Shown piece by piece: positions 1-64,000 of a stretch of DNA of 64,000 nt. A program made the position numbers and the translations under genes. Below the pieces are notes generated by a model. The model saw nothing but the letters and a program-made list of their open reading frames with translations, ran no database searches and had not been told where the DNA came from. The first letter of the stretch is position 1; every line of letters starts with the position of its first letter. Origin of the DNA: Gemmatimonadaceae bacterium (GTDB lineage Bacteria > Gemmatimonadota > Gemmatimonadetes > Gemmatimonadales > Gemmatimonadaceae); NCBI GenBank assembly GCA_036273715.1, contig DASUHB010000072.1, positions 62,001 through 126,000 on the forward strand, written 5' to 3'.

Positions 1-646
1 AGCCGGCGTCGAGCACCCGGACACCGCCCTCGCCCTGCACGACCTCGAGCACCAGCGCCGCCACACGCTCGCCATCCAACACCGTCTCGAGCGTCTTGAG
101 ATCGCGCTCCACCACCGACACACCGCCGGCTAACGGACGGAACGGCGCGCGATACTTCGGCCGGTCGGTGGCCGCGAGCGTCGCGAAGAGCCGGCCGTGA
201 AACGCCCCCCGCAGCGCCAGAATTTCGTGCTTCGCCGCACCGCCAACCTCGCGCGCCCAACGACGCGCAAACTTGAAGGCGCCCTCGTTCGCCTCAGCTC
301 CCGAATTGCAGAAGAACGCGCGATCCAGCGACGACAAGCGCACCAGCTCCGCCGCCAGACGCGCCGCCGGCCGCGTGTGAAAGAGATTCGACGTGTGCAG
401 CAGCCCGGTGCCCGCCGCCTCGACCATCGTCTGCGCGATGCCGTCGTCGCCATAGCCTAACGCGTTGACGCCGATGCCGCTCGTGAAGTCGAGGTACGAG
501 CGATCATCCGCGTCGAAGACGCGTACGCCCGAACCGCGCACGAGCTCCATGGGCGGACGCTTGTACAGCCCGAGCAACGCCTCGGGCACGACCGCCGGAA
601 CTGCCTCCGGCGTCAAGCTCTGAGCAGAGAGGGGAAGTGCGGTCAC
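1..646 (-). CDS. argD: Acetylornithine aminotransferase, C-terminally truncated by window edge
   Basis: PLP-dependent class III aminotransferase of arginine biosynthesis, converting N-acetylglutamate semialdehyde to N-acetylornithine. About 215 N-terminal residues are present; the catalytic lysine region lies outside the window. Visible family features are the early LDFTSGIGVNALG stretch, the CNSGAEANE motif (SGAEA is diagnostic of the ornithine/acetylornithine transaminase group), the FHGR segment and VQGEGG near the edge. The start is a GTG at 644-646 that overlaps the argB stop as GTGA, so it is translationally coupled as the last visible gene of argC-argB-argD. The family contains close relatives (GABA or succinylornithine transaminases), but the operon makes ArgD the best call. 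Confidence 0.9.
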   Translation of the reverse strand, partial: MTALPLSAQSLTPEAVPAVVPEALLGLYKRPPMELVRGSGVRVFDADDRSYLDFTSGIGVNALGYGDDGIAQTMVEAAGTGLLHTSNLFHTRPAARLAAELVRLSSLDRAFFCNSGAEANEGAFKFARRWAREVGGAAKHEILALRGAFHGRLFATLAATDRPKYRAPFRPLAGGVSVVERDLKTLETVLDGERVAALVLEVVQGEGGVRVLDAG

Positions 647-1410
647 ACCAGGCTCCGTGTTGGCGCGAGCACCGTACCTCGCGCCGGATCGAGAAGCGCA
701 TCGAGATCGCCGATGCGAACGCGCGACACACCGCGTTCGACCGCCGCGAGCCCGGCGCTGAGTTTCGCGACCATACCGCCGGTCGCGGTCCCATCGGAAA
801 TCGCCGCCGCCGCCTCATCGGCATCGAGCTGCGGCACTACCATGCCGTTCGCCCGCACACCGGGCACATCGGACACGAACAGCAACTCGTCGGCTTCGAG
901 CGCCACGGCGATTGCCGCCGCCGCATCATCGCCGTTCACGTTGAGCGCGCCGGCTGCACCCGGGCGCGCGTCGAGATCGCGCGCCAACGGCGACACGACG
1001 GGCAGATACGCCCCCGCGAGCAGATGGCGCAGCACCGCGGCGTCCACCCATGCCGGCTCGCCCACGTGCCCGAGCTCCGCGCCGGCAATGCGCCGCGCGC
1101 CTAACAACCCCGCATCCTCGCCCGACATGCCGATCGCCGGCACCGCCGCCGCCGTTAGGCGGGCGACGAGATCCTTGTTCACCCCGCCCGACAGCGCCAT
1201 CCGAATGATCTGGATGTCCGCCTCGCGCGTCACGCGCCGGCCGCGCACGAACGCCGCCGGCGCGCCGAGCGCGCGCTGCAGCGCCGACACCTGATCGCCG
1301 CCGCCGTGCACGATGCACATCGCACCGGGACCCGCGAACCACGCCGCATGCACCGCCGCCGGCAGCCGCGCATCGTCCTGTGCACGGCCGCCGAACTTGA
1401 TCACGCGCAT
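643..1410 (-). CDS. argB: Acetylglutamate kinase
   Basis: Amino-acid-kinase family enzyme that phosphorylates N-acetylglutamate, the second step of arginine synthesis. It is 255 aa. Visible motifs are VIKFGG at the N-terminus (nucleotide and phosphate binding), VHGGG near residue 35, RRVTREAD (substrate loop), NVNGDDAA and LLFVSDVPGV (the usual LTDV.GV). It is somewhat shorter than many ArgB proteins (about 260-300 aa), with no obvious missing core. I chose the ATG at 1410 because it overlaps the argC stop as TGATG; the open frame continues upstream but only through argC. Its own stop overlaps argD. Three overlapping starts show one co-translated operon. Confidence 0.93.
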   Translation of the reverse strand: MRVIKFGGRAQDDARLPAAVHAAWFAGPGAMCIVHGGGDQVSALQRALGAPAAFVRGRRVTREADIQIIRMALSGGVNKDLVARLTAAAVPAIGMSGEDAGLLGARRIAGAELGHVGEPAWVDAAVLRHLLAGAYLPVVSPLARDLDARPGAAGALNVNGDDAAAAIAVALEADELLFVSDVPGVRANGMVVPQLDADEAAAAISDGTATGGMVAKLSAGLAAVERGVSRVRIGDLDALLDPARGTVLAPTRSLV

Positions 1411-2375
1411 CACGCCGGCAACCCCATCGCTTCGTCGAGCCCCGCCAGCAGATTCCCGTTCTGCAGCGCCTGCCCGGCCGCACCCTTCACCAGATTGTCG
1501 ATGGCCGCCACGACGATCAGCGTGGGACGACGCACATCCGCCGCCGGATGCACCGTGATGCTGGCGACGTTTCGATGCACTACGTCGCGCAGCGCCGGCA
1601 CCGCATCCGTGATGTCCACGAACGGCTCGCCGGCGAATTGCGCCCGCCACAGGTCGAGCGGATTCGACAGCGACTCGGCTAACGGCACGGTGATGGTCGC
1701 CAGAATCCCGCGCGATACCGGTAAGAGGTGCGGTGTGAACACCAGGTCGGCGTCGCAGCCCAGCGCCCGCATCACGGCGCGCATCTCGGCCAGATGCCGG
1801 TGCGTGTTGCCTAACGCATAGGGGCGGTAGTCGCCGTTCACTTCGGCGAACATCAGGTCCTGGCGCGGCGTGATGCCCGCGCCCGTCACGCCGCTCGCCG
1901 CCGCCACGCTCACGCAGCCGCCCGGCGCGATGAGCCCCCGCACCAGCAGCGGCAACACGCCGAGCAGCACGGCGGTGGCATAGCAGCCCGGGTTGGCGAC
2001 CACCTGCGCCGCCCGCACCTGATCGCGCGCCAGCTCCGTTAGGCCGTACGGCACCGTCATCGCGCCGCCCGCGCTGCCCGGGCGCAGATCCGCCGACAGA
2101 TCCACCACCTTCGCCCCGGCCGCTTGCGCCGCTTCCACCCAGCGCCGAGATGCGCCGTGCGGCAGCGCGCTGAAGATCAGCTGCGCCCGGTCCAACGGCG
2201 CGTCGTCGTGCGCCAGAAAGGTCACCAGCTGCGTTCCACACCGCGCCGTCGACCCGCGCTGCTCGTTCGCGCTCGCGAACACCAACTCGGCGCACGGATG
2301 CCGCCCGAGAAGCGCACACAACTCGCGCCCCGCGTACCCGCTCGCGCCCAGGACACCCACAGAGACTTTATGCAC
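1410..2375 (-). CDS. argC: N-acetyl-gamma-glutamyl-phosphate reductase
   Basis: NADPH-dependent reductase of N-acetylglutamyl phosphate, third step of arginine synthesis; 321 aa. The N-terminal Rossmann motif GASGYAG is at residues 10-16, and the catalytic cysteine sits in ANPGCYAT. First gene of argC-argB-argD. The start is a GTG at 2373-2375. This codon lies inside a perfect inverted repeat that is the likely ArgR operator, and no Shine-Dalgarno sequence precedes it, so the mRNA may be leaderless or start at the in-frame GTG at 2358-2360. It is divergent from argR, which suggests repression by the neighbouring regulator when arginine is plentiful. Confidence 0.93.
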   Translation of the reverse strand: MHKVSVGVLGASGYAGRELCALLGRHPCAELVFASANEQRGSTARCGTQLVTFLAHDDAPLDRAQLIFSALPHGASRRWVEAAQAAGAKVVDLSADLRPGSAGGAMTVPYGLTELARDQVRAAQVVANPGCYATAVLLGVLPLLVRGLIAPGGCVSVAAASGVTGAGITPRQDLMFAEVNGDYRPYALGNTHRHLAEMRAVMRALGCDADLVFTPHLLPVSRGILATITVPLAESLSNPLDLWRAQFAGEPFVDITDAVPALRDVVHRNVASITVHPAADVRRPTLIVVAAIDNLVKGAAGQALQNGNLLAGLDEAMGLPA

Positions 2376-2389
2376 AAGCTATGCATAAA
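2367..2389. promoter_or_regulatory. Candidate ArgR operator at argC start
   Basis: Perfect 8-bp inverted repeat, TTTATGCA (2367-2374), a 7-bp spacer, then TGCATAAA (2382-2389). It is AT-rich in a GC-rich context, covers the argC start codon and lies between argC and argR. ArgR/AhrC proteins bind AT-rich palindromes with TGCATA- or TGAAT-like half-sites, so an ARG box is inferred. Confidence 0.65.
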
Positions 2390-2480
2390 CACGCATCCGC
2401 GTGCTGTCAATGCCGCCGCGCGCCTGGAGAAGATCGCCCGAAGCCTGGCCGCCACGGCCCGGTCGGCTGTATCCTCCGGC

Positions 2481-2936
2481 ATGGCCAACAAGCGCGACCG
2501 ACAAGCCACGATCCGCGAGCTCATCGACGGACGCCCGGTGGAGAGCCAGGAAGAGCTGCGAAAGCTCCTCCTGCATCGCGGCTGGGACGTCACCCAGTCC
2601 ACGCTCTCGCGCGATCTCCGCGAGCTCCGCATCGCGCGAGTCCCCTTACCCGATGGCGGTGCGCGCTACGCAGTCGCCACCGCCGCCGAAGACGACTCCC
2701 CGCGCCTCGATGCGCTCCTCCCCCATTTCTTCACCCACATCGACGGCGTCGGCGAGCTCATTGTGCTCCACACGCTGAGAAGCGGCGCCCAACCGATCAG
2801 CGAAGCCCTCGACGCCGAAGAATGGCCCGAGATCATCGGCACCATCGGCGGCGAGGACACCGTCCTCATCATCTGCCGCTCCGCAACCGCCCGCGAAAAA
2901 GTCATCCGCCGGCTCAAGAGCCTCGCCGAAGCCTGA
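2481..2936 (+). CDS. argR: Arginine repressor ArgR
   Basis: Transcriptional regulator of arginine metabolism, 151 aa, the normal family length. The N-terminal winged helix contains TQSTLSRDLREL (recognition helix; SRDL is typical of ArgR). The C-terminal hexamerisation and arginine-binding domain has GTIGGEDTVLIICRS, matching the usual GTIAGDDTIL. I start at the ATG at 2481; the frame is open further upstream but runs through argC antisense and the operator. It sits between the divergent argC operon and argG-argH, both of which carry palindromic operators, so it probably controls both and may autoregulate. Confidence 0.93.
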   Translation: MANKRDRQATIRELIDGRPVESQEELRKLLLHRGWDVTQSTLSRDLRELRIARVPLPDGGARYAVATAAEDDSPRLDALLPHFFTHIDGVGELIVLHTLRSGAQPISEALDAEEWPEIIGTIGGEDTVLIICRSATAREKVIRRLKSLAEA

Positions 2937-2973
2937 TCCGCATCCGCTGGATGTATCGCGCCAATCAAATGCC

Positions 2974-3023
2974 TTGACGCCCCCGGGTCGTGAGAGTAAA
3001 TATGCATAGCCACAGCATATTTA
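2974..3023 (+). promoter_or_regulatory. argG promoter overlapped by candidate ArgR operator
   Basis: A sigma70-type promoter is visible: TTGACG (2974-2979), a 17-bp spacer, TAAATA (2997-3002). The -10 box lies inside a perfect 9-bp inverted repeat, TAAATATGC (2997-3005), 9-bp spacer, GCATATTTA (3015-3023). An operator over the -10 is the classic position for repression. The half-sites share ATGCA/TGCAT with the argC operator. Confidence 0.7.
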
Positions 3024-3043
3024 TCCTGACCGCCGGAGCCGTC

Positions 3044-4306
3044 ATGATTCGCACGATCGCCCTCGCTTACTCGGGTGGACTCGACACCTCGATCATTGTC
3101 CCCTGGCTGCGCGAGCACTACGGCGCACGCGTCGTCTGCGTCGCCGCCGACATCGGACAGGGCCAGGAGCTCTCCGGCGTCCGCGAGAAAGCCATCGCCT
3201 CCGGCGCCGCCGAGTGCTACGTGGAAGACCTGCGACACGAATTCGTCACCGAATACGTGTGGCCGACACTCCGCGCCGGCGCCGTCTATGGACGCAAATA
3301 CCTCCTCGGCACGTCCATGGCGCGCCCGCTCATCGCCAAGCGCCAAGTGGAAGTCGCGCGAGCTGTGAACGCCGACGCCCTCGCCCACGGATGCACCGGC
3401 AAGGGCAACGACCAGGTCCGCTTCGAGCTCACCTATGCGGCCTTCGCGCCCGACCTGCCCGTCATCGCGCCGTGGCGCGAATGGAATATCCGCAGCCGCG
3501 AGGACGCCATCGCCTACGCCGCAGCCCACCACGTGCCGGTCACCGCAACACGCGACAAGATCTACTCGCGCGACCGCAACCTCTGGCACCTGTCCCACGA
3601 AGGCGGCGTGCTCGAAAACCCGGCGTCCGTTCCGCCCGACGACTTGTTCCTGCTCACCGCCAATCCGGCATCCGCGCCTAACGTACCCGAAGACGTCGTC
3701 ATCGGCTTCGTGGCCGGCACGCCCGTGTCGGTCAACGGCCAGTCCCTGTCGCCGGTGGCCATTATCGAGACGCTCAACACCATTGGCGGACGCCACGGCG
3801 TCGGCCGCATCGACCTGGTCGAGGATCGTCTCGTGGGCATGAAGTCACGCGGCGTCTATGAGACTCCGGGCGGCACCCTGCTCCACACCGCGCACTCCGA
3901 GCTCGAGCAGCTCGTGCTCGATCGCCGCACACTCGCCGCGAAAGACGTCATCGCACCCCGCTATGCCGATCTCGTATACGAGGGCCGGTGGTGGACCACC
4001 GAGCGCGAAGCATACGATGCATTCGTGAACACCACGCAGCAGCGCATCACCGGCAGCATCACGCTGCGTCTGTTCAAGGGCACCGTCACCGTTGCCGGTC
4101 GCGCCAGCGAGCACGCGCTCTACGACGAACGCTTCGTGACCTTCGGCGAAGACGACGTCTACCAGCAGAGCGATGCCGCCGGCTTCATCCGACTCTACGG
4201 ACTCTCCCAGCGCGTGCGAGCGCTCAAGGACCGCGAGCTGGACGACGCCGCCATCGACAACGCACCCGCCGCCGAGGGAGCGCCCGAAGCGCTCGCCATC
4301 GCGTGA
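3044..4306 (+). CDS. argG: Argininosuccinate synthase
   Basis: ATP-dependent ligation of citrulline and aspartate, penultimate step of arginine synthesis; 420 aa. The N-terminal ATP-pyrophosphatase loop [10 protein letters not shown] is at residues 6-15; [21 protein letters not shown]-like HEGGVLENP and the aspartate and citrulline regions follow. The frame is open upstream to 2990, but that would translate the promoter and operator. The ATG at 3044 has GGAG at 3034-3037 and gives the standard N-terminus. The stop overlaps argH (GTGA), so argG and argH form one operon. Confidence 0.95.
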
Positions 4307-5712
4307 CGTCGCTCAAGCTCGTCGGCGCCGACGCCACCGCACACAAACTCTGGGGCGGACGCTTCGGCGGCGACACCGCACCGGCCCTCGACGCGCTCAA
4401 CCGTTCCATCGGCGTCGACTTCCGCCTGTGGCCCTTCGATGTGCGTCTGTCCAAGGCCTGGGCAGTCGCCCTGTGGAGCGCCGGCGTCCTAACGGTGCAG
4501 GAAAGCCAGCGCCTCGAGCGCGGCCTTGACGCGGTCGCGGCCCGCTTGCGCGCCGGCGCGACGCCGGTCGCATCCGATGAAGACGTGCATACAATGATCG
4601 ACCGGCTGTTGCACGAGGAAGTGGGCGAGCTCGCCTCGAAGCTCCACACCGGTCGCAGCCGCAACGACCAGGTCGCGACCGCCACGCGCCTCTGGACGAT
4701 GGACGCATGCGCGGAGCTCGATGTCCACATCCGCGAGCTCCAGCGCGTGATACTCGGCCACGCCGAATCGCTGGAGCGCGACGGCACGCTCATGCCCGCG
4801 TACACGCACATGCAGCGCGCCCAACCGATTGCGGCCGCACACTGGATGCTGGCGCACTTCTGGCCGCTCGACCGCGATCGCACCCGCCTGGCGCAGACCG
4901 CCCGCGCCACCGCGAGTCTTCCGTTAGGCGCAGGCGCCGTCGCCGGATGCGCCTATCCGATTTCGCGCGTCCTGTTGCAGGGCAGCCTCGGCTTCGACCG
5001 CTTGAGCCGGAACAGCGTCGACGCCGTGAGCGATCGCGATTTCGTCGCCGAGCTGATGTTCACGATCGCGCTGCTCGGCACACATCTCTCGCGGCTCGCC
5101 GAAGACCTCGTACTCTACGGCAGCTCCGAATTCTCGTTCGTTCAATTCGGCGACGCGTTCACCACCGGCTCGAGCATGATGCCGCAGAAGCGCAACCCGG
5201 ATGCGCTCGAGCTCGCACGCGGCTCGAGCGCCCGCGTCCTCGGCGATCTCACAGCCTTGCTCGCCACGCTGAAAGGACTGCCGAGCGGATACAACAAAGA
5301 TCTGCAGGACGACAAACACGCACTCTTCGATGCGGTCGACACCATGCGTCTCGTACTGCCGGCCGTTGCCGGCGCACTGGCCGAGATCACGTTCCGGGCC
5401 GATCGCATGCATGCCGCACTGTCGAGCGCCATGATGGCCACCGACCTCGCCGACTATCTCGTGCGCAAGGGCGCGACCTTTCGTGAGGCGCACGCGAGCG
5501 TCGGCCGACTCGTGCGCGAGAGCGACGAGCGCGGTGTCGAGCTCCACAGCCTGCCGCTCAAATCGTTTCTCGCCGCGCATGCGCTGTTCGCCGGCGATGT
5601 CTTCGATGCGCTCTCCCCGGCGGCGTCGGTGGAACGACGCGACGTCGAAGGCGGCACTGGGCCTAACGCACTACGCGAGCAGATCGTGGGCGCGCGGCTG
5701 GCGCTCGCATAG
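4303..5712 (+). CDS. argH: Argininosuccinate lyase
   Basis: Cleaves argininosuccinate to arginine and fumarate; 469 aa, normal length. It belongs to the fumarase/aspartase superfamily, shown by the signature loop [13 protein letters not shown] around residues 286-298. The N-terminal LWGGRFGG and the [13 protein letters not shown] segment are specific to argininosuccinate lyase. The start is a GTG at 4303-4305 overlapping the argG stop, so the two genes are translationally coupled. It completes the biosynthetic set with argD, argB, argC and argG. Confidence 0.95.
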
Positions 5713-5738
5713 CCGCTGCCCCACGCCAGGAGCATGAA

Positions 5739-5770
5739 AAACGGAGGACACCGTTCGGCGCCCCCCGTTT
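5739..5770 (-). terminator. Intrinsic terminator between convergent argH and a membrane-protein gene
   Basis: Imperfect inverted repeat AAACGGAGG (5739-5747) and CCCCCCGTTT (5761-5770). Read on the minus strand it is followed by TTTTT, so it best terminates the gene at 5785-6231. It may also slow readthrough from argH, although the plus strand lacks a long T-run. Confidence 0.55.
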
Positions 5771-5784
5771 CGCGTGGCCGTCAG

Positions 5785-6231
5785 TCATTGGCCAACGCTG
5801 GCCGACGTCACGTAAAACTCGGTGTCGCCGAAACACGATGTCGGCACACCGCGGTGCTCCTCGAACGTGAGCGCGACACGCTTCCCCATGTTCTGCTCGA
5901 TCTGCTTCGCCACGGCTGCGTCGCGCACCGTAAAATGGAAAATCTGCGGCATGGTCCCAGGCAGGTTCGCCATGGCCAACTCTCCCTCCCACGTCTTACA
6001 CACCCATCCCTCTTTCGCAAACTTCTGCACGTAACCCGATCGCTCGCCGTGTCCGTACGAAAACGTCAACGTCGACCATCCGTACAGCACGAACAACAAA
6101 ATCGGAATCAGAAATACCATGGCGACGTATCGTTTCCACTTGAGCCGGCGACGCTTCTTCGGTGCCGGGTCCTGTGCCGCCATGTCTTCCGTGTTGTACG
6201 CCCTCGGCGGTTGTTCCATGTCGTCAACCAT
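5785..6231 (-). CDS. Membrane-anchored hypothetical protein
   Basis: 148 aa; I do not recognise a characterised family. A basic stretch (KKRRRLKWKR, about residues 25-34) precedes one strong hydrophobic helix (about 36-52), giving an N-in topology with a small extracytoplasmic C-terminal domain. That domain contains CKTWEGELAMANLPG and ends FYVTS. Similar short single-span proteins are widespread in environmental bacteria without known function. There are two cysteines in the outer domain. It is convergent with argH and separated from it by a terminator, so it is unlikely to belong to the arginine unit. Confidence 0.6.
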   Translation of the reverse strand: MVDDMEQPPRAYNTEDMAAQDPAPKKRRRLKWKRYVAMVFLIPILLFVLYGWSTLTFSYGHGERSGYVQKFAKEGWVCKTWEGELAMANLPGTMPQIFHFTVRDAAVAKQIEQNMGKRVALTFEEHRGVPTSCFGDTEFYVTSASVGQ

Positions 6232-6331
6232 GTGGCAGCTCCAGTAGAGTAGAGTTCCAGCGTCGGAGCCGGGGCCGCGTCGCCCGCGGCGGCCGCATCC
6301 TTTCGCACATCGGTCCCGTTAGGTTTCGCGC

Positions 6332-7591
6332 ATGACCTTCGCGACTCGCCGGCACACCGTCACCACGGTAGTGGGCGGCATCCCGGTTGGAAGCTCCCAT
6401 CCGGTGGTGGTGCAGTCCATGACCAACACCGACACCGCGGACGCCGAAAGTACCGCGGCACAGGTCATCGCGCTTGCGCGCGCCGGGTCCGAGCTCGTGC
6501 GCATCACGGTCAACACACCGGAAGCAGCCGCCGCGGTCGAGGAGATCGTTCACCGGGTAGCAGACGCCGGCGTCCAGGCTCCGATCATTGGCGACTTTCA
6601 CTACAACGGACATCTGCTCCTCGATCGCTATCCGGCCTGCGCCCGTTCGCTCGCCAAATATCGGATCAACCCCGGAAATGTGGGCGGCAAACGACGCGAC
6701 GAGAATTTCCGTACGATAGTGCAGATCGCCGTCGCGAACGACAAGCCCGTCCGCATCGGCGTCAACTGGGGATCGCTCGACCAGGACCTCCTGACAGCGC
6801 TCATGGATGAGAACGCGCGGAGCGCCGTGCCGCGCGATGCCCGTGATGTGTACATCGACGCGATGCTCGAAAGCGCGCTGCGCTCTGCTCAGCTCGCCGA
6901 GGAGACGGGGCTCGGCCACGACCGGATCATTCTCTCCGCGAAAGTGTCCGGCGTGCGCGATCTCGTCGATGTCTATCGACTGCTGGCCCGGCGCTGCGAC
7001 TATCCGCTGCACCTTGGCCTTACGGAAGCGGGCCTCGGCATGAAAGGCACGGTCGTGAGCACGGCCGCGCTTTCGATCCTGTTGGGCGAAGGTATCGGCG
7101 ACACGATCCGTGTGTCGCTCACGCCGCGTCCCGGCGGCGACCGCACCGAAGAGGTGCTCATCGCCCAACAAATCCTTCAGTCCCTCGGCTTGCGCACGTT
7201 CACGCCGCAGGTTTCGGCGTGCCCGGGGTGCGGACGCACGACGTCCACATTCTTTCAGCACATGGCCGAGGACATTCAGACGTATTTGCGCGAGCAGATG
7301 CCGGTGTGGCGCACACGGCATCCCGGCGTCGAAGAAATGCGCGTCGCCGTCATGGGATGCGTCGTCAACGGACCGGGCGAGTCGAAGCACGCGAACATCG
7401 GCATCTCGCTGCCCGGCACGTTCGAAGAGCCGAAGGCGCCGGTGTACGTGGACGGAAAGCTCGCCGTCACGCTCAAAGGCGATCGCATCGTTGCGGAATT
7501 CCTGTCCATTCTCGAGGACTACGTGGCGCGCACGTATCCGGCGCCGAAGGACGCCGCGTTACAGCCACCGTCGGTCGCGGCGTCTACCTGA
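6332..7591 (+). CDS. ispG: 4-hydroxy-3-methylbut-2-en-1-yl diphosphate synthase (flavodoxin/ferredoxin)
   Basis: IspG (GcpE) reduces 2-C-methyl-erythritol cyclodiphosphate to HMBPP in the MEP isoprenoid pathway; 419 aa. The N-terminal TIM-barrel half starts at [19 protein letters not shown], the classic IspG opening. The C-terminal half carries the [4Fe-4S] ligands, seen in ACPGCGRTT (CxxC) and later GCVVNGPGE. The [10 protein letters not shown] block is diagnostic. It is a single-gene unit whose 3' end overlaps the convergent downstream gene by 8 nt. Confidence 0.96.
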
Positions 7592-8708
7592 GCGGCGGCG
7601 CGCCCCTGGGCAGGCGCGGACTCCGCTTGCCTAACGTCGCGATCATCGCGCCGAGCTCGTCCATGATCGGCGCCTCGAATCCGGTCTGGACGAGACGAAT
7701 GTAGACGTTGTGGAACCACGGAAGGGCGCCGTCTCCCCCGGCCAGCGCGTTCGCCTGCGACACGACGTCGTCGGGAAAACTCGTCCGACTCAGATCGGCC
7801 AGGAGCGTGCCCGCGGCGTGCAGCATCACCGCCGCGATCACCCACTTCCCGCGCTCGTCCGCTCCGCCGATCCGGTCGAGGAGATCGGCCCGCCGTTCAT
7901 CCGACGACAGCTCCACGTATTCATCGTCGTTTCGCCGTTCGACGACATTCGACAGCGCGCCGAGCACGGCCGCCCCGAACTTCTCGCCGACGCGCGCGTT
8001 CAGCACGTCCTCGGCCGCCCCGTCGCGCACGTAGTCCTGCACGACGTCGCGGAGCACGCCGGCCACGACGGTGTCGTCATCGCGGCCATAGCGCGACAGG
8101 ATCACAGCTACGTTAGGCGCGGCCGTGAGGTACGGCAGACGCGTCCCGCGCCGCACCTGTTGATCGTGGTGCTTGGCCGCGAACGCGAGCGCGTGGTTGA
8201 TGCGATCCGAGTAGCCCGTCTTCAGTCTGGCGAATCGCCGCACCAGCATCTCGAGTCCCGCCGCGTCCTCATCGCCGAAGGTGTCTTTCGTCTCCGAATC
8301 GATGTCGAGCACGGCGATCAATTCGATACCGGGACCGAATACCGGCACCACGATTTCGGACTGCGCGCGCGCATCGCACACGATGTGGTCGGGGAATTCC
8401 TGCACGTCGGGCACGACGATCGTGCGGCCCGTCTCGGCCGCGCGCCCGCACACGCCGCGTCCGAACTCTATCGTTAGGCAGCCGAGCGTTCCCTGGTACG
8501 GACCGACGACGAGCTGGCGTCCCGGCACGGCGACCTGATAGAATCCGGTCCACAGGAAGCCGAACGCGTGATGCAGCACGGCCGACATCGTCGACATGAT
8601 GGCCACGCGATCCGCAATGCCCTCGAGCACCGCATCGAGATGCGCATCGACTTGGGCGTACGCCGCCGCGCGCGGCGCACCGCGCAGGTCGAGAATCGCT
8701 TCAGCCAT
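7584..8708 (-). CDS. Free-methionine-(R)-sulfoxide reductase (GAF) fused to degenerate SpoT/RelA-type HD domain
   Basis: 374 aa with two domains. Residues about 15-160 match fRMsr, a GAF-fold enzyme that reduces free methionine-R-sulfoxide. All three signature cysteines are present (C77 in LGCLTI, C87 in RGVCGRA, C111 in HIVCDAR), with SEIVVPVF and LDIDSE. Residues about 172-330 resemble the RelA/SpoT hydrolase domain ([21 protein letters not shown], about 173-193). The metal ligands are lost: the His of the PYxxHP motif is Ala196 and the HD pair is Arg220-Asp221 (VLRDVVQD for LLHDVVED). The first domain should be active; the second is probably a non-catalytic sensor or scaffold. It overlaps ispG convergently. 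Confidence 0.8.
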
Positions 8709-8732
8709 CGAAAGCCATCCTGCCGGTTTGCG

Positions 8733-9167
8733 TTAGGCGCCAGTCGCGAGGCGAGCCAGGAAGAGACGGTCGAGCACGAACAGCACGCCCCCGTGAGCAA
8801 CGAGCGCCATGCCGATACCGGTGAGATCCAGCCGCTTCACCAGCGCGACCCCCACCCAGATCACCACGGCCGCCACAGCCACGAGCCATGCGTCGCCGAT
8901 CGTCGCCAGCCGGACCTGCGCCGTGAGGCGCAGCGCGCTCGCGAAGTCGCGCTCCGCAAGGCCGCGCAGCCGCACCAACGCAAACCCACACTCCGCCACT
9001 CCCCACACCGCCATCGTGCCGGCGAACCAGACCGCAAGCGGGGCGCGCGCCCGTTGCACGCGCAGCGCCACGATCACTCCCGCACCGAGCAGGAAACTCG
9101 ATGCGCCCCAGATGAGGAGCTGCAACACGTGAAGCCGTTCCACGACCAACAGATCCGGCGACCACAC
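8733..9167 (-). CDS. Four-helix integral membrane protein of unknown function
   Basis: 144 aa with about four predicted transmembrane segments (residues roughly 14-35, 43-62, 91-110 and 115-133), joined by short basic loops. There is no recognisable motif. It lies 24 nt upstream of the GAF-HD gene on the same strand and is probably co-transcribed with it, which might link it to the same stress function. Its TAA stop (8733-8735) lies inside a copy of the dispersed GTTAGGC word. Confidence 0.55.
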   Translation of the reverse strand: MWSPDLLVVERLHVLQLLIWGASSFLLGAGVIVALRVQRARAPLAVWFAGTMAVWGVAECGFALVRLRGLAERDFASALRLTAQVRLATIGDAWLVAVAAVVIWVGVALVKRLDLTGIGMALVAHGGVLFVLDRLFLARLATGA

Positions 9168-9232
9168 GTCAGGTGCGTCGTTCGAAAAGTCGTCGTGCGC
9201 GGCTCACCCGTGCAATGTATGCCCCGCGCGCG

Positions 9233-10138
9233 TCACGGAGCAACGAGAAGCGCGGGCTGTCGCTCGTTGGCGGTACGGCTGAGCACCACCGTCGTTTTCG
9301 TGGACGACATCGTGAAGGAGACGATCGCGCCCGACGTATCGGATGGGTTGGTAACGCCAAGGCACAACTTCGCATTGCACGTCGGCTCGCCGATGCCGAG
9401 CGAGTCGCTGGCCAGCTGCGTCGTCGCACCGGAACTGATGTCGACGCGCTGAATCGTGGGCACGCCGCTTCCGGACTGGTAGATGATCGACTTGCCATCC
9501 GCTGACCAGACGGGAGAAAACGCGCCGCCCGCCTCGTGGCTCACTTGCGCTGCAGCACCACCCGCCGCGGGAACCACGAATACCTGCGGTGTACCGGTTC
9601 GGGTCGAGGTGAACGCCAATTGAGATCCGTCGGGACTCCAGACCGGAGATTGCTCGGGCACACTTGCGTCAGTGCCGGTGGCGAGCGCGGTCGCTGTCGA
9701 GAATCCGGTGTCCGACAACGCCGGCGCCGGTACGATCCAGATACGTGGCAGCCCGCTGCGATCGCTCGTGAACGCAATGAGATCGCCCGCAGGCCTCAGC
9801 GCCGGCTCGAAATCGTTTGCCGCGCTGTTCGTCACCCGATGCTGCGTTGCGCCGAGGGTATCGGAGATGTAGACCTCTCGATTTCCGTCGCGATCGGAGG
9901 TGAAGACGAGCATGCCCGCGGCACTCCGAGGATCCGTGTCGTTGCCGCCGTCGTTGGTGATCTGAATCGAGCTGTCGCTGCGAAACAGAAAGAGTTGCGA
10001 CGGCCCTGTCGCATCTGACACGTACACGAAAGTCGGCACACTGTGAATGCCGGGGGCTGTCGACGTGCTCGAGCAGGCAGTGAGCATCGCGATGCATGCA
10101 ATCGCTACACAGCTGGCTGGACGCACCGCGCACCTCAT
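9233..10138 (-). CDS. PD40/TolB-like beta-propeller lipoprotein
   Basis: 301 aa. The signal peptide ends in a lipobox LTAC with Cys22, so it is membrane-anchored and outside the cytoplasm. At least five PD40/WD40-like blades follow, with repeats such as LVFTSDRDGNREVYI, IAFTSDRSGLPRIWI, PVWSPDGSQLAFTS and PVWSADGKSIIYQS, the SPDG(K/S) signature of TolB C-terminal propellers. The ATG overlaps the stop of the upstream PqqD-like gene (ATGA), so it is translationally coupled to the RiPP-like operon. It could be an extracytoplasmic binding partner for the operon product; that is inference. Confidence 0.75.
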   Translation of the reverse strand: MRCAVRPASCVAIACIAMLTACSSTSTAPGIHSVPTFVYVSDATGPSQLFLFRSDSSIQITNDGGNDTDPRSAAGMLVFTSDRDGNREVYISDTLGATQHRVTNSAANDFEPALRPAGDLIAFTSDRSGLPRIWIVPAPALSDTGFSTATALATGTDASVPEQSPVWSPDGSQLAFTSTRTGTPQVFVVPAAGGAAAQVSHEAGGAFSPVWSADGKSIIYQSGSGVPTIQRVDISSGATTQLASDSLGIGEPTCNAKLCLGVTNPSDTSGAIVSFTMSSTKTTVVLSRTANERQPALLVAP

Positions 10139-10401
10139 GCAGATGTCGCTTCAACGAGTCGCTCGGCAACCAGGTCGTCGAGCAACTGATGCACCGCTCG
10201 CGTGGCTTCTGGCACCTCGACATCGTATTCCCGTACCAATGCTTGGACGATTTCCTCCTCGGTCGGTTGCAGTTGCAGTAGCGACCAGATTCGCGACCCC
10301 GTCTCGTTGAGCGAGAAATAGCGCTTCGTATAAAGATTCAGCAGTACTGCGCCGTCGCTCAGGGAAGCAGAGAGCGCGTCCGACACGATGCGATATCGCA
10401 T
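10135..10401 (-). CDS. PqqD-family peptide chaperone (RiPP recognition element)
   Basis: 88 aa, a complete stand-alone PqqD/RRE domain: beta-rich N-terminus with DGAVLLNLYTKRYFSLNETG, then helices with RIWSLLQ, EEIVQALVREYDV and HQLLDDLVAERLV. The (Y/F)F.LNE(T/V)G.(R/L)IW block is the strongest marker of the family, which binds leader peptides of ribosomally made peptides. The frame extends upstream to 10437, but the ATG at 10399-10401 couples to the kinase stop (TGATG). It is positioned between the HPr-kinase-like gene and the propeller lipoprotein, with overlaps on both sides. Confidence 0.85.
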   Translation of the reverse strand: MRYRIVSDALSASLSDGAVLLNLYTKRYFSLNETGSRIWSLLQLQPTEEEIVQALVREYDVEVPEATRAVHQLLDDLVAERLVEATSA

Positions 10402-11228
10402 CACCGGGCCGCCGCCATGATGGTGCTGTGCACGCACGCCAGTTGGGCAGGCGTATGGCGCAGGGTAAAGCAGGGTACCGCCTCCACCAACTCGCGCAGC
10501 GTCTCGAGGTGGGCCGCGGCATGATGATCGGTCAGCATCAGAAACGTCGCCTGGCGCACGAGCATCGTGAGCGCGCGCGTCGACGAAAGCGGGGACATCG
10601 AGTCGTGCGGGCTCCGCTCCACGGCGATGAGGCCCGCAATTGCCGCGCGCTTAACAAAAGTGGCGTCCACGTCCACGCGATGCCGTGCGTCTTGCCAATC
10701 GACGAGATGGTCGTGTCGTCGCAGCTCCGGAAACCATTCTGCCAGCTCGATGCTCACACGCAGTGGATCGCGCCAGCCGTGCGCGATCATTCCGCTCGCC
10801 GTGTGCTCGAGGACGACACCATCTTCGCCTAACACGCGCCATCCACCGCGGGCGAGCGCGTACGCGAGCGTCGACTTCCCGGAGCCCGTTTCTCCCATCA
10901 GCAGCCACGCGGCACCATCGGGCGCAACGACGCCCGCGGCGTGCAGATGATACCGAGCATGCTGCCGCAGCTTGAGCATTGCTCCGACACGGGCCAACCG
11001 CTGTCTGGTTAGGCGAGGCGCGGCGGCGTAGCCCGGACCGCGCATCAGCCGGCCGCCGGCAAGCCGGAGCTCCGCGCGATACTCGGCATCGACCAGGCGG
11101 GACGCAGCGCCGGCGGTTGTGCCCTCGACGAGGCCGCAACGCCAGTGCGTCTCCCGGCCATCACCGGATGCACGAACGGGGGCGCCCACCTGTGGTGCGC
11201 CCCCGCCCGCAAATTCCATCGCCGCCAT
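10401..11228 (-). CDS. HPr kinase-related P-loop protein
   Basis: 275 aa. The C-terminal half matches the HprK/P kinase core: LHAAGV (96-101), Walker A GETGSGKST (112-120) and LGEDGVVL (133-140, corresponding to the acidic Walker B-like block). The N-terminal 90 residues are not the HprK N-terminal domain and look family-specific. HprK-related kinases paired with small PqqD-like proteins recur in bacteria (a pairing I recall named HPr-rel-A), and HprK-like kinases phosphorylate the C-terminal Ser of some lasso precursors such as paeninodin. It lies 20 nt downstream of the putative precursor. The substrate is unknown. Confidence 0.75.
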   Translation of the reverse strand: MAAMEFAGGGAPQVGAPVRASGDGRETHWRCGLVEGTTAGAASRLVDAEYRAELRLAGGRLMRGPGYAAAPRLTRQRLARVGAMLKLRQHARYHLHAAGVVAPDGAAWLLMGETGSGKSTLAYALARGGWRVLGEDGVVLEHTASGMIAHGWRDPLRVSIELAEWFPELRRHDHLVDWQDARHRVDVDATFVKRAAIAGLIAVERSPHDSMSPLSSTRALTMLVRQATFLMLTDHHAAAHLETLRELVEAVPCFTLRHTPAQLACVHSTIMAAAR

Positions 11229-11248
11229 TGGAGCTCAGTGCGTAGCGA

Positions 11249-11518
11249 TCAGTGTCGCGGCGGACCGGAGGCGCCGCCCTGCGCCGTCACTGGCTGACCG
11301 GCGCTGGTACCTGAGGGACCTACGCCGCCGCCGCCGACGCCGCCCGTCGAGCCGCCGATACCCTGCAACAGCAGCATCACATCCGACACGCCCAACACGC
11401 TCTGCGTTAGCACACTCATGGATGCGTGCGCCGTCAGTTGCGGCGCTGCCCACGGCCGTCTGCTACTCGGCGTCGACTCCAGCGATGCGTGTGCAGGCAG
11501 TGTCATGGTCTCTCGCAA
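11249..11518 (-). CDS. Putative RiPP precursor peptide with WxxPxL leader and Gly-rich core
   Basis: 89 aa (85 from the ATG at 11506). The leader contains RRPWAAPQLTAHASMSVLT (about 20-38), which fits the YxxPxL...T leader pattern bound by lasso-type RREs, with Trp23, Pro26 and Leu28. The C-terminal portion (53-89) is Gly-rich with interspersed Ser, Thr and Pro. It lies at the head of a four-gene operon with an HPr-kinase-like protein and a PqqD protein. No lasso cyclase or transglutaminase-like protease is nearby, so the product class is open. Function is inferred from size, motif and context only. Confidence 0.55.
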   Translation of the reverse strand: MRETMTLPAHASLESTPSSRRPWAAPQLTAHASMSVLTQSVLGVSDVMLLLQGIGGSTGGVGGGGVGPSGTSAGQPVTAQGGASGPPRH

Positions 11519-11560
11519 ACCGAAGAATTGACCGTGTCCAAATCAGTGGGTCTCGACACT

Positions 11561-11595
11561 CCACCGGGCGCTTGTACTCAAGTATCGCCCGGTGG
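11561..11595. promoter_or_regulatory. Hairpin upstream of RiPP-like operon
   Basis: Perfect 10-bp arms CCACCGGGCG (11561-11570) and CGCCCGGTGG (11586-11595), with a nested CTTG...CAAG in the loop. It lies between the end of the upstream lipoprotein gene and the precursor gene. No T-run follows on the minus strand, so it may be a non-canonical terminator or a 5'-leader structure. Confidence 0.5.
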
Positions 11596-11627
11596 CTTCC
11601 GAAATCAACGCCCCGATCACAGCAGCA

Positions 11628-12968
11628 TTACGGCTGAGATACGCCGATTCCGTATGTGATGACGCTCCAAGCCGAGTTGTGGTTGCCTGAAATGCTGCCG
11701 TCGCCGAAGAACTCGGCAGGTCCCGTGGTGAACGACGCCACCGAGTCCTGCGCCACCGAAGGCAATTGACTGTACGTCAGGCGAAGGCGCCGCGTACCGT
11801 CGATTTCGAGAGTTACGCTATCGGTTCCGAACTTGCGCAAACGATAGGTGTGGCTGGCGGTCGCATCGTTCGACAAGCTGTCCACGAAATTCGCTTGCGG
11901 CAGTCCGTGACCGAAAAACCCCGGCGCCAAGAAGGCGTACTTCACAAAACCGATCCGGGCATTGGTCATTCCGATGGCCGCCATCCTGGTACCATCAAGG
12001 AATCCAAACACCGTTTCCGGCTTGGTCTGCCCACTACTCACCTTCACGTGCGCCTCGAAATACGCCGGCGTTGCGGCCGCGAGCGAGTCGCGGCGGAACA
12101 AGTAGTAGTCCTTGGCATTCTGCGGCTCGAGCGAATCAACTCCCTGCGATTTGGACCACGCCTCCGTGGCGGCGCCGAACGCCGACATGTTGCCCGTCCG
12201 CCAGATCGGTTTCGCATGCTGATCCGGCGCCGAGTCAGTCGGAGCATTGTAGAACACGCTCCAATTCTGCTGCGCAGGAGCCGGCCAGTCCGCACCGACA
12301 ATCAACACGAACGTCATGGCCGTTACTTGCGTCGGCGACGTCCACGTGAACGGGCGACGAACGCTGACGGTGTCGGCGCCCGGCACTGCCTGCTTCACAG
12401 CCAGCCGCTCGCGCCAATAGAGATATCGCTGGTTAGGCGCGGTAAACGTGCCCGTGCCGTCGTAGCCGACGGTCGAAACTGCGCAGCTGCCCGGGCAATG
12501 GCTCGACGTCTTGCTAACGGTGGGACCACTGATCAGCGCCAGGAAGATGCCGGTCGTGTCGCTCGGCGTCGATCCGCCTTGATTGCTGCCGATCGGAAAC
12601 GCCAGCAGATTACGCAGACCGAAGTTCATGGTCCAGGTCTTGGTGCTGCCCTTGATAACCGACGTCGCAGCTTTCGCATAAACGTGCACGTTCACGTCTT
12701 GCGAGCCGTAAATCGAGCCGTCGATTCCGGGCGCCAAATCGCTCGACGCTCCCTGCAGCGGCACCGTGGTGACGTTCCCGGCGTCGTCCACCGTAACCTG
12801 CACCATGCCAAGGCTCTGCGAGGGCAGCATCGGCGGAGTCTGCGGTTGCATCACGCCCGTGCCCGTAACTCCAGCCGACCGATCACTACAACCAACAACA
12901 GCCGCCAGCGCAGCCATCACGCCCGCAGCGCGAATTGCCGAAGAATGGAAACCAAGGCGCCGAGACAT
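11628..12968 (-). CDS. Secreted lipoprotein of unknown function
   Basis: 446 aa. I start at the ATG at 12966-12968, which has a good GGGGAAG ribosome site; the longer frame to 13028 adds 20 atypical residues. The signal peptide ends LAAVVGC (lipobox, Cys near residue 27). The mature part is rich in Ser, Thr and Gly, with beta-strand-like segments and tryptophans (WTMNFGLRN, YLYWRERL, FTWTSPTQV). The C-terminal half (FEAHVKVSSG to the end) has the character of a lectin or concanavalin-like sandwich, but I cannot assign a family. It lies upstream of the RiPP-like operon on the same strand, separated by a hairpin. Confidence 0.6.
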   Translation of the reverse strand: MSRRLGFHSSAIRAAGVMAALAAVVGCSDRSAGVTGTGVMQPQTPPMLPSQSLGMVQVTVDDAGNVTTVPLQGASSDLAPGIDGSIYGSQDVNVHVYAKAATSVIKGSTKTWTMNFGLRNLLAFPIGSNQGGSTPSDTTGIFLALISGPTVSKTSSHCPGSCAVSTVGYDGTGTFTAPNQRYLYWRERLAVKQAVPGADTVSVRRPFTWTSPTQVTAMTFVLIVGADWPAPAQQNWSVFYNAPTDSAPDQHAKPIWRTGNMSAFGAATEAWSKSQGVDSLEPQNAKDYYLFRRDSLAAATPAYFEAHVKVSSGQTKPETVFGFLDGTRMAAIGMTNARIGFVKYAFLAPGFFGHGLPQANFVDSLSNDATASHTYRLRKFGTDSVTLEIDGTRRLRLTYSQLPSVAQDSVASFTTGPAEFFGDGSISGNHNSAWSVITYGIGVSQP

Positions 12969-13106
12969 CGTCTTCCCCCGAGCGCCATCAGCGGCGCTCT
13001 TTTCATTGGAAGCCTCTGCGCAGAGCACTCTGTCGCAGAAGCAAAGGTTTGACTCCGTTGACGAAGCGTGCTCGGAACGCCAGCCAGCTTCGCCCTGCTT
13101 GTAACA

Positions 13107-13120
13107 TTAGACGAGTCTAA
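13107..13120. promoter_or_regulatory. Palindromic operator candidate
   Basis: TTAGAC-GA-GTCTAA, perfect 6-bp arms around two bases, in the 222-bp interval upstream of the lipoprotein gene at 12968. The rest of the interval (12969-13190) shows nothing else I can name. Confidence 0.35.
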
Positions 13121-13190
13121 CCTAGCGTGAGTCACAGGCCGCTAACCAAGCGCCGGCGCCGCTACAGTATTCGCCCAACCAGTGAATTTT

Positions 13191-14642
13191 TCAAGAGTTG
13201 CGATCGTCCGGCCGCGCGGCTGCTGGGATCGGTTCGCCGCGATTCCACATTAAGATCCCTCGGCTATGCGCCCCGCGGTCCCGAATCAATCCCGTTAGTC
13301 GGCCGAGTGAGCTCACCGGTGTGCGTGCGACGCGCACCACCACTACCGGCGTGGCCACCGTCGCCGCCAAACCCAGCTCGCCCGCTCGCGACATCGGTGC
13401 GCTCAGCAGCACGCAGTCGTAGCGGCGTCCAACGTGCTCCAATAGTTCAGACACATCTGCAATCATCGAGTCCAGCGCTTCGTGAACACCGAACGCACCG
13501 CTTGGCAGCACATCGAGCGTTCGATCGCGACCGACAGTCACGCTTCGCACTACCGCGGCCCAATCATGTCGGCCGGCAAGGACGTCGACCAGGCCCGGCG
13601 TACCGGGCAGACGCGTTACCGATGACAGGGATTGCCGCTCGACGTCGGTGTCGATAAGCAACACATCGCGCACCTGTCGAGCTGCAACCGCGCCAAGGTT
13701 CGCGGCGACGACGGCAGTCGTGACCGCGTGCTCTCCCACGATCGACAGCAGCGGCAAGTTGTCCGACTGGTCGGCGAGTTGCGCGTACAGCAGCCGATAG
13801 GCATCCGACGTGAGGTCGACTAACGGAGGTGTCTCCAGGTCCGCGCGCCGACGACGAGCTGGCGCCGCCGGCGCTTCGCCGATCGACGCCAACACCGGCA
13901 CGCCGGCGATCGACTCGGCTTCGTCACCGTCGGCAACGCGCGGCTCGCGCAGCTCGAGCGCCAGCGCAAACGCGAATCCGATGACGCCGCCGAGTGCCGC
14001 CGCTCCTGCAAGCATGGCCGGAACGGATGCACCGAAGGCGTCGACGGATTTCGCCCGCGCATCGGCCGAATCCATGTCGCGATCCACGTCGCGCGCCTGC
14101 GCCAGCCATCGGCGCGCCGACGTGAACGCGGCAACCGCCGAGTCATGTGTCCGGGCGAGAGCTGCTGTATCGAGTACAGACGTCGAAGATGTCGAGGTGC
14201 CGCGCGCCGTGTCAGTGACGCTCTCCGGACGTGCGTTCAAGAGCCGGGTAGCGGCGAGCGTCGAATCCGATCGATGTGCGACGGACCCAGCCATCGCGAT
14301 GTGCTTCAGGATTTCAATCGTGTCCGGACGCGGACGCACGAGCGGAAGGCTCGCTCGCATGGCGCTTCGCTCCTGTAACGGTGCGATAACCGCCGCCAGC
14401 AGCACGACAACGAACACAATCAGTCCGACGGCGCTCACGAGGAGCGGCCGTCGATAGACGTTCCGTGCGCGACGCCGAATCCAGCCTGGTGCGTGCGGAG
14501 TTGACCTGAGCAACGCCGGTGCAACGAGAGGCTGCGTGTGCTCTGCTTCGGCACTCGTCGCCTCCGTCACCAGATTTTCTCTCGTCTCCTCCACGCTGCC
14601 TGACTCGGACATTGCTCCCACGTAGGCCGTCGACTCTTTCAA
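13191..14642 (-). CDS. Wzz/BY-kinase-like polysaccharide co-polymerase with degenerate ATPase domain
   Basis: 483 aa with chain-length-determinant architecture: cytoplasmic N-tail, TM1 (about 66-88), an extracytoplasmic segment (about 90-205), TM2 (about 206-229), then a cytoplasmic BY-kinase-like domain. That domain keeps a Walker A'-like VLLIDTDVER (327-336), but the P-loop position reads IVGEHAVTTAV (301-311), with no GK(S/T). There is no C-terminal tyrosine cluster. It probably binds partners but not ATP. The extracytoplasmic segment is far shorter than in typical Wzz proteins. It lies 33 nt downstream of the protease gene on the same strand. No glycosyltransferases are visible nearby. 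Confidence 0.6.
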   Translation of the reverse strand: MKESTAYVGAMSESGSVEETRENLVTEATSAEAEHTQPLVAPALLRSTPHAPGWIRRRARNVYRRPLLVSAVGLIVFVVVLLAAVIAPLQERSAMRASLPLVRPRPDTIEILKHIAMAGSVAHRSDSTLAATRLLNARPESVTDTARGTSTSSTSVLDTAALARTHDSAVAAFTSARRWLAQARDVDRDMDSADARAKSVDAFGASVPAMLAGAAALGGVIGFAFALALELREPRVADGDEAESIAGVPVLASIGEAPAAPARRRRADLETPPLVDLTSDAYRLLYAQLADQSDNLPLLSIVGEHAVTTAVVAANLGAVAARQVRDVLLIDTDVERQSLSSVTRLPGTPGLVDVLAGRHDWAAVVRSVTVGRDRTLDVLPSGAFGVHEALDSMIADVSELLEHVGRRYDCVLLSAPMSRAGELGLAATVATPVVVVRVARTPVSSLGRLTGLIRDRGAHSRGILMWNRGEPIPAAARPDDRNS

Positions 14643-14675
14643 GGACGCCCACGTGGCGCCCGTCGTCAGCAGTCG

Positions 14676-17147
14676 CTACGGCTCGCCGAACGGGTCACCA
14701 GGGGGCGCAACGAGAGCCTTGGTTGGGGTGGGCAGCTCGCGGCGGTCGATCCAGCGACGGTAGTCTGCGGCGATCGAGGCCCAGTGCGCACGCTCGGCAA
14801 ACGAATCGGCGGCGCGCTCGCGACGTTCGGCCGTTGCGCGAAGATTCGTGATCTCGAGCTCGGCGATTGCCCTCACTTCTTGCGCGGCATCGTGATCGGA
14901 TGCCAGCAGGAGCAGCTGATCCGCGACCGCACGCTGCGCTACGCGCTGCAGCGCCGCGAGCTTCGGCGTCGGCGGCTTCCTCGCGCCCCACGTGGCTCCT
15001 GTTAGGGAGTCAATGACTTCCTCGAGAGTGAGCGGGCTCGACTCCGACGTCGCGAATCGAACTACACGGGCCGCGCGCTCGGGTTCGAGAATAATGCTCA
15101 CGATCATTTGCGCCAGGGTTCGCGCGGCACCGAACTCGTCGAACGCGGGGCGCGTGCGACTGCCGAACAGTTCCTGAGACTCTTCGTACGAGAACGGCCG
15201 CGGTCCCAACAAGGTCAAGACCGTATCGGGGATCGCCAGCTCGGCCGGCGCGAGCGCGCCTAACAATTGATGCAAGGCCGCTCGCTGCTGCGTTGCGGGA
15301 ATCGGTTGCGTCTCCGCCTGTCCGTCGCCACTCACCGCGTTGGCGTACTCCATGCCGCCGATCGTCTTGCCTAACGAGTTGAGCGCAAAGCGATGCAGGA
15401 AGTACACGGGCGCGAACCGTTCTTGCAGCAGCGCGACCGGTTCATCGGGTCGGATGTTGCGCAACCCGAACCCGGCAATTGCGGCGCGTCGAACCGCCAT
15501 CTGATCGTGGAGAAAATTCGATGCAGAGGCCTGGTCGTCCCACAAGTTGGTGCGCGGATCGGAGGCGAAGTCCGGACGTGCATCGGCATCCGAAAGGAAC
15601 AAGTAGCCTTTGCGCAGTCCGTCGGTGACGATTGCGCGAAGCGAGTCCGCTTCGCTGGCGCGCGGGAAAATGCCGTAGCCCCAATGGATCGCCCACACAT
15701 CGTACGCGCCCGGACCAGCGGCATAGGCCTGGCTGATATCGATGCGTCCATCGGGCGCCATGTGGACGCGCGGCGGCGGATAATCCATGACGGATCCCCG
15801 CTCGTACGTCGATGCGATGTAGTTGTGCGCCAGGCCTAACGTGTGCCCGACCTCGTGCGCCGCCTTCTGTCGCACGCGGGCCAATACGAACGCCGTGTCG
15901 GCCGCAGATGACGCGGCGCCCATGAGGCCCGCGTACAGATTGTAGTCAGTGCGCTCGCGGTGCGAATCGAGCCGCGCCATCCCCTTGATGATTTCTCCCG
16001 TGCGCGGATCGCCGAGCGAACCGCCAATGGACCATCCGCGCTCGTTGCGATTTTCCCACTGCACCACGTTGTAGCGTGCATCCATGGGATCGACGCCTTC
16101 TGGTAGATCCTCGACGCGGAAGGCGCCCTTGAGACCCGCCGCGTCGAATGCCGTCGCCCACCAGCTCACGCCTTGTTTCACCGCGGTGCGGATTGGCTCG
16201 GGGATGCCGCGGTCGACGTAGTACACGATCGGATTCTTGATCGGGCTGTTCGGGTCCGATGGAGTGACGCGCTCCAAGCGGTGTCGCGCGATCCACCGCT
16301 GCTCGAGAGAACCCTGAACGGGCTGGCCGTAGTCCTTGAACGTGACGCCGAAATATCCGACGCGAGGATCGAGCGTCCGCGGCTCGTAGGCGCTGTCCGG
16401 AAGCGGGAGCAGCGACAGGTGCTGGCGCAACGTGATTGCCGAGGGATCCGGCACGATCGCGGAGACGATGTCGCCCGCCTTTCCGTTAGTCAGCGCGAAC
16501 GTCAGCGAGGCGTCGATTTCCGTGTTTGCCGGAAACGCTTTCGTGTACGGCACGAAGATGGTCGATCGATCGCGGGCCAGCGCATACGAGCCTTGCTTGT
16601 TCGCATCGAGCGTTTCCGCAACGTGCGCCCAATCGCGGAACACCAGCGGGGTCGCATCCACGATCAGGACGCCCGAATGCTCGTCGACGATTGGCAGCGC
16701 GGCGACGGTGCTCGGCGGAAACGACTCGTGTACGCTGCGCACGTTGTCCTGGTTAGGCGATGAACTGCGATAGTTCCAGTTCTCGAGCACCAGCAGCACG
16801 TGGTTCCCGGCCCGATCGAATCGTGCGACGAAGGCAGCGACGTCGGCGCCCCGGTCGAGTCCGATCGGATTCGAGCCCAATCCCGTCGCGAGCGACACGA
16901 AAAGGAGCGCGCGCGTCGAGTCGCGAGGAATCTCGAGCAGTACGCGCTCGCCCTTCGCATCGAGGTCCAGCGGGAGAAACCCGTCCCAGTGCTGCGTGCC
17001 AGCCGTCGCGCTCGGGTGCGCCGGGCGGAGGCTGTCGTTAGGCGACGTCACCTGCGCTGCAGGCTGGACCGCGGGGACTCGTGCGTGCTGGCTTGCGCAC
17101 GCAACAGCAGCCAGGCCCACGGCAAGTCCGGCAAGGGTTCGCTTCAT
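14676..17147 (-). CDS. Zinc-dependent metalloprotease lipoprotein (DUF5117/DUF4953 type)
   Basis: 823 aa. The catalytic motif HEVGHTLGLAHNY is the extended zinc-binding HExxHxxGxxH of metzincins, and a Met-turn candidate, VMDYPPP, follows. Large secreted proteases of this architecture, with a long N-terminal DUF5117-like part and C-terminal DUF4953-like part, are common in Bacteroidota and Gemmatimonadota. I start at the ATG at 17145-17147, giving MKRTLAGLAVGLAAVACAS with lipobox VACA-like Cys19; the longer frame to 17243 reads through the upstream terminator. No clear Shine-Dalgarno. Substrate unknown. Confidence 0.8.
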   Translation of the reverse strand: MKRTLAGLAVGLAAVACASQHARVPAVQPAAQVTSPNDSLRPAHPSATAGTQHWDGFLPLDLDAKGERVLLEIPRDSTRALLFVSLATGLGSNPIGLDRGADVAAFVARFDRAGNHVLLVLENWNYRSSSPNQDNVRSVHESFPPSTVAALPIVDEHSGVLIVDATPLVFRDWAHVAETLDANKQGSYALARDRSTIFVPYTKAFPANTEIDASLTFALTNGKAGDIVSAIVPDPSAITLRQHLSLLPLPDSAYEPRTLDPRVGYFGVTFKDYGQPVQGSLEQRWIARHRLERVTPSDPNSPIKNPIVYYVDRGIPEPIRTAVKQGVSWWATAFDAAGLKGAFRVEDLPEGVDPMDARYNVVQWENRNERGWSIGGSLGDPRTGEIIKGMARLDSHRERTDYNLYAGLMGAASSAADTAFVLARVRQKAAHEVGHTLGLAHNYIASTYERGSVMDYPPPRVHMAPDGRIDISQAYAAGPGAYDVWAIHWGYGIFPRASEADSLRAIVTDGLRKGYLFLSDADARPDFASDPRTNLWDDQASASNFLHDQMAVRRAAIAGFGLRNIRPDEPVALLQERFAPVYFLHRFALNSLGKTIGGMEYANAVSGDGQAETQPIPATQQRAALHQLLGALAPAELAIPDTVLTLLGPRPFSYEESQELFGSRTRPAFDEFGAARTLAQMIVSIILEPERAARVVRFATSESSPLTLEEVIDSLTGATWGARKPPTPKLAALQRVAQRAVADQLLLLASDHDAAQEVRAIAELEITNLRATAERRERAADSFAERAHWASIAADYRRWIDRRELPTPTKALVAPPGDPFGEP

Positions 17148-17219
17148 ACGCGAGAGACCGAGAATGAGAATGGGGCGGAGATGCGCGTGAAACGGCAGGT
17201 AGTCGAGGGGACAAATTAA

Positions 17220-17256
17220 TGCGGGGGCGAGAGTGACCGGCACCCTCGCCCCCGCA
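17220..17256 (-). terminator. Intrinsic terminator of cupredoxin gene
   Basis: Perfect 12-bp arms TGCGGGGGCGAG (17220-17231) and CTCGCCCCCGCA (17245-17256). On the minus strand it is followed by TTAATTT. It separates the cupredoxin gene from the protease gene downstream. Confidence 0.8.
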
Positions 17257-17285
17257 TTGCAGTGACGTCTCGGCTGGACGTCGAC

Positions 17286-17822
17286 TTACTGCACCGTGAC
17301 CGATCCCTTCATGCCCAGTGCGAGGTGTGGCATGCAATGGAACGGATAGGTTCCCTTCGGCACTTTGGCGAACGAAATCACCTCGGTGTCGCCGGGATTC
17401 ATGAGGAAGTTGCTCTGCAGGGGCGCCATTTGATTCGGCATGTTCGCGATCAGCTGCGCCGTCGCTCCGCTTGGGATCGTGGTCGAGTCAAACGCAACGT
17501 CGTGCGGGCCGCCGGACACCATCGTGAACTTGATGCCGTCGCCTTCCTTGATCGTGAGGGTCGCCGGCTCATACCGATAGCCCTTGTCGTCACCTATCAT
17601 CTTCACGTCCCACGTCTTACCGGTGATCGGGGCAGCCGCCGCCGATGTTGCCGACGCGCCGCCTGCAGCCGGGGTCGCGGCCGGTGCCGCGGCGCTCTCA
17701 CTCGCCGGCGCCGCACTCGCTGCCGTGCTATCCGAGGTCGATGCCGCGTTCTTCGAGCCGCCGCCACACGCGCCAAGGACGAATGCGCCAGTGATCAGCG
17801 CTACTTGTCCGATGAACCGCAT
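17286..17822 (-). CDS. Cupredoxin (plastocyanin-like) lipoprotein
   Basis: 178 aa. Lipobox LGACGGG (Cys19), then an Ala/Ser/Thr/Pro-rich linker (about 20-68), then a type-1 copper domain (about 70-178). The expected ligands are visible: His in SGGPHDV, Cys in YPFHCMPH, the following His in MPH, and Met in LGMKG. It probably carries electrons outside the cytoplasmic membrane. Its own promoter interval contains a perfect TGTGA-N6-TCACA site, and a strong terminator follows, so it is a single-gene unit. A second cupredoxin lies just upstream. Confidence 0.85.
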   Translation of the reverse strand: MRFIGQVALITGAFVLGACGGGSKNAASTSDSTAASAAPASESAAAPAATPAAGGASATSAAAAPITGKTWDVKMIGDDKGYRYEPATLTIKEGDGIKFTMVSGGPHDVAFDSTTIPSGATAQLIANMPNQMAPLQSNFLMNPGDTEVISFAKVPKGTYPFHCMPHLALGMKGSVTVQ

Positions 17823-17893
17823 TACTTGAGGCCTCCAGTGCCGAGCTATTGCAAGAGTTGCTGGGATTGCTTCGGTCCTCTGACGCGAAGCAT

Positions 17894-17909
17894 TGTGAAC
17901 TTATTCACA
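17894..17909. promoter_or_regulatory. CRP/FNR-family binding site candidate
   Basis: TGTGA-ACTTAT-TCACA, an exact match to the E. coli CRP core TGTGA-N6-TCACA, 72-87 nt upstream of the cupredoxin start. In non-enteric bacteria such palindromes serve CRP/FNR relatives, including redox- or NO-sensing members. Confidence 0.5.
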
Positions 17910-17988
17910 TGAGGTACGAAAGGCAAACCGCACACGCTCGACTAGTGCACGCGCGACCTGCGTAAAGGAGTCATCACCACAACAAAAC

Positions 17989-18017
17989 ACGGGAGCGCCG
18001 CGATACGGCGCTCCCGT
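17989..18017 (-). terminator. Intrinsic terminator of second cupredoxin gene
   Basis: Perfect 12-bp arms ACGGGAGCGCCG (17989-18000) and CGGCGCTCCCGT (18006-18017) with a 5-nt loop. On the minus strand it is followed by GTGTTTTGTTGT. Confidence 0.8.
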
Positions 18018-18041
18018 TCGTAACGCATCGCGACGTACGAC

Positions 18042-18686
18042 TTACTTGACGATGACGACGCCGGTCATCCCCTGGTGGATTGAGCAGTGGTAATTGAACG
18101 TCCCGGCTGTCGAGAATGTCCGGCTGATCGACTGACTGGCAACCGGGCTCCCTGCAGTGCCGATGTCAGGCGGCGTTCCGGCAGGCAAAGGCGTGTTGAA
18201 CGTGACCGTGTGCGCCAACGACTGGAACACCCAGGTCACCGACCCGCCAGCCTTGATGGTGACCGACGAAGGATTGAACTGCTGACTCGTCGTCGCTGTG
18301 ACACTCGCTGTCGTCGGGATGTCAGCGACAGTTACGCTGCCCGAACCATTCTTTGTGACTCCGCCCGAGCTGATCGAAGCGGAGATTGACACTGGGCCAC
18401 CAAGCGCAACCGAGGTTACAAGACCACCGCCGTTCACCGTCGCGATGGTCGTATCGCTCGAGGACCAGGTCGCGGCCGGCAGACCGCCCATCTGATGACC
18501 GTCCTGATCGAGCGGAACGGCAGTCAACTGCGTCGTCGTACCAGGCGCGCCGAAGATCGTTTGCGTATCGGGCTGGACCTGGACACTCGTGAACGTCTGT
18601 TGCGGTCCAACACCTCCGCCTCCACCGCCACCTCCACAGCCGGCAGCAACAACCGTGGCGAGAACGATGACTATCGAAGCGCGCAT
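18042..18686 (-). CDS. Ig-like/cupredoxin two-domain lipoprotein
   Basis: 214 aa. Signal peptide with lipobox VAAGC followed by eight consecutive glycines, a spacer typical of surface lipoproteins in this window. Residues about 32-120 resemble a bacterial Ig-like group 2 domain (ATWSSSDTTIATVNGGGLVT). Residues about 125-214 are a plastocyanin-like domain with ligands His in LAHTVTF, Cys and His in NYHCSIHQGM, and Met. It probably binds one type-1 copper in the periplasm or at the cell surface. It has its own terminator and lies next to another cupredoxin. Confidence 0.8.
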   Translation of the reverse strand: MRASIVIVLATVVAAGCGGGGGGGGVGPQQTFTSVQVQPDTQTIFGAPGTTTQLTAVPLDQDGHQMGGLPAATWSSSDTTIATVNGGGLVTSVALGGPVSISASISSGGVTKNGSGSVTVADIPTTASVTATTSQQFNPSSVTIKAGGSVTWVFQSLAHTVTFNTPLPAGTPPDIGTAGSPVASQSISRTFSTAGTFNYHCSIHQGMTGVVIVK

Positions 18687-18801
18687 AAAATCCCCCGGGC
18701 CTGCGAGTGAAAAGAAGAAACGGGAAAGCGGTCGTACCGTTCAACCTTGAACAAACTTGAAAGCCGACATCTCGTCAGCTTGGAGTCTCTTTGTTCCTCG
18801 C

Positions 18802-20367
18802 CTACCTCTTCTCTAGCAGCGACTGAAGCGCCTTACCGTCCCCCCGCGCCATCGCGACCTCGGCTCCGAGGCTCACATCGTCTCGGAAAATGCTGGCAAC
18901 GGCCAAGGTCTTCCCCTTGCTGTGATAGGCGACGGCGCAATCGCGCTTCTCAATGGAGCCGTGCACGTCGATGCGCTCCCAACCCGATGCGTGGCCCACG
19001 TAGGCAATCGTGACGTCGTAGTGGGCGCTCCAGAAAAACGGCGGGCTCCGAAAAGGTTCCCCGGCGCCCAAGAGGTTGCGAGCGGCGGCCTGACCCTGAC
19101 GCTCCGCGACCACCCAGTGCTCGACACGGATGTGCTCGCCCGTCCACGCGTCGGGCCAGCGCGCGATGTCGCCGGCTGCGAACACCCCGGTTGCGCTCGT
19201 CTCGAGGCGCTCGTTGACCGCCACCCCGCGATCCATGCTCAAGCCGGCCGATTCCGCGAGCCCAACGTTAGGCCGAACGCCGATGCCGGCGACGATGAGG
19301 TCGCCGCCAAGCGTGGTGCCGTCGTCCAAGACGATGCCGTCCGCGGTGACGGAGGTGGCCGTGTGCTGTAGATGAAAAACGACGCCGTGCTCCTCGTGCA
19401 GCGCCTTGACGAATTTGCCTAACTCGGCACCGAGGACCTTTTCGAACGGCACGGCCTCCGGCGCGACGACGTGCACCTCGAGTCCACGCGCACGCAACGA
19501 CGCCGCGACCTCGAGGCCTATGAAGCTCGCGCCAATCACGATCGCTCGCTTGGCAGACGCTGACGACGCAACGATGCGGCGGCTGTCGGCGAGCGAACGC
19601 AGGTAGTGCAGGCGTGGAGACTCGGCGCCAGGTACGCGGAGCGCAATCGGACTCGCACCCATCGCAAGCAGCACTCGATCGAAGCGATGCTCGGCCCCGC
19701 CATCGAGCGTTGCGCGCTTGTCCTTCGCATCGAACGAGGCGACGCGTCCGCGCACGACATCGATACCATGCGCCTCGTCGAATCCCGGCGGACGCAGTGG
19801 AATCCATTCTTCGGGGGCGTTGCCTGCCAGGTAATCCTTGGAGAGGTTCGGCCGGTCGTACGGCGAATCGCGATCGACGTCGATCACCGTAATGCCGCCG
19901 TCATAACCTTCGCGCCTCAACATCTCGGCCGCCGCATTGCCCGCGGCGCCGCCGCCGATGATTCCAATGTGTCCCGGCCGGGTTCCGCTGCGCCGCGACG
20001 GGTTCGGCGTCGGCGCAAGCGGTTCGCGTTCGACCTTTTCAGTGACGTACGCCTTCTCGCCCCGGACCTCGACCCGCCAACAGGCAACAGGATTGAGCGC
20101 CGGCGCTTCCAGCGCCTCACCCGTACGCAGATTGAAGCACGCGTGATGCCACGGACAGTGCACGTGGTCGCCGTCCAGCAGCCCTTCCGCTAACGGTCCG
20201 CTGTAGTGCGTGCACACCGCACCCATGGCCAACACGTCATTGCCGCGCCGTACGACCAGCACCGCTTCGCCGTTGGCGTGACCGAGAAGCATCACGCCAT
20301 CGACGAGCGCGGCGAGGGAAATGCCTAACGTAAGATCGGGTCCCGCCAGCTGCTGCTCGCTGCTCAT
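18802..20367 (-). CDS. Rieske-domain FAD/NAD(P)-dependent oxidoreductase (AIF-like)
   Basis: 521 aa. The N-terminal Rieske [2Fe-2S] domain (about 10-115) has ligands in CTH (AVCTHYSG) and CPWHH. It is fused to a two-dinucleotide-fold reductase: GIIGGGAAGNAAAEML (FAD), VIGASFIGLEVA (NAD(P)) and VFAAGDIA (second FAD motif). This is the order in mammalian AIFM3 and in ferredoxin-reductase-like proteins with their own ferredoxin module. No signal peptide, so it is probably cytoplasmic. The electron acceptor is unknown; the cupredoxins nearby are outside the membrane. Confidence 0.88.
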   Translation of the reverse strand: MSSEQQLAGPDLTLGISLAALVDGVMLLGHANGEAVLVVRRGNDVLAMGAVCTHYSGPLAEGLLDGDHVHCPWHHACFNLRTGEALEAPALNPVACWRVEVRGEKAYVTEKVEREPLAPTPNPSRRSGTRPGHIGIIGGGAAGNAAAEMLRREGYDGGITVIDVDRDSPYDRPNLSKDYLAGNAPEEWIPLRPPGFDEAHGIDVVRGRVASFDAKDKRATLDGGAEHRFDRVLLAMGASPIALRVPGAESPRLHYLRSLADSRRIVASSASAKRAIVIGASFIGLEVAASLRARGLEVHVVAPEAVPFEKVLGAELGKFVKALHEEHGVVFHLQHTATSVTADGIVLDDGTTLGGDLIVAGIGVRPNVGLAESAGLSMDRGVAVNERLETSATGVFAAGDIARWPDAWTGEHIRVEHWVVAERQGQAAARNLLGAGEPFRSPPFFWSAHYDVTIAYVGHASGWERIDVHGSIEKRDCAVAYHSKGKTLAVASIFRDDVSLGAEVAMARGDGKALQSLLEKR

Positions 20368-20450
20368 GAGATGGAGACTCTCGAACGTGTGGTCGCAGAA
20401 TTACCGGCAACGGGACCGCACTTCAAGTCGCCGAGCCGCGAGCCCTGTCG

Positions 20451-21020
20451 TTACTGACCCAGCTTCTGCTGCAGATTCTTGGCCGCCGCGAGATGCCCCT
20501 CGAACGCCGGGACGACCTTCTGAACGAACGCTTTGAGGTCGGCGTTCTGTATGGCGGGAAGAAGCGTATTGTTGATCGCGTCAATGACCTGCTGATGGTA
20601 CGCGACCTCATGGGCCAGATACGCCTTGTCGAATTCGGCGCCGTGCTTCGACTCGAGATCCTTGAGCGCCGCCTCGGCGGCTTCCTTCCCTTCATCGGGC
20701 TTTGGCGGCGTCGGCGTCACACCCAGCTTCTTCGCGAGATCACGGCCCTGCTGACGAACGGCGGTGTGATCGTGTGCGAATTGCTTGCCCAGATCGCGAA
20801 CGTCCTTGCTGGCGCCGCGCTTCGCGGCCAAGCCGCTCGTTTCGATGTCCGCCGTGTTCGCTTCGTCGAAGATCGCGACGATCGTGGCGTCGTCGAGCGC
20901 CGCTTTGCTTGCCGTCGAAGACACAATCTTACTCGGATTGAGATTCAGCATATGCGTGGCCGGCATGGCGAACGCGGATGCGAGCCCCACTACCGCAGCA
21001 ATGGATACCATCTTCAGCAT
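20451..21020 (-). CDS. DUF4142 secreted ferritin-like protein
   Basis: 189 aa. Signal peptide (about residues 1-19) followed by an all-helical domain typical of DUF4142: IVAIFDEANTADIETSGLAA, LGKQFAHDHTAVRQQ and HGAEFDKAYLAHEVAYHQQVID. The conserved His/Glu pattern is ferritin-like, but metal binding in this family is not established. It is divergent from the Fe-S-type regulator at 21189, with a palindrome between them, so that regulator may control it. Confidence 0.8.
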   Translation of the reverse strand: MLKMVSIAAVVGLASAFAMPATHMLNLNPSKIVSSTASKAALDDATIVAIFDEANTADIETSGLAAKRGASKDVRDLGKQFAHDHTAVRQQGRDLAKKLGVTPTPPKPDEGKEAAEAALKDLESKHGAEFDKAYLAHEVAYHQQVIDAINNTLLPAIQNADLKAFVQKVVPAFEGHLAAAKNLQQKLGQ

Positions 21021-21105
21021 GACATTCCTCCTCTTTCGTGCTGGATTGTGGTCCGGAGCCCACTCACCCCGGGATATGTCGTGCGGGGAAGATGATCTGC
21101 GTTAA

Positions 21106-21116
21106 GACAATTTGTC
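21106..21116. promoter_or_regulatory. Palindrome in divergent promoter region
   Basis: GACAA-T-TTGTC, perfect 5-bp arms, between DUF4142 and the SufR-like gene. The minus strand also reads TTGACA here, a possible -35 for DUF4142. A candidate operator for the divergently encoded regulator. Confidence 0.4.
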
Positions 21117-21188
21117 AATCAAATCGTGTAGATATTGTATTTCGTTGTGCAATCTGTTATCCTGTCCGATGCGACAAGGACTGCCCAC

Positions 21189-21833
21189 ATGAATAGTGTA
21201 ACTCGTTGGAACCGAAAGTTTTACGCCAGCACCCGCGGGCGAATTGTCGGGCTCCTGAGACGGGCAGCGCTCACGGTCGATCAGATCGCTCGCGATCTCC
21301 ATCTCACCGATAACGCCGTCCGCGCTCATCTCGCAGCCCTCGAGCGCGATGGACTCGTCGAGCAGCACGAGCCCAGGCGCGGCTCGGTTGGAAAGCCGGC
21401 CAATACCTATCGGGTGACCGAGGAAACCAATCAGCTGCTTTCGCGCGCCTACGTGGTTGTGTTTGCGCGCTTGCTCGACGTGCTGTCGGAGCGGATGAGT
21501 GCGGCGGAGCTCGATAGCATCATGCGCACGGTGGGCCAGCGACTGGCAGCCGAGAACGCCCGGCCGTCGGGCTCGCATCGCGACCGTGTCGAACGCGCTG
21601 CGACAATCCTCGATGAGCTAGGAGGCGCCACGTCCGTCGAGGAACACGACGGAATGCTCCGGATTCGCGGGCACGGTTGTCCGCTCGGCACCGTCGTACG
21701 CAGCCATCCTGAGGTTTGCGGTTCTGTCGAGGCGCTGCTGAGTGAGGCGGTCGGCTCGCCGGTCCGCGAATGTTGCGACCACGGTGAGCGGCCGCAGTGC
21801 TGTTTCGAGGTGGCCGCGCAGGAAGCCGGCTGA
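21189..21833 (+). CDS. SufR-like winged-helix regulator with C-terminal cysteine cluster
   Basis: 214 aa from the ATG at 21189 (AAGGA about 10 nt upstream; the frame to 21135 adds an unlikely leader). The N-terminal DeoR/MarR-type winged helix reads LTVDQIARDLHLTDNAVRAHLAALERDGLV. The C-terminal part has the cysteine-rich arrangement of Fe-S regulators of the SufR kind: GCPL, then Cys after 12 residues (HPEVC), then RECCDHGERPQCC. It probably senses Fe-S status or oxidative/NO stress. It is divergent from DUF4142 and followed by a strong terminator. No suf genes are in the window. Confidence 0.75.
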   Translation: MNSVTRWNRKFYASTRGRIVGLLRRAALTVDQIARDLHLTDNAVRAHLAALERDGLVEQHEPRRGSVGKPANTYRVTEETNQLLSRAYVVVFARLLDVLSERMSAAELDSIMRTVGQRLAAENARPSGSHRDRVERAATILDELGGATSVEEHDGMLRIRGHGCPLGTVVRSHPEVCGSVEALLSEAVGSPVRECCDHGERPQCCFEVAAQEAG

Positions 21834-21858
21834 CCGCGTGACTTGCTCGGTGGTAATG

Positions 21859-21896
21859 CGGCCCGACCACTTCGAGTGGGTCGGGCCGTTTTTTTT
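21859..21896 (+). terminator. Intrinsic terminator after SufR-like gene
   Basis: Stem CGGCCCGACC (21859-21868) with GGTCGGGCCG (21879-21888), followed by eight T (21889-21896). Confidence 0.92.
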
Positions 21897-22022
21897 GCAC
21901 CGCACGCACATTCCCGGCCTGCGCACGGTGTCCATGCCACGTAGTTTCCCGGTGTCGTCCCGTGCGCGGTACTGATCGACTAACGATCTGACGCCGCACG
22001 ACATGGCCCAACGGGAGCCTCG

Positions 22023-22736
22023 GTGATCGTCATTCCAGCGCTCAATCTCCGCGATGGCGCAAGCGTGCGTTCGGAAAACGGCACGCGCGACGTTGACGCT
22101 GCGCATGCCGCAGACGCGATCGCGCTCGCGCGGTCTTGGGCGGGGCTCGGATTCAGCCGCATACACATCACCGATCTCGACGCAGCCTCGGGACGCGGCG
22201 ACAACGCGCGGCTCATCGCGTCGCTGCTGTCCAACATCGAGGCTCCGGTGCAGGTCGGCGGCGATGTCCGCACGTTGGAGGAGATCGATCGTCTTCTGCA
22301 AGCGGGCGCCGACCGTGTCGTGATCGGCGTCCAGGCGATCGAAGACGGCCGCTGGTTGGCGGATGCCGCGGCACAGTTTCCCGGTCGGGTTGCGCCGGGT
22401 GTCCTCGTGCGCGACCGACACGTCGTAACGCGCGATCGAACGGTGATGGCGCGCGATTTCTTGAGCGTGATCGAGGATTGGAACGAGTTGCCGCTCGCTG
22501 CCGTGATCGTGACTGTTGCGCAGCGCCATCGGCACGTACGCGGGAGCGACTTGTTCCTGATGGAGGATCTGACGGACGTGTCGTTGAATCCGGTAATTGC
22601 GGCCGGAGGCATCACGACGCTGTCGGAGCTGCGGGATCTGGAGGAGCGCGGCGTGTCGGCGACGATCGTCGGTTGGGCATTGTCCGCGAGCCGCCTCGAT
22701 GCGCGCGTGTTAGCCGAAGAGTTTCCGCAGGCCTGA
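22023..22736 (+). CDS. HisA-like (beta/alpha)8 protein lacking both catalytic aspartates
   Basis: 237 aa, the size of HisA (ProFAR isomerase). The fold is recognisable: MIVIPALNLRDGASVR (normally PAIDLRDGxxVR), IHITDLDAASG, APVQVGGDVRT, RVVIGVQAI and NPVIAAGGI. However, the general base Asp of the first strand is Asn8, and the general acid Asp of the TDI(x)RDG motif is absent (VIVTVAQRHRHVRG, Val165 at that place). It therefore probably does not catalyse the HisA isomerisation by the known mechanism. GTG start. It is followed 73 nt later by a HisIE-like gene, the preceding step in histidine synthesis. Confidence 0.7.
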   Translation: MIVIPALNLRDGASVRSENGTRDVDAAHAADAIALARSWAGLGFSRIHITDLDAASGRGDNARLIASLLSNIEAPVQVGGDVRTLEEIDRLLQAGADRVVIGVQAIEDGRWLADAAAQFPGRVAPGVLVRDRHVVTRDRTVMARDFLSVIEDWNELPLAAVIVTVAQRHRHVRGSDLFLMEDLTDVSLNPVIAAGGITTLSELRDLEERGVSATIVGWALSASRLDARVLAEEFPQA

Positions 22737-22809
22737 CGCGGCGCTCGAGGCTGCCGCGTCTAATCGTTAGGCGAGACACCGACCACGCGCCGTGCGCGCG
22801 GAGCGATCC

Positions 22810-23403
22810 ATGTTCGACTTGTCGCAGCTGAATTTTTCGCAGGATGACGGCTTCGTGTCGGTGGTCGCGCAGGATGCAGCGAGCGGCCTCGTGCTCATGG
22901 TGGGACGAGCCGACCGCGACTCGATCGCGGAGACGCTGGCCACAGGCGACCTCCACTGCCATATCCGGCTCGATGGCCGGTGGCGGTCGAACGCCGGCGG
23001 CCCGGGTCATCGTATCGTTTCGCTGGCCTGCGACTGCGATGGCGACGCGTTGCTGGCGCGCGTCGTTCCGGCCGGCCCTGCATGCCACACGGGAGCGCCT
23101 TCCTGCTTCTCCCACCCGGAGGACGACGAGACCGGCGCGCTCGCCGAGCGTGCGGGCACCGGGACCGTTGGCGCGGCGCCGCGCCGCCGGCTGCGAGAGT
23201 TAGGCGACGACGCAGTCGATGCCATCGCTGATTCGGCCCGCCGGGACGTGGCCATTGCGAGCGCCGAAGTCGCGGATCTGGTGTATCGCGCGCTCGGTGC
23301 ACTCTGCGAGGCCGGCGGATCGCTCTCCGACGTGCAGCGTCTGCTCGGCCAGCGGCCGACGCCGGCCGGCCGCCCGATGCGCCCGCAGCCGCACGGACGC
23401 TGA
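22810..23403 (+). CDS. HisIE-like protein (PRA-CH domain plus short PRA-PH-like tail)
   Basis: 197 aa from the ATG at 22810 with GGAG at 22800-22803. The N-terminal part is PR-AMP cyclohydrolase-like (HisI): DDGFVSVVAQDAASGLVLMV, CDCDGDALL and GPACHTGAPSCF, so the Mg (DxDxD) and Zn cysteine ligands remain. The usual WxKGExSGH substrate block is changed to WRSNAGGPGH. The C-terminal ~60 residues resemble PR-ATP pyrophosphohydrolase (HisE), with Asp replacing Glu in the GEExxE motif (GDDAVDA) but SAEVADLVY kept. Either a divergent histidine enzyme or a repurposed paralogue; its HisA-like neighbour favours repurposing. Confidence 0.65.
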   Translation: MFDLSQLNFSQDDGFVSVVAQDAASGLVLMVGRADRDSIAETLATGDLHCHIRLDGRWRSNAGGPGHRIVSLACDCDGDALLARVVPAGPACHTGAPSCFSHPEDDETGALAERAGTGTVGAAPRRRLRELGDDAVDAIADSARRDVAIASAEVADLVYRALGALCEAGGSLSDVQRLLGQRPTPAGRPMRPQPHGR

Positions 23404-23450
23404 CGGGCACGACTGGCGATCCGATGCTCACCGTGATTCCTTGATCTTGG

Positions 23451-24407
23451 ATGACCTCCGCTGCCTCGCCGCACACAGACGTCGTCGCCCGCCTAGCGTC
23501 GTTCATCGCGCCAGAGCGCATTCGCACCGGCGTCGCGCTGGCGCCGTACACGACGTTCAACATCGGCGGACCGGCCGACCTGTTTGTCGAAGTCCAGAGC
23601 GCCGACGAGCTTGCGCGCGCGGTGAGCGCGGCACGCGACACCGGTCTCCCGTGGTTCGTACTCGGCCTCGGCGCCAACATCCTCGTCGGCGACAAGGGAT
23701 TCCGCGGACTGGTCATCCGGAACATGGCCTCGCACTCGCGGTGGTCGGACGACGGCCGCGTCACCGCCGAGAGCGGAACGGTGATGCGCGACTTGATCAT
23801 GGACGCCGTGCGCCGCGGCTGGTCGGGACTCGAGCACTACGTCGGGATCCCGAGCACGTTAGGCGGAGCGGTGTGGCAGAATCTGCACTTTCTCTCGCCG
23901 GCGCCGGAGCGCGCCCGAACGATGTTCATCGCCGAGGTGTTCGATTCGTGCGACATTCTGGCGGAAGACGGCGCGCGACGTACGGTCGATGCGTCGTACG
24001 TCGACTTCGGGTACGACGACACCGTCTTCCACCACCGGCGTGACATCGTGCTCACCGCGACCTTGCGCCTAACGCAAGGCGATCCGGCGGCGATGCGCCG
24101 CGTGATGGAAGAAAATCTGAGTTGGCGCGGTGCGCGTCATCCCTGGCTCGACTGGTTTCCGAGCGCGGGGTCGATTTTCAAGAAAATCGAAGGCGTCGGC
24201 GCCGGCCGGCTCATCGATCAGTGCGGGCTCAAAGGCTTTCGCCACGGAGACGCGCAGATCTCGACGATCCACGCCAACATCATCGTGAACCTCGGCCGAG
24301 CGACCGCGGCGGACGTTCGCGCCGTCATCTCCACTGCCCAACGCCGCGTGCAGGAACAGCACGGGTACCGCCTCGAGCCGGAAATCGGATTCATCGGCGA
24401 GTTCTGA
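23451..24407 (+). CDS. murB: UDP-N-acetylenolpyruvoylglucosamine reductase
   Basis: FAD-dependent reductase that makes UDP-MurNAc for peptidoglycan; 318 aa. Motifs: NIGGPADLF (FAD domain entry), VLGLGANILVGD (normally GGGSNLLV), GIPSTLGGAVWQN, the catalytic serine region PSAGSIFKK, CGLKGFRHGDAQIS, HANIIVN and the C-terminal EPEIGF. The ILVGD and GAVWQN blocks are slightly divergent, but all main elements are present. It starts 47 nt after the HisIE-like gene and is probably the last gene of that rightward unit. No other mur or division genes are here. Confidence 0.88.
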   Translation: MTSAASPHTDVVARLASFIAPERIRTGVALAPYTTFNIGGPADLFVEVQSADELARAVSAARDTGLPWFVLGLGANILVGDKGFRGLVIRNMASHSRWSDDGRVTAESGTVMRDLIMDAVRRGWSGLEHYVGIPSTLGGAVWQNLHFLSPAPERARTMFIAEVFDSCDILAEDGARRTVDASYVDFGYDDTVFHHRRDIVLTATLRLTQGDPAAMRRVMEENLSWRGARHPWLDWFPSAGSIFKKIEGVGAGRLIDQCGLKGFRHGDAQISTIHANIIVNLGRATAADVRAVISTAQRRVQEQHGYRLEPEIGFIGEF

Positions 24408-24419
24408 CGCCCGCCGGTC

Positions 24420-26345
<1,926 letters not shown>

Positions 26346-26367
26346 GGCCTGCCGCCGCGGCGTGCGG

Positions 26368-26718
26368 TCACGAACCGGCCACCCACGTCGCCCACTCGGA
26401 TTCCGCCAGTCCGACCGTCAGCCGCCCCTGGCAGCGCACGAGCGGAGTGCGCAGCGCCAGTGGCTCGTCGACCAGGAGAGCCAGCCAACGCTCATCGGAC
26501 AGCCGGGCGGAACGAAGTCCGAGATCCGAGTACCGCCGCGACTCTGTGTTCAGGAGCGCGGATACACCAAATCGTTGGGCAAATCGCATGAGCTCCCCGC
26601 GCGATGCCGGGCGTTCGGCGAGATCCACGAAGTGCGCACGCACACGACGTTCGGAAAAGAACCGCTGCGCCTTGCGGGTGTCCGCGCATTTGCGCGTACC
26701 GAAGATCTGCACTTCCAT
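26368..26718 (-). CDS. ArsC/Spx-family thioredoxin-fold protein
   Basis: 116 aa from the ATG at 26716-26718; the frame to 26913 would overlap the divergent hydrolase gene. The N-terminus MEVQIFGTRKCADTRKAQRFF shows the ArsC-family CxxxR-like active site (Cys12 region), and LALRTPLVRC is the family's RTP motif near residue 90. This is the YffB/Spx/ArsC fold. Without arsenic genes nearby, a general reductase or regulatory role is as likely as arsenate reduction. 22 nt downstream of ABC-F on the same strand. Confidence 0.75.
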   Translation of the reverse strand: MEVQIFGTRKCADTRKAQRFFSERRVRAHFVDLAERPASRGELMRFAQRFGVSALLNTESRRYSDLGLRSARLSDERWLALLVDEPLALRTPLVRCQGRLTVGLAESEWATWVAGS

Positions 26719-26789
26719 GGCCGCCTGTCGTGGAGCGAGTATATGTGCGTGCACGGAATCTACATGATCGACACCTCGCGCCCAGACGC

Positions 26790-27788
26790 GTGAGCGGACC
26801 GCTGCGCTATCGACCCGCATGGTGGATACCGGGCGCACACGCCCGCACGCTGTGGGGCAAGGTGATCCGCCGGAGAGCCCGCATCGACACGCACCGAGAA
26901 CGATGGGACACACCCGACGGTGACTTCATCGATATCGATCGACTCGATGCCGGACCGGAACACCCGCGCGTGCTCCTCTTGCACGGCCTGGAGGGCTCGT
27001 CGCGGTCGCACTATGCGCGGGGCCTGCTGGCGGCGGCGCATCGACGCGGTTGGGCAGGCGATGTGTTGGTCTTTCGGTCGTGCGGCGGCGAGCCGAATCG
27101 GTTGCTGCGCTCGTATCACTCCGGCGAAACCGGCGACCTCGACTTTGTCATCCGGACGTTGATCGCCGAGCAGCCGGCGCAGCCGATTGTCCTAACGGGA
27201 GTATCTCTTGGCGGCAACGTGCTGCTCAAGTGGCTTGGCGAACAGTCCGATACCGTGCCGGCGCAGGTTGTCGCGGCCGCCGCGATCTCGGTGCCGTTCG
27301 ATCTGGCGCGGGGATCGCGGCACCTGCAGCTCGGGCTCTCGCGACTCTACGAGTCCTACTTTCTGCGCAGTCTGCGGAAGAAGGCGATGGGCAAAGCGGC
27401 ACGCTTTCCGGGAGACCTCGATACGCGCGCCATCCGGCGAGCGACGACGCTCTGGGACTTCGACGACGCAGTCACCGCGCCGATTCACGGCTTTCGCACC
27501 GCACGAGACTACTACGATCAATCGAGCTCGATCCACTGGCTCGCCCGTGTGCGCGTGCCCACGCTGTTGCTCAATGCCGTCGACGATCCGTTTCTGCCGT
27601 CGTCCGTGCTCGATGACGTGCGCACCATCGCGGGCACGAACGCTGCGCTGCACATCGAATTCGTCGCCAAGGGCGGACACGTCGGGTTCATCTCCGGCGT
27701 CGCGCCATGGCGACCGATGTATTACGCCGAGGCGCGCGTGATCGAGTTTCTCGGCGGTGCGCTCGAAGCGCGCGCGGCGCTCCAGTGA
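26790..27788 (+). CDS. YheT-family alpha/beta hydrolase
   Basis: 332 aa. Start GTG at 26790-26792, chosen because it gives the usual YheT N-terminus (RPAWWIPGAHARTLWG); the open frame extends further upstream over the divergent arsC-like gene. Motifs: LLLHGLEGSSRSHY (oxyanion region), FRSCGGEPN and the nucleophile elbow GVSLGGNVLLKWLGE. Asp in NAVDDPFLP and His in AKGGHVGF complete the triad. This esterase-like family has no agreed physiological substrate. The stop overlaps the next gene (GTGA). Confidence 0.88.
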   Translation: MSGPLRYRPAWWIPGAHARTLWGKVIRRRARIDTHRERWDTPDGDFIDIDRLDAGPEHPRVLLLHGLEGSSRSHYARGLLAAAHRRGWAGDVLVFRSCGGEPNRLLRSYHSGETGDLDFVIRTLIAEQPAQPIVLTGVSLGGNVLLKWLGEQSDTVPAQVVAAAAISVPFDLARGSRHLQLGLSRLYESYFLRSLRKKAMGKAARFPGDLDTRAIRRATTLWDFDDAVTAPIHGFRTARDYYDQSSSIHWLARVRVPTLLLNAVDDPFLPSSVLDDVRTIAGTNAALHIEFVAKGGHVGFISGVAPWRPMYYAEARVIEFLGGALEARAALQ

Positions 27789-29653
27789 CTACAGCGCCTA
27801 ACGCAACGCTGCCGCCGATGCCGGCGGTCTGGCATCGCTCGCGCGCCGACGAAAGCGCGCAGCAGGCCGCTGCCGTCGCGGCCCGAGGCCGACGCATCGG
27901 GCAAATCCGGTTGCTTGCGTTCGCGCTCTTCGTGCTGGCGGCGGCTTGGGCGGTGATCCCGGGAGCACCGTATGGATGGCTCTCGCTGATCGCGACCGGC
28001 ATCGCCGTCGCCGGCTTCGCCGTTCTCGTTAGGCGCCACCGCGCGAATCGCGCCGCGTTCGCCGCGCTCGATCACCGACGGATCTATCACGAGCGCGCCG
28101 TCCGCCGCATCGCGCGCGATTGGGGCGCGCTCCCCCTGCCGCGCGTGACTGACGACCTTACGACTCACCCCTACGCAACCGACCTGGCGATCACGGGGCC
28201 ATCGAGTGTCCTCCAACTGCTCGACGTTGCATCGTCGGCCCCCGGCCGGCCGACGCTGCTCGGGTGGCTGGTGGGCCCACCGCCCACCGCCGCAACGATC
28301 ACCGAGCGACAGGCCGCAGTTCGCGAGCTCGCCGCACGCGACGACATCCGAGTCGAGCTCGGCGTGCTCGCCATCGGCATCGGCGATCTCAGTCCGAAGA
28401 CACTCGAGCGCTTCTTCCTCTGGTGCGAATCCGATGGGCCGCTCTCCGAACGCGGCGCCTTACAATGGAGCGGACGCGCATTCACCGCGTTGATCGTCGC
28501 CGCGATGCTGCTGCAGGCGGCGGGGACTCTTGCCCAACCATGGTGGCTGGCCGCGGTCGTCGTTGCGCGCGGCTTCCGTGTGTTCGCCCGGCGGCTCGCG
28601 CGGGAGAGCGGCGCGATACCGGCCATCTCGTTTGCTGCGTTAGGCGGTCATCGCGCAATGCTGACGGCGATTGCCGGAACGAAATTCCACGCGCCGCGCC
28701 TGGAGGAGATGGCAACCCGCTTTCGCGAAGGGGGCGGCGCCGCAGTCGCGCTTCGACGCGTCGAGCGCATCGCCGCGTGGGCCGAAGTGCGCCAGTCGCC
28801 AATGCTTCACTTCGCGCTCGACTGGCTCTTCCTGTGGGACTTCCATGTGGGCGCGGCGTTCGACGCCTGGAAACGAACGTCAGGTCGACATGTGCGCGGT
28901 TGGCTCGGAGCCCTCGGCGAAGTCGAAGCTCTCGCCGCTCTTTCGACGCTTGCGTACGATGAGCCGCTGTGGACCTTCCCCGACGTCCACGACGACGAAC
29001 CCGCCACCGTCGAAGCCGAAGGTATCGCGCATCCGCTGATTGCCGATGCCCAACGCGTCGCCAACGACGTCACCGTTGGACCGCCGGGCACGTTCCTCCT
29101 CATCACCGGGTCCAATATGTCCGGCAAGAGCACACTGCTCCGCGCGCTGGGAGTGAACTGCGTGCTCGCGCAGGCCGGCGGTCCGGTCTGCGCGACGCGG
29201 TATCGATGCCACACGTTCCGTGTACGCGCGATTATGCGCATCGAAGACTCGCTTGCCGAGGGCGTCTCCCTCTTCATGGCCGAGCTGCGCCGACTCAAGA
29301 CCGTTGTCGACGACGCGCGCACACACGAGCCCGGCCAACCGCCGGTACTGTATTTATTCGACGAGATCTTGCACGGAACCAATTCATCCGAGCGACGTGT
29401 TGCCGCTCGGATCGTGCTGGGCCATCTTCTCGAAGCTGGTGCCGTCGGCGCCGTCACGTCGCACGATCTTTCGCTCGCCGCGGCGGAACCCATTCAGAGC
29501 GCGGCCCGCTGCGTGTCCTTCGCTGATTCGATCGATCGCACGAGCGGCACGCCCGTCTTGCACTTCGACTATCGACTCCGTGATGGCCTCGCAACATCGA
29601 CGAACGCTCTAGCACTGCTCGACCTTGTTGGACTGGGGCCGGATCTCGACTGA
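27785..29653 (+). CDS. Membrane-associated MutS-family ATPase
   Basis: 622 aa. Starts at GTG 27785-27787 overlapping the YheT-like stop. Hydrophobic segments occur at about residues 43-83 (two helices) and 228-265. The C-terminal 200 residues are a MutS ATPase: Walker A TGSNMSGKST, VRAIMRIEDSLAEGVS (middle motif), Walker B VLYLFDEILHGTNSSER and TSHDLSLA. It lacks the mismatch-recognition domain I and its FxE motif, so it is not a mismatch repair MutS. It belongs to the poorly characterised membrane MutS-like group. Confidence 0.85.
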   Translation: MTTAPNATLPPMPAVWHRSRADESAQQAAAVAARGRRIGQIRLLAFALFVLAAAWAVIPGAPYGWLSLIATGIAVAGFAVLVRRHRANRAAFAALDHRRIYHERAVRRIARDWGALPLPRVTDDLTTHPYATDLAITGPSSVLQLLDVASSAPGRPTLLGWLVGPPPTAATITERQAAVRELAARDDIRVELGVLAIGIGDLSPKTLERFFLWCESDGPLSERGALQWSGRAFTALIVAAMLLQAAGTLAQPWWLAAVVVARGFRVFARRLARESGAIPAISFAALGGHRAMLTAIAGTKFHAPRLEEMATRFREGGGAAVALRRVERIAAWAEVRQSPMLHFALDWLFLWDFHVGAAFDAWKRTSGRHVRGWLGALGEVEALAALSTLAYDEPLWTFPDVHDDEPATVEAEGIAHPLIADAQRVANDVTVGPPGTFLLITGSNMSGKSTLLRALGVNCVLAQAGGPVCATRYRCHTFRVRAIMRIEDSLAEGVSLFMAELRRLKTVVDDARTHEPGQPPVLYLFDEILHGTNSSERRVAARIVLGHLLEAGAVGAVTSHDLSLAAAEPIQSAARCVSFADSIDRTSGTPVLHFDYRLRDGLATSTNALALLDLVGLGPDLD

Positions 29654-29709
29654 GCAACATCGGACATCATTGCAGCATCACCATCGTTTGCGAGCCTCGT
29701 ATTCGATCC

Positions 29710-30243
29710 ATGCGCGTACTCTTTCTCTCCACGTTCATACTCGGCCTGGTCCTCGGCGTAGTCAGCATGATCGCCGGCATCGATCGAGATCAGCGCCGCG
29801 GCCGCTGGGTCAAATATTTCAATCTTCCAACAATCGGCACCGCGGCGATGCTCTTCGGTATCGTCGGTTACCCGTTGGCCATGTACACATCCCTTCAGCC
29901 CGGCGCGACTGTCGTGATCGCGGCGGCCGCAGCCGTGGCGGGCGGCATCGGCATGGTTGCGGTAATCGCCGGATGGGCACTGCCGAGCGCTGCGCGTGAC
30001 GTCCCGGACGAGCGATATCAGCTCCAGGGACACCTGGCCAAGGTCACGAAGTCCATCGATGGATCGGCGGGCGGCCAAATCGCGTTCGAGGTCGAGGGCA
30101 AACGTCAGATAGCGACCGCCGCTAGCCTCGACGGAACATCCATTGCCGTGGACGCTGAAGTCGTGATCGAGCGCCTCGAAAATGGCGTGGCCTATGTGGA
30201 GCGCTGGACCACGATCGCCAAGCAACTCGAGCTGCCGTCGTAG
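29710..30243 (+). CDS. NfeD-like small membrane protein
   Basis: 177 aa. Three hydrophobic helices (about 3-22, 42-60, 66-92) are followed by a soluble C-terminal beta-rich domain of about 75 residues (LQGHLAKVTKSIDG to the end) that looks like an OB fold, similar to the NfeD C-terminal domain. There is no protease domain. NfeD-type proteins are often partners of stomatin-like proteins; none is here. It lies 56 nt after the MutS-like gene and may be co-transcribed. Confidence 0.5.
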   Translation: MRVLFLSTFILGLVLGVVSMIAGIDRDQRRGRWVKYFNLPTIGTAAMLFGIVGYPLAMYTSLQPGATVVIAAAAAVAGGIGMVAVIAGWALPSAARDVPDERYQLQGHLAKVTKSIDGSAGGQIAFEVEGKRQIATAASLDGTSIAVDAEVVIERLENGVAYVERWTTIAKQLELPS

Positions 30244-30318
30244 TCGATCGGGCACCAGGTTCGGACGCTTGCGCGCGTAGCCGGCACTCCGTATATGGTG
30301 CAACACGAGGTGCGCCCC

Positions 30319-30600
30319 ATGTCGGATGCGTTGGTCTTCGCAATCGTCTTCATTGCGTTCGTGGTGCTACGCATCGTCGCGGCGACCATTTTCTTCCTCT
30401 GCCTGCTGCCGGACGGCGATCGCTGTCCCAATTGCGACACACCCACGCTGCGCGTCCAGTCACGCGGCTGGAATTTGCTCATGCCCTGGTTTCGCACCAG
30501 CTGGTGTTATGCGTGCAACTGGGAAGGACTGCTGCGAAACGGCGCGCTGTCTCCTCAAGTCCAAACGCACGAGCAGCCGCGCCACGATGTGAAGACCTGA
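30319..30600 (+). CDS. Small membrane protein with zinc ribbon
   Basis: 93 aa from the ATG at 30319 (GAGGT 7 nt upstream; another ATG lies at 30295). One N-terminal transmembrane helix (LVFAIVFIAFVVLRIVAATI), then a cytoplasmic zinc-ribbon with two CxxC pairs, CPNC and CYAC, 33 residues apart. The C-tail is polar. The family is unknown. It follows the NfeD-like gene on the same strand. Confidence 0.6.
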   Translation: MSDALVFAIVFIAFVVLRIVAATIFFLCLLPDGDRCPNCDTPTLRVQSRGWNLLMPWFRTSWCYACNWEGLLRNGALSPQVQTHEQPRHDVKT

Positions 30601-30608
30601 CGTCGGCG

Positions 30609-30899
30609 TCAGTCCATGCGACCGGCCACCCACACGCCTAACCACGCCGGCCAGTTGCCGCTCATTTCGACGAAATCATCGAAGTAGACAAGACCGAGCG
30701 ATTCGAGTTGCTCGGTGAGTTGGACGATCGCGTCATCGGCATGAAGCGGTCCAACGGCCACGATTTCTCCCTCGACGCGGAACTCATCCGGCGTGAGCCC
30801 GAACGTGGCGTCGATCGCAGCACGCGCCAACCCGGCGCGTTCGAAAGCCGCCTTGCGGATCAGCATCGTGGGCAGGTCCGACGACAGAGAAAGCGGCAT
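30609..30899 (-). CDS. Small hypothetical protein
   Basis: 96 aa, no signal peptide or membrane segment. Alpha/beta character with LTPDEFRVEGEIVAVGPL and a C-terminal aromatic patch, NWPAWLGVWVAG. It lies on the opposite strand to both neighbours. Coding is supported by the clean frame and normal composition, but I recognise no family. Confidence 0.5.
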   Translation of the reverse strand: MPLSLSSDLPTMLIRKAAFERAGLARAAIDATFGLTPDEFRVEGEIVAVGPLHADDAIVQLTEQLESLGLVYFDDFVEMSGNWPAWLGVWVAGRMD

Positions 30900-30969
30900 G
30901 TCTCAAGTTTGTCGCGAGGCGCTCGACGTGTCTACCTGCACGACTGCACCGGGCGATTAGCTTTCTCGC

Positions 30970-32955
30970 ATGAGCGTGCATACCTCCTCCGTTTCAAACC
31001 CGGAGATGGATCTGGATGTCATCGTCGTCGGAGCCGGTCATGCCGGCACCGAAGCGGCGGTCGCGGCTGCACGACTTGGTGCGCGCGTCGGGCTCATCAC
31101 CGCTGCGCTCGAGACGATCGGCCAGATGTCGTGCAATCCTGCCATCGGCGGCATCGCCAAAGGCACGGTCGCGAGGGAAGTCGATGCGCTTGGCGGAATC
31201 ATGGGCCGTGCGACGGACCTCGCAACGCTCCAGTTCCGGATGCTCAATCGCAGCAAGGGACCGGCGGTGTGGGCGCCGCGTGCACAGTGTGATCGCGGGC
31301 TGTATCGTCGCGCCGTCCGATCGCTCCTCGAGGAGCACCCGACGCTGCACACGATCCAGGGCACAGTCGCCCGCCTGCTCATCGATCAGGATGGGCGCCG
31401 ATCGTTAGGCGTAGAGACGCTCGAGGGCCGGCGTTTCACATCGCGATGCGTCGTCATCACCGCCGGCACGTTTCTGCGGGGCCGCATTCACATCGGCACG
31501 GACACCAAGCTCGCCGGCGGACGCGCGGGCGACGCGCCGGCCGTTCATCTCGCGCAGCAACTCGAGGATCTGGGACTAAAGGTTGCGAGGTTCAAGACCG
31601 GAACGCCGCCGCGCGTCGACGGCCGGTCGGTCGACCTCACTCGTCTCGAGCGGCAAGACAGCGAAGTGGAGGCGTTCGACTTTACATGGTCGCACTTCTG
31701 GCCGACGCCTCGTCGGACTGCCGCCGGCACCAGACATCCCGCGCAGCTGCCGTGCTGGATTACCTACGCCGGCGCAGACGTGAAGCGCATCATTGCCGAC
31801 AACATCGATCGCTCGGCGATGTACGGCGGAGCGATCGCCTCGCGCGGCCCCAGATACTGCCCGAGTGTCGAAGACAAAATCGTGAAGTTTCCAGACGTCG
31901 AACGGCACCAGGTATTTCTCGAGCCGGAGGGACACGACACCGCGGAGCTGTACGTCAACGGGCTCTCGACGTCGCTCCCTGTCGACGTGCAGCTGCAGTT
32001 CCTGCACGCCGTCCCGGGTCTCGAGCACGCTCGGATGACGCGCGCCGGGTACGCGATCGAGTACGACTACTATCCGCCGACCCAGCTCGACTCGACGCTG
32101 CAACTCAAAGCACTCGGCGGCGTGTATCTGGCGGGGCAGATCAACGGCACCACGGGATACGAGGAGGCGGCGGCCCAGGGCGTGGTGGCCGGAATCAACG
32201 CAGCGCGTTCCGCGCACGGCGACGACGCCTTCGTGCTCGGACGCGAAACGTCGTACATCGGCGTGCTGATCGACGACCTGGTGACGCGAGGCGTCGACGA
32301 GCCATATCGGCTGTTCACGTCGCGGTCCGAGTTTCGCCTAACGGTGCGGCAGGACAATGCGCTCAGGCGGTTGTCGCCTCGCGCCATGGCGTTGGGCATG
32401 CTCTCGAGCGCCGAAATCGCGGCCGTCGAGCGGCGCCTGTGCGACGAGGATCAGGCACTCCGGCTGGCTCGCGAGACGAGCGCGGATCCCGGCGAGGTCG
32501 GGATGCTGCTCGACGCCGCGGGCAGTGCGCCGCTCGTGCACGCGGTCCGCATCGCCGAGCTCGCCAAGCGGCACGGGGTGTCGCTCGACGCCGTGATGCG
32601 CGCCACGGGCGTCCGCGGCGCGCTCTCGGCGGAGGCCGTGGCGTCGGCCGAGCTGGAGCTCAAGTACGCCGGATATTTCGAGCGAGAGCGGGTGCAGGCG
32701 TCGCGGCTGCGGCGCATGGGCGATTTTGCGTTAGGCGCAGACATCGAGTATGCCGGCATGCGGTCGCTCTCGTTCGAGGCGCGGCAGAAGCTGGGCGCCA
32801 TCCGTCCGTTGACGCTGGCGCAGGCCGCGCGCATCCCGGGGATCAGTCCCAGCGATCTGCAGAATCTGGTGCTCGAGGTGACCAAGCGTCCCGTGTCCCG
32901 GGTTCCGGCGGGCGATGCGGCGGACGCCTCGGTGGACGCGGTCTCCGACGATTGA
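30970..32955 (+). CDS. mnmG: tRNA uridine-5-carboxymethylaminomethyl modification enzyme, FAD subunit
   Basis: MnmG (GidA), 661 aa, works with MnmE (also here, 61234) to modify the wobble U34 of tRNAs. FAD motif [19 protein letters not shown] near residues 17-35, [11 protein letters not shown] (about 54-64), [18 protein letters not shown], and the C-terminal helical domain with RFPGISPSD-like [13 protein letters not shown]. Full length. In many bacteria mnmG is followed by rsmG and then parAB; here a SIMPL-domain gene takes the rsmG place. No terminator is obvious after it. Confidence 0.96.
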
Positions 32956-33028
32956 CGCAATATTCGCATTCTGTTAATAAAGCGCCCGGCCATTCCGGCC
33001 GAGCGGAGCTCATCACGGGAGGTTGACA

Positions 33029-33745
33029 GTGCGGATCCTTGCGTTCCTCTTGTGCGTCGCGATCGCACATCCGGTTTGCGCACAAGATTCGAGTGCCCGG
33101 GGCAGCGTCCAGCAGCGCGGGCCGACGATCACCGCGAGCGGGCACGGCGAAGCCCGCGTCACCCCGGATCGTGCCACGCTGTCGATTGGTGTTCAGACGA
33201 AGGCGGCGACGGCTGCCCAAGCGAGTGCCGACAATGCCCGCCGGCAGCGCGCGGTGATCGATGCGCTCAAGGCGTTAGGCATCACCGACCAGCAGATCTC
33301 GACGGTGGAATACAGCCTCTATCCGGAGAGCGCGCCGACGACGAACAGCGAGCGTACGCCGCGCATCGTCGGCTACACGGCATCGAACACGGTCAGCGTC
33401 GACGTTCGGAAGATCGATCGTCTGGGCGCGCTCATCGACGCGGCGCTCGCCCACGGCGCGAACACGATCAATTCGTTGGAGTTTTCGTCGTCTAACGAAG
33501 ATGATGCACGGCGAGCCGCGCTTGCCCAGGCCGTCCAGCGAGCGCGCGGCGATGCGGACGCCATGGCAAAGGGCGCCGGTGGCCGGTTAGGCGAACTGAT
33601 CGAGCTGACATCCCAAGCCGCGCCCCGCCCGATTCAGTTTGGCGCGCGGATGGCATTGGCGGCTGGGTCGGAGACGCCGATCACCCCAGGGAGTGAAACC
33701 GTTAGCGTAGATGTTAGCGGCAGGTGGCGATTTATCGAGCCGTAA
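33029..33745 (+). CDS. SIMPL-domain (DUF541) secreted protein
   Basis: 238 aa. GTG start at 33029 with GGGAGG at 33017-33022. Signal peptide (LAFLLCVAIAHPVCA, cleavage before QDSS), then the DUF541/SIMPL domain: ITASGHGEARVTPDRATLSIGV, ALGITDQQISTVEYSLYPE, GYTASNTVSVDVRKIDRLG and ARGDADAMAKGAGGRLGEL. Proteins of this family (BP26/OMP28-like) are periplasmic; function unclear. It sits between mnmG and the parS sites where rsmG is usual. Confidence 0.88.
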   Translation: MRILAFLLCVAIAHPVCAQDSSARGSVQQRGPTITASGHGEARVTPDRATLSIGVQTKAATAAQASADNARRQRAVIDALKALGITDQQISTVEYSLYPESAPTTNSERTPRIVGYTASNTVSVDVRKIDRLGALIDAALAHGANTINSLEFSSSNEDDARRAALAQAVQRARGDADAMAKGAGGRLGELIELTSQAAPRPIQFGARMALAAGSETPITPGSETVSVDVSGRWRFIEP

Positions 33746-33816
33746 GTCTATTTGGCGCGCAAGTGATTATATGTTGTTCTTATGCTGTCGCTGAAACTCG
33801 CCCACGACTGCTGCAA

Positions 33817-33832
33817 TGTTTCACGTGGAACT
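33817..33832. promoter_or_regulatory. parS centromere site 1
   Basis: TGTTTCACGTGGAACT matches the near-universal parS consensus TGTTTCACGTGAAACA except near the 3' end. It lies 125 bp upstream of parA and 19 bp from a second site. Confidence 0.85.
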
Positions 33833-33851
33833 CTGCCTTCTGGAGAGTCGA

Positions 33852-33867
33852 TGTTTCACGTGAAACG
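33852..33867. promoter_or_regulatory. parS centromere site 2
   Basis: TGTTTCACGTGAAACG, 15 of 16 bases identical to the parS consensus, immediately upstream of parA. Target for ParB loading and spreading. Confidence 0.93.
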
Positions 33868-33956
33868 CGAGAAGGGTCTTCCATTGAAGAATCACTCGTT
33901 ATATTGGCGGCGCGCGAACGTGTTGTTAGAGACCCTCAGACGGACGGAAGCGACTG

Positions 33957-34799
33957 GTGGCTAGGGTCATCGCGATTGCCAATCAGAAAGGAGGCGTGGG
34001 CAAGACGACCACTGCCGTAAACCTCGCTGCGAGCCTCGCGGTCGCTGAGCAGCGAACCCTTCTGGTTGATGGCGACCCGCAAGGCAACGCGACGAGTGGG
34101 GTCGGCCTTGATGGCGAACGAGTCGCGCGCACCGTCTACAACGCCCTGATCGGAGAGTGCCCTCTCTCCGAAGTGATCCTGCGATCAATCCAGTTCGCTC
34201 ATCTCGACGTTGCTCCGGCGACACCTGATCTAGCGGGGGCGGAGGTCGAGCTGGTCGACAGTCCGCGACGTGAGTTGGCGATGCGCGACGCGATCGCTCC
34301 GGTCCGCTCGCGCTACGACTTCATCCTCGTCGACTGCCCGCCGTCACTGGGCGTCCTGACGGTCAACATGCTCGCCGCTGCGGATGCCGTCTTGATACCG
34401 GTTCAATGCGAGTACTATGCGCTCGAAGGGCTCTCGCAGCTGCTGAATACGATCCACATGATTCAGCGCGGCGTAAACGCTGAGCTTGCGATTGATGGTG
34501 TCTTGCTGACGATGTACGACGCGAGGCTCAATCTCTCTCGCCAGGTCGCAACCGACGCGCGCGAATATTTTGGTCCCAAGGTTTTCGATGCGGTCATCCC
34601 GCGGAACGTCCGATTGGCCGAAGCACCCAGCTTTGGTAAACCAATCATTCTCTACGATGTGGCGTCGGCCGGTGCGCAAGCGTATGTCAGCGTCGCGCGG
34701 GAGCTGCTCGAGCGCTATCGGCGCAGCGGCGACTTCACACGGGCTGCCTTGCTTAGCGATCGTCCCTCGATGCCGGACATCCCTGCGAGAGCCGACTGA
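33957..34799 (+). CDS. parA: Chromosome partitioning ATPase ParA/Soj
   Basis: 280 aa. Deviant Walker A NQKGGVGKTTTAVNLA at about residues 8-23, Walker A' LLVDGDPQGNATSG and Walker B FILVDCPPSLGVLT. Short N-terminus without the HTH of plasmid ParA, so it is the chromosomal Soj type. It moves ParB-parS complexes of the replication origin. GTG start at 33957. The two parS sites lie directly upstream and parB follows after 111 nt, as in many bacterial origin-proximal loci; dnaA is 23 kb away. Confidence 0.96.
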   Translation: MARVIAIANQKGGVGKTTTAVNLAASLAVAEQRTLLVDGDPQGNATSGVGLDGERVARTVYNALIGECPLSEVILRSIQFAHLDVAPATPDLAGAEVELVDSPRRELAMRDAIAPVRSRYDFILVDCPPSLGVLTVNMLAAADAVLIPVQCEYYALEGLSQLLNTIHMIQRGVNAELAIDGVLLTMYDARLNLSRQVATDAREYFGPKVFDAVIPRNVRLAEAPSFGKPIILYDVASAGAQAYVSVARELLERYRRSGDFTRAALLSDRPSMPDIPARAD

Positions 34800-34910
34800 C
34801 TCGAGTCACTTGGGTCCGGCCGCTCTTCCGGGCGAACGGACTGCTGCGTTCTTGAAGCGACGATCGAGGCGGTTATGAATCCGCTCGAGACCATTCACCC
34901 ACATCCGTAA

Positions 34911-35819
34911 ATGTCTACTGACAAGCCTCGCCGCTTAGGGCGCGGCCTCGAAGCGCTGCTGGCGACACGCCCCAATCAGAGCACGACTGAACAGGTCAGC
35001 CGAGGGCAGCTTCAGCGTATAGCCGTCGCGCGGATCCATGCGAATCCGTATCAACCGCGTACAGAATTCAAGCCGAATGAGCTCGCGGAACTCGAGGCTA
35101 GCCTCAAGGCGAACGGGCTGCTTCAGCCGATAGTCGTTCGCCCGCGACCGAACGGGGACGGTTTCGAGCTGATCGCCGGGGAGCGGCGTTTGCGAGCTGC
35201 GACCAAGATCGGCTGGGAGGACATCCCAGCGGTAGTGAGGGACATCGACGACCAGATGCTTCTTACGCTCGCCTTGGTCGAGAACCTCCAGCGGTCAAAC
35301 CTGAACCCGATCGAAGAGGCGTTAGGATATCAGCGTCTTATCAGTGACTTTACACTAACACAACAGCAGATTGCAGAGCTCGTCGGAAAGGACCGGACGA
35401 CAGTTGCCAACATCTTGCGGCTCCTGAGCTTACCGGAATCGGTGCGACGCATCCTCCAGGACGGCCACATTACGCTGGGACACGCGCGTGCTCTTCTCGC
35501 GATCACCGAGGAGCGTGAGCTGATCGCCCTTGCCAACGAAATCGTTGCCAACGGGATGACGGTGCGCGACGTCGAACAGCGAGCTCGCGCCGGACAATCT
35601 CCGCGTTCGCGTCCGCGAGCGCGTCGAGGCAGTGCCAAGACCGAAACGCCGGCTGAGGTACGTCGCGTCGGCGAAGAGCTCCGACGGCATTTGCAGACAG
35701 ACGTATCCATCCGTCAGCGCGACTCGGGACGCGGGGCAATCGAGATCGTCTTCTATTCCGCCGACGATCTCGATCGAATTCTCGATCTCATCCTGGGAAG
35801 CAGCCGAGACGCGATGTGA
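34911..35819 (+). CDS. parB: Chromosome partitioning CTPase ParB/Spo0J
   Basis: 302 aa. N-terminal GRGLEALL, the CTP-binding ParB/Srx domain with NPYQPR and GERRLRAA, the central HTH (TLTQQQIAELVGKDRTTVANILRLL) that recognises parS, and a C-terminal dimerisation domain from about residue 235. ATG at 34911. The stop overlaps the start of the LytM-like gene (GTGA), so partitioning and envelope genes are co-translated. Confidence 0.96.
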   Translation: MSTDKPRRLGRGLEALLATRPNQSTTEQVSRGQLQRIAVARIHANPYQPRTEFKPNELAELEASLKANGLLQPIVVRPRPNGDGFELIAGERRLRAATKIGWEDIPAVVRDIDDQMLLTLALVENLQRSNLNPIEEALGYQRLISDFTLTQQQIAELVGKDRTTVANILRLLSLPESVRRILQDGHITLGHARALLAITEERELIALANEIVANGMTVRDVEQRARAGQSPRSRPRARRGSAKTETPAEVRRVGEELRRHLQTDVSIRQRDSGRGAIEIVFYSADDLDRILDLILGSSRDAM

Positions 35820-36628
35820 CGAACGACCCCAGCGAAAAACTGTCTGGACGCGGTTACGGCAATATCTACACGCCGCATGCTGGTTCGATGATCATCCAGG
35901 TGCAGCGTGAAAGCGGACTGGCCAATCGAACCATTATCCTAACGCAGCGCCAGGTTCGTCTCCTTCGCCGCGGCGCGTATGCGCTCGGGACGCTTCTCGC
36001 CATCGTCGTACTGAGTTGGTTTTTCCTGGCGACCCAGGCGGCGCGGGTTCCCGGACTGACGCATCGCGTTCAGACCCTTCAACACGACGTCACGCGCCTC
36101 GACACGCTGCAAGCGGCGCTCACGGCGCTCGAGGGAAGATTTCAGCAAGTACAGCACATGCTTGGCGCCACTACGCCGACAGCGACGTCGGCGGCCGCAC
36201 CGAGCGCGAAGGCTGCCGACTCCACGGACGAGTCGATACCGAGTCACTGGCCGCTCGCCGTCGCCGGTACTATTGTCGCTCGCGACGACACGACGGCATC
36301 GAGCAGCGGAATGGACATCGAGGCACCGCCAGGCACCCAAGTTCGTGCCTCGGGCGCCGGCTCGGTCGTCGAGGTCAGTGTCGATTCTTCGGGCAGCGCC
36401 ACACTCCGCATCGCACACAGCGACGGGTATGAGACGACATACGCCGACCTCCGCGACGTGCGAGTGACCCAGAAGAGTCGGGTCGCCGCCGGCGCCGTCC
36501 TCGGTGTGTTAGGCGGCCAGACCGGTACCCTTCCCCCGCACCTTCACTTCGAAGTGCGTCACAACGGCACGAGCGTCGATCCCATGTCGCTCATGAAACA
36601 AGGACCCTCGAATGGCGATCTTCAATAA
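35816..36628 (+). CDS. LytM/M23-like protein with degenerate active site
   Basis: 270 aa. Cytoplasmic N-tail, one transmembrane helix (about 52-72), a coiled coil (about 80-118) and a C-terminal LytM domain (about 155-260). HLHFEVRHNG (HxH) is intact. The HxxxD histidine is replaced (SSGMDIEAP) and the YxHL histidine is Ala (TYADL). Like EnvC or NlpD, it probably lacks endopeptidase activity and regulates other enzymes. GTG start overlaps parB, and its end overlaps bactofilin, giving a parA-parB-lytM-bactofilin operon. Confidence 0.82.
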   Translation: MTNDPSEKLSGRGYGNIYTPHAGSMIIQVQRESGLANRTIILTQRQVRLLRRGAYALGTLLAIVVLSWFFLATQAARVPGLTHRVQTLQHDVTRLDTLQAALTALEGRFQQVQHMLGATTPTATSAAAPSAKAADSTDESIPSHWPLAVAGTIVARDDTTASSSGMDIEAPPGTQVRASGAGSVVEVSVDSSGSATLRIAHSDGYETTYADLRDVRVTQKSRVAAGAVLGVLGGQTGTLPPHLHFEVRHNGTSVDPMSLMKQGPSNGDLQ

Positions 36629-37055
36629 GGACGCGCGCGCATCGGACGAGGCGCGGGGCGCCTCGCACGGCGGCGGAAGCAGTTCATCGCTCTCGATCAT
36701 CGCCGCAGGAACCAGCATCGACGGCGACATTGAAACGGAGGGCGTGATTCGCGTCGAAGGACGCGTCGAAGGCTCGATCAACGCCGGCAGACAGGTGCTC
36801 ATAGGCCGCCAGGGCGAGGTTCGTGGCGACATCACGACGCGGGAGGCGGTCATCGGAGGTACGGTTCAAGGTACGATCACTGCCAGCGAACGCCTCGAGG
36901 TGCAGAGCACCTCGGTCATACACGGCGACATCAACACGCGAGCGATCGCCGTCGTGGAAGGCGGCCGGATCAACGGGACGGTTCGGATTTCGGATGCCAA
37001 AGAGCACGTCGAGTCGGATGTCGCCGAAGTGGCGGCTCTCGCGGTTGGGCGCTAG
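36612..37055 (+). CDS. Bactofilin
   Basis: 147 aa. Central right-handed beta-helix typical of bactofilins (DUF583): repeating hydrophobic-Gly periodicity in GTSIDGDIETEGVIRVEGRVEGSI, LIGRQGEVRGDI and VIHGDINTRAIAVVEGGRINGTV, with disordered ends. Bactofilins form nucleotide-free cytoskeletal filaments; in Myxococcus they scaffold ParA/ParB machinery, and elsewhere they recruit M23 proteins. Overlap with the LytM-like gene and linkage to parAB fit both roles. Followed by a strong terminator. Confidence 0.92.
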   Translation: MAIFNKDARASDEARGASHGGGSSSSLSIIAAGTSIDGDIETEGVIRVEGRVEGSINAGRQVLIGRQGEVRGDITTREAVIGGTVQGTITASERLEVQSTSVIHGDINTRAIAVVEGGRINGTVRISDAKEHVESDVAEVAALAVGR

Positions 37056-37094
37056 CGGTCCACTCCGCAGTCGGCCAGGTCCGGCGCTAGGTTG

Positions 37095-37136
37095 AAGGCG
37101 ATAACCCACAATTGGTTATCGCCTTCCTTGTTTTTT
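37095..37136 (+). terminator. Terminator of parA-parB-lytM-bactofilin operon
   Basis: Perfect 12-bp stem AAGGCGATAACC (37095-37106) and GGTTATCGCCTT (37114-37125), followed by CCTTG and six T. Confidence 0.92.
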
Positions 37137-37169
37137 ACACGTCCATAACGCCATACAAATCAATCCATT

Positions 37170-38207
37170 ATGCCAAGTGTGCACAGCCGAGTGCGACTGT
37201 TCTCCACATTGTTCCACATTTCCGCAATCGCATGCGTGATGACCGGTTGCGGGACTGGCGCGGGTGCTGGTGCAGCTGATTCGACCGCGTTCAAGGTGGC
37301 TCTTCTTACTCCCGGTCCTATTTCCGACCATGCCTGGAACGCCGGCGCGTATCAAGGTCTACTCCGCATTCGAGACAGTCTTGGCGCGCATATCAGCAAC
37401 ATCCAAGTGAAGACGCCTGCGGACTTCGAGGAGAACTTTCGGGCGTACGGAGCGCAGGGATACAATCTCGTCTTCGGCCATGGATTCGAGTTCCAGGATG
37501 CCGCTTCGCGCGTGGGGCCCGAATTTCCGCATACGGTCTACATAACGACGTCTGGCAATCGCTCCGGCGCCAACGTCGCTCCGATGATTTTTGGGTTCGA
37601 GGAACCGTCGTACCTGGCCGGCGTCATCGCGGGAACGCTCTCGCATTCGCGCGTCGTCGGTGTCATTGGCGGAACCGATCTTCCGCCCGTCAAGAGCAGC
37701 TTCCTGGCCTTCACGGCGGGCGTGCATGCGGTGGATCCGCGCGTTACTGTGCTCACGTCGTACATCGGGAACTGGGATGACGCGAGCGCTGGAAAAGAGC
37801 AGGCGTTGGCACAGATTCAGCGCGGCGCGGACTTCATTTTCCAGAACGCCGATGCTGCGGGGTTGGGTATCTTCGAGGCCGCGAAAGAATCGAAGAACGT
37901 GTACGTTTTCGGGGCGAATTCCGATCAGAGCAGCGTTGCTCCAACCGTCGTGATCGCGAGCGTCGTGATCGATCTGCCGCACGCGTTCCTAACGGTGGCG
38001 CGTGAAGTGAAGGCCGGGACCTTCAAGCCTGGGATACTCTACTTGGGAACACGCTCGGACGTGACCAAGCTCGTGATCAACCCTGCGCTCGCGTCGCACA
38101 TTCCGCCTGGGCTGCGGGCGACGCTCGACACCACTCGCCAAGCGATTCTCGACGGGCGCGTTCGCCCGCCGCGCATCGAGTTCGTCGACTCGACTCATTC
38201 GCGCTGA
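37170..38207 (+). CDS. BMP-family ABC transporter substrate-binding lipoprotein
   Basis: 345 aa. Lipobox VMTGC near residue 27. BmpA/PnrA-type type-1 periplasmic binding fold: VALLTPGPISDHAWNAGAYQG (ligand loop with Trp), FGHGFEFQDAA, YITTSGNRSG, FGFEEPSYLAGVIAG and GADFIFQNADAAGLG. Known members bind purine nucleosides. It heads an operon with one double-ABC ATPase and two permeases, the usual nucleoside-transporter set. Confidence 0.88.
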   Translation: MPSVHSRVRLFSTLFHISAIACVMTGCGTGAGAGAADSTAFKVALLTPGPISDHAWNAGAYQGLLRIRDSLGAHISNIQVKTPADFEENFRAYGAQGYNLVFGHGFEFQDAASRVGPEFPHTVYITTSGNRSGANVAPMIFGFEEPSYLAGVIAGTLSHSRVVGVIGGTDLPPVKSSFLAFTAGVHAVDPRVTVLTSYIGNWDDASAGKEQALAQIQRGADFIFQNADAAGLGIFEAAKESKNVYVFGANSDQSSVAPTVVIASVVIDLPHAFLTVAREVKAGTFKPGILYLGTRSDVTKLVINPALASHIPPGLRATLDTTRQAILDGRVRPPRIEFVDSTHSR

Positions 38208-38209
38208 GC

Positions 38210-38983
38210 ATGCCGGTACTCTCCGACATCGCGCAGTACCTCGACGAGCTCCTGCGCATCAGGGAGATTCCGGACTATGCCAACGCGCTCAACGGGATTC
38301 AGGTAGACACGGACGCCGAGATCGGGAAGGTCGCCGCGGCCGTCGATGCACGCGAGCAGACCATTCAGGGGGCGATATCCGCCGGCGCGAACTTGTTGCT
38401 CGTGCACCACGGACTGTTCTGGGGCGGCCTGCGCCCGCTCCGAGGACCTGCCCTGCGTCGCATCGACGCGCTCATCACGCATCACGTGGGACTCTACTCG
38501 GCGCACTTGCCGCTCGACGCGCATCCGACGGTCGGAAACAACATTCTGTTGGCCCGCGAGCTTGGCCTAACGACGACGTTCGGTTTCGCCCGGCACCACA
38601 GCGTCGACATCGGGGTCGGTGGTGAGGCGAATACGCCGACCGTGGAGATCATCGAGCGCGCGTCCGCGTTCGCGCGCCGCTACGGCGGCCTCGTTCGTCA
38701 CTCGACGTGCGCCGACGAGCGCGTAACGCGGCGCTGGGCCATCTGCACCGGCGCCGGCGCATCGCACGATACCCTCGCCGAAGCTGCGCTTCGGGGCGTG
38801 GACACGCTGATCGTCGGCGAGGGTGCGCACTGGACGTCCATCGATGCCGAAGAGCTTGGCATCGTCGTCGTTTATGCGGGTCACTATGCGACGGAGACCC
38901 TTGGCGTGCAGGCGCTGGCCGCAGACCTGAGCGCCAGGTTCGCGACGCCGTGGATCTTCCTGCACGCTCCCACGGGGTTGTGA
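38210..38983 (+). CDS. Nif3-like dinuclear metal centre protein
   Basis: 257 aa, normal length for the short Nif3/YbgI form. Metal ligands are visible: LLLVHHGLFWGG (His pair), YSAHLPLDAHPTVGNN (H...D), GEGAHWTS and YAGHYATE (H and E near the C-terminus). Nif3 forms hexameric toroids with two metals per subunit; the proposed role is as a GTP-cyclohydrolase-I type 2 or metal-dependent hydrolase, unproven. It is embedded between the binding protein (2 nt) and the ABC ATPase (GTGA overlap), which is unusual and suggests a link to the transported substrate. Confidence 0.88.
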   Translation: MPVLSDIAQYLDELLRIREIPDYANALNGIQVDTDAEIGKVAAAVDAREQTIQGAISAGANLLLVHHGLFWGGLRPLRGPALRRIDALITHHVGLYSAHLPLDAHPTVGNNILLARELGLTTTFGFARHHSVDIGVGGEANTPTVEIIERASAFARRYGGLVRHSTCADERVTRRWAICTGAGASHDTLAEAALRGVDTLIVGEGAHWTSIDAEELGIVVVYAGHYATETLGVQALAADLSARFATPWIFLHAPTGL

Positions 38984-40413
38984 ACGCCGCTCCCGCGCTC
39001 TCGCTCGAGAACATCGCGCGCCGCTTCGGTTCGGTGCGGGCGCTCGAAAACGCATCGCTGGTCGTGGGCGATGGATCGGTGCACGCGCTCCTGGGCGAGA
39101 ACGGCGCCGGCAAGACCACGCTCATGCGGGTGGCGTTCGGCCTCGTGCGACCGGATGCCGGCACGATTCGCGTGCGCGGCCGCACTGTCGATCTGCCGTC
39201 GCCGGCGGCCGCGATTGAGTTAGGCATCGGCATGGTGCACCAACACTTCAGCTCGATCCCTGCCCTGAGCGTCGCCGAGAACGTCGCGTTAGGCGGACAC
39301 GGCGCGTATCGTGCGGACCGCGTCCGCGCTCGTGTCCGCGACATCTGCGAGATGGTCGGCTTCAGCCTGGATCCGGACGTGCGCGCCGGCGACTTGTCGG
39401 TCGGCGCCCAGCAACGGCTCGAAATCGTGAAGGCGCTGGCCCGCGGCGCCCGGATCCTGATCCTCGACGAGCCGACCGCGGTTCTCGCACCTTCCGAAGC
39501 CGAGGACCTACTGGCGATGCTCCGCCGGTTCGCTGATACTGGCGGCACGGCGGTGCTCATCACGCACAAGCTGCCGGAAGCACTCGCGACGGCCGACGAG
39601 GTGACCGTGCTGCGGCACGGTCGAACGATCCTCGCCGAGCCGGTCACCAATGTCGACGACTCGAAGCTCGCCGCCGCGATGATCGGCGGAGCAGCGCCCA
39701 CCGCGACACGTCGCGAGCGTCGACACGCCGGCCCGATCGTGCTGGCGGCTCAGCATCTCGCCGTGCGCGATGAGCGCGGCGTGATGCGCACGCGGGACGT
39801 CAACCTGGCGGTGCGTTCGGGCGAGCTGCTTGGCGTCGCTGGAGTCGACGGTGCGGGCCAGCACGAGCTGCTGCTCTGCCTCGCGGGCCGTCTGCCGCCA
39901 TCGTCGGGACACGTCGACGCGCCAGCCACAGTGGGGTTCGTGCCCGAAGATCGACTTCGCGACGGGCTGATACTTGAATTCGATGTCGCTGAGAACCTGG
40001 CGCTCCATGAGGCGGGTCAGGCACGAGGACGCCTCGCGTGGCCACGCATTCGAGCGCGCGCCGCCGAGATCCTGATCGAGTACGATGTGCGCGCCCAGTC
40101 GGCCGACGCACTCGTCTCGACGCTTTCGGGCGGGAATCAGCAGAAGCTGGTGTTGGCGAGAGAGCTGGAACCGCATCCCAGCGTGCTGATCGTGGAAAAT
40201 CCGACGCGCGGGCTCGATATCGCGGCTACTGCCGCCGTGCATTCCCGGCTGTTCGACGCCTGCGAAGCTGGCGCGGCAGTCGTTGTCTATTCGAGCGACC
40301 TGGACGAGGTGCTCGCGCTCGCCGACCGGCTCATCGTCATGTTCGAAGGTAAAAGCCGTGAGGTGGCGCTCGATCGCGCGGCCGCGGGCCGCGCCATGTT
40401 GGGCGCCGCGTGA
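38980..40413 (+). CDS. BMP/nucleoside-type ABC transporter ATP-binding protein (double ABC)
   Basis: 477 aa, two ABC domains as in the sugar and nucleoside (RbsA/NupA-like) importers. Domain 1: Walker A GENGAGKTTLM, LSVGAQQRLEI (signature variant), ILILDEPTAVL. Domain 2: divergent P-loop GVDGAGQHELL (no GK(S/T), typical of the second site), signature LSGGNQQKLVLAREL, Walker B-like VLIVENPTRGLD. GTG start overlaps the Nif3 stop, and its stop overlaps the MFS start. Confidence 0.92.
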   Translation: MNAAPALSLENIARRFGSVRALENASLVVGDGSVHALLGENGAGKTTLMRVAFGLVRPDAGTIRVRGRTVDLPSPAAAIELGIGMVHQHFSSIPALSVAENVALGGHGAYRADRVRARVRDICEMVGFSLDPDVRAGDLSVGAQQRLEIVKALARGARILILDEPTAVLAPSEAEDLLAMLRRFADTGGTAVLITHKLPEALATADEVTVLRHGRTILAEPVTNVDDSKLAAAMIGGAAPTATRRERRHAGPIVLAAQHLAVRDERGVMRTRDVNLAVRSGELLGVAGVDGAGQHELLLCLAGRLPPSSGHVDAPATVGFVPEDRLRDGLILEFDVAENLALHEAGQARGRLAWPRIRARAAEILIEYDVRAQSADALVSTLSGGNQQKLVLARELEPHPSVLIVENPTRGLDIAATAAVHSRLFDACEAGAAVVVYSSDLDEVLALADRLIVMFEGKSREVALDRAAAGRAMLGAA

Positions 40414-41630
40414 CGCCTAACCAGCCGGGAGCGCGGGCCCAGCTCGCGATTCTCGCTCTGTGTCTCGTGCTCGGGATGTCACCCTGGTTCAGTGCGACGG
40501 TGGCCGCCCCGGCGATGATCGCCGAGTGGCACTTGGCACAAGCGACCAGTCCGTGGTTCACCATGGCGGTGCAGTTAGGCTTCGTCGCCGGCACGCTGAT
40601 CGCCTCGGTGTTCATGCTCAGCGATCGGTGGCGTGCCGAGCGATTGGCCGGCTGGAGCGCCGCGGTCGCCGGCACGGCCACGCTGCTCATTGCGGAGCGG
40701 GTCCACGGCGCGACCGGGGCGCTCGTGCTGCGCGCGGTCACCGGAGCCGCGCTCGCTGGTGTGTACCCGCCGGGCATCAAGCTCGTCGCCGGGTGGTGGC
40801 GCTCGAGTCGCGGGCTCGCGATCGGCGTACTGGTAGGGGCGTTGACGATTGGCTCGGCGTCGCCGCATCTCATCAGCGCGCTTGCGCCTAACCAGGACTG
40901 GCGCCGCGTGCTGCTGGTTTCGGCGGCGGCGGCATTCGCAGCGGCGGCGCTGCTCCTGCTCGCGGTGCGCGAAGGACCATACCAGGCGCCGTCGGCCGCA
41001 GTGAGCCTCGGGGGATTGCGTCGTGTCATCGCCGATCGCGGGGTGGTCTTGTCGATCGCGGGCTATCTCGGGCACATGTGGGAGCTTTACGCGATGTGGA
41101 GCTGGATCGCGCTGTTCTGGGCGGCGGTGGCGGCGCAGCACGCGCTTCCCCGCACGGTGCCGAGTATGATGGCGTTCATCACGGTCGCCTCCGGGGCCAT
41201 CGGATGCGTGATCGCCGGCGCGTTCGCGGATCGGTTCGGCCGGACGACGACGACCATGACCGCGATGGTGGTCAGCGGCGCCTGTGCGTTAGGCATCGGC
41301 GCGGCGTACGGCGCCGGCGCATCGCCGGTGCTGCTCGGCGCCATCACGTTGATCTGGGGCGTCACCATCGTCGCGGATTCGGCGCAGTTCTCGGCGTGCG
41401 TGACGGAGCTGTCGCCATCCGAGTATGTCGGCACCGCGCTCACCGTGCAGACGTGTCTCGGCTTCCTGCTCACCGTCGCGAGCATTCGCGCCGTGCCGGT
41501 GTGGGTAGCGCAATGGGGTTGGGGTTACGCCTTCGCGCCGCTCGCGTTGGGCCCGGCGTTCGGTACGATCGCGATGTATGGGCTGCGCGGCGCCCGATAC
41601 CGTGCGCGACTTGCCGGCGGGCGCGGTTAG
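40410..41630 (+). CDS. MFS transporter
   Basis: 406 aa, about 12 transmembrane helices. Major-facilitator features include the loop 2-3 region (SDRWRAERLAG) and the mid-protein ADRFGRTTTTMT, the A-like motif of the second half. Resembles CynX/nitrate-permease-like anion or drug transporters; the substrate is not readable. It is inserted in a BMP ABC operon, with GTG overlap with the ATPase gene and permeases beginning 10 nt downstream. The TAG stop is within a copy of the GTTAGGC word. Confidence 0.85.
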   Translation: MTPNQPGARAQLAILALCLVLGMSPWFSATVAAPAMIAEWHLAQATSPWFTMAVQLGFVAGTLIASVFMLSDRWRAERLAGWSAAVAGTATLLIAERVHGATGALVLRAVTGAALAGVYPPGIKLVAGWWRSSRGLAIGVLVGALTIGSASPHLISALAPNQDWRRVLLVSAAAAFAAAALLLLAVREGPYQAPSAAVSLGGLRRVIADRGVVLSIAGYLGHMWELYAMWSWIALFWAAVAAQHALPRTVPSMMAFITVASGAIGCVIAGAFADRFGRTTTTMTAMVVSGACALGIGAAYGAGASPVLLGAITLIWGVTIVADSAQFSACVTELSPSEYVGTALTVQTCLGFLLTVASIRAVPVWVAQWGWGYAFAPLALGPAFGTIAMYGLRGARYRARLAGGRG

Positions 41631-41639
41631 GCGCTCGCG

Positions 41640-42770
41640 ATGCGTCCCGCGACGCCGAGGTCCGGCGCGTCCGCCCTGAGCACGTGGCATCGTCGCGCAG
41701 CGACGTCGCTCAGCGGCGCGGCCATCGCCATGATGGTTGCGGTCCTGTCGCTGGCTCTGCTCTGGGTGGCGCTTCGGTTGGCCGGCTTCGATGCCACGCT
41801 CGCCCTCGGCGCCCTGTGGCGCGGATCGTTCGGAACCTGGTATGCGCTGACCTCCTCGACCCTGGTGCGCGCGACGCCGCTCGTGCTGACGGGACTCGCC
41901 GTCGCCATCGCGTTTCGCGCCGGCGTCTGGAACATTGGCGCCGACGGGCAGCTGCTGGTCGGCGCCGCGGTTGCGACTGCGGTGGGTCTCGCGTGGGGCG
42001 CACAGCTCGGCTGGCTGAGCATGCCGCTCGCCTTGGCGGCCGGCGCAACTGGCGGTGCCGTGTGGGCCGGCGTCGCCGCCCTCCTTCGCACGAAATTCGG
42101 CGTGCTGGAGGTGATCAGCACCATCATGCTCAACTTCGTCGCGGTCGACCTGGTCGGATATCTCGTGCGGGGTCCGCTGCAGGAACCGAGTCACGCGTAT
42201 CCGCAGAGCGACCCGATCCCCGCGACGATGCACCTGCCGATCCTCATCCCGGGCACGCGGCTGCACGCGGGGTTTGCGTTAGCCGTCGCCACGAGCGTCG
42301 TGCTCTGGTGGGGCATGCGATCGACCGCTGCGGGCTTTCGCGTTCGCGCCATCGGCGCCAACCCCGATGCTGCACGGATCGCAGGACGTGTCGATGTCGC
42401 CCGAACGACGACCAACGTTTTGTTGTTGAGCGGCGCGCTGGCCGGACTTGCCGGCGCGGTCGAGGTCAGCGGCGTCACCTTCGCGCTGTACGAGAATATC
42501 TCGCCCGGTTACGGCTACACGGCGATTGCGGTGGCGCTCCTGGCGGGGCTCGACTCGCTCGGCGTGTTAGGCACCGGCATCTTGTTCGGCTCTCTCGAGG
42601 CCGGCGCGCTCTCGATGCAGCGAGAGGCGTCGGTGCCCTCGGTCGTCGTTACGGCCGTCGAGGCCGCGCTGGTCCTGCTGCTGCTCGCGATCAGCCGACG
42701 AGGCAGCGCCGCGAGCATCATCGCTCGATTTGCAGGTGCGCGGTCGCCGGCCCAGGACGACGTACCGTGA
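41640..42770 (+). CDS. BMP-type ABC transporter permease 1
   Basis: 376 aa, about 8-10 transmembrane helices of the BPD_transp_2 family (as in YufP/NupP): AFRAGVWNIGADGQLLVGA, FGVLEVISTIMLNFVAVDLVGYL and FRVRAIGANPDAARIAGR (EAA-like cytoplasmic loop that contacts the ATPase). The pairing with permease 2 gives a heterodimeric importer. ATG start at 41640. Confidence 0.9.
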   Translation: MRPATPRSGASALSTWHRRAATSLSGAAIAMMVAVLSLALLWVALRLAGFDATLALGALWRGSFGTWYALTSSTLVRATPLVLTGLAVAIAFRAGVWNIGADGQLLVGAAVATAVGLAWGAQLGWLSMPLALAAGATGGAVWAGVAALLRTKFGVLEVISTIMLNFVAVDLVGYLVRGPLQEPSHAYPQSDPIPATMHLPILIPGTRLHAGFALAVATSVVLWWGMRSTAAGFRVRAIGANPDAARIAGRVDVARTTTNVLLLSGALAGLAGAVEVSGVTFALYENISPGYGYTAIAVALLAGLDSLGVLGTGILFGSLEAGALSMQREASVPSVVVTAVEAALVLLLLAISRRGSAASIIARFAGARSPAQDDVP

Positions 42771-43678
42771 CCGGCGCTCTCACGAGCTTTCTCGAGGCGT
42801 CCGTGCGCACGGCGACGCCGCTCGCCTTGGCCGCACTCGGCGAGCTACTCGTCGAGCGCGCGGGCGTCATCAACATCGGACTCGAGGGTATTGTGCTCGG
42901 TGGCGCCTTCGGCGCGTTGCTCGGCGCGGGTACGAACCATCTCGTCTTCGGTTTTCTGGCCGGCTGCGTTGCGGGCATCGCGGTGGCCGCGCTGTTCGGC
43001 GTGTTCGCCGTGTCCATGCGCGCGGACCAGATCATTACCGGCACGGCGATCAACCTGCTCGTCCTCGGCCTAACGGGCGCGCTGTATCGCGGGCTGTACG
43101 GTGCGACGGGCGCCGCGCTCTCGATCCCGACGACCGGCTCCTTCGCTGTCCCCGTGCTCTCCCGCATTCCGGTGCTCGGACCGACCTTCTTCGATCAACC
43201 GCCGCCGACGTATCTCGTGTACGTCGTTGCGCCGCTCTTCTGGTGGTGGTTGTATCGGACGCACGCGGGACTCGCCATCCGGGCGGTTGGTGAACGGCTG
43301 GAGGCCGTTCGCGTGGCCGGAGTGGACGCGCATCGATGGAGGTGGATCACGCTGCTTGTCGCCGGAGCGCTCGGCGGCGTTGCCGGTGCGACGCTCGTGT
43401 TGTCGCAATCGGGTACGTTCGCCGAGGGTATGTCCGCCGGCCGCGGCTTCATCGCGATTGCCATCGTCGTGCTGGGCCGCTGGCGTCCGGTGGGCGTGTT
43501 GGTCGCCTCGCTTCTGTTCGGCGCCGCGAGCGCGTTGCAATATCTGTTTCAGGCGATGGGCTGGAGCGTACCCTATCAGCTCTTTCTTGCCGTGCCGTAT
43601 GTCCTGACGCTGCTTGCGCTCGCCGGATTCGCCGGACGGCGCATCGAATCGCCGGCCGCCCTCGGGCGCGCAGGGTGA
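42767..43678 (+). CDS. BMP-type ABC transporter permease 2
   Basis: 303 aa, BPD_transp_2 family (as in YufQ/NupQ): LLVERAGVINIGLEGIVLGGAFGA at the N-terminus, RADQIITGTAINLLVLGLTG, and the EAA-like loop LAIRAVGERLEAVRVAGVD. GTG at 42767-42769 overlaps the permease 1 stop; the longer open frame upstream lies over permease 1. Last gene of the six-gene rightward operon. Confidence 0.9.
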   Translation: MTGALTSFLEASVRTATPLALAALGELLVERAGVINIGLEGIVLGGAFGALLGAGTNHLVFGFLAGCVAGIAVAALFGVFAVSMRADQIITGTAINLLVLGLTGALYRGLYGATGAALSIPTTGSFAVPVLSRIPVLGPTFFDQPPPTYLVYVVAPLFWWWLYRTHAGLAIRAVGERLEAVRVAGVDAHRWRWITLLVAGALGGVAGATLVLSQSGTFAEGMSAGRGFIAIAIVVLGRWRPVGVLVASLLFGAASALQYLFQAMGWSVPYQLFLAVPYVLTLLALAGFAGRRIESPAALGRAG

Positions 43679-43694
43679 CGCCCCAGTTATCGGC

Positions 43695-44660
43695 CTAACA
43701 ACCCGTGTGTACGCTCGTCCAGCGCAGGCGCCACGTACCGTCCGTCTGCCGTTCGATCATCGCGTAAGCACTCGTGTCCTGGCCGTCCCGCAGCACGACG
43801 AGCGCCAGGCGGGACGGCGCGGACAACCGCACGACAGCGAGCACGTCGGTCGTCTCGATCGATTCTTCCAAACCGCCGGCACGTTCATGGTAAGCGACGC
43901 GCAACGCCGCGTCCGGCGTGTTTGCAGCGCGCTCGGCGATGATGAACGTGTGCTGCTCGAGCGGCGACGCCTCCTGGTTGAGCCGCCTAACGAGATCCGC
44001 AGCGACGCCTTCCACGCCGGGAGCCGCCTGGAAGCGGTACGCGTACCGCACGGAAAACGGGATGCCACGGAAGGTCCGGCTGGTATCGTCGGGAAGCGCG
44101 GAGGCAAGGCGCGTCAGATCGGCGGCGAAGTTCGCCGAGTCCGATCCCGACATACCCTGGAGAGAATCGAGCGCCACGGCGGCAACGCGCTCCTGGACGA
44201 AGCCCACGGTCCAGCCCGCGGCACGACTCGTGTCTCCACCGATGCCAAGCGTTGCCGTCGGCCATTCGACGCACTCGTCTCCGGCCCACTCTTTGGAGCC
44301 CGCCGAAACAACCGGCACTGCATCGACGACGCCGCCATGTCCAATCAGCGATACCGAGTCGCCGCGCAACGTCGACGCATCGAGCTGGAGCGTATCGGGG
44401 ACCGTGCTGTCGGTGTAGACAGGAAACACCACCGAGGCGTTTGCAGCCGACGGGCCTCGGGCGAGCATCACGGGGCCAACGCTCGAGTCCCACTGCGGCA
44501 CCGCTTCCGGCGTCGGCCGCGCCGCCACAGACTCCGGTGCGTTAGGCGGGGCGGCATGCGTCGGCGCCGCGTCTCGAGCTCGGTTGCACGACGTGACACA
44601 CGCGGCGAGCAGCGCGAGCCGCCCTGCCCGGGTGATCATGATGCGCCGGAGGTCTGACAT
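43695..44660 (-). CDS. Lipoprotein of unknown function
   Basis: 321 aa from the ATG at 44658-44660 (a second ATG at 44637-44639 is possible). Signal peptide with lipobox LAACVTSC, so anchored outside the cytoplasm. The mature protein has a Pro/Ala-rich linker, then a domain without recognised family: ECVEWPTATLGIG, FSVRYAYRFQ, RLALVVLRDGQD and a C-terminal WRLRWTSVHTGC. Convergent with the ABC operon. Its TAG stop lies inside a GTTAGGC copy. Confidence 0.6.
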   Translation of the reverse strand: MSDLRRIMITRAGRLALLAACVTSCNRARDAAPTHAAPPNAPESVAARPTPEAVPQWDSSVGPVMLARGPSAANASVVFPVYTDSTVPDTLQLDASTLRGDSVSLIGHGGVVDAVPVVSAGSKEWAGDECVEWPTATLGIGGDTSRAAGWTVGFVQERVAAVALDSLQGMSGSDSANFAADLTRLASALPDDTSRTFRGIPFSVRYAYRFQAAPGVEGVAADLVRRLNQEASPLEQHTFIIAERAANTPDAALRVAYHERAGGLEESIETTDVLAVVRLSAPSRLALVVLRDGQDTSAYAMIERQTDGTWRLRWTSVHTGC

Positions 44661-44728
44661 GCGTGGAATCTTCGTGTCGCCCGAGCAGGCGTCAACGATC
44701 GCGATGACGTCCGGCGACGATGGAAAAA

Positions 44729-44956
44729 TCAGCGTGGCGGAAGCAAACGACCGACGAGATCCCAGTGCCAGGCATCTCGGCGAATACCGGTGCGCGGATC
44801 CTTGAGCGGCTTGTACTGGAGACGCTCCGGAGGGAGGCCAACCTCTCTGCCATAGGCAAGCAGCCGCAGTCGGTCGGTCGAGACCAGATGCGCCATTGGC
44901 TGCCCCCGGTATACGTGCCGGTGCAGCCAAAGGCCGCCGTTCATGGCGAACGTCAT
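44729..44956 (-). CDS. Short DUF4031-like protein
   Basis: 75 aa from the ATG at 44954-44956. HLVSTDRLRLLAYGREVGLPPERLQ followed by HWDL and an arginine-rich end is the DUF4031 pattern (WxHLxxDxxELHxFAxxLGLxxxxFQ...HYDL). It lacks the usual N-terminal VYVDPP strand, so it may be a divergent or truncated copy. The 5' side up to 45035 shows no further coding that I can support. Confidence 0.5.
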   Translation of the reverse strand: MTFAMNGGLWLHRHVYRGQPMAHLVSTDRLRLLAYGREVGLPPERLQYKPLKDPRTGIRRDAWHWDLVGRLLPPR

Positions 44957-45035
44957 TCCCGCTTTTCTGTTGTTCACGAACTCGCGATACCAACCCGACA
45001 AAGCCGCGCCTCGAAAGTCCTCTGATGTCGTCTCG

Positions 45036-45422
45036 CTAGTTGCAGGCGACGACGGACTCCACGGTGGCTGGCGAAGGCGGTGTCGCAGTGCCGATGAAGA
45101 TGGCGCAAGACGACGACGACGCGCCCGGGTGACTTGCAGTGGCCGACCACCCTGACGGCGAAGCTTCGCCAATCGTGACCGTCGTGCCGGGGGACGGTTG
45201 AAAATTGATTGCGGTAAGGTTGGTCGAGTAGACGTCGTTTGTGTAGTAGTACGACTCTTCCGCCGTCGCGAGATTGCGAAGGTCGGACCTCATCATTGCC
45301 GTATACGCCTTGCCCTTCGTCGACGAGAACTTCGGAATCGCGATCGAGGCAAGAATGCCAATGATCACGACCACGATAAGCAGCTCGATTAGAGTGAAGC
45401 CTGACGCGCGGGAGCGAGACAT
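45036..45422 (-). CDS. Type IV pilin-like prepilin (major pseudopilin type)
   Basis: 128 aa. Class III signal: short basic leader MSRSRASG followed by FTLIELLIVVVIIGILASIAIP, so cleavage is before Phe with Glu at +5. C-terminal variable domain with two cysteines (SSCAIFIG and ACN) that could form the D-loop disulfide. Good GGGGAA ribosome site. A second prepilin lies upstream with the same ATAEE/ATTEE-type segment, indicating duplication. No pil or gsp assembly genes are in the window, so assembly proteins must be elsewhere. Confidence 0.9.
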   Translation of the reverse strand: MSRSRASGFTLIELLIVVVIIGILASIAIPKFSSTKGKAYTAMMRSDLRNLATAEESYYYTNDVYSTNLTAINFQPSPGTTVTIGEASPSGWSATASHPGASSSSCAIFIGTATPPSPATVESVVACN

Positions 45423-45646
45423 AGGACGTTCCCCATGACCGAAAGAGGAGCCACGACGCGTGGCTCACGGTGCGGCTATGGGCAATGGAAGTGCCGCTCG
45501 AGTGACCGAGCGTAAAATCTTGTCGGCCAAGCTGTTAGGCAGTTAAGACTTCTCGCTGGGGTCAATCTGACCGCTCGATTTGCCACGCTTATGGCAGACT
45601 GCAACGACCCCTGTGAGAGAGTCCTAAGCGCGGTTCTGGAGCGAGC

Positions 45647-46069
45647 TCATGGGGTGCAGCCAATCACATTCTTGAGCGTGGCGGGCGGCAATACGGGCAC
45701 GTTACCGTAGTAAATCGCGCAGATGGCGCTATCGCCGGCGTAGCTCGCCTTGGCCGCCCACCCCAATGTGTCGGCAGACACCACATTGATCGCCACCTGC
45801 GGGCTGCTGCTGTACTGGATCTGGCGCAGATCGGTGCTATAAGCGCCGGAGACGTTCCAGTACGCTTCCTCGGTCGTAGCGAGATTTCGGAGGTCCGCGA
45901 CCATCGTCGTGAGATAGTAGCGTCTCTTGTATGCATGGTAGCGCGGGATGGCCAGACCGACCAGGATCCCGATCAGGAGTAGCACAACGAGCAATTCGAT
46001 CAACGAAAAGCCGCCATGCGCACGTCGTTGGCGCCCAACGATCGGGTGAACCACGGAAGTCGAGGCCAT
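45647..46069 (-). CDS. Type IV pilin-like prepilin, second copy
   Basis: 140 aa from the ATG at 46067-46069. The leader is longer (about 20 residues, basic, ending RAHGG) before FSLIELLVVLLLIGILVGLAIP, with cleavage before Phe and Glu at +5. The C-terminal domain parallels the neighbour: ADLRNLATTEEAYW versus SDLRNLATAEESYY, and ends with CAIYYG and IGC. The 224-bp gap to the other prepilin shows one GTTAGGC copy and nothing else I can name. Confidence 0.87.
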   Translation of the reverse strand: MASTSVVHPIVGRQRRAHGGFSLIELLVVLLLIGILVGLAIPRYHAYKRRYYLTTMVADLRNLATTEEAYWNVSGAYSTDLRQIQYSSSPQVAINVVSADTLGWAAKASYAGDSAICAIYYGNVPVLPPATLKNVIGCTP

Positions 46070-46189
46070 GCCTGAGCGAGTCGTCGTCGGCCTAAAGCAA
46101 AGCACGGCACATGTTCCGCGATCGAGGTGCGGGAGCGCAGTCGGATGTTCATGAAGACGACTGGTGCCCGCTAATGTCTCAGGGCCGCG

Positions 46190-49006
46190 TCACGCCTTCG
46201 TATTCAGCCAGTTGTCTCCAACGCCGATGTCGACGACGAGCGGAACGGAAAGCTCTGCTGCATGCTCCATCTCGTGACTAACGAGCGCGCACAGCGATTC
46301 GACCTCGTCGGTCGGTGCTTCGAACACCAGCTCATCGTGCACCTGGAGGATCATGGCGGAGCGCGCTCCTCGAGCACGCAGCGCGTGATCGATCCGGATC
46401 ATCGCGATCTTGATGAGATCCGCGGCGGAGCCTTGAATCGGAGAATTGGTGGCGGTGCGCTCGCCGAACTGCCGTATGCTGAAGTTGCGATCGCGCAATT
46501 CCGTGATGTAGCGGCGTCGACCGAACAACGTCTGCACGTACCCGTTTTCGCGCGCGAACGCGACCATCGAATCGAGGTAGACGCGAATGCCGTGGAAGCG
46601 CTCGAAGTACTCGCTGATGAATCGCCGCGCTTCGACGACGTCGATGCGTAGCTGCCGTGACAACGCGTTCGCGCCCTGACCGTATATCGTGGCGAAGTTG
46701 ATTGTCTTGGCGCGCGCGCGCATGTCCGACGTCACATCCTCGATCGGCACGCCGAAAATGATCGACGCTGTTTGGCGATGAATGTCGCCGCCGGCGCGGA
46801 ACGCGTTGACGAATGCCGCATCGTTGGACAGGTGCGCCAGCAGCCGCAGCTCGATCTGTGAGTAATCAGCGGCGAGAAATTTCCAACCCGGCCGTGGCAC
46901 GAAACCGCGTCGAATGTCTCGCCCGAGCTCACGTCGAATCGGAATGTTCTGCAGATTCGGATCGCTCGATGAAAGTCTCCCGGTGCTGGCTACCGTCTGA
47001 TTGAAGGATGTGTGGATCCGACCATCTGTCGGGTGCACCAGTGCCGGCAGCGCATCGAGATATGTACCCTCGAGCTTGGAGAGCTCTCGGTATTCCATGA
47101 GGAGCGAGGGTAGCAGGTGTCCCTGCTCCGCCAACTGCTGCAGCACCGACGCATCCGTCGACGGACCACTCGGCGTCCGTTTGAGAATAGGGAGCTCCAA
47201 CTTCTCGAAGAGGATCTGTCGCAGCTGCGGATTGGAATTGATGTTGAACGGCTCGCCTGCCGCTTCGTAGATCTCCTGCTCCACTCGCTCGCGCTCGCGC
47301 TGGAAGCGCTCCTTGAGCGACGCGAACCACGCGCGATCGATCGAGACCCCCTGCCACTCCATTTCCGCGAGCACCGCAGAGAGCGGAAGCTCGATCTCGC
47401 ACATGAGGTTCGTCAGCGCGTATGCGTCGAGCTGGGGTTGGAAGACCGCGCGAAGGCGCAGCGTCATGTCCGCATCTTCGCACGAGTAGTCGCGCGCGGC
47501 ATTGACGGCACACTCGTCGTATGGGACGAAGTTCCGGCCCTTTCCGCACAGGTCTTCGTACGACGTCATCTTGTGGTCGAGGAACTCGAGGGCGAGCACA
47601 TCCAAGCCGTGCGAGCGCCGCCCGGGATCGAGCACGTAGCTGGCGATCATCGTGTCAAAGTCGACGCCGGCTAACCTAACGCCAGCGCGCCGGAGCACGA
47701 GCGAGTCGTACTTGGCGTTGTGCGCCGTCTTACGGAGGCCCGGATCCTCGAGCAGAGCGCGCAGCGGAGCCATCGGGTCGGAGTCGAGCGGCGGCAGGTT
47801 GCGAATCGCTGCCGCAGATGCATCGGCGGCGCTCGCCGGCGCGCTGTCGGGCAATAGCTCCTGCTGCGCCGGACGATGCGGCCGGTGACGGAACGGCAGG
47901 TAATACGCCTCGCCGGGCGCGAGCGCGATCGACAGTCCGACTAACGTGGATCGGAGCGGGTCGATGGACAGTGGGCTCCCGGGTTCGACCACGGCTTCCA
48001 CGTCGACCGCGATGTAGGAGGCGGACCGCACCCGCGCGTACAGCGTCTCGAGGTCGTCGACGCTGTCGATCGTGGCGTACCGTGCCCGTTCGACGGGGCG
48101 CGCGGCGGCCGTCGCATGCTCCTTGGCGAGCGAGTGGAATTCCAGCTCGACGAAGAGCTCTTTCAGGCGCGCATGATCCGGCTCGGAGACGTGCATCGCC
48201 GCGAGGTCCAGCGAGATCGGCAAATCCTCACGAATTGTTACTAATTCCTTGGACAGGCGCGCGGCTTCGGCTTGTGTGAGCAGCGCTTCGCGCGGACGCT
48301 TCTTGGTGATCGAGGTGGCGTTCGCCAGGATGTTCTCGAGCGATCCGTACGTCGCCACGAGCTCGGCTGCGGTCTTGTCGCCGATGCCTTTGACGCCGGG
48401 TATGTTGTCCGACGAGTCGCCGACGAGGGCGAGATAGTCAATGACGCGATCGGCGGGGACACCGAGTCGCTCGGATGCATTCTCGGTTGTCACCCATTGT
48501 TCTTCGACGGCAGCGGCGCCGCCTCGACCTGGATTGAGCAGCAGGACGCCGGGGCGGACGAGCTGCTGGAAGTCTTTGTCGCCCGAGACGACAACGACCT
48601 CAAGACCGGCTTCGAGACCCAGTCGCGCCATCGTGCCGATGACGTCATCGGCCTCGTAGCCTTTGAGCGTGATGACGGGGACGTTGTACGCATCGAGCAA
48701 GCTTGCGATGCGTTCCATGCCGCGATCGAAATCCGCTTGGAGTTCTTCGCCGAGTTTTTCGCGGGTTGCCTTGTAGGCCGGATAGCGTTCGTGGCGGAAC
48801 GAGAGACCGGAGTCGTGCACCCACCCGAGATAGGCGGGCTTGTGCGTGGCGAGCAGTCGCTGAAGGAAGTTCACCACGCCCCAGGCAGCCGAGGTGTTTT
48901 CACCGCGGCTGGTCGTGAGGGGGCGAGAGATCAGAGCGAAGAACGCGCGATAGATGAGGGCGTAGCCATCCACGAGGAAGAGGCGGCCTGCTGATTTGTT
49001 CGGCAT
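46190..49006 (-). CDS. polA: DNA polymerase I
   Basis: 938 aa from the ATG at 49004-49006 (the frame to 49147 would translate a terminator hairpin). The 5'-nuclease domain starts LFLVDGYALIYRAFFA, with GYEADDVIGT and VSGDKDFQQL. The 3'-5' exonuclease domain keeps its acidic residues (AVDVEA, HNAKYDSL, YSCEDADMTL), so proofreading looks intact. The polymerase domain has motif A DYSQIELRLLAHLS, motif B RAKTINFATIYGQG and motif C QVHDELVFE. Full-length, all three activities expected. No operon partner. Confidence 0.96.
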   Translation of the reverse strand: MPNKSAGRLFLVDGYALIYRAFFALISRPLTTSRGENTSAAWGVVNFLQRLLATHKPAYLGWVHDSGLSFRHERYPAYKATREKLGEELQADFDRGMERIASLLDAYNVPVITLKGYEADDVIGTMARLGLEAGLEVVVVSGDKDFQQLVRPGVLLLNPGRGGAAAVEEQWVTTENASERLGVPADRVIDYLALVGDSSDNIPGVKGIGDKTAAELVATYGSLENILANATSITKKRPREALLTQAEAARLSKELVTIREDLPISLDLAAMHVSEPDHARLKELFVELEFHSLAKEHATAAARPVERARYATIDSVDDLETLYARVRSASYIAVDVEAVVEPGSPLSIDPLRSTLVGLSIALAPGEAYYLPFRHRPHRPAQQELLPDSAPASAADASAAAIRNLPPLDSDPMAPLRALLEDPGLRKTAHNAKYDSLVLRRAGVRLAGVDFDTMIASYVLDPGRRSHGLDVLALEFLDHKMTSYEDLCGKGRNFVPYDECAVNAARDYSCEDADMTLRLRAVFQPQLDAYALTNLMCEIELPLSAVLAEMEWQGVSIDRAWFASLKERFQRERERVEQEIYEAAGEPFNINSNPQLRQILFEKLELPILKRTPSGPSTDASVLQQLAEQGHLLPSLLMEYRELSKLEGTYLDALPALVHPTDGRIHTSFNQTVASTGRLSSSDPNLQNIPIRRELGRDIRRGFVPRPGWKFLAADYSQIELRLLAHLSNDAAFVNAFRAGGDIHRQTASIIFGVPIEDVTSDMRARAKTINFATIYGQGANALSRQLRIDVVEARRFISEYFERFHGIRVYLDSMVAFARENGYVQTLFGRRRYITELRDRNFSIRQFGERTATNSPIQGSAADLIKIAMIRIDHALRARGARSAMILQVHDELVFEAPTDEVESLCALVSHEMEHAAELSVPLVVDIGVGDNWLNTKA

Positions 49007-49083
49007 GATCGAAAGGTCGCCCGAGCATCTGGGAGAAACCAGGGACGCAGTCGTCGCGGAGCGGTGGGACAACGTACGAAAAA

Positions 49084-49125
49084 GGCGAATCCGATCTGCG
49101 ATGAGCGTCGCAGATCGGATTCGCC
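49084..49125 (-). terminator. Strong hairpin terminator after cold-shock gene
   Basis: Perfect 18-bp stem (49084-49101 with 49108-49125), 6-nt loop TGAGCG, followed on the minus strand by TTTTT. It lies between the cold-shock gene and polA; it could also shape the polA leader. Confidence 0.85.
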
Positions 49126-49211
49126 CGAGCCGGTCTCCAGACACCAACGCCTGCCACGCGTGGCGGCAGGCGGAAGCGGGGATCGAATGGCCCGTGAGTT
49201 CGAGAACGCGT

Positions 49212-49415
49212 CTAGCTGACTCGCTGAACGTTGGCGGCGTGCAGACCTTTGTCGCCGGTCTTGATCTCGAACTCGACCTCTTGTCCTTCAGTTAGCGTCT
49301 TGAAGCCGTCCATGGCGATTGCCGAGAAGTGCACGAAGACGTCTTCACCGCTTTCCTGTTCAATGAAGCCGTACCCCTTCGCGTCATTGAACCACTTCAC
49401 TTTCCCTCTGGCCAT
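49212..49415 (-). CDS. Cold-shock protein (CspA family)
   Basis: 67 aa OB-fold RNA chaperone. [20 protein letters not shown] contains RNP1 (KGYGFI), and DVFVHFSAI is RNP2. The ATG at 49413-49415 has an ideal AGGAGG upstream. The promoter (49495-49523) leaves a 5' leader of about 70 nt, which in this family often controls translation. Monocistronic, with its own terminator. Confidence 0.95.
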
Positions 49416-49494
49416 TCGAGCAGCCTCCTGCGGGGTGAAACGGATCCTGCACGGCGTTGTGCGGGGCAAGGCCGGCGGCGGCTTTGCGGGCGCC

Positions 49495-49523
49495 TATATA
49501 GTCTCGACCTGCGATTTTGTCAA
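49495..49523 (-). promoter_or_regulatory. Consensus sigma70 promoter of cold-shock gene
   Basis: On the minus strand: TTGACA (49523-49518), 17-bp spacer, TATATA (49500-49495). One of the best promoters in the window. Confidence 0.88.
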
Positions 49524-49926
49524 GAGAACGCCATGCGGCACAAGAAGATACATATTCGGTGATTCGCGAGTCCGGGCCAGGGTGCGTTAGGCATAGGCGG
49601 TGGCGCTGATGTGGGGGGGTTGCGCCGGGGTGAGCGAGCGTGCGGGGAGCCGCCGCGGAATCAGGATCGGCAGCATGTAGCTTTATCGCGACAGCATAGC
49701 GCCTGTTTAGCGATATTCGTGGAACATATTTGGTGGAAATAGGCCAGGCGAGCAGATTCGCGTGCCGGTGGCTTCGCGGCGAAAGTCAGCAGTAACGGGT
49801 GAGTCTGCGGGTGCTACGGTCGGCGCACGCGCGATGTTGCACGAGGCAGTGTTCTGTCCTACAGCTGTCGATCTTCGACGCGGATCGTGCTTGCTGCGTT
49901 ATTGGAGTCCAGTTAGCTTCGCCGGC
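49524..49926. other. Intergenic region upstream of Ser/Thr kinase
   Basis: About 400 bp. The 3' half is in frame with the kinase from 49762, but that leader looks non-coding. It holds one GTTAGGC copy (49586) and a relatively AT-rich block (about 49676-49745) that probably contains the kinase promoter. I see no RNA gene or clear operator. Confidence 0.4.
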
Positions 49927-50853
49927 GTGAGTCGCGAGAACCTCTCAGGTACGACAATCGCAGGATACACGCTCCACGATATGGTCGGCGAAGGAGGAAC
50001 GGCGGTTGTGTACCGCGCCGATCATCCGCAGCACGGCACAGTCGCGGTCAAGGTGTTGCGCGAGAAACTGCGGAACGACAAGACGGCCGTCGCGCGGTTT
50101 TTGCGCGAAGCGACCTACGGTACCAAGGTCAACCATCCAAACGTCGTCCGGACCATCGAGATAGGCGAGGCTCGGCCCGGGCTGCACTTCCTGGCCACCG
50201 AGTGGGCGCCGGGCGAGTTGCTTGAGAAGTATGCGAAGCGGCATGCGCCGCTTCCTCCGGCCGAGGTGGCGGGCATCGTCCAGCAGATCGCAGAGGCGGT
50301 ACACGCCGCGCATTCGGCCGGGATCATTCATCGCGATCTCAAGCCAGACAACTTGATGTACGATGCGCCGACGAAGCGGGCCAAGCTGCTGGATTTCGGC
50401 ATCGCCGCGCAGACGGATCTCGCTCCCGACGAGCGCCTAACGCGCGCCGGATTTTTCGTCGGAACGCTCATGTACGTGGCGCCGGAGGCACTGTCCGGCC
50501 AGTTGGTCACGGCGGCCGCGGATCAGTACAGCCTGGCGACGATCGCCTACTACCTGTTGTCCGGAGCGTTGCCCTACACGGCGAAGTCGCAGCGGGAGAT
50601 GTTCACGCAGCTGCTTTCGCAGCCGCCGATTCCGCTGCTCGCGTCGCGCAAGGGGCTCGAGGTTTCGCCGGCGGTCGACGCGGTGGTCATGAAAGGACTG
50701 GCGCGGAATCCGACGGATCGGTATCCGGACACGCTGTCGTTCGCGAACGCGCTGCGCGAAGCGGTCGAGGCGCCGCCGGCGCGGAAGGACGGATTGCTTC
50801 GCCGGGTGCGGTCGCTTCTGCGCCGAGACGATCCCGAGGCGCCGCCGGCCTAG
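49927..50853 (+). CDS. Serine/threonine protein kinase (Hanks type)
   Basis: 308 aa from the GTG at 49927, which gives a start just before the domain (SGTTIAGYTLHDMVGEGGTAVVYRA); an in-frame ATG at 49762 is possible. Catalytic features: glycine loop GEGGTAVVY, VAVKVL lysine, HRDLKPDN loop, DFG and APE (YVAPEAL). No transmembrane helix or PASTA repeats, so a cytoplasmic kinase with a short basic C-tail (LLRRVRSLLRRD). Its TAG stop shares the palindrome CTAG with the stop of the convergent histidine kinase. Confidence 0.9.
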   Translation: MSRENLSGTTIAGYTLHDMVGEGGTAVVYRADHPQHGTVAVKVLREKLRNDKTAVARFLREATYGTKVNHPNVVRTIEIGEARPGLHFLATEWAPGELLEKYAKRHAPLPPAEVAGIVQQIAEAVHAAHSAGIIHRDLKPDNLMYDAPTKRAKLLDFGIAAQTDLAPDERLTRAGFFVGTLMYVAPEALSGQLVTAAADQYSLATIAYYLLSGALPYTAKSQREMFTQLLSQPPIPLLASRKGLEVSPAVDAVVMKGLARNPTDRYPDTLSFANALREAVEAPPARKDGLLRRVRSLLRRDDPEAPPA

Positions 50854-52670
50854 CCGGCCGACGTGGTGCGCGCGGGGGTTCCGGCGTCGGCCGGCGCGTC
50901 TCCCGGCGGCACGCCGCGCGCGGGCTCCTGCTCGACCGGGATCCAGACGGTGAACGTCGAGCCATGGCCCAACTCGCTCTCGATCGAGATGTCTCCGCCT
51001 AACAAACGGGCGAGACGGCGCGAGATGGCAAGGCCCAGTCCGGTGCCGCGATGGATCGAATCCCCTCGGGGCCCCGCGTTCACCTGCTCGAATTCGCCGA
51101 AAATGCGCTCGCGTTCGTTAGGCGCGATGCCGATACCGGAGTCGGAGACGTCGAGTGCGATCCATCCGCCAGGTGGGCGCGAGCCCTCGATGGCCGGCGG
51201 CGGACCGAACGGCGCCGGTGGCGCCGCGGGCGGCACCGCGGCGGTGAGCTGCGAAGCGACGTAGATGAGCGGCCGGGTGACCGCCCCGTGACTAACGCTA
51301 GGCGGAGGGGGCGGCGGCTCCAGATGGCGGGCGCGGATCGTGATGGCGCCCGACGGCGTGAACTTGGTCGCGTTGCTCAGCAAGTTCATGAGGATCTGCC
51401 GCAGATGCATGGGGTCGGTGCGCACGCGCGGGAGCGTGGCACTCACGGCAATCTGGAAATCCAGTCCGCGCTCGGCGATGAGGGGCTCGACCTCACTAGC
51501 AACCGTCAGGACGAAGGCGCGGAGGTCGATCGATTCCCGATGCACCTCGAGGCGGCCGGCCGCCATCTTGGCCAGATCGAGGATTTGATCCACGAGCAGC
51601 CGGAGGTGGCCGGCAGACGCGGCGATGCGCTCGACCGGCGAGATCTGACGTTGGGCGAGCTCGCCGTAGACCCCGTCTCGCAGCAGTTCGACGAATCCGA
51701 CGATGGCGTTGAGCGGCGTCCGCAGCTCGTGTGAGACATTCGCGAGAAACTCGCTCTTGGATCTGTTTGCGCGCAACAATTCCGCGGACAAGCGTTCGAG
51801 CTCCGCGGACCGCTCGGAGAGTCGAATGCCCTGTCGGCGCTCGTGCAGCAACATGACGATGAGCGCGCCGAGCGTCGCCAGACCGATGCCCCAGACGAGC
51901 GGACGAACGTTGGCGTAGCCGGATCGACGCATCACGACGACCCGCCACTCGCCACCGCCCGGCACCGGCAACGTCGACGATGCGGTGTCCACGCTGGCTG
52001 AGCGTGCAAGCAGGCGCGGCGTCGCGCCGATGGTGTCGGTGTTCGCGAGAATAACGAGCTGACCGCGGACGCGCGGACGCGCTTGCGATACGCTCGCGAG
52101 GATTGCGTCAGTCGTGACGCTGCCGCCGGCGAATCCGCGAAAGCTGGTGCCGACGTAGATCGGCTGGAGCATCAACACGGCCCGCTCGCCCGTGACCATG
52201 GGTCCTGCTTTCGACACCTGGCCTCTGTGCGTCGCGCGGGCGGCGGCGGCGAGACGACCGAGGCCGAGGGCCGAGATGGTGTCAATGTCCAGGCCTTGGG
52301 CGAGCGGCGGCGACGGCCGGCCGAAGAGATGCTGCTCGCGGACTCGACCCGCGGTGTCCGTGATCCAGATTCGACGAAACGAATTTGCGTACTGCGTCAT
52401 GGAACTCACGAGCGATTCGAACTGCTCGCCCCGGACGACGCGCGTCGTATCGAGATAGAGCCCGCGAATCGATTGCAGCGCTTCCGTGTGCACGGCGAGA
52501 AATCCGCCGACGAGCGCTGCCGATTCGGCGGCTTCGACTTGAACCTGTGCGCGATTCGAGGTCGACAGCGAGCGATCGACCGCGTACAAGCCAGCAAGCG
52601 CAAAGATGAGCGCGAGTGACAACGCGATCGACGACGCGCGAAGACGAACGGCTCGAGTCGACAGGTACAT
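50850..52670 (-). CDS. Membrane sensor histidine kinase
   Basis: 606 aa from the ATG at 52668-52670. TM1 (about 10-30), an extracytoplasmic sensor of about 230 residues (CHASE-like size, no motif recognised), TM2 (about 262-283), coiled coil, then HisKA (FLANVSHELRTPLNAIVGF, phospho-acceptor His) and HATPase_c with N box NLLSNATKFT, G1 DVSDSGIGI and GTGLGLAISRRLA. A Pro-rich insertion (PPPPPSVSHG...) lies inside the ATPase domain. No response regulator gene is adjacent, so an orphan kinase. Confidence 0.9.
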   Translation of the reverse strand: MYLSTRAVRLRASSIALSLALIFALAGLYAVDRSLSTSNRAQVQVEAAESAALVGGFLAVHTEALQSIRGLYLDTTRVVRGEQFESLVSSMTQYANSFRRIWITDTAGRVREQHLFGRPSPPLAQGLDIDTISALGLGRLAAAARATHRGQVSKAGPMVTGERAVLMLQPIYVGTSFRGFAGGSVTTDAILASVSQARPRVRGQLVILANTDTIGATPRLLARSASVDTASSTLPVPGGGEWRVVVMRRSGYANVRPLVWGIGLATLGALIVMLLHERRQGIRLSERSAELERLSAELLRANRSKSEFLANVSHELRTPLNAIVGFVELLRDGVYGELAQRQISPVERIAASAGHLRLLVDQILDLAKMAAGRLEVHRESIDLRAFVLTVASEVEPLIAERGLDFQIAVSATLPRVRTDPMHLRQILMNLLSNATKFTPSGAITIRARHLEPPPPPPSVSHGAVTRPLIYVASQLTAAVPPAAPPAPFGPPPAIEGSRPPGGWIALDVSDSGIGIAPNERERIFGEFEQVNAGPRGDSIHRGTGLGLAISRRLARLLGGDISIESELGHGSTFTVWIPVEQEPARGVPPGDAPADAGTPARTTSAG

Positions 52671-52760
52671 GAGAAGCGCGCCAGAAGAGCGAAGTCGCTC
52701 GCGGCGCAGTGTTCTCGCACGTCGATTGACGTCGAAGATACGCGCCGGTAAGCTACGGCC

Positions 52761-53327
52761 ATGACCGACCAAGAACGACTGGTTGCTCTGCTCGCGACAC
52801 GATCGGCGAGACGTGGGCAGTTCGTTCTTGCTTCGGGCCGCTCGTCAACACTGTATATCGACGCCCGGCTGACGACAATGAGCCCGGAGGGTTTGGTGCT
52901 CATCGGGTCGCTTGGGCTTGCCTTGCTCGACGACCGCGGTTGGGATGTCGACAGCATCGGTGGCTTGACGCTTGGCGCTGATCCGATTTCATACGCGATC
53001 AGCTATGCAAGCGCGTGCTCCGCGCATCCTCGACGCGCTTTCTCTGTGCGCAAGGAAGCCAAAGCGCATGGCACCGGGAAGCTCATCGAGGGGCCGTTTG
53101 CATCGGGGGATCGCGTTGCCGTCATCGAGGACGTGATCACGACCGGTAGCTCTGCGCTGCGCGCAATCGATGCGGTGCAGGCCGCAGGAGGGACCGTGGT
53201 TGGCGTGTTGGCGTTGGTCGATCGTGAGGAAGGCGGACGCGAGACGATCGAAGCGCGCGGCGTGCCGGTTGCTCCACTCGTTCGTGCTCACGACATCGTA
53301 GCGCGACTGGGCCCCGTTTCGCCGTAG
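52761..53327 (+). CDS. pyrE: Orotate phosphoribosyltransferase
   Basis: 188 aa. Converts orotate and PRPP to OMP in pyrimidine synthesis. The PRPP loop VAVIEDVITTGSSAL is clear; FSVRKEAKAHGTGKLIEG is the flexible catalytic loop and LASGRSSTLYIDAR the N-terminal substrate segment. ATG at 52761. Its 3' end overlaps the convergent AraC-type gene by 40 nt. No other pyrimidine genes are near. Confidence 0.93.
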   Translation: MTDQERLVALLATRSARRGQFVLASGRSSTLYIDARLTTMSPEGLVLIGSLGLALLDDRGWDVDSIGGLTLGADPISYAISYASACSAHPRRAFSVRKEAKAHGTGKLIEGPFASGDRVAVIEDVITTGSSALRAIDAVQAAGGTVVGVLALVDREEGGRETIEARGVPVAPLVRAHDIVARLGPVSP

Positions 53328-54226
53328 TCGTCCGACGAGTTTGCTCGTTCCTGCTGCGCGCCCGCGGGCACGAGCGCGCGCGAGGCGAGCGGGTCGAACG
53401 TTCTCAGCGTCGCCAAATGCGGTCGCACGAGCTCATCGCGAAACCGCAGCAGCATGCCTTCACCGTTGTATCGCTCGCGGAACTCGAGTGCGGTGAGTCC
53501 GATGAGCATGCGCACATGTCGACCGAAGCTCTGCGGCGACGAGTAGTCCATCCGATCTGACACGCTCGCCACGGACAGTCCGGGATTCTCGAAAGCTCGG
53601 GCGGCGCGCACCAAGCGCGCCATGGCCAGGTATCGTTTTGGTGATGGGAGGCCGGCGCGGAAGAAGCGGCTCATGAGGGTGGTGGGCAGTACGAGTAGAC
53701 GCGTCGCAAGCGCGCGGACACTCGAGGTGCTCGTAGCGCCATCGAACAGCGACGCAAAGAATCGCCAGCATCCGTCGGGCACACCGATGAGATCGAGCGA
53801 GAGCTGACCGATAGCGAGTTGATCGATGTCACTGAAGAATTGGTTAGACAGCAAGTCCCGCAGTTGGCCCCAGCCTTCGGGTTGTCGAACGTCGACCAAC
53901 GACTTGACTCCTGAGTGACCGAGTCCGAGGACGGCGCGCGGAGTGTCGCGATGCTCGAGGGAGAGGAGCGCGACGGCGGTGATGCGCGGGAACTCGCGGA
54001 CGAGCCGAGCGACGGCGCACAATTCTTCTTCACCGCAACGGGCAACGGAGAGCACCACGGCGCCGGCACGCTGATCGCGAAGGTCCTCGAACACGTCATC
54101 GAGCGAATCGCGGTGTAGCGCTCGGTAGCGGCCCTCGCCTGCAGCGTCGACTCGCGTGCGTTCGACCGGGAGCAAGACGGTCGTGACGGGTTCCAATGGC
54201 GTCGGCGTGAAGGCGGTGGGATGCAC
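53288..54226 (-). CDS. AraC-type helix-turn-helix regulator
   Basis: 312 aa. GTG at 54224-54226 with GGAGGT four nucleotides upstream; the frame to 54277 lacks this. The C-terminal AraC HTH pair is near residues 205-285: AMARLVRAARAFENPGLSVASVSDRMDYSSPQSFGRHVR, then TALEFRERY. The N-terminal 180 residues are not the usual cupin; they resemble a degenerate receiver-like domain (VVLSVARCGEEEL, VALLSLEHRD). Target unknown. Confidence 0.75.
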   Translation of the reverse strand: MHPTAFTPTPLEPVTTVLLPVERTRVDAAGEGRYRALHRDSLDDVFEDLRDQRAGAVVLSVARCGEEELCAVARLVREFPRITAVALLSLEHRDTPRAVLGLGHSGVKSLVDVRQPEGWGQLRDLLSNQFFSDIDQLAIGQLSLDLIGVPDGCWRFFASLFDGATSTSSVRALATRLLVLPTTLMSRFFRAGLPSPKRYLAMARLVRAARAFENPGLSVASVSDRMDYSSPQSFGRHVRMLIGLTALEFRERYNGEGMLLRFRDELVRPHLATLRTFDPLASRALVPAGAQQERANSSDDYGETGPSRATMS

Positions 54227-54351
54227 GGCAACCTCCGGTGGCGAATCGTGGTGTGTGCGAATGAGGCACGGGCACACGATCGTTCCCCGCGTCAGCGAGG
54301 CGTCACATGGTCAATGGCGTGGTCATTCGGGGGACGGTATCTTTCGTGAGG

Positions 54352-54720
54352 TGCGAGGCCGGCCGGACGGTCGCGCGGGGCGTGAGCTTCGCGAGGAAAG
54401 TCCGGGCTCCGTAGGGCGGACCGCCAGCTAACGGCTGGGCGCTGCGCAGCAGCGACGGAAAGTGCCACAGAAAACAGACCGCCGGCGGATGATTGCCGGT
54501 AAGGGTGAAACGGCGGGGTAAGAGCCCACCGCGCATCTGGCAACAGGTGCGGCACGGTAAACCCCGGTCGGAGCAAGGCCGAATAGGCGGCGAGAGATGG
54601 CCCGTCTCGTCAAAGACGCCGCGGGTAGGCTGCTCGAGGTCGTGAGCGATCACGATCCTAGAGGAATGACCGTCCGGACGACATCGTCCGACAGAACCCG
54701 GCTTACAGGCCGGTCTCGCT
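54352..54720 (+). ncRNA. rnpB: RNase P RNA, bacterial type A
   Basis: About 370 nt. Conserved core elements are in order: GAGGAAAGTCCGGGC near 54400, the AACGGCTGGGC stem, AGGGTGAAACGG followed by GGTAAGAGCCCACC, ATCTGGCAACAGG, and ACAGAACCCGGCTTACA near the 3' end. P1 forms between GCGAGGCCGG (from 54353) and CCGGTCTCGC (54710-54719). The catalytic RNA for tRNA 5' maturation; its protein partner rnpA is at 58905. A terminator follows. Confidence 0.95.
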
Positions 54721-54724
54721 CCAT

Positions 54725-54769
54725 GCAGCCTCTCGTGAGTTCGTCGGCGCGGGAGGCTGCGTTTTTTTT
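54725..54769 (+). terminator. Terminator of RNase P RNA gene
   Basis: Stem GCAGCCTC (54725-54732) with GAGGCTGC (54753-54760), followed by G and eight T (54762-54769). Confidence 0.9.
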
Positions 54770-54817
54770 GGCGAACGACGAGGGTTGAACGTGGCCGCGT
54801 GTCACATCGGGGGGTCC

Positions 54818-55732
54818 GTGGAACGTCAGATCGGATTGGCGGGCGGCGCGCTGGCTGTGATGTGCGTCGCGTGCTCGACGACGCCTAACGTGGCCAAGGC
54901 ACCCGCGCCGGCTCCGACGCCGGCGAAGCGTGAATCAACCACCGTTCGACCGGCGGTGCGCGAATGGACGATTCGGCGCGCGACGGGCACCTGGCGGTAC
55001 AGGCTCGAGGGAAACGCGACGGTGGTGTTGGCGAGCGACTCTTCGACTCCGGCGGCGCCGATTCACACGATGGCGGAGTATTCGTTGACGGTCGATTCGA
55101 CCGGCGGCGGATCGGCGTACAGCATCACGGGTCGGGTCGACTCGTCGACACTGACCGCGGGCGGGCGCGTCCCCCCGCGGCCGGCCGACTCCACGCTCAC
55201 CACGTTCTCAGCGCGGCTCGATTCGGCGACCGGCCTAACGGACGTCGCACTGGGCGGCGGTGCGCGCGCGACGTGTGCTGGAGGCGTGACGCCGACGGTG
55301 GCAGCGGGGTTGACGCTGCTCGTGTCCACGCCATCGCATCTGCAACAGGGCACGGTCTGGCACGACTCGACGTCGACGACGACGTGTCGCGGAACCGTGG
55401 CGGTGGTGTCGAAAGTGTCGCGAACGTTTCAGTTGGTCGACACGGCCACGTGGAACGGGCAGTCGGTGCTACGTGTGAACGTGACGTCGACGTCGACCGT
55501 CGACGGACAAGGTCTTGCCTCCGCGGCGGGCGACAGCATCTGGGTGACCGGCACCGGCACATCGTCGGGCACGCTGCTGCTCGATCCGTTGGGGATGATG
55601 CCGGTGTGGTCGACGATGACGGGCAACTCCGGGATTGCCGTGCGAAGTCACGAGACCACGCTGCCGTTCAAGCAGCAGGTGACCGATACGACGACGATGC
55701 TCGATTATCGGCCGGGCACCGGCCGGCCATGA
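54818..55732 (+). CDS. Ser/Thr-rich lipoprotein of unknown function
   Basis: 304 aa from the GTG at 54818, which follows a G-rich ribosome site and yields a standard signal peptide (MERQIGLAGGALAVMCVAC) with lipobox Cys; in-frame upstream starts at 54785 and 54791 are possible. The mature protein is rich in Thr and Ser with many beta-strand-like segments (TWRYRLEGNATVVL, AEYSLTVDSTGGGSAYSI). No recognised family. It follows rnpB on the same strand and is convergent with dnaN (12 nt). Confidence 0.6.
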   Translation: MERQIGLAGGALAVMCVACSTTPNVAKAPAPAPTPAKRESTTVRPAVREWTIRRATGTWRYRLEGNATVVLASDSSTPAAPIHTMAEYSLTVDSTGGGSAYSITGRVDSSTLTAGGRVPPRPADSTLTTFSARLDSATGLTDVALGGGARATCAGGVTPTVAAGLTLLVSTPSHLQQGTVWHDSTSTTTCRGTVAVVSKVSRTFQLVDTATWNGQSVLRVNVTSTSTVDGQGLASAAGDSIWVTGTGTSSGTLLLDPLGMMPVWSTMTGNSGIAVRSHETTLPFKQQVTDTTTMLDYRPGTGRP

Positions 55733-55744
55733 CGCGCGTTTGCG

Positions 55745-56857
55745 TTAGTCAATGAGACGCAGCGGCATGATGAGGCACATGTACTGTGCCGGGTCATTCC
55801 AGCCGACGGGTTCGACGGTTGCGGCTCTTTCTGGTGCTTTGAACGTCAGTCGCACTTCATCGGTCGGCATGTTGCGCAGGATTTCGAGCAGATAGCTGGC
55901 ATTGAAGCCGATGTCGAGCGCGTCACCTTCGTAGGTGACGGGCAGCTCGTCTTGCGCTTCTCCCAAGTCCGGCGTCTGGACGCTGAATTTGGCCATTCCT
56001 GCGTTGAACGACATGCGGATCCGATGCGTCTGATCGGAGGCAACCACCGACATGCGCTTGAGCGCTTGTGAGAGCGCGTTCTTGTCGGCAAGCGCGATGC
56101 GGTCGTTATCGCGCGGAATCACCTGCTCGTACGGCGGGTACGGGCCTTCGATGAGGCGGGTGAAGACCGCGGTGAGCGGCGATCGGAATCCGAGATGGTT
56201 CTCTCCGCGCGCGATCTCCAGATCTTCTTCTGCGGGAAAGAGTCGTCGCAGCTGCTCGAGCGCTTTGGGCGGAATGATCAGATCTTCGGAGTGGCCATTT
56301 TGCCCCGCGACAGGGACGTCGATTTTCGCGAGGCGGTGACCGTTGGTCGCGACCATGCGCATGCGGTCTCCGCGCAATTCCCACAGCACGCCATTGAGAA
56401 TCGGTCTGCTCTCTTCGGTGGAGACGGCGAACGCGGTGTGCGCGATGAGCTTTTGGAGCTCTCCGGATTTGATTCTCCAGCTTTCCGAGAACTTGACTGC
56501 CGGAAAGGTCGGGAATTCGTCGCGGGGCAAGCCGAGTAGACGGAAGCGAGACCGTCCGCACTCGAGCGTGATTTTCTGTTCGCCGACTGCGCTGATCTTC
56601 ACCGGCGCAGAGGGAAGCTCGCGCACGATTTCGGCGAGTTTCTTGGCGGGAACGGTGATGGCTCCCTGGCTTTCGACGTCGGCGATGACTTCGGTGGAGA
56701 CGGCCATGTCGAGATCCGTGCCGGACAAGCGGATCCCGCGCTCGTTGGTCTCGAGCAAGATGTTGGACAAAACCGGCAGTGTTGTTTTCGCCGGCACTGT
56801 CGCAATCACTGCCGACAATCCGTCCTGAAGTTTTTCGCGCGCGATAGTGAAGCGCAT
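55745..56857 (-). CDS. dnaN: DNA polymerase III sliding clamp (beta subunit)
   Basis: 370 aa, standard length, three topologically related domains. Opens MRFTIAREKLQDGLSAVIATVPAKTTLPVLSNILLE, the typical DnaN start; NGVLWELRGDRMRMVATNGHRLA is in the second domain and the C-terminal MPLRL motif (LIMPLRLID) forms part of the partner-binding pocket. It lies downstream of dnaA with a 262-bp gap that probably holds the origin. recF, often next to dnaN, is not here. Confidence 0.96.
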   Translation of the reverse strand: MRFTIAREKLQDGLSAVIATVPAKTTLPVLSNILLETNERGIRLSGTDLDMAVSTEVIADVESQGAITVPAKKLAEIVRELPSAPVKISAVGEQKITLECGRSRFRLLGLPRDEFPTFPAVKFSESWRIKSGELQKLIAHTAFAVSTEESRPILNGVLWELRGDRMRMVATNGHRLAKIDVPVAGQNGHSEDLIIPPKALEQLRRLFPAEEDLEIARGENHLGFRSPLTAVFTRLIEGPYPPYEQVIPRDNDRIALADKNALSQALKRMSVVASDQTHRIRMSFNAGMAKFSVQTPDLGEAQDELPVTYEGDALDIGFNASYLLEILRNMPTDEVRLTFKAPERAATVEPVGWNDPAQYMCLIMPLRLID

Positions 56858-57119
56858 TCCGATCCTCTGGTCCCGGATGTTCGCGGGGCTTGGAGTGAAA
56901 ACGTGAACTCGCGGTGTTTTTTCTACTACTTCTTTACTGTTGGATCAAGAGTAGTAGAAGTAGTAGGGGGTGTGGAACTTGGGAAAACCAGGCGAAAGCA
57001 TGAAGCGCGCAGCAGTTATCGTACTGAGAAAGCTGTGGGAAACCAAGTTGCTTTCCTGGGAGCGTTGGAAAACGTGCGATGCGATGTGGAGACGCCATCG
57101 ATTTCCCACGGCGTGCACA
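56858..57119. other. Probable replication origin (oriC) with DnaA-trio element
   Basis: dnaN-dnaA interval, AT-rich for this genome. At 56952-56979 it reads TAG TAG AAG TAG TAG, then GGGG, then TGTGGAACT: trinucleotide repeats, GC cluster and DnaA-box-like 9-mer, the order of the bacterial basal unwinding element. Further box-like words are TGTGGGAAA (57034), TGTGGAGAC (57085) and TTTCCCACG (57102), with ATTCCACAC (57154) just inside dnaA. A second, inverted trio run (CTACTACTTCT, 56923-56933) mirrors the first, making an 11-bp inverted repeat. No perfect TTATCCACA is present. Confidence 0.65.
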
Positions 57120-58508
57120 TCACGTGTGAAGATCCGAAATGCTTTTCCGCAGTGATTCCACACGAGCATTGAACGGAGCGTCGCCGGCCAGCAGCGATTG
57201 GACCCGCTCGAGGCTATGGATAACGGTGGAGTGATCGCGTCCACCGAAGGCGTTGCCGATTTCGACGAGTTGGAGGCCGAGGAATTCGCGGATGAGGAAC
57301 ATCGCGACCTGGCGCGGCACGGTGAGCTGTTTGGTGCGGCTCTTGGAGCGCAGGCCTTCGACGTTGATGCTGAACTCTCGAGCAACCAGGTGCTGGATGG
57401 ACTGAACGCTCAGCGCGTGTTTTTCATCGGCTGTGTTGTCGCCATTTAGCCGCAGTTTGTCACGAAGTGCTTCTCGCGCCAGGCTGACCGACACGTCGCG
57501 GTGTTTGAGCGAGGCGTAGGCGAGGAGTCGGATGAGCGAGCCTTCGAGCTCGCGGACGCTGGAGCGGACGTGTTCGGCAATGAAGCGGATGACATCTTCC
57601 GGAATGGTGAGCTCGAGGTGATCGAGGCGCGCCTTGTTCTGGAGGATGGCGATGCGGTGTTCGAGGTCGGGCTGTTCGATATCGGCGACCATGCCCCATT
57701 GGAACCGGCTGACGAGGCGTGCCTCGAGTCCCGGGATTTCGGATGGTGGGCGGTCGCTGGTGAGGATGATTTGTCGTCCCGCTTCGTAGAGCGCGTTGAA
57801 CGTGTGGAAGAACTCTTCCTGGGTGGCTTCGGTGCGTTTGAGAAAGTGGACGTCGTCGAGCAGGAGGAGATCCGTTTCGCGGTAGCGCCGGCGGAATTCG
57901 GGGGTGGACCGTTTTTGGATGGCGGTGACGAGCTCGTTGGTGAACTGTTCGGTGCCGACGAAGCAGACGCGCGTTGACGGTGCGCGCTGCATGATCTCGT
58001 GGGCAACGGCTTGCATGAGGTGCGTTTTGCCCAGCCCGGTATCGCCGTAGATGAAGAGCGGGTTGTAGACTTTTCCTGGCGCGGCGGCGACGGCTTGTGC
58101 GGCAGCGGCGGCGAGCTCGTTGGATTTTCCGATGACGAAATTGTGGAACGTGTAGCGAGCGCTGAGTTGGACGCCGGGCGCATCGCCAGGCGCTGTTTGG
58201 CGAGCCTGGTCGGGCGGCGGGGCGACGAACAAGTCCATTTGGGGCCGAGTCTTTCGTTCTTCGTCGACGCGAAAGACGATGGTGATGGGGTGGCCTAACG
58301 CCAGTGGCGCGAGACTGGCGAGATACTGCGAGTGCTTGGATTCATTCCAATCGGCGGCGAATCGATCGGGTGCCGCGACGACGATCGTATCGCCTTCCAG
58401 TTCCAGTGCTTCGGTCGGCTCCAGCCATGTTCGGTACGTTTGCTCGGGCAGCTCGAGGCGAGCGCGATCGAGCAAGCGGGACCATGTTTCTGTTGCCGTA
58501 AGCGTCAT
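57120..58508 (-). CDS. dnaA: Chromosomal replication initiator DnaA
   Basis: 462 aa from the ATG at 58506-58508; the open frame to 58724 covers the promoter region. Domain I (1-80), short linker, AAA+ domain III with Walker A GDTGLGKTHL, Walker B LLLLDDVHFL and sensor ILTSDRPPSEI, then domain IV with the DnaA signature GGRDHSTVIHS that contacts DnaA boxes. Full length. It is divergent from rpmH, the common dnaA/rpmH arrangement at origins. Confidence 0.97.
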   Translation of the reverse strand: MTLTATETWSRLLDRARLELPEQTYRTWLEPTEALELEGDTIVVAAPDRFAADWNESKHSQYLASLAPLALGHPITIVFRVDEERKTRPQMDLFVAPPPDQARQTAPGDAPGVQLSARYTFHNFVIGKSNELAAAAAQAVAAAPGKVYNPLFIYGDTGLGKTHLMQAVAHEIMQRAPSTRVCFVGTEQFTNELVTAIQKRSTPEFRRRYRETDLLLLDDVHFLKRTEATQEEFFHTFNALYEAGRQIILTSDRPPSEIPGLEARLVSRFQWGMVADIEQPDLEHRIAILQNKARLDHLELTIPEDVIRFIAEHVRSSVRELEGSLIRLLAYASLKHRDVSVSLAREALRDKLRLNGDNTADEKHALSVQSIQHLVAREFSINVEGLRSKSRTKQLTVPRQVAMFLIREFLGLQLVEIGNAFGGRDHSTVIHSLERVQSLLAGDAPFNARVESLRKSISDLHT

Positions 58509-58536
58509 GCTGGGGAACAACTCGGAAGGGGACGCG

Positions 58537-58565
58537 AAGCTAGATTCGGCGTGTGGAAAAGTCAA
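58537..58565 (-). promoter_or_regulatory. dnaA promoter with overlapping DnaA-box-like word
   Basis: Minus strand TTGACT (58565-58560), 17-bp spacer, TAGCTT (58542-58537). The spacer contains TTTTCCACA (58560-58552), one base from a DnaA box, which suggests autoregulation. Confidence 0.65.
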
Positions 58566-58637
58566 TCCGATGAAAACACGGCAGTAGCGTGAGTGGCGGC
58601 AACTCGAATTGCGGAGCGGCGCGCGAAAAGTGTGGCG

Positions 58638-58666
58638 TTGACCGGTGTGCGTGTGGTTGGTAGGTT
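58638..58666 (+). promoter_or_regulatory. rpmH promoter
   Basis: TTGACC (58638-58643), 17-bp spacer, TAGGTT (58661-58666), 45 nt upstream of rpmH. Confidence 0.65.
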
Positions 58667-58711
58667 TCATGTTCTGTCTGTTGTGAACGGAACACGCATT
58701 GGAGTAAGGAC

Positions 58712-58876
58712 ATGGGCAAGCCAACGTATCGTCCTCGGAACAAACGCCGCATTCGCACGCACGGATTTATGGAGCGGATGTCGACGCGTTGGGGGCGTGA
58801 GGTATTGAGTCGGCGTCGCAAGAAGGGTCGGAAGCGGTTGACCGTTCGGCTTCCGTCGAAGTACGCAGGCGCCTGA
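58712..58876 (+). CDS. rpmH: 50S ribosomal protein bL34
   Basis: 54 aa, highly basic. [29 protein letters not shown] shows the bL34 pattern (PxxRKRxRxHGFRxRM) with THGFMERM in place of the common motif, and [12 protein letters not shown] at the C-terminus. The ribosome site GGAGTAAGGA precedes the ATG. First of a rightward set rpmH-rnpA-yidD-yidC-mnmE, the conserved origin-proximal cluster. Confidence 0.95.
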
Positions 58877-58904
58877 GCGTCGGCGGTTCACGCGCCCGCA
58901 TCGG

Positions 58905-59267
58905 TTGACGCGGCGCGCGGAGTTGGAGCGAGTTACGCGCGAGGGGAAGCGCATCCGAACCGACAGCCTCGAGCTGCGGTGGATCGCTTCCCCTCTTGGA
59001 CATCCGGGTGGGACGGGCGGGGGTGGGGGTGGGGGTGGGGGACGCGTCGGATTCATTGTGCCGAGGTATGCGGAGACTGCTGTGGCGCGCAATCGGCTCA
59101 AGCGGCGGCTGCGAGAGATCGCGCGCGTGGAGATTCTGCCTCGGATGGGCTCGTTGGACGCCATCATTCGAGCGCGGCCGGTAGCATATCGTGTCACGTT
59201 TGCCGAACTTCGGCGCGAGATGACACGTATGGGCGATGGATTGGTCGCCGAAGCGGAGCGCGAGTGA
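58905..59267 (+). CDS. rnpA: Ribonuclease P protein component
   Basis: 120 aa, the protein subunit that pairs with RNase P RNA (54352). The conserved RNR motif is [11 protein letters not shown] at about residues 61-71, and the N-terminus [17 protein letters not shown] fits. The only in-frame start after rpmH is TTG at 58905. An unusual run of nine glycines (GGTGGGGGGGGG, about 35-46) sits between strands, encoded by a G-rich tract. The stop overlaps yidD (TGATG). Confidence 0.9.
59006..59041 (+). repeat. G-rich tract able to form a G-quadruplex, inside rnpA
   Basis: Successive G runs (three, three, three, five, five, five and five G, with one- or two-base gaps) fit G3+N1-7 four times over on the plus strand. 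It encodes the poly-Gly insertion of RnpA and consists of GGGGGT hexamer units, so slippage length variation is likely. Confidence 0.8.
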
Positions 59268-59476
59268 TGCGGTGGGTGTTGATTTTTCTGGTGCGCGGCT
59301 ATCAGGTCGCGCTCTCGCCGCTTCTGCCGTCGGCGTGCCGGTTCATGCCGAGTTGTTCGGCGTACGCCGTGGAGGCTTTGGAACGACATGGAGCGCTGCG
59401 CGGCGGATGGCTAACCATCCGCAGACTTGCGCGTTGCCACCCATTCTGTGTGGGCGGCTATGATCCGGTGCCTTGA
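59267..59476 (+). CDS. yidD: Membrane protein insertion efficiency factor YidD
   Basis: 69 aa. Amphipathic N-terminus ([17 protein letters not shown]), the conserved [24 protein letters not shown] (YPTCSxYA region in others) and [14 protein letters not shown], which is a YidD hallmark. ATG at 59267 overlaps the rnpA stop. Supports YidC-dependent membrane insertion; yidC follows 18 nt later. Confidence 0.95.
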
Positions 59477-59494
59477 GCCCGGCTGCGAATTGAA

Positions 59495-61204
59495 ATGGAA
59501 AAACGATTCTGGATTTTTCTCGCGGTGGCGTTTGTCGTGTTGTACGGGACAATGCTGCTATTTCCGTCACCGCAGCAACCGAAACCGCAGGCAGGAGACT
59601 CGTCGGCGGTGCGCGATACCACGCACCGTGCGGTTGAGCCATCGAGGGTCGCGACGTCCGCGCCTGTTGTGCCGAGCCCCGCGAGAGTCGATACCACTGC
59701 GGTGTCGAACGCGCGGGTCGATACCATCGTGGTACACACATCGAACGCGACGTACCGAATCAGCACGCGCGGTGCGGCGCCGATCGGCGCCCGCATGGAC
59801 GAGTTCCGTGCCTACTCGAAGGGCGATGGCAAGGTAGAGTTGGCGCGAAGCGGCTCGCCTCTGCTGTCGTATGCCGTGGTCTCGGAGAGTCGGGACACGA
59901 TCTCGCTGGACCGCACTTCGTTCACCGTGGATTCATCGGCGCGCGGCGCGGGCGGGCTGCCAATCCTGCGGTTCCGCGGTGCGTTAGGCGCCGACACGGC
60001 GATGATCTCGTACACGTTCTCGCCGGACAGCTATCTGGTGCGGGTGAGCGGGTCCGTGCATTCCACCGGGGCCGCTTCGGGCGCACCGCGGGTGCTGGTC
60101 GTTTCGCTGCCCTCGTGGTTTCGATCATCGGAGGCGGACTCGGCCGAGGATGACCGGCACCTCGCGTTCGTGGTGAAGACGATGCGGGACGACCCCGAGA
60201 GCATCGACTTCTCGAAGCTCGACTCGACGGCCGCCCGGGTCCAGAACGGACCGCTCAACTGGGTGGCGAGCAAGAACAAGTACTTTCTGGTCGCGATGAT
60301 GTCCGACACGGCGCGGTCACCGTTTGCGGGCGCCGTGTTCGAGGGCGTGCCGCGTCCGGCGAAGACGATGGCCGTTCGCGCATCCGGGCGCGTCATTCAG
60401 CAGCTGCCGGCGGATGGCACGTTCGCGTTCACGCTCTACATCGGGCCGCAGGAATGGCGGCGACTGCTCGCGTTAGGCCGCGAGATGCAGAACGTGAATC
60501 CGCACGGTTGGATTTTCCGGCCGATCGTCCAGCCGTTCATCACGCTGCTCATGCGGCTGTTGCTGTGGGCGCACGACATATCGCGGATCAACTACGGCTG
60601 GCTCGTCGTGATCTTCGGTGTCGCCATCCGCCTGCTGCTCTGGCCTCTGAACCAGAGCGCCATGCGCGCGCAGCTCAAGCTGCAGCGCATTCAGCCCGAG
60701 CTGCAGGTGATTCAGAAGAAGTTCAAGAATACGCCGGACAAGCTGAACGCGGAGATGATGAAGCTGTACCGCGAGCACGACATGAGTCCGTTCAGTCCGT
60801 TGGCGGGCTGCGTGCCGATGCTGATTCCGATGCCGGTGCTGTATGCGCTGTACTTCGTGTTCCAGGACACGATCGAATTTCGCGGCGTGTCGTTCTTGTG
60901 GATGGCGGACATCTCGCAGCGGGATCCGTACTACATCCTGCCGATTCTGATGGCCGTGTCGATGTTCTTCCTCTCGTGGATCGGCTTGCGGGCGTCGCCG
61001 CAGAACTCGCAGGCGAAGATGATGGCGTACACGATGCCGGTCGTCATGGGCGTGTTCTTCTATCGCTTGGCGGCGGGGCTCAATCTGTACTATGCGGTGC
61101 AGAACCTGGCGGCGATTCCGCAGCAGTGGTTGATTGCGCGCGAGCGAGCGAAGGCGGGGGTGCCGGCGACGTCGGCGGGGCCGGCCGGGGCGCGAGCCAC
61201 GTAG
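59495..61204 (+). CDS. yidC: Membrane protein insertase YidC
   Basis: 569 aa, the Gram-negative type: TM1 (about 5-24), a large periplasmic beta-super-sandwich domain (about 75-320), then the five-helix insertase core from about residue 340 (INYGWLVVIFGVAIRLLLWPLN, the conserved cytoplasmic C1 hairpin with YREHDMSPFSPLAGCVPMLIPMPVLYALY). The conserved core arginine is in VAIRLLLWP. The C-terminus is not strongly basic, so ribosome binding may rely on SecYEG and YidD. Upstream of mnmE, as usual. Confidence 0.95.
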   Translation: MEKRFWIFLAVAFVVLYGTMLLFPSPQQPKPQAGDSSAVRDTTHRAVEPSRVATSAPVVPSPARVDTTAVSNARVDTIVVHTSNATYRISTRGAAPIGARMDEFRAYSKGDGKVELARSGSPLLSYAVVSESRDTISLDRTSFTVDSSARGAGGLPILRFRGALGADTAMISYTFSPDSYLVRVSGSVHSTGAASGAPRVLVVSLPSWFRSSEADSAEDDRHLAFVVKTMRDDPESIDFSKLDSTAARVQNGPLNWVASKNKYFLVAMMSDTARSPFAGAVFEGVPRPAKTMAVRASGRVIQQLPADGTFAFTLYIGPQEWRRLLALGREMQNVNPHGWIFRPIVQPFITLLMRLLLWAHDISRINYGWLVVIFGVAIRLLLWPLNQSAMRAQLKLQRIQPELQVIQKKFKNTPDKLNAEMMKLYREHDMSPFSPLAGCVPMLIPMPVLYALYFVFQDTIEFRGVSFLWMADISQRDPYYILPILMAVSMFFLSWIGLRASPQNSQAKMMAYTMPVVMGVFFYRLAAGLNLYYAVQNLAAIPQQWLIARERAKAGVPATSAGPAGARAT

Positions 61205-61233
61205 CGTCGATGCGCATCGACGCCCGTTAGGCA

Positions 61234-62619
61234 GTGAGCGCGGTGCTTCCCGGCGCTGAAGACACGATCGCGGCGCTGGCGACACCGCCGGGGCGGAGCG
61301 CGATCGCTGTTGTGCGCCTCAGCGGTCCACTGGCCCACGACATCGCGAGGCGCCTCCTCGAACCGTGGCGGGCGACGCCCCGCGCGGCGTATCGCGCGAC
61401 GCTCCGGGATCCATCGACGGGCCGCGTCATCGAGCGGCCGGTGGTGACGGTCTATCGCGCGCCACGCTCCTACACGGGCGACGACCTCGTCGAGCTGAGC
61501 GTGCACGGCGGGCACGTGGGGCCGGCGCGCGCGTTAGGCGCCTGCTTGGCGGCCGGCGCGCGCCTCGCGCTCCCGGGCGAGTTCACGCGCCGGGCGGTGG
61601 CAGCCGGCAAACTCGACGTGCTCCAGGCGGAAGCGATCGGGGACCTCATCGACGCCGAGTCGCAGGCGATGCACGATTCGGCTCTCGAGCAGCTGGAGGG
61701 GCGGCTGTCGCGCCGGGTCGCGGAGCTGCGCGAGTCGGTTCTGCGGGTGGAAGCGATGATCGCGTACGACATCGACTTCCCCGAGGAGGACAGCGGGCCG
61801 ATCGAGCCCGCGCGCGTCGCGGAAGCGATCGCGGCGCTCGAGGACGCGCTCGAGCGTCTCCTCGGCACCGCGGCGGCGGGCGAGATGGTGCGGCGCGGCG
61901 CGCGGGTTGTATTGGCCGGCGCGCCGAACGTGGGCAAGTCGTCGTTGTTCAATGCGCTCGTGGGTCGGGAGCGGGCGATCGTGACGCCGATCCCGGGAAC
62001 GACGCGGGATGCGATCGAGGCTGTCGTGGACCTGGGTGCGTGGCCGATCCGGTTGATCGATACGGCGGGTCTCCGCGCGTCGGCGGATCCGATCGAGCAG
62101 TTAGGCGTGGCGATGACCGAGCGAGCGCTGGCCGAGGCCGACGTGGTGCTGGCGTGCGGCGATAGCGCCTCGTCGTTAGGCGCGGCGGGCGCGGCGGCGC
62201 GCGCCCGGACGGCGGCGCCGGTGGTGCCGGTGCGGACGAAGGCCGATCTCCTGGCCCCGGCCGATTTAGTATCTGTGCGATACCAAAGCGAGTCGACGGT
62301 GGCGGTGAGTGCCGTCACCGGCGCCGGCCTGGCCGAGCTCAGGGAGCGGCTCGAGGCGATGATCGCGGGGCGTGTCGGCGAGGAGTGGCGCGACGCGCCG
62401 CTCTTGACGCGCGAGCGGCACCGCGCCGCGATCGCGTTGGCGCGCGCGGAGGTCGCCGCGTTCAAGCAGGCGTGGAGCGACGGCGAGGTCGGCGTGCCCA
62501 TCGTGGTGGCCGCGGTTCACCTGCGAGCCGCGGCGATGGCGCTGGAATCGCTCATCGGCGCGATCGACGTCGAAGACGTGCTGGATCGCGTCTTCAGCAC
62601 GTTCTGCGTGGGGAAATGA
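61234..62619 (+). CDS. mnmE: tRNA modification GTPase MnmE
   Basis: 461 aa, partner of MnmG (30970) for wobble-uridine modification. N-terminal folate-binding domain (ATPPGRSAIAVVRLSGP), then G domain: G1 GAPNVGKSSLFNALVG, G2 TTRDAIE, G3 DTAGLR (the K-loop neighbours), and the C-terminal FCVGK whose cysteine is functionally conserved. In the G4 position the usual NKxD reads TKAD (VRTKADLL). GTG start at 61234. Next gene is convergent. Confidence 0.94.
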   Translation: MSAVLPGAEDTIAALATPPGRSAIAVVRLSGPLAHDIARRLLEPWRATPRAAYRATLRDPSTGRVIERPVVTVYRAPRSYTGDDLVELSVHGGHVGPARALGACLAAGARLALPGEFTRRAVAAGKLDVLQAEAIGDLIDAESQAMHDSALEQLEGRLSRRVAELRESVLRVEAMIAYDIDFPEEDSGPIEPARVAEAIAALEDALERLLGTAAAGEMVRRGARVVLAGAPNVGKSSLFNALVGRERAIVTPIPGTTRDAIEAVVDLGAWPIRLIDTAGLRASADPIEQLGVAMTERALAEADVVLACGDSASSLGAAGAAARARTAAPVVPVRTKADLLAPADLVSVRYQSESTVAVSAVTGAGLAELRERLEAMIAGRVGEEWRDAPLLTRERHRAAIALARAEVAAFKQAWSDGEVGVPIVVAAVHLRAAAMALESLIGAIDVEDVLDRVFSTFCVGK

Positions 62620-62653
62620 GCCGGCGCCGAGCCGGGGCCGCCCCGCGACTCCG

Positions 62654-63592
62654 TTAGGCGGTGGCCGCCGTCTCGTCGCCGGCGAGCATCTCCGTCGCCT
62701 CGGCGCGGAGACACCAGGGGAGGCCGCGCGCCGACACGGCGTTCTCCACCATCCTGCTCCCCACGTAATACCCCGACCGCTCGGGCAACACGTAGCCACC
62801 CGGCATCGTCCGCGCGTCGACCGGGAGTCCGTCGGCGAGGTATCGCAGGCGAAGGCCGAGCGCAGCCCGATCGAGTTCAGCGGCGACGTCGGCGGTGATC
62901 GTGTGCTCGAGGTCGCGGATGCGGGCATACTGGCGACGGTCGTAGCCGAAGTATTCCCATTCGGCGTGACCCGGGCTCACGGCGCGCGCGGCTTCGACAG
63001 CGAGTCCTTCGTTCACGAGCAGCTCGCGCAGCGATGCTCGACGGGCGGTGTCCCAGTACGAGTAATAGCCGCCGGCGGCATGCACGAGCCGACGCAATTC
63101 ACTGCGTCCGTGCGGCGACGTGTAGCGGATCACATGCGCGACCTCGTGTGCGAGCCACGGACGAATGAGCTCGGGATCTAGTCCGAGCCCGTGCGTTTCT
63201 TCGCTTGCGACTGCAGTGAAATGTTCCAAGCAAATGACCGCGATGCCTTTACCATCGGTGACAAGCTCGCCGGCGTTCGCAGCGCCTACGCCAACCATGA
63301 GGACGACGTCGATGTCAACGTCTATGTCAAGCAGTTTGGAGCAGGCGGAGATTGTGTCTCGCGCGAGCGACAGGACGTCGGTGCGCTCCAACATCCCCAC
63401 GAGGTCGTGCCGATTGGCCAGCACGGTGTTTCGTACCACCTCGTAGAAGTGTTCGCTCTCTGGATCGAGCACGTAGTTATGCCAATACGGTTCCAACACT
63501 CGGCGATTGGCATTGAAGTAGTTCTGGTAGGCAGCGATGGGATCGCTGTTGTCGACAACGGCAAAGAAATCGGGAACCAGGTCAATCAGCAT
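62654..63592 (-). CDS. Predicted zinc-dependent protease (DUF2268-like)
   Basis: 312 aa, no signal peptide seen. Zinc motif AHEVAHVIRY (HExxH) near residues 158-167, with a downstream glutamate candidate in LLVNEGLAVEAARAVSPG, the gluzincin-like pattern of the DUF2268 (predicted Zn-dependent protease) group. N-terminal 150 residues are largely helical. The TAA stop at 62654-62656 lies inside a GTTAGGC copy. Biological target unknown. Confidence 0.7.
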   Translation of the reverse strand: MLIDLVPDFFAVVDNSDPIAAYQNYFNANRRVLEPYWHNYVLDPESEHFYEVVRNTVLANRHDLVGMLERTDVLSLARDTISACSKLLDIDVDIDVVLMVGVGAANAGELVTDGKGIAVICLEHFTAVASEETHGLGLDPELIRPWLAHEVAHVIRYTSPHGRSELRRLVHAAGGYYSYWDTARRASLRELLVNEGLAVEAARAVSPGHAEWEYFGYDRRQYARIRDLEHTITADVAAELDRAALGLRLRYLADGLPVDARTMPGGYVLPERSGYYVGSRMVENAVSARGLPWCLRAEATEMLAGDETAATA

Positions 63593-63745
63593 GGCACCGG
63601 AGGAGGGAACCGGACTGGACGTGTGCGACCGATGTCGTCAGGACGCGGGAAGATACCGGCGAGCGGAAACTGCTACAAGAGGAAACACATCTGTGGCACG
63701 CAACTTTCCTTGATCATTCGGGCGAGAGGAGGCAGGAGCGAGAGG

Positions 63746-64000
63746 ATGACCACGCTGAAGCAAATTGACCTGACGTGTCCCATCTGCGAGACCCGCTTTA
63801 CGTCGCACGCGGTGCTGTCGACGAATTCGTTCGGCGGCAAGCGTACCGACTTTCATGAGCGGGCCGCGGGCGCCCAACCGTTGCCGTATCTGATTCACAT
63901 TTGCGGGCGGTGCGGATACGCCGGTGGCGAGCGCGACTTCAGCGATGAAGCGGACGTCAGTCCCGTGTTGCGCGAGCACGTGTTGGACGAGCTCGCGCCC
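63746..64000 (+). CDS. DUF2225 zinc-ribbon protein, 3' truncated by window
   Basis: 85 codons present. TCPICETRFTS and ICGRCGYAGGERDF form two CxxC pairs, the DUF2225 N-terminal pattern (a TPR-containing family of unknown role). ATG at 63746 follows GGAGCGAGAGG. The rest lies outside the window. Confidence 0.8.
   Translation, partial: MTTLKQIDLTCPICETRFTSHAVLSTNSFGGKRTDFHERAAGAQPLPYLIHICGRCGYAGGERDFSDEADVSPVLREHVLDELAP

Follow-up and report, generated by a model that had tools for sequence, protein, structure and literature searches.

A RiPP-like operon of Gemmatimonadaceae pairs a lasso-type leader with an HprK-like kinase

The operon described here appears to make a kinase-modified peptide by means of a lasso leader, a carrier protein and a protease, with no lasso-forming enzyme. 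It lies in the window, i.e. the whole stretch of 64,000 nucleotides that was analysed (contig DASUHB010000072.1, Gemmatimonadaceae bacterium). We think it probable, with a good deal of room for doubt, that the product is a RiPP other than a lasso peptide, phosphorylated with the assistance of an RRE, cut by a B2 protease acting in trans, and met outside the cytoplasm by lipoproteins. The gene content and its conservation, the leader register, the homology of the parts and a B2 of the right clade encoded in trans are directly observed and carry this reading.

Organisation and conservation of the operon

The features of the locus are as follows:

9233-10138, minus strand: secreted lipoprotein, PD40 beta-propeller, 301 aa, lipobox LTAC (PF07676, 1.3e-27)
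10135-10401, minus strand: PqqD-type RRE, lasso B1-like, 88 aa from the ATG at 10401 (PF05402, 5e-19)
10401-11228, minus strand: HprK-like P-loop kinase, 275 aa (HprK_rel_A, 1.8e-11, below cut-off; motif kept)
11249-11518, minus strand: precursor, TTG start at 11518; 85 aa from the ATG at 11506 (11249..11506)
11435..11452, minus strand: WAAPQL leader recognition motif, W(-17) P(-14) L(-12); spacing to T(-2) kept in 30/30 precursors
11252..11401, minus strand: predicted core peptide, after the inferred cut behind Thr34-Gln35 (Thr(-2) in 30/30; family B2 homologues)
11628-12968, minus strand: upstream lipoprotein, the precursor's conserved partner; family recurs in reduced and fuller clusters
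13191-14642, minus strand: Wzc-like protein, Walker A not intact (EpsG, 9.3e-12, below cut-off)

The first-pass annotation had described a RiPP-like operon of four genes, from precursor to PD40 lipoprotein, with a 20-nt gap and TGATG and ATGA overlaps, all of which are found in the sequence: 20 nt separate the precursor from the kinase, the kinase stop (10403-10401) and the RRE ATG at 10401 form the TGATG overlap, and the RRE/PD40 lipoprotein junction is an ATGA overlap. Judged by relatives, the ATG at 11506 seems to fit better as the precursor start than the TTG, and for the RRE the GTG at 10437 is less probable as a start than the ATG. A promoter and terminator scan gave no excess over shuffled sequence. 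The PqqD match (Pfam, 5e-19), the kinase motif and the conserved precursor support the assignment as a RiPP-like operon with PqqD/RRE and HprK-like kinase. More generally, a short precursor with a conserved leader and a variable core stands beside a modifying enzyme and an RRE. The four-gene set is thus largely right, whereas the upstream lipoprotein, which has no Pfam or NCBIfam match, was overlooked as a conserved partner.

Conservation of this gene order in relatives had been proposed as a check, and it was found. Among the six genomes of the genus, the kinase lies at the same place in 5/5 congeners, each time with the precursor and its WxxPxL motif, neither of which is lost in any of them; the order lipoprotein-precursor-kinase-RRE-PD40 is held wherever congener contigs reach. 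Relative to the closest relative, G004, dN/dS is 0.36 for the precursor, 0.25 for the kinase, 0.17 for the RRE, 0.13 for the PD40 lipoprotein and 0.12 for the upstream lipoprotein. The excess of silent changes in the precursor is significant (Fisher P 0.004), and the precursor is a real gene under constraint. It is also the fastest-changing gene of the operon, as expected of a RiPP precursor.

In the family, the kinase is present in 19/179 Gemmatimonadaceae genomes of 7 genera. A profile scan of genome contigs with the kinase alignment returned mostly ABC-type ATPases, matching through Walker A; the only useful matches were L071 (Gemmatimonadaceae) and L072 (Bryobacterales), the latter with no PqqD or precursor match near its kinase. 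The Gemmatimonadaceae loci were typed by content:

Type A (G007, G116): precursor, lipoprotein, radical SAM/SPASM, kinase, PqqD and B2; in G007 also NTP_transf_5 and PD40
Type A' (G129, G130): radical SAM, kinase, precursor and PD40
Type B (window genus, G048, G054, G055, G057): lipoprotein, precursor, kinase, PqqD and PD40
Type C (second loci of G054, G055, G057; plus G058): type B content without PqqD
Type D (G022, G149, G150): kinase, nucleotidyltransferase and PqqD, no precursor recognised

The G116 contig is JAICUE010000002, from a Gemmatimonadaceae MAG. In G129, PqqD, B2 and the nucleotidyltransferase lie together on a separate contig. In genus g34, three genomes have a pair of paralogous loci (L125, L126, L128 with L107, L121, L124), the second of which is devoid of PqqD and has a distinct core ending in QCF..GxPxPC(P). 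The L144 region of G129 (G129:C165:28352-29674) offers a second example of a divided system: the PqqD, B2 and NTP_transf_5 genes share one contig, and the genes for radical SAM, kinase, precursor and PD40 lie on another. In G007 (L057:5919-7808), nucleotidyltransferase and PD40 lipoprotein are in one frame with no stop between them, due either to a fusion or to a lost stop.

Upstream, the Wzc-like protein (13191-14642) adjoins the upstream lipoprotein and is a conserved neighbour in the window genus and in genus g34; we are unsure whether it is a member of the operon. In a comparable place, G031 has another protein, Wzz-like by eye (L090:11050-12057). A Met-zincin family protein (DUF4953/DUF5117; window 14676-17243) is conserved beside the operon in the window genus.

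Leader, kinase and lipoproteins

Congener precursors follow the pattern RRxWxxPxLxxHxSMTVLTQ, then a hydrophobic stretch, then a Gly-rich sequence or a Cys pair. The previously noted WAAPQL leader is confirmed, whereas the Gly-rich C-terminus is not a general feature: it occurs only in the window and G004, and in the other four congeners its place is taken by a Cys pair, as in ISCxxxGCG or the like. Trp, Pro, Leu/Val/Ile and Thr are found at 0, +3, +5 and +15 in 30/30 precursors of several families. With a cut after the residue that follows Thr, these become W(-17), P(-14), L/V/I(-12) and T(-2). Since the search motif itself contained the first three residues, and required Thr for the phylum set only, independent support for Thr comes from those precursors found by position or without Thr. 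This register is the one studied experimentally in the lasso precursor BsfA (PMC10368454), and W/Y/LxxP is a known range of RRE recognition sequences (PMC12710340). The leader therefore corresponds to the lasso type (YxxPxL with Thr(-2)) with W for Y, at scores short of the formal leader models: among NCBIfam matches, one precursor hit lasso_cyano (5.8e-4) and another rhodolasso (0.01), both below cut-off, and four precursors of phylum-level clusters had no match. Likewise, the RRE is of lasso B1 type by PF05402 (5e-19), and it matches the lasso PqqD models at 1e-14 and about 54 bits, short of their cut-offs of 70 and 80.

We propose that WxxPxL is the leader element bound by the PqqD-like RRE, which would hand the precursor over to the HprK-like kinase for phosphorylation. 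In the bsf system, the RRE accelerates phosphorylation of BsfA by the HprK-like kinase BsfK (PMC10368454). There, phosphorylation still took place when Y-17/P-14/L-12 were replaced by alanine (PMC10368454), and the WxxPxL motif alone is thus no proof of delivery to the kinase.

In the kinase, Walker A is well formed, but matches to HprK models all stay below cut-off (HprK_rel_A 1.8e-11, 43.7 bits vs 200). The enzyme keeps the motif H-G-G-G-K-S-(E/D)-D, in which the first Asp is replaced by Glu solely in the window and G004; H-G-G-G-K-S-D-D is the kinase motif of PMC10368454. Its substrate residue would differ from that of the phosphorylated-lasso kinases, which use a C-terminal Ser or core Ser3. 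Paeninodin-type precursors are modified on a C-terminal Ser, a site that the kinase cannot use here, since the last residue is His in the window precursor and something other than Ser in all five congeners. Position 3 of the window core is Leu, with Ser1 and Asp7 after the predicted cut, and the Ser/Thr residues in IGGSTGG or elsewhere in the core are candidate phosphorylation sites. Structure predictions had a mean pLDDT of 45 for the kinase (n=3) and 42 for the upstream lipoprotein (n=2), too poor for fold searches.

It is unlikely, though a view to be reckoned with, that the enzyme is not a peptide kinase, i.e. that it uses ATP for another step such as carboxylate activation, or phosphorylates a lipoprotein or other protein, the precursor being only a carrier or modified otherwise. 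The score far below the HprK_rel_A cut-off is in line with this, as are the lack of any Ser/Thr invariant across the cores of the reduced group and the nucleotidyltransferase family member that accompanies the kinase in several fuller clusters. Against it, the motif residues are kept, and in lasso systems precursors are phosphorylated by HprK-like kinases that occur together with PqqD and B2 (PMC10368454, PMC8498205).

The suggested linkage to a propeller lipoprotein proved real and recurs across the phylum: in most of the family's clusters, a PD40 lipoprotein is linked to the kinase or PqqD. The PD40 protein also matches the lasso isopeptidase model, in the model's propeller portion, at 1.2e-13, below cut-off and over 69 residues only. 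Clusters of both the reduced and the fuller kind have a member of the upstream-lipoprotein family beside the precursor or the radical SAM gene. We infer from these lipoproteins that the product acts at or beyond the cell surface: it would be secreted, and the two linked lipoproteins would act on it outside the cytoplasm, most likely as binding or anchoring partners. As already pointed out in the first-pass annotation, an exporter is missing; none was recognised near any cluster seen. This fact, together with the discrete PqqD and the mycofactocin/SynChlorMet-type maturases found among the best matches (below cut-offs) of the fuller-cluster radical SAMs, would suit an intracellular regulatory or cofactor peptide made by precursor and RRE as in PQQ or mycofactocin. 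We consider a non-secreted product of this kind improbable, since secreted lipoproteins are a constant component of the clusters and no cofactor-using oxidoreductase was recognised nearby.

Protease in trans, missing cyclase and fuller clusters

B2 was previously listed as missing. It is indeed absent from the window cluster, but present in the window genome as an orphan gene on another contig (C37, about 64023-64436; PF13471, 1.2e-15), in the same clade as cluster-borne B2s. Two further B2s of this genome belong to its lasso clusters. B2 genes were found in 18/18 genomes checked. In a tree of 38 B2 proteins, in which long branches weaken single placements, the B2s of lasso clusters stand apart (support 97/95) from a second group consisting of the cluster-borne type A B2s and the lone B2s of the window genus and genus g34, and in both genera the lone gene lies near pyruvate kinase. 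A strong match (E below 1e-50; in G054, a gene divided between two contigs was counted as well) is present in 11 genomes, and 10 of these also carry the kinase. By chance, such a co-occurrence has a probability of about 1e-10 when genomes are counted and 6e-5 when genera are, both ignoring relatedness. The kinase-negative exception, G056, is a 68% complete genome of g34. No orphan B2 was found in G002, G003, G058 and G130 (genomes 68-88% complete), the B2 of G048 is more distant, and a close B2 is lacking in type D genomes. The G055 genome is 100% complete, and its PqqDs outside the type B/C loci all sit in a PQQ operon or in a lasso cluster equipped with B2 and cyclase; since each of these has its own partner set, the orphan B2 is left to the type B/C loci, with no other obvious partner. 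We propose that this B2, acting from its separate locus, cleaves behind Thr(-2)-Gln(-1) and so frees the core. By analogy with BsfK, BsfB1 and BsfB2, cleavage would likely follow RRE-assisted phosphorylation.

The window genome also contains a PQQ operon with PqqB, PqqC and PqqD (L019, G000:C38) and a lasso-like cluster with PqqD, cyclase, HprK-like kinase and ABC transporter (L017, G000:C11:84000-98000, 6094-10899). No B2 was found near the latter, which could be another client of the orphan B2.

A tblastn search with two cyclases of the window genome detected the cyclases of the genome's own lasso clusters, as a positive control, but gave no hit in the window or at any of 37 related loci, in agreement with the earlier remark that a lasso cyclase is missing. 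Of the lasso enzymes that might have adjoined orthologous genes, B2 does and cyclase never does. An acidic residue is needed for the lasso ring. Such a residue is found at core positions 7-9 only in the window and G004 and is absent in the other 12/14 type B/C precursors. We therefore hold it very improbable that the locus makes a lasso peptide, its cyclase being provided in trans, like its B2, by another lasso cluster of the genome. The lasso-type leader, RRE and B2, the Ser1 and Asp7 of the window core and the three lasso-like clusters with cyclases in the genome are compatible with it. It is largely refuted by the cores without an acid, namely 4/6 in the genus and 8/8 other reduced-locus (types B, C) precursors; in addition, fuller clusters carry radical SAM instead of cyclase, no relative adjoins a cyclase, and the only cyclase-bearing PqqD cluster of G055 has its own B2.

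A radical SAM alignment search of the phylum gave matches in 18/395 genomes of four families. These clusters share precursor and radical SAM enzyme, usually together with lipoproteins and PD40; as far as contigs reach, they also include differing selections of PqqD, B2, kinase and NTP_transf_5. Their precursors read WxxPxVxxLPRLTxLTL followed by a mostly Gly-rich core usually ending in STVF or similar. Fuller clusters include a lasso-type B2 above the NCBIfam cut-off, radical SAM/SPASM and NTP_transf_5; mycofactocin and SynChlorMet-type maturases are among the best matches of the radical SAM, by local similarity and below cut-offs. In the window genus, 5/6 genomes have no radical SAM match and G003 has a weak 32% local match. 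NTP_transf_5 genes are present in all genomes checked, none tied to the window locus. Sequence comparison thus indicates that the window operon is a reduced relative of a phylum-wide cluster with radical SAM/SPASM and often NTP_transf_5, and the suggestion of a minimal version of the kinase-PqqD system gains support from the absence of radical SAM here and the fuller clusters across the phylum. Type B kinases form one group in the kinase tree with moderate support (82/93; root unknown), and the history of type B is consistent with, without being proof of, a single radical SAM loss and B2 relocation. Elsewhere, small ORFs with FVRPxVxxLGxLTxxTL-type leaders adjoin HprK-like kinases (L241:13891-14100, L242:14159-14299); no cyclase was found in these two loci.

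That the reduced operon is a decaying, functionless remnant of a radical SAM cluster is hardly credible: radical SAM is gone, B2 and the nucleotidyltransferase have left the cluster and the precursor changes fastest, but dN/dS between window and G004 is low (kinase and RRE 0.17-0.25, lipoproteins 0.12-0.13, precursor 0.36), gene order is kept across three genera and B2 is kept in trans.

Implications and comparison with known systems

Beyond the phosphorylated RiPP proposed here, we tentatively suggest a Gemmatimonadota RiPP class in which the lasso leader code, RRE, B2 and kinase were kept and radical SAM replaced the cyclase; the window lineage would have lost radical SAM as well, leaving phosphorylation as its only dedicated modification, with a protease from another locus and dedicated surface lipoproteins. 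If true, leader recognition and cleavage in lasso systems form a separable module that non-lasso chemistry has taken over, with radical SAM in fuller clusters and the kinase alone in reduced ones. RRE, kinase and B2 would form a small, testable three-protein system for what an RRE delivers to a kinase, and genome mining would be pointed to clusters that cyclase-based lasso searches overlook.

A literature search found no description of this gene combination or peptide family. The closest parallels are as follows. With the phosphorylated lasso clusters (paeninodin/ThcoK; BsfA-BsfK-BsfB1-BsfB2; PMC8498205, PMC10368454), the system has in common the leader register, a discrete PqqD-type RRE, B2 and the motif residues of the HprK-like kinase, and the NTP_transf_5 of fuller relatives can be compared with the nucleotidyltransferase found in the pseudomycoidin and bsf clusters. 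Unlike them, the window operon has no cyclase, ABC exporter or C-terminal Ser and has Trp for Tyr(-17), most cores are without the ring acid, fuller relatives carry radical SAM, and secreted lipoproteins are linked. As in the NCBIfam HPr-rel-A system (TIGR04352, TIGR04353), which provides the best NCBIfam kinase match, an HprK-related kinase is paired with a PqqD-like protein, whereas the window proteins score below that system's cut-offs (kinase 43.7 bits vs 200, PqqD 24.6 vs 35). The SynChlorMet cassette comprises a kinase-like ScmC, a PqqD-like ScmD and the radical SAM proteins ScmE/ScmF, three kinds of protein that the fuller relatives also combine; all matches are, however, far below cut-offs, and the window version has no radical SAM. 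Finally, the system differs from sactipeptide, ranthipeptide and cyclophane RiPPs in its lasso-type leader and B2, its HprK-like kinase and, in the window version, the absence of radical SAM, while the fuller relatives resemble those RiPPs in placing a radical SAM/SPASM maturase beside a short precursor and an RRE.
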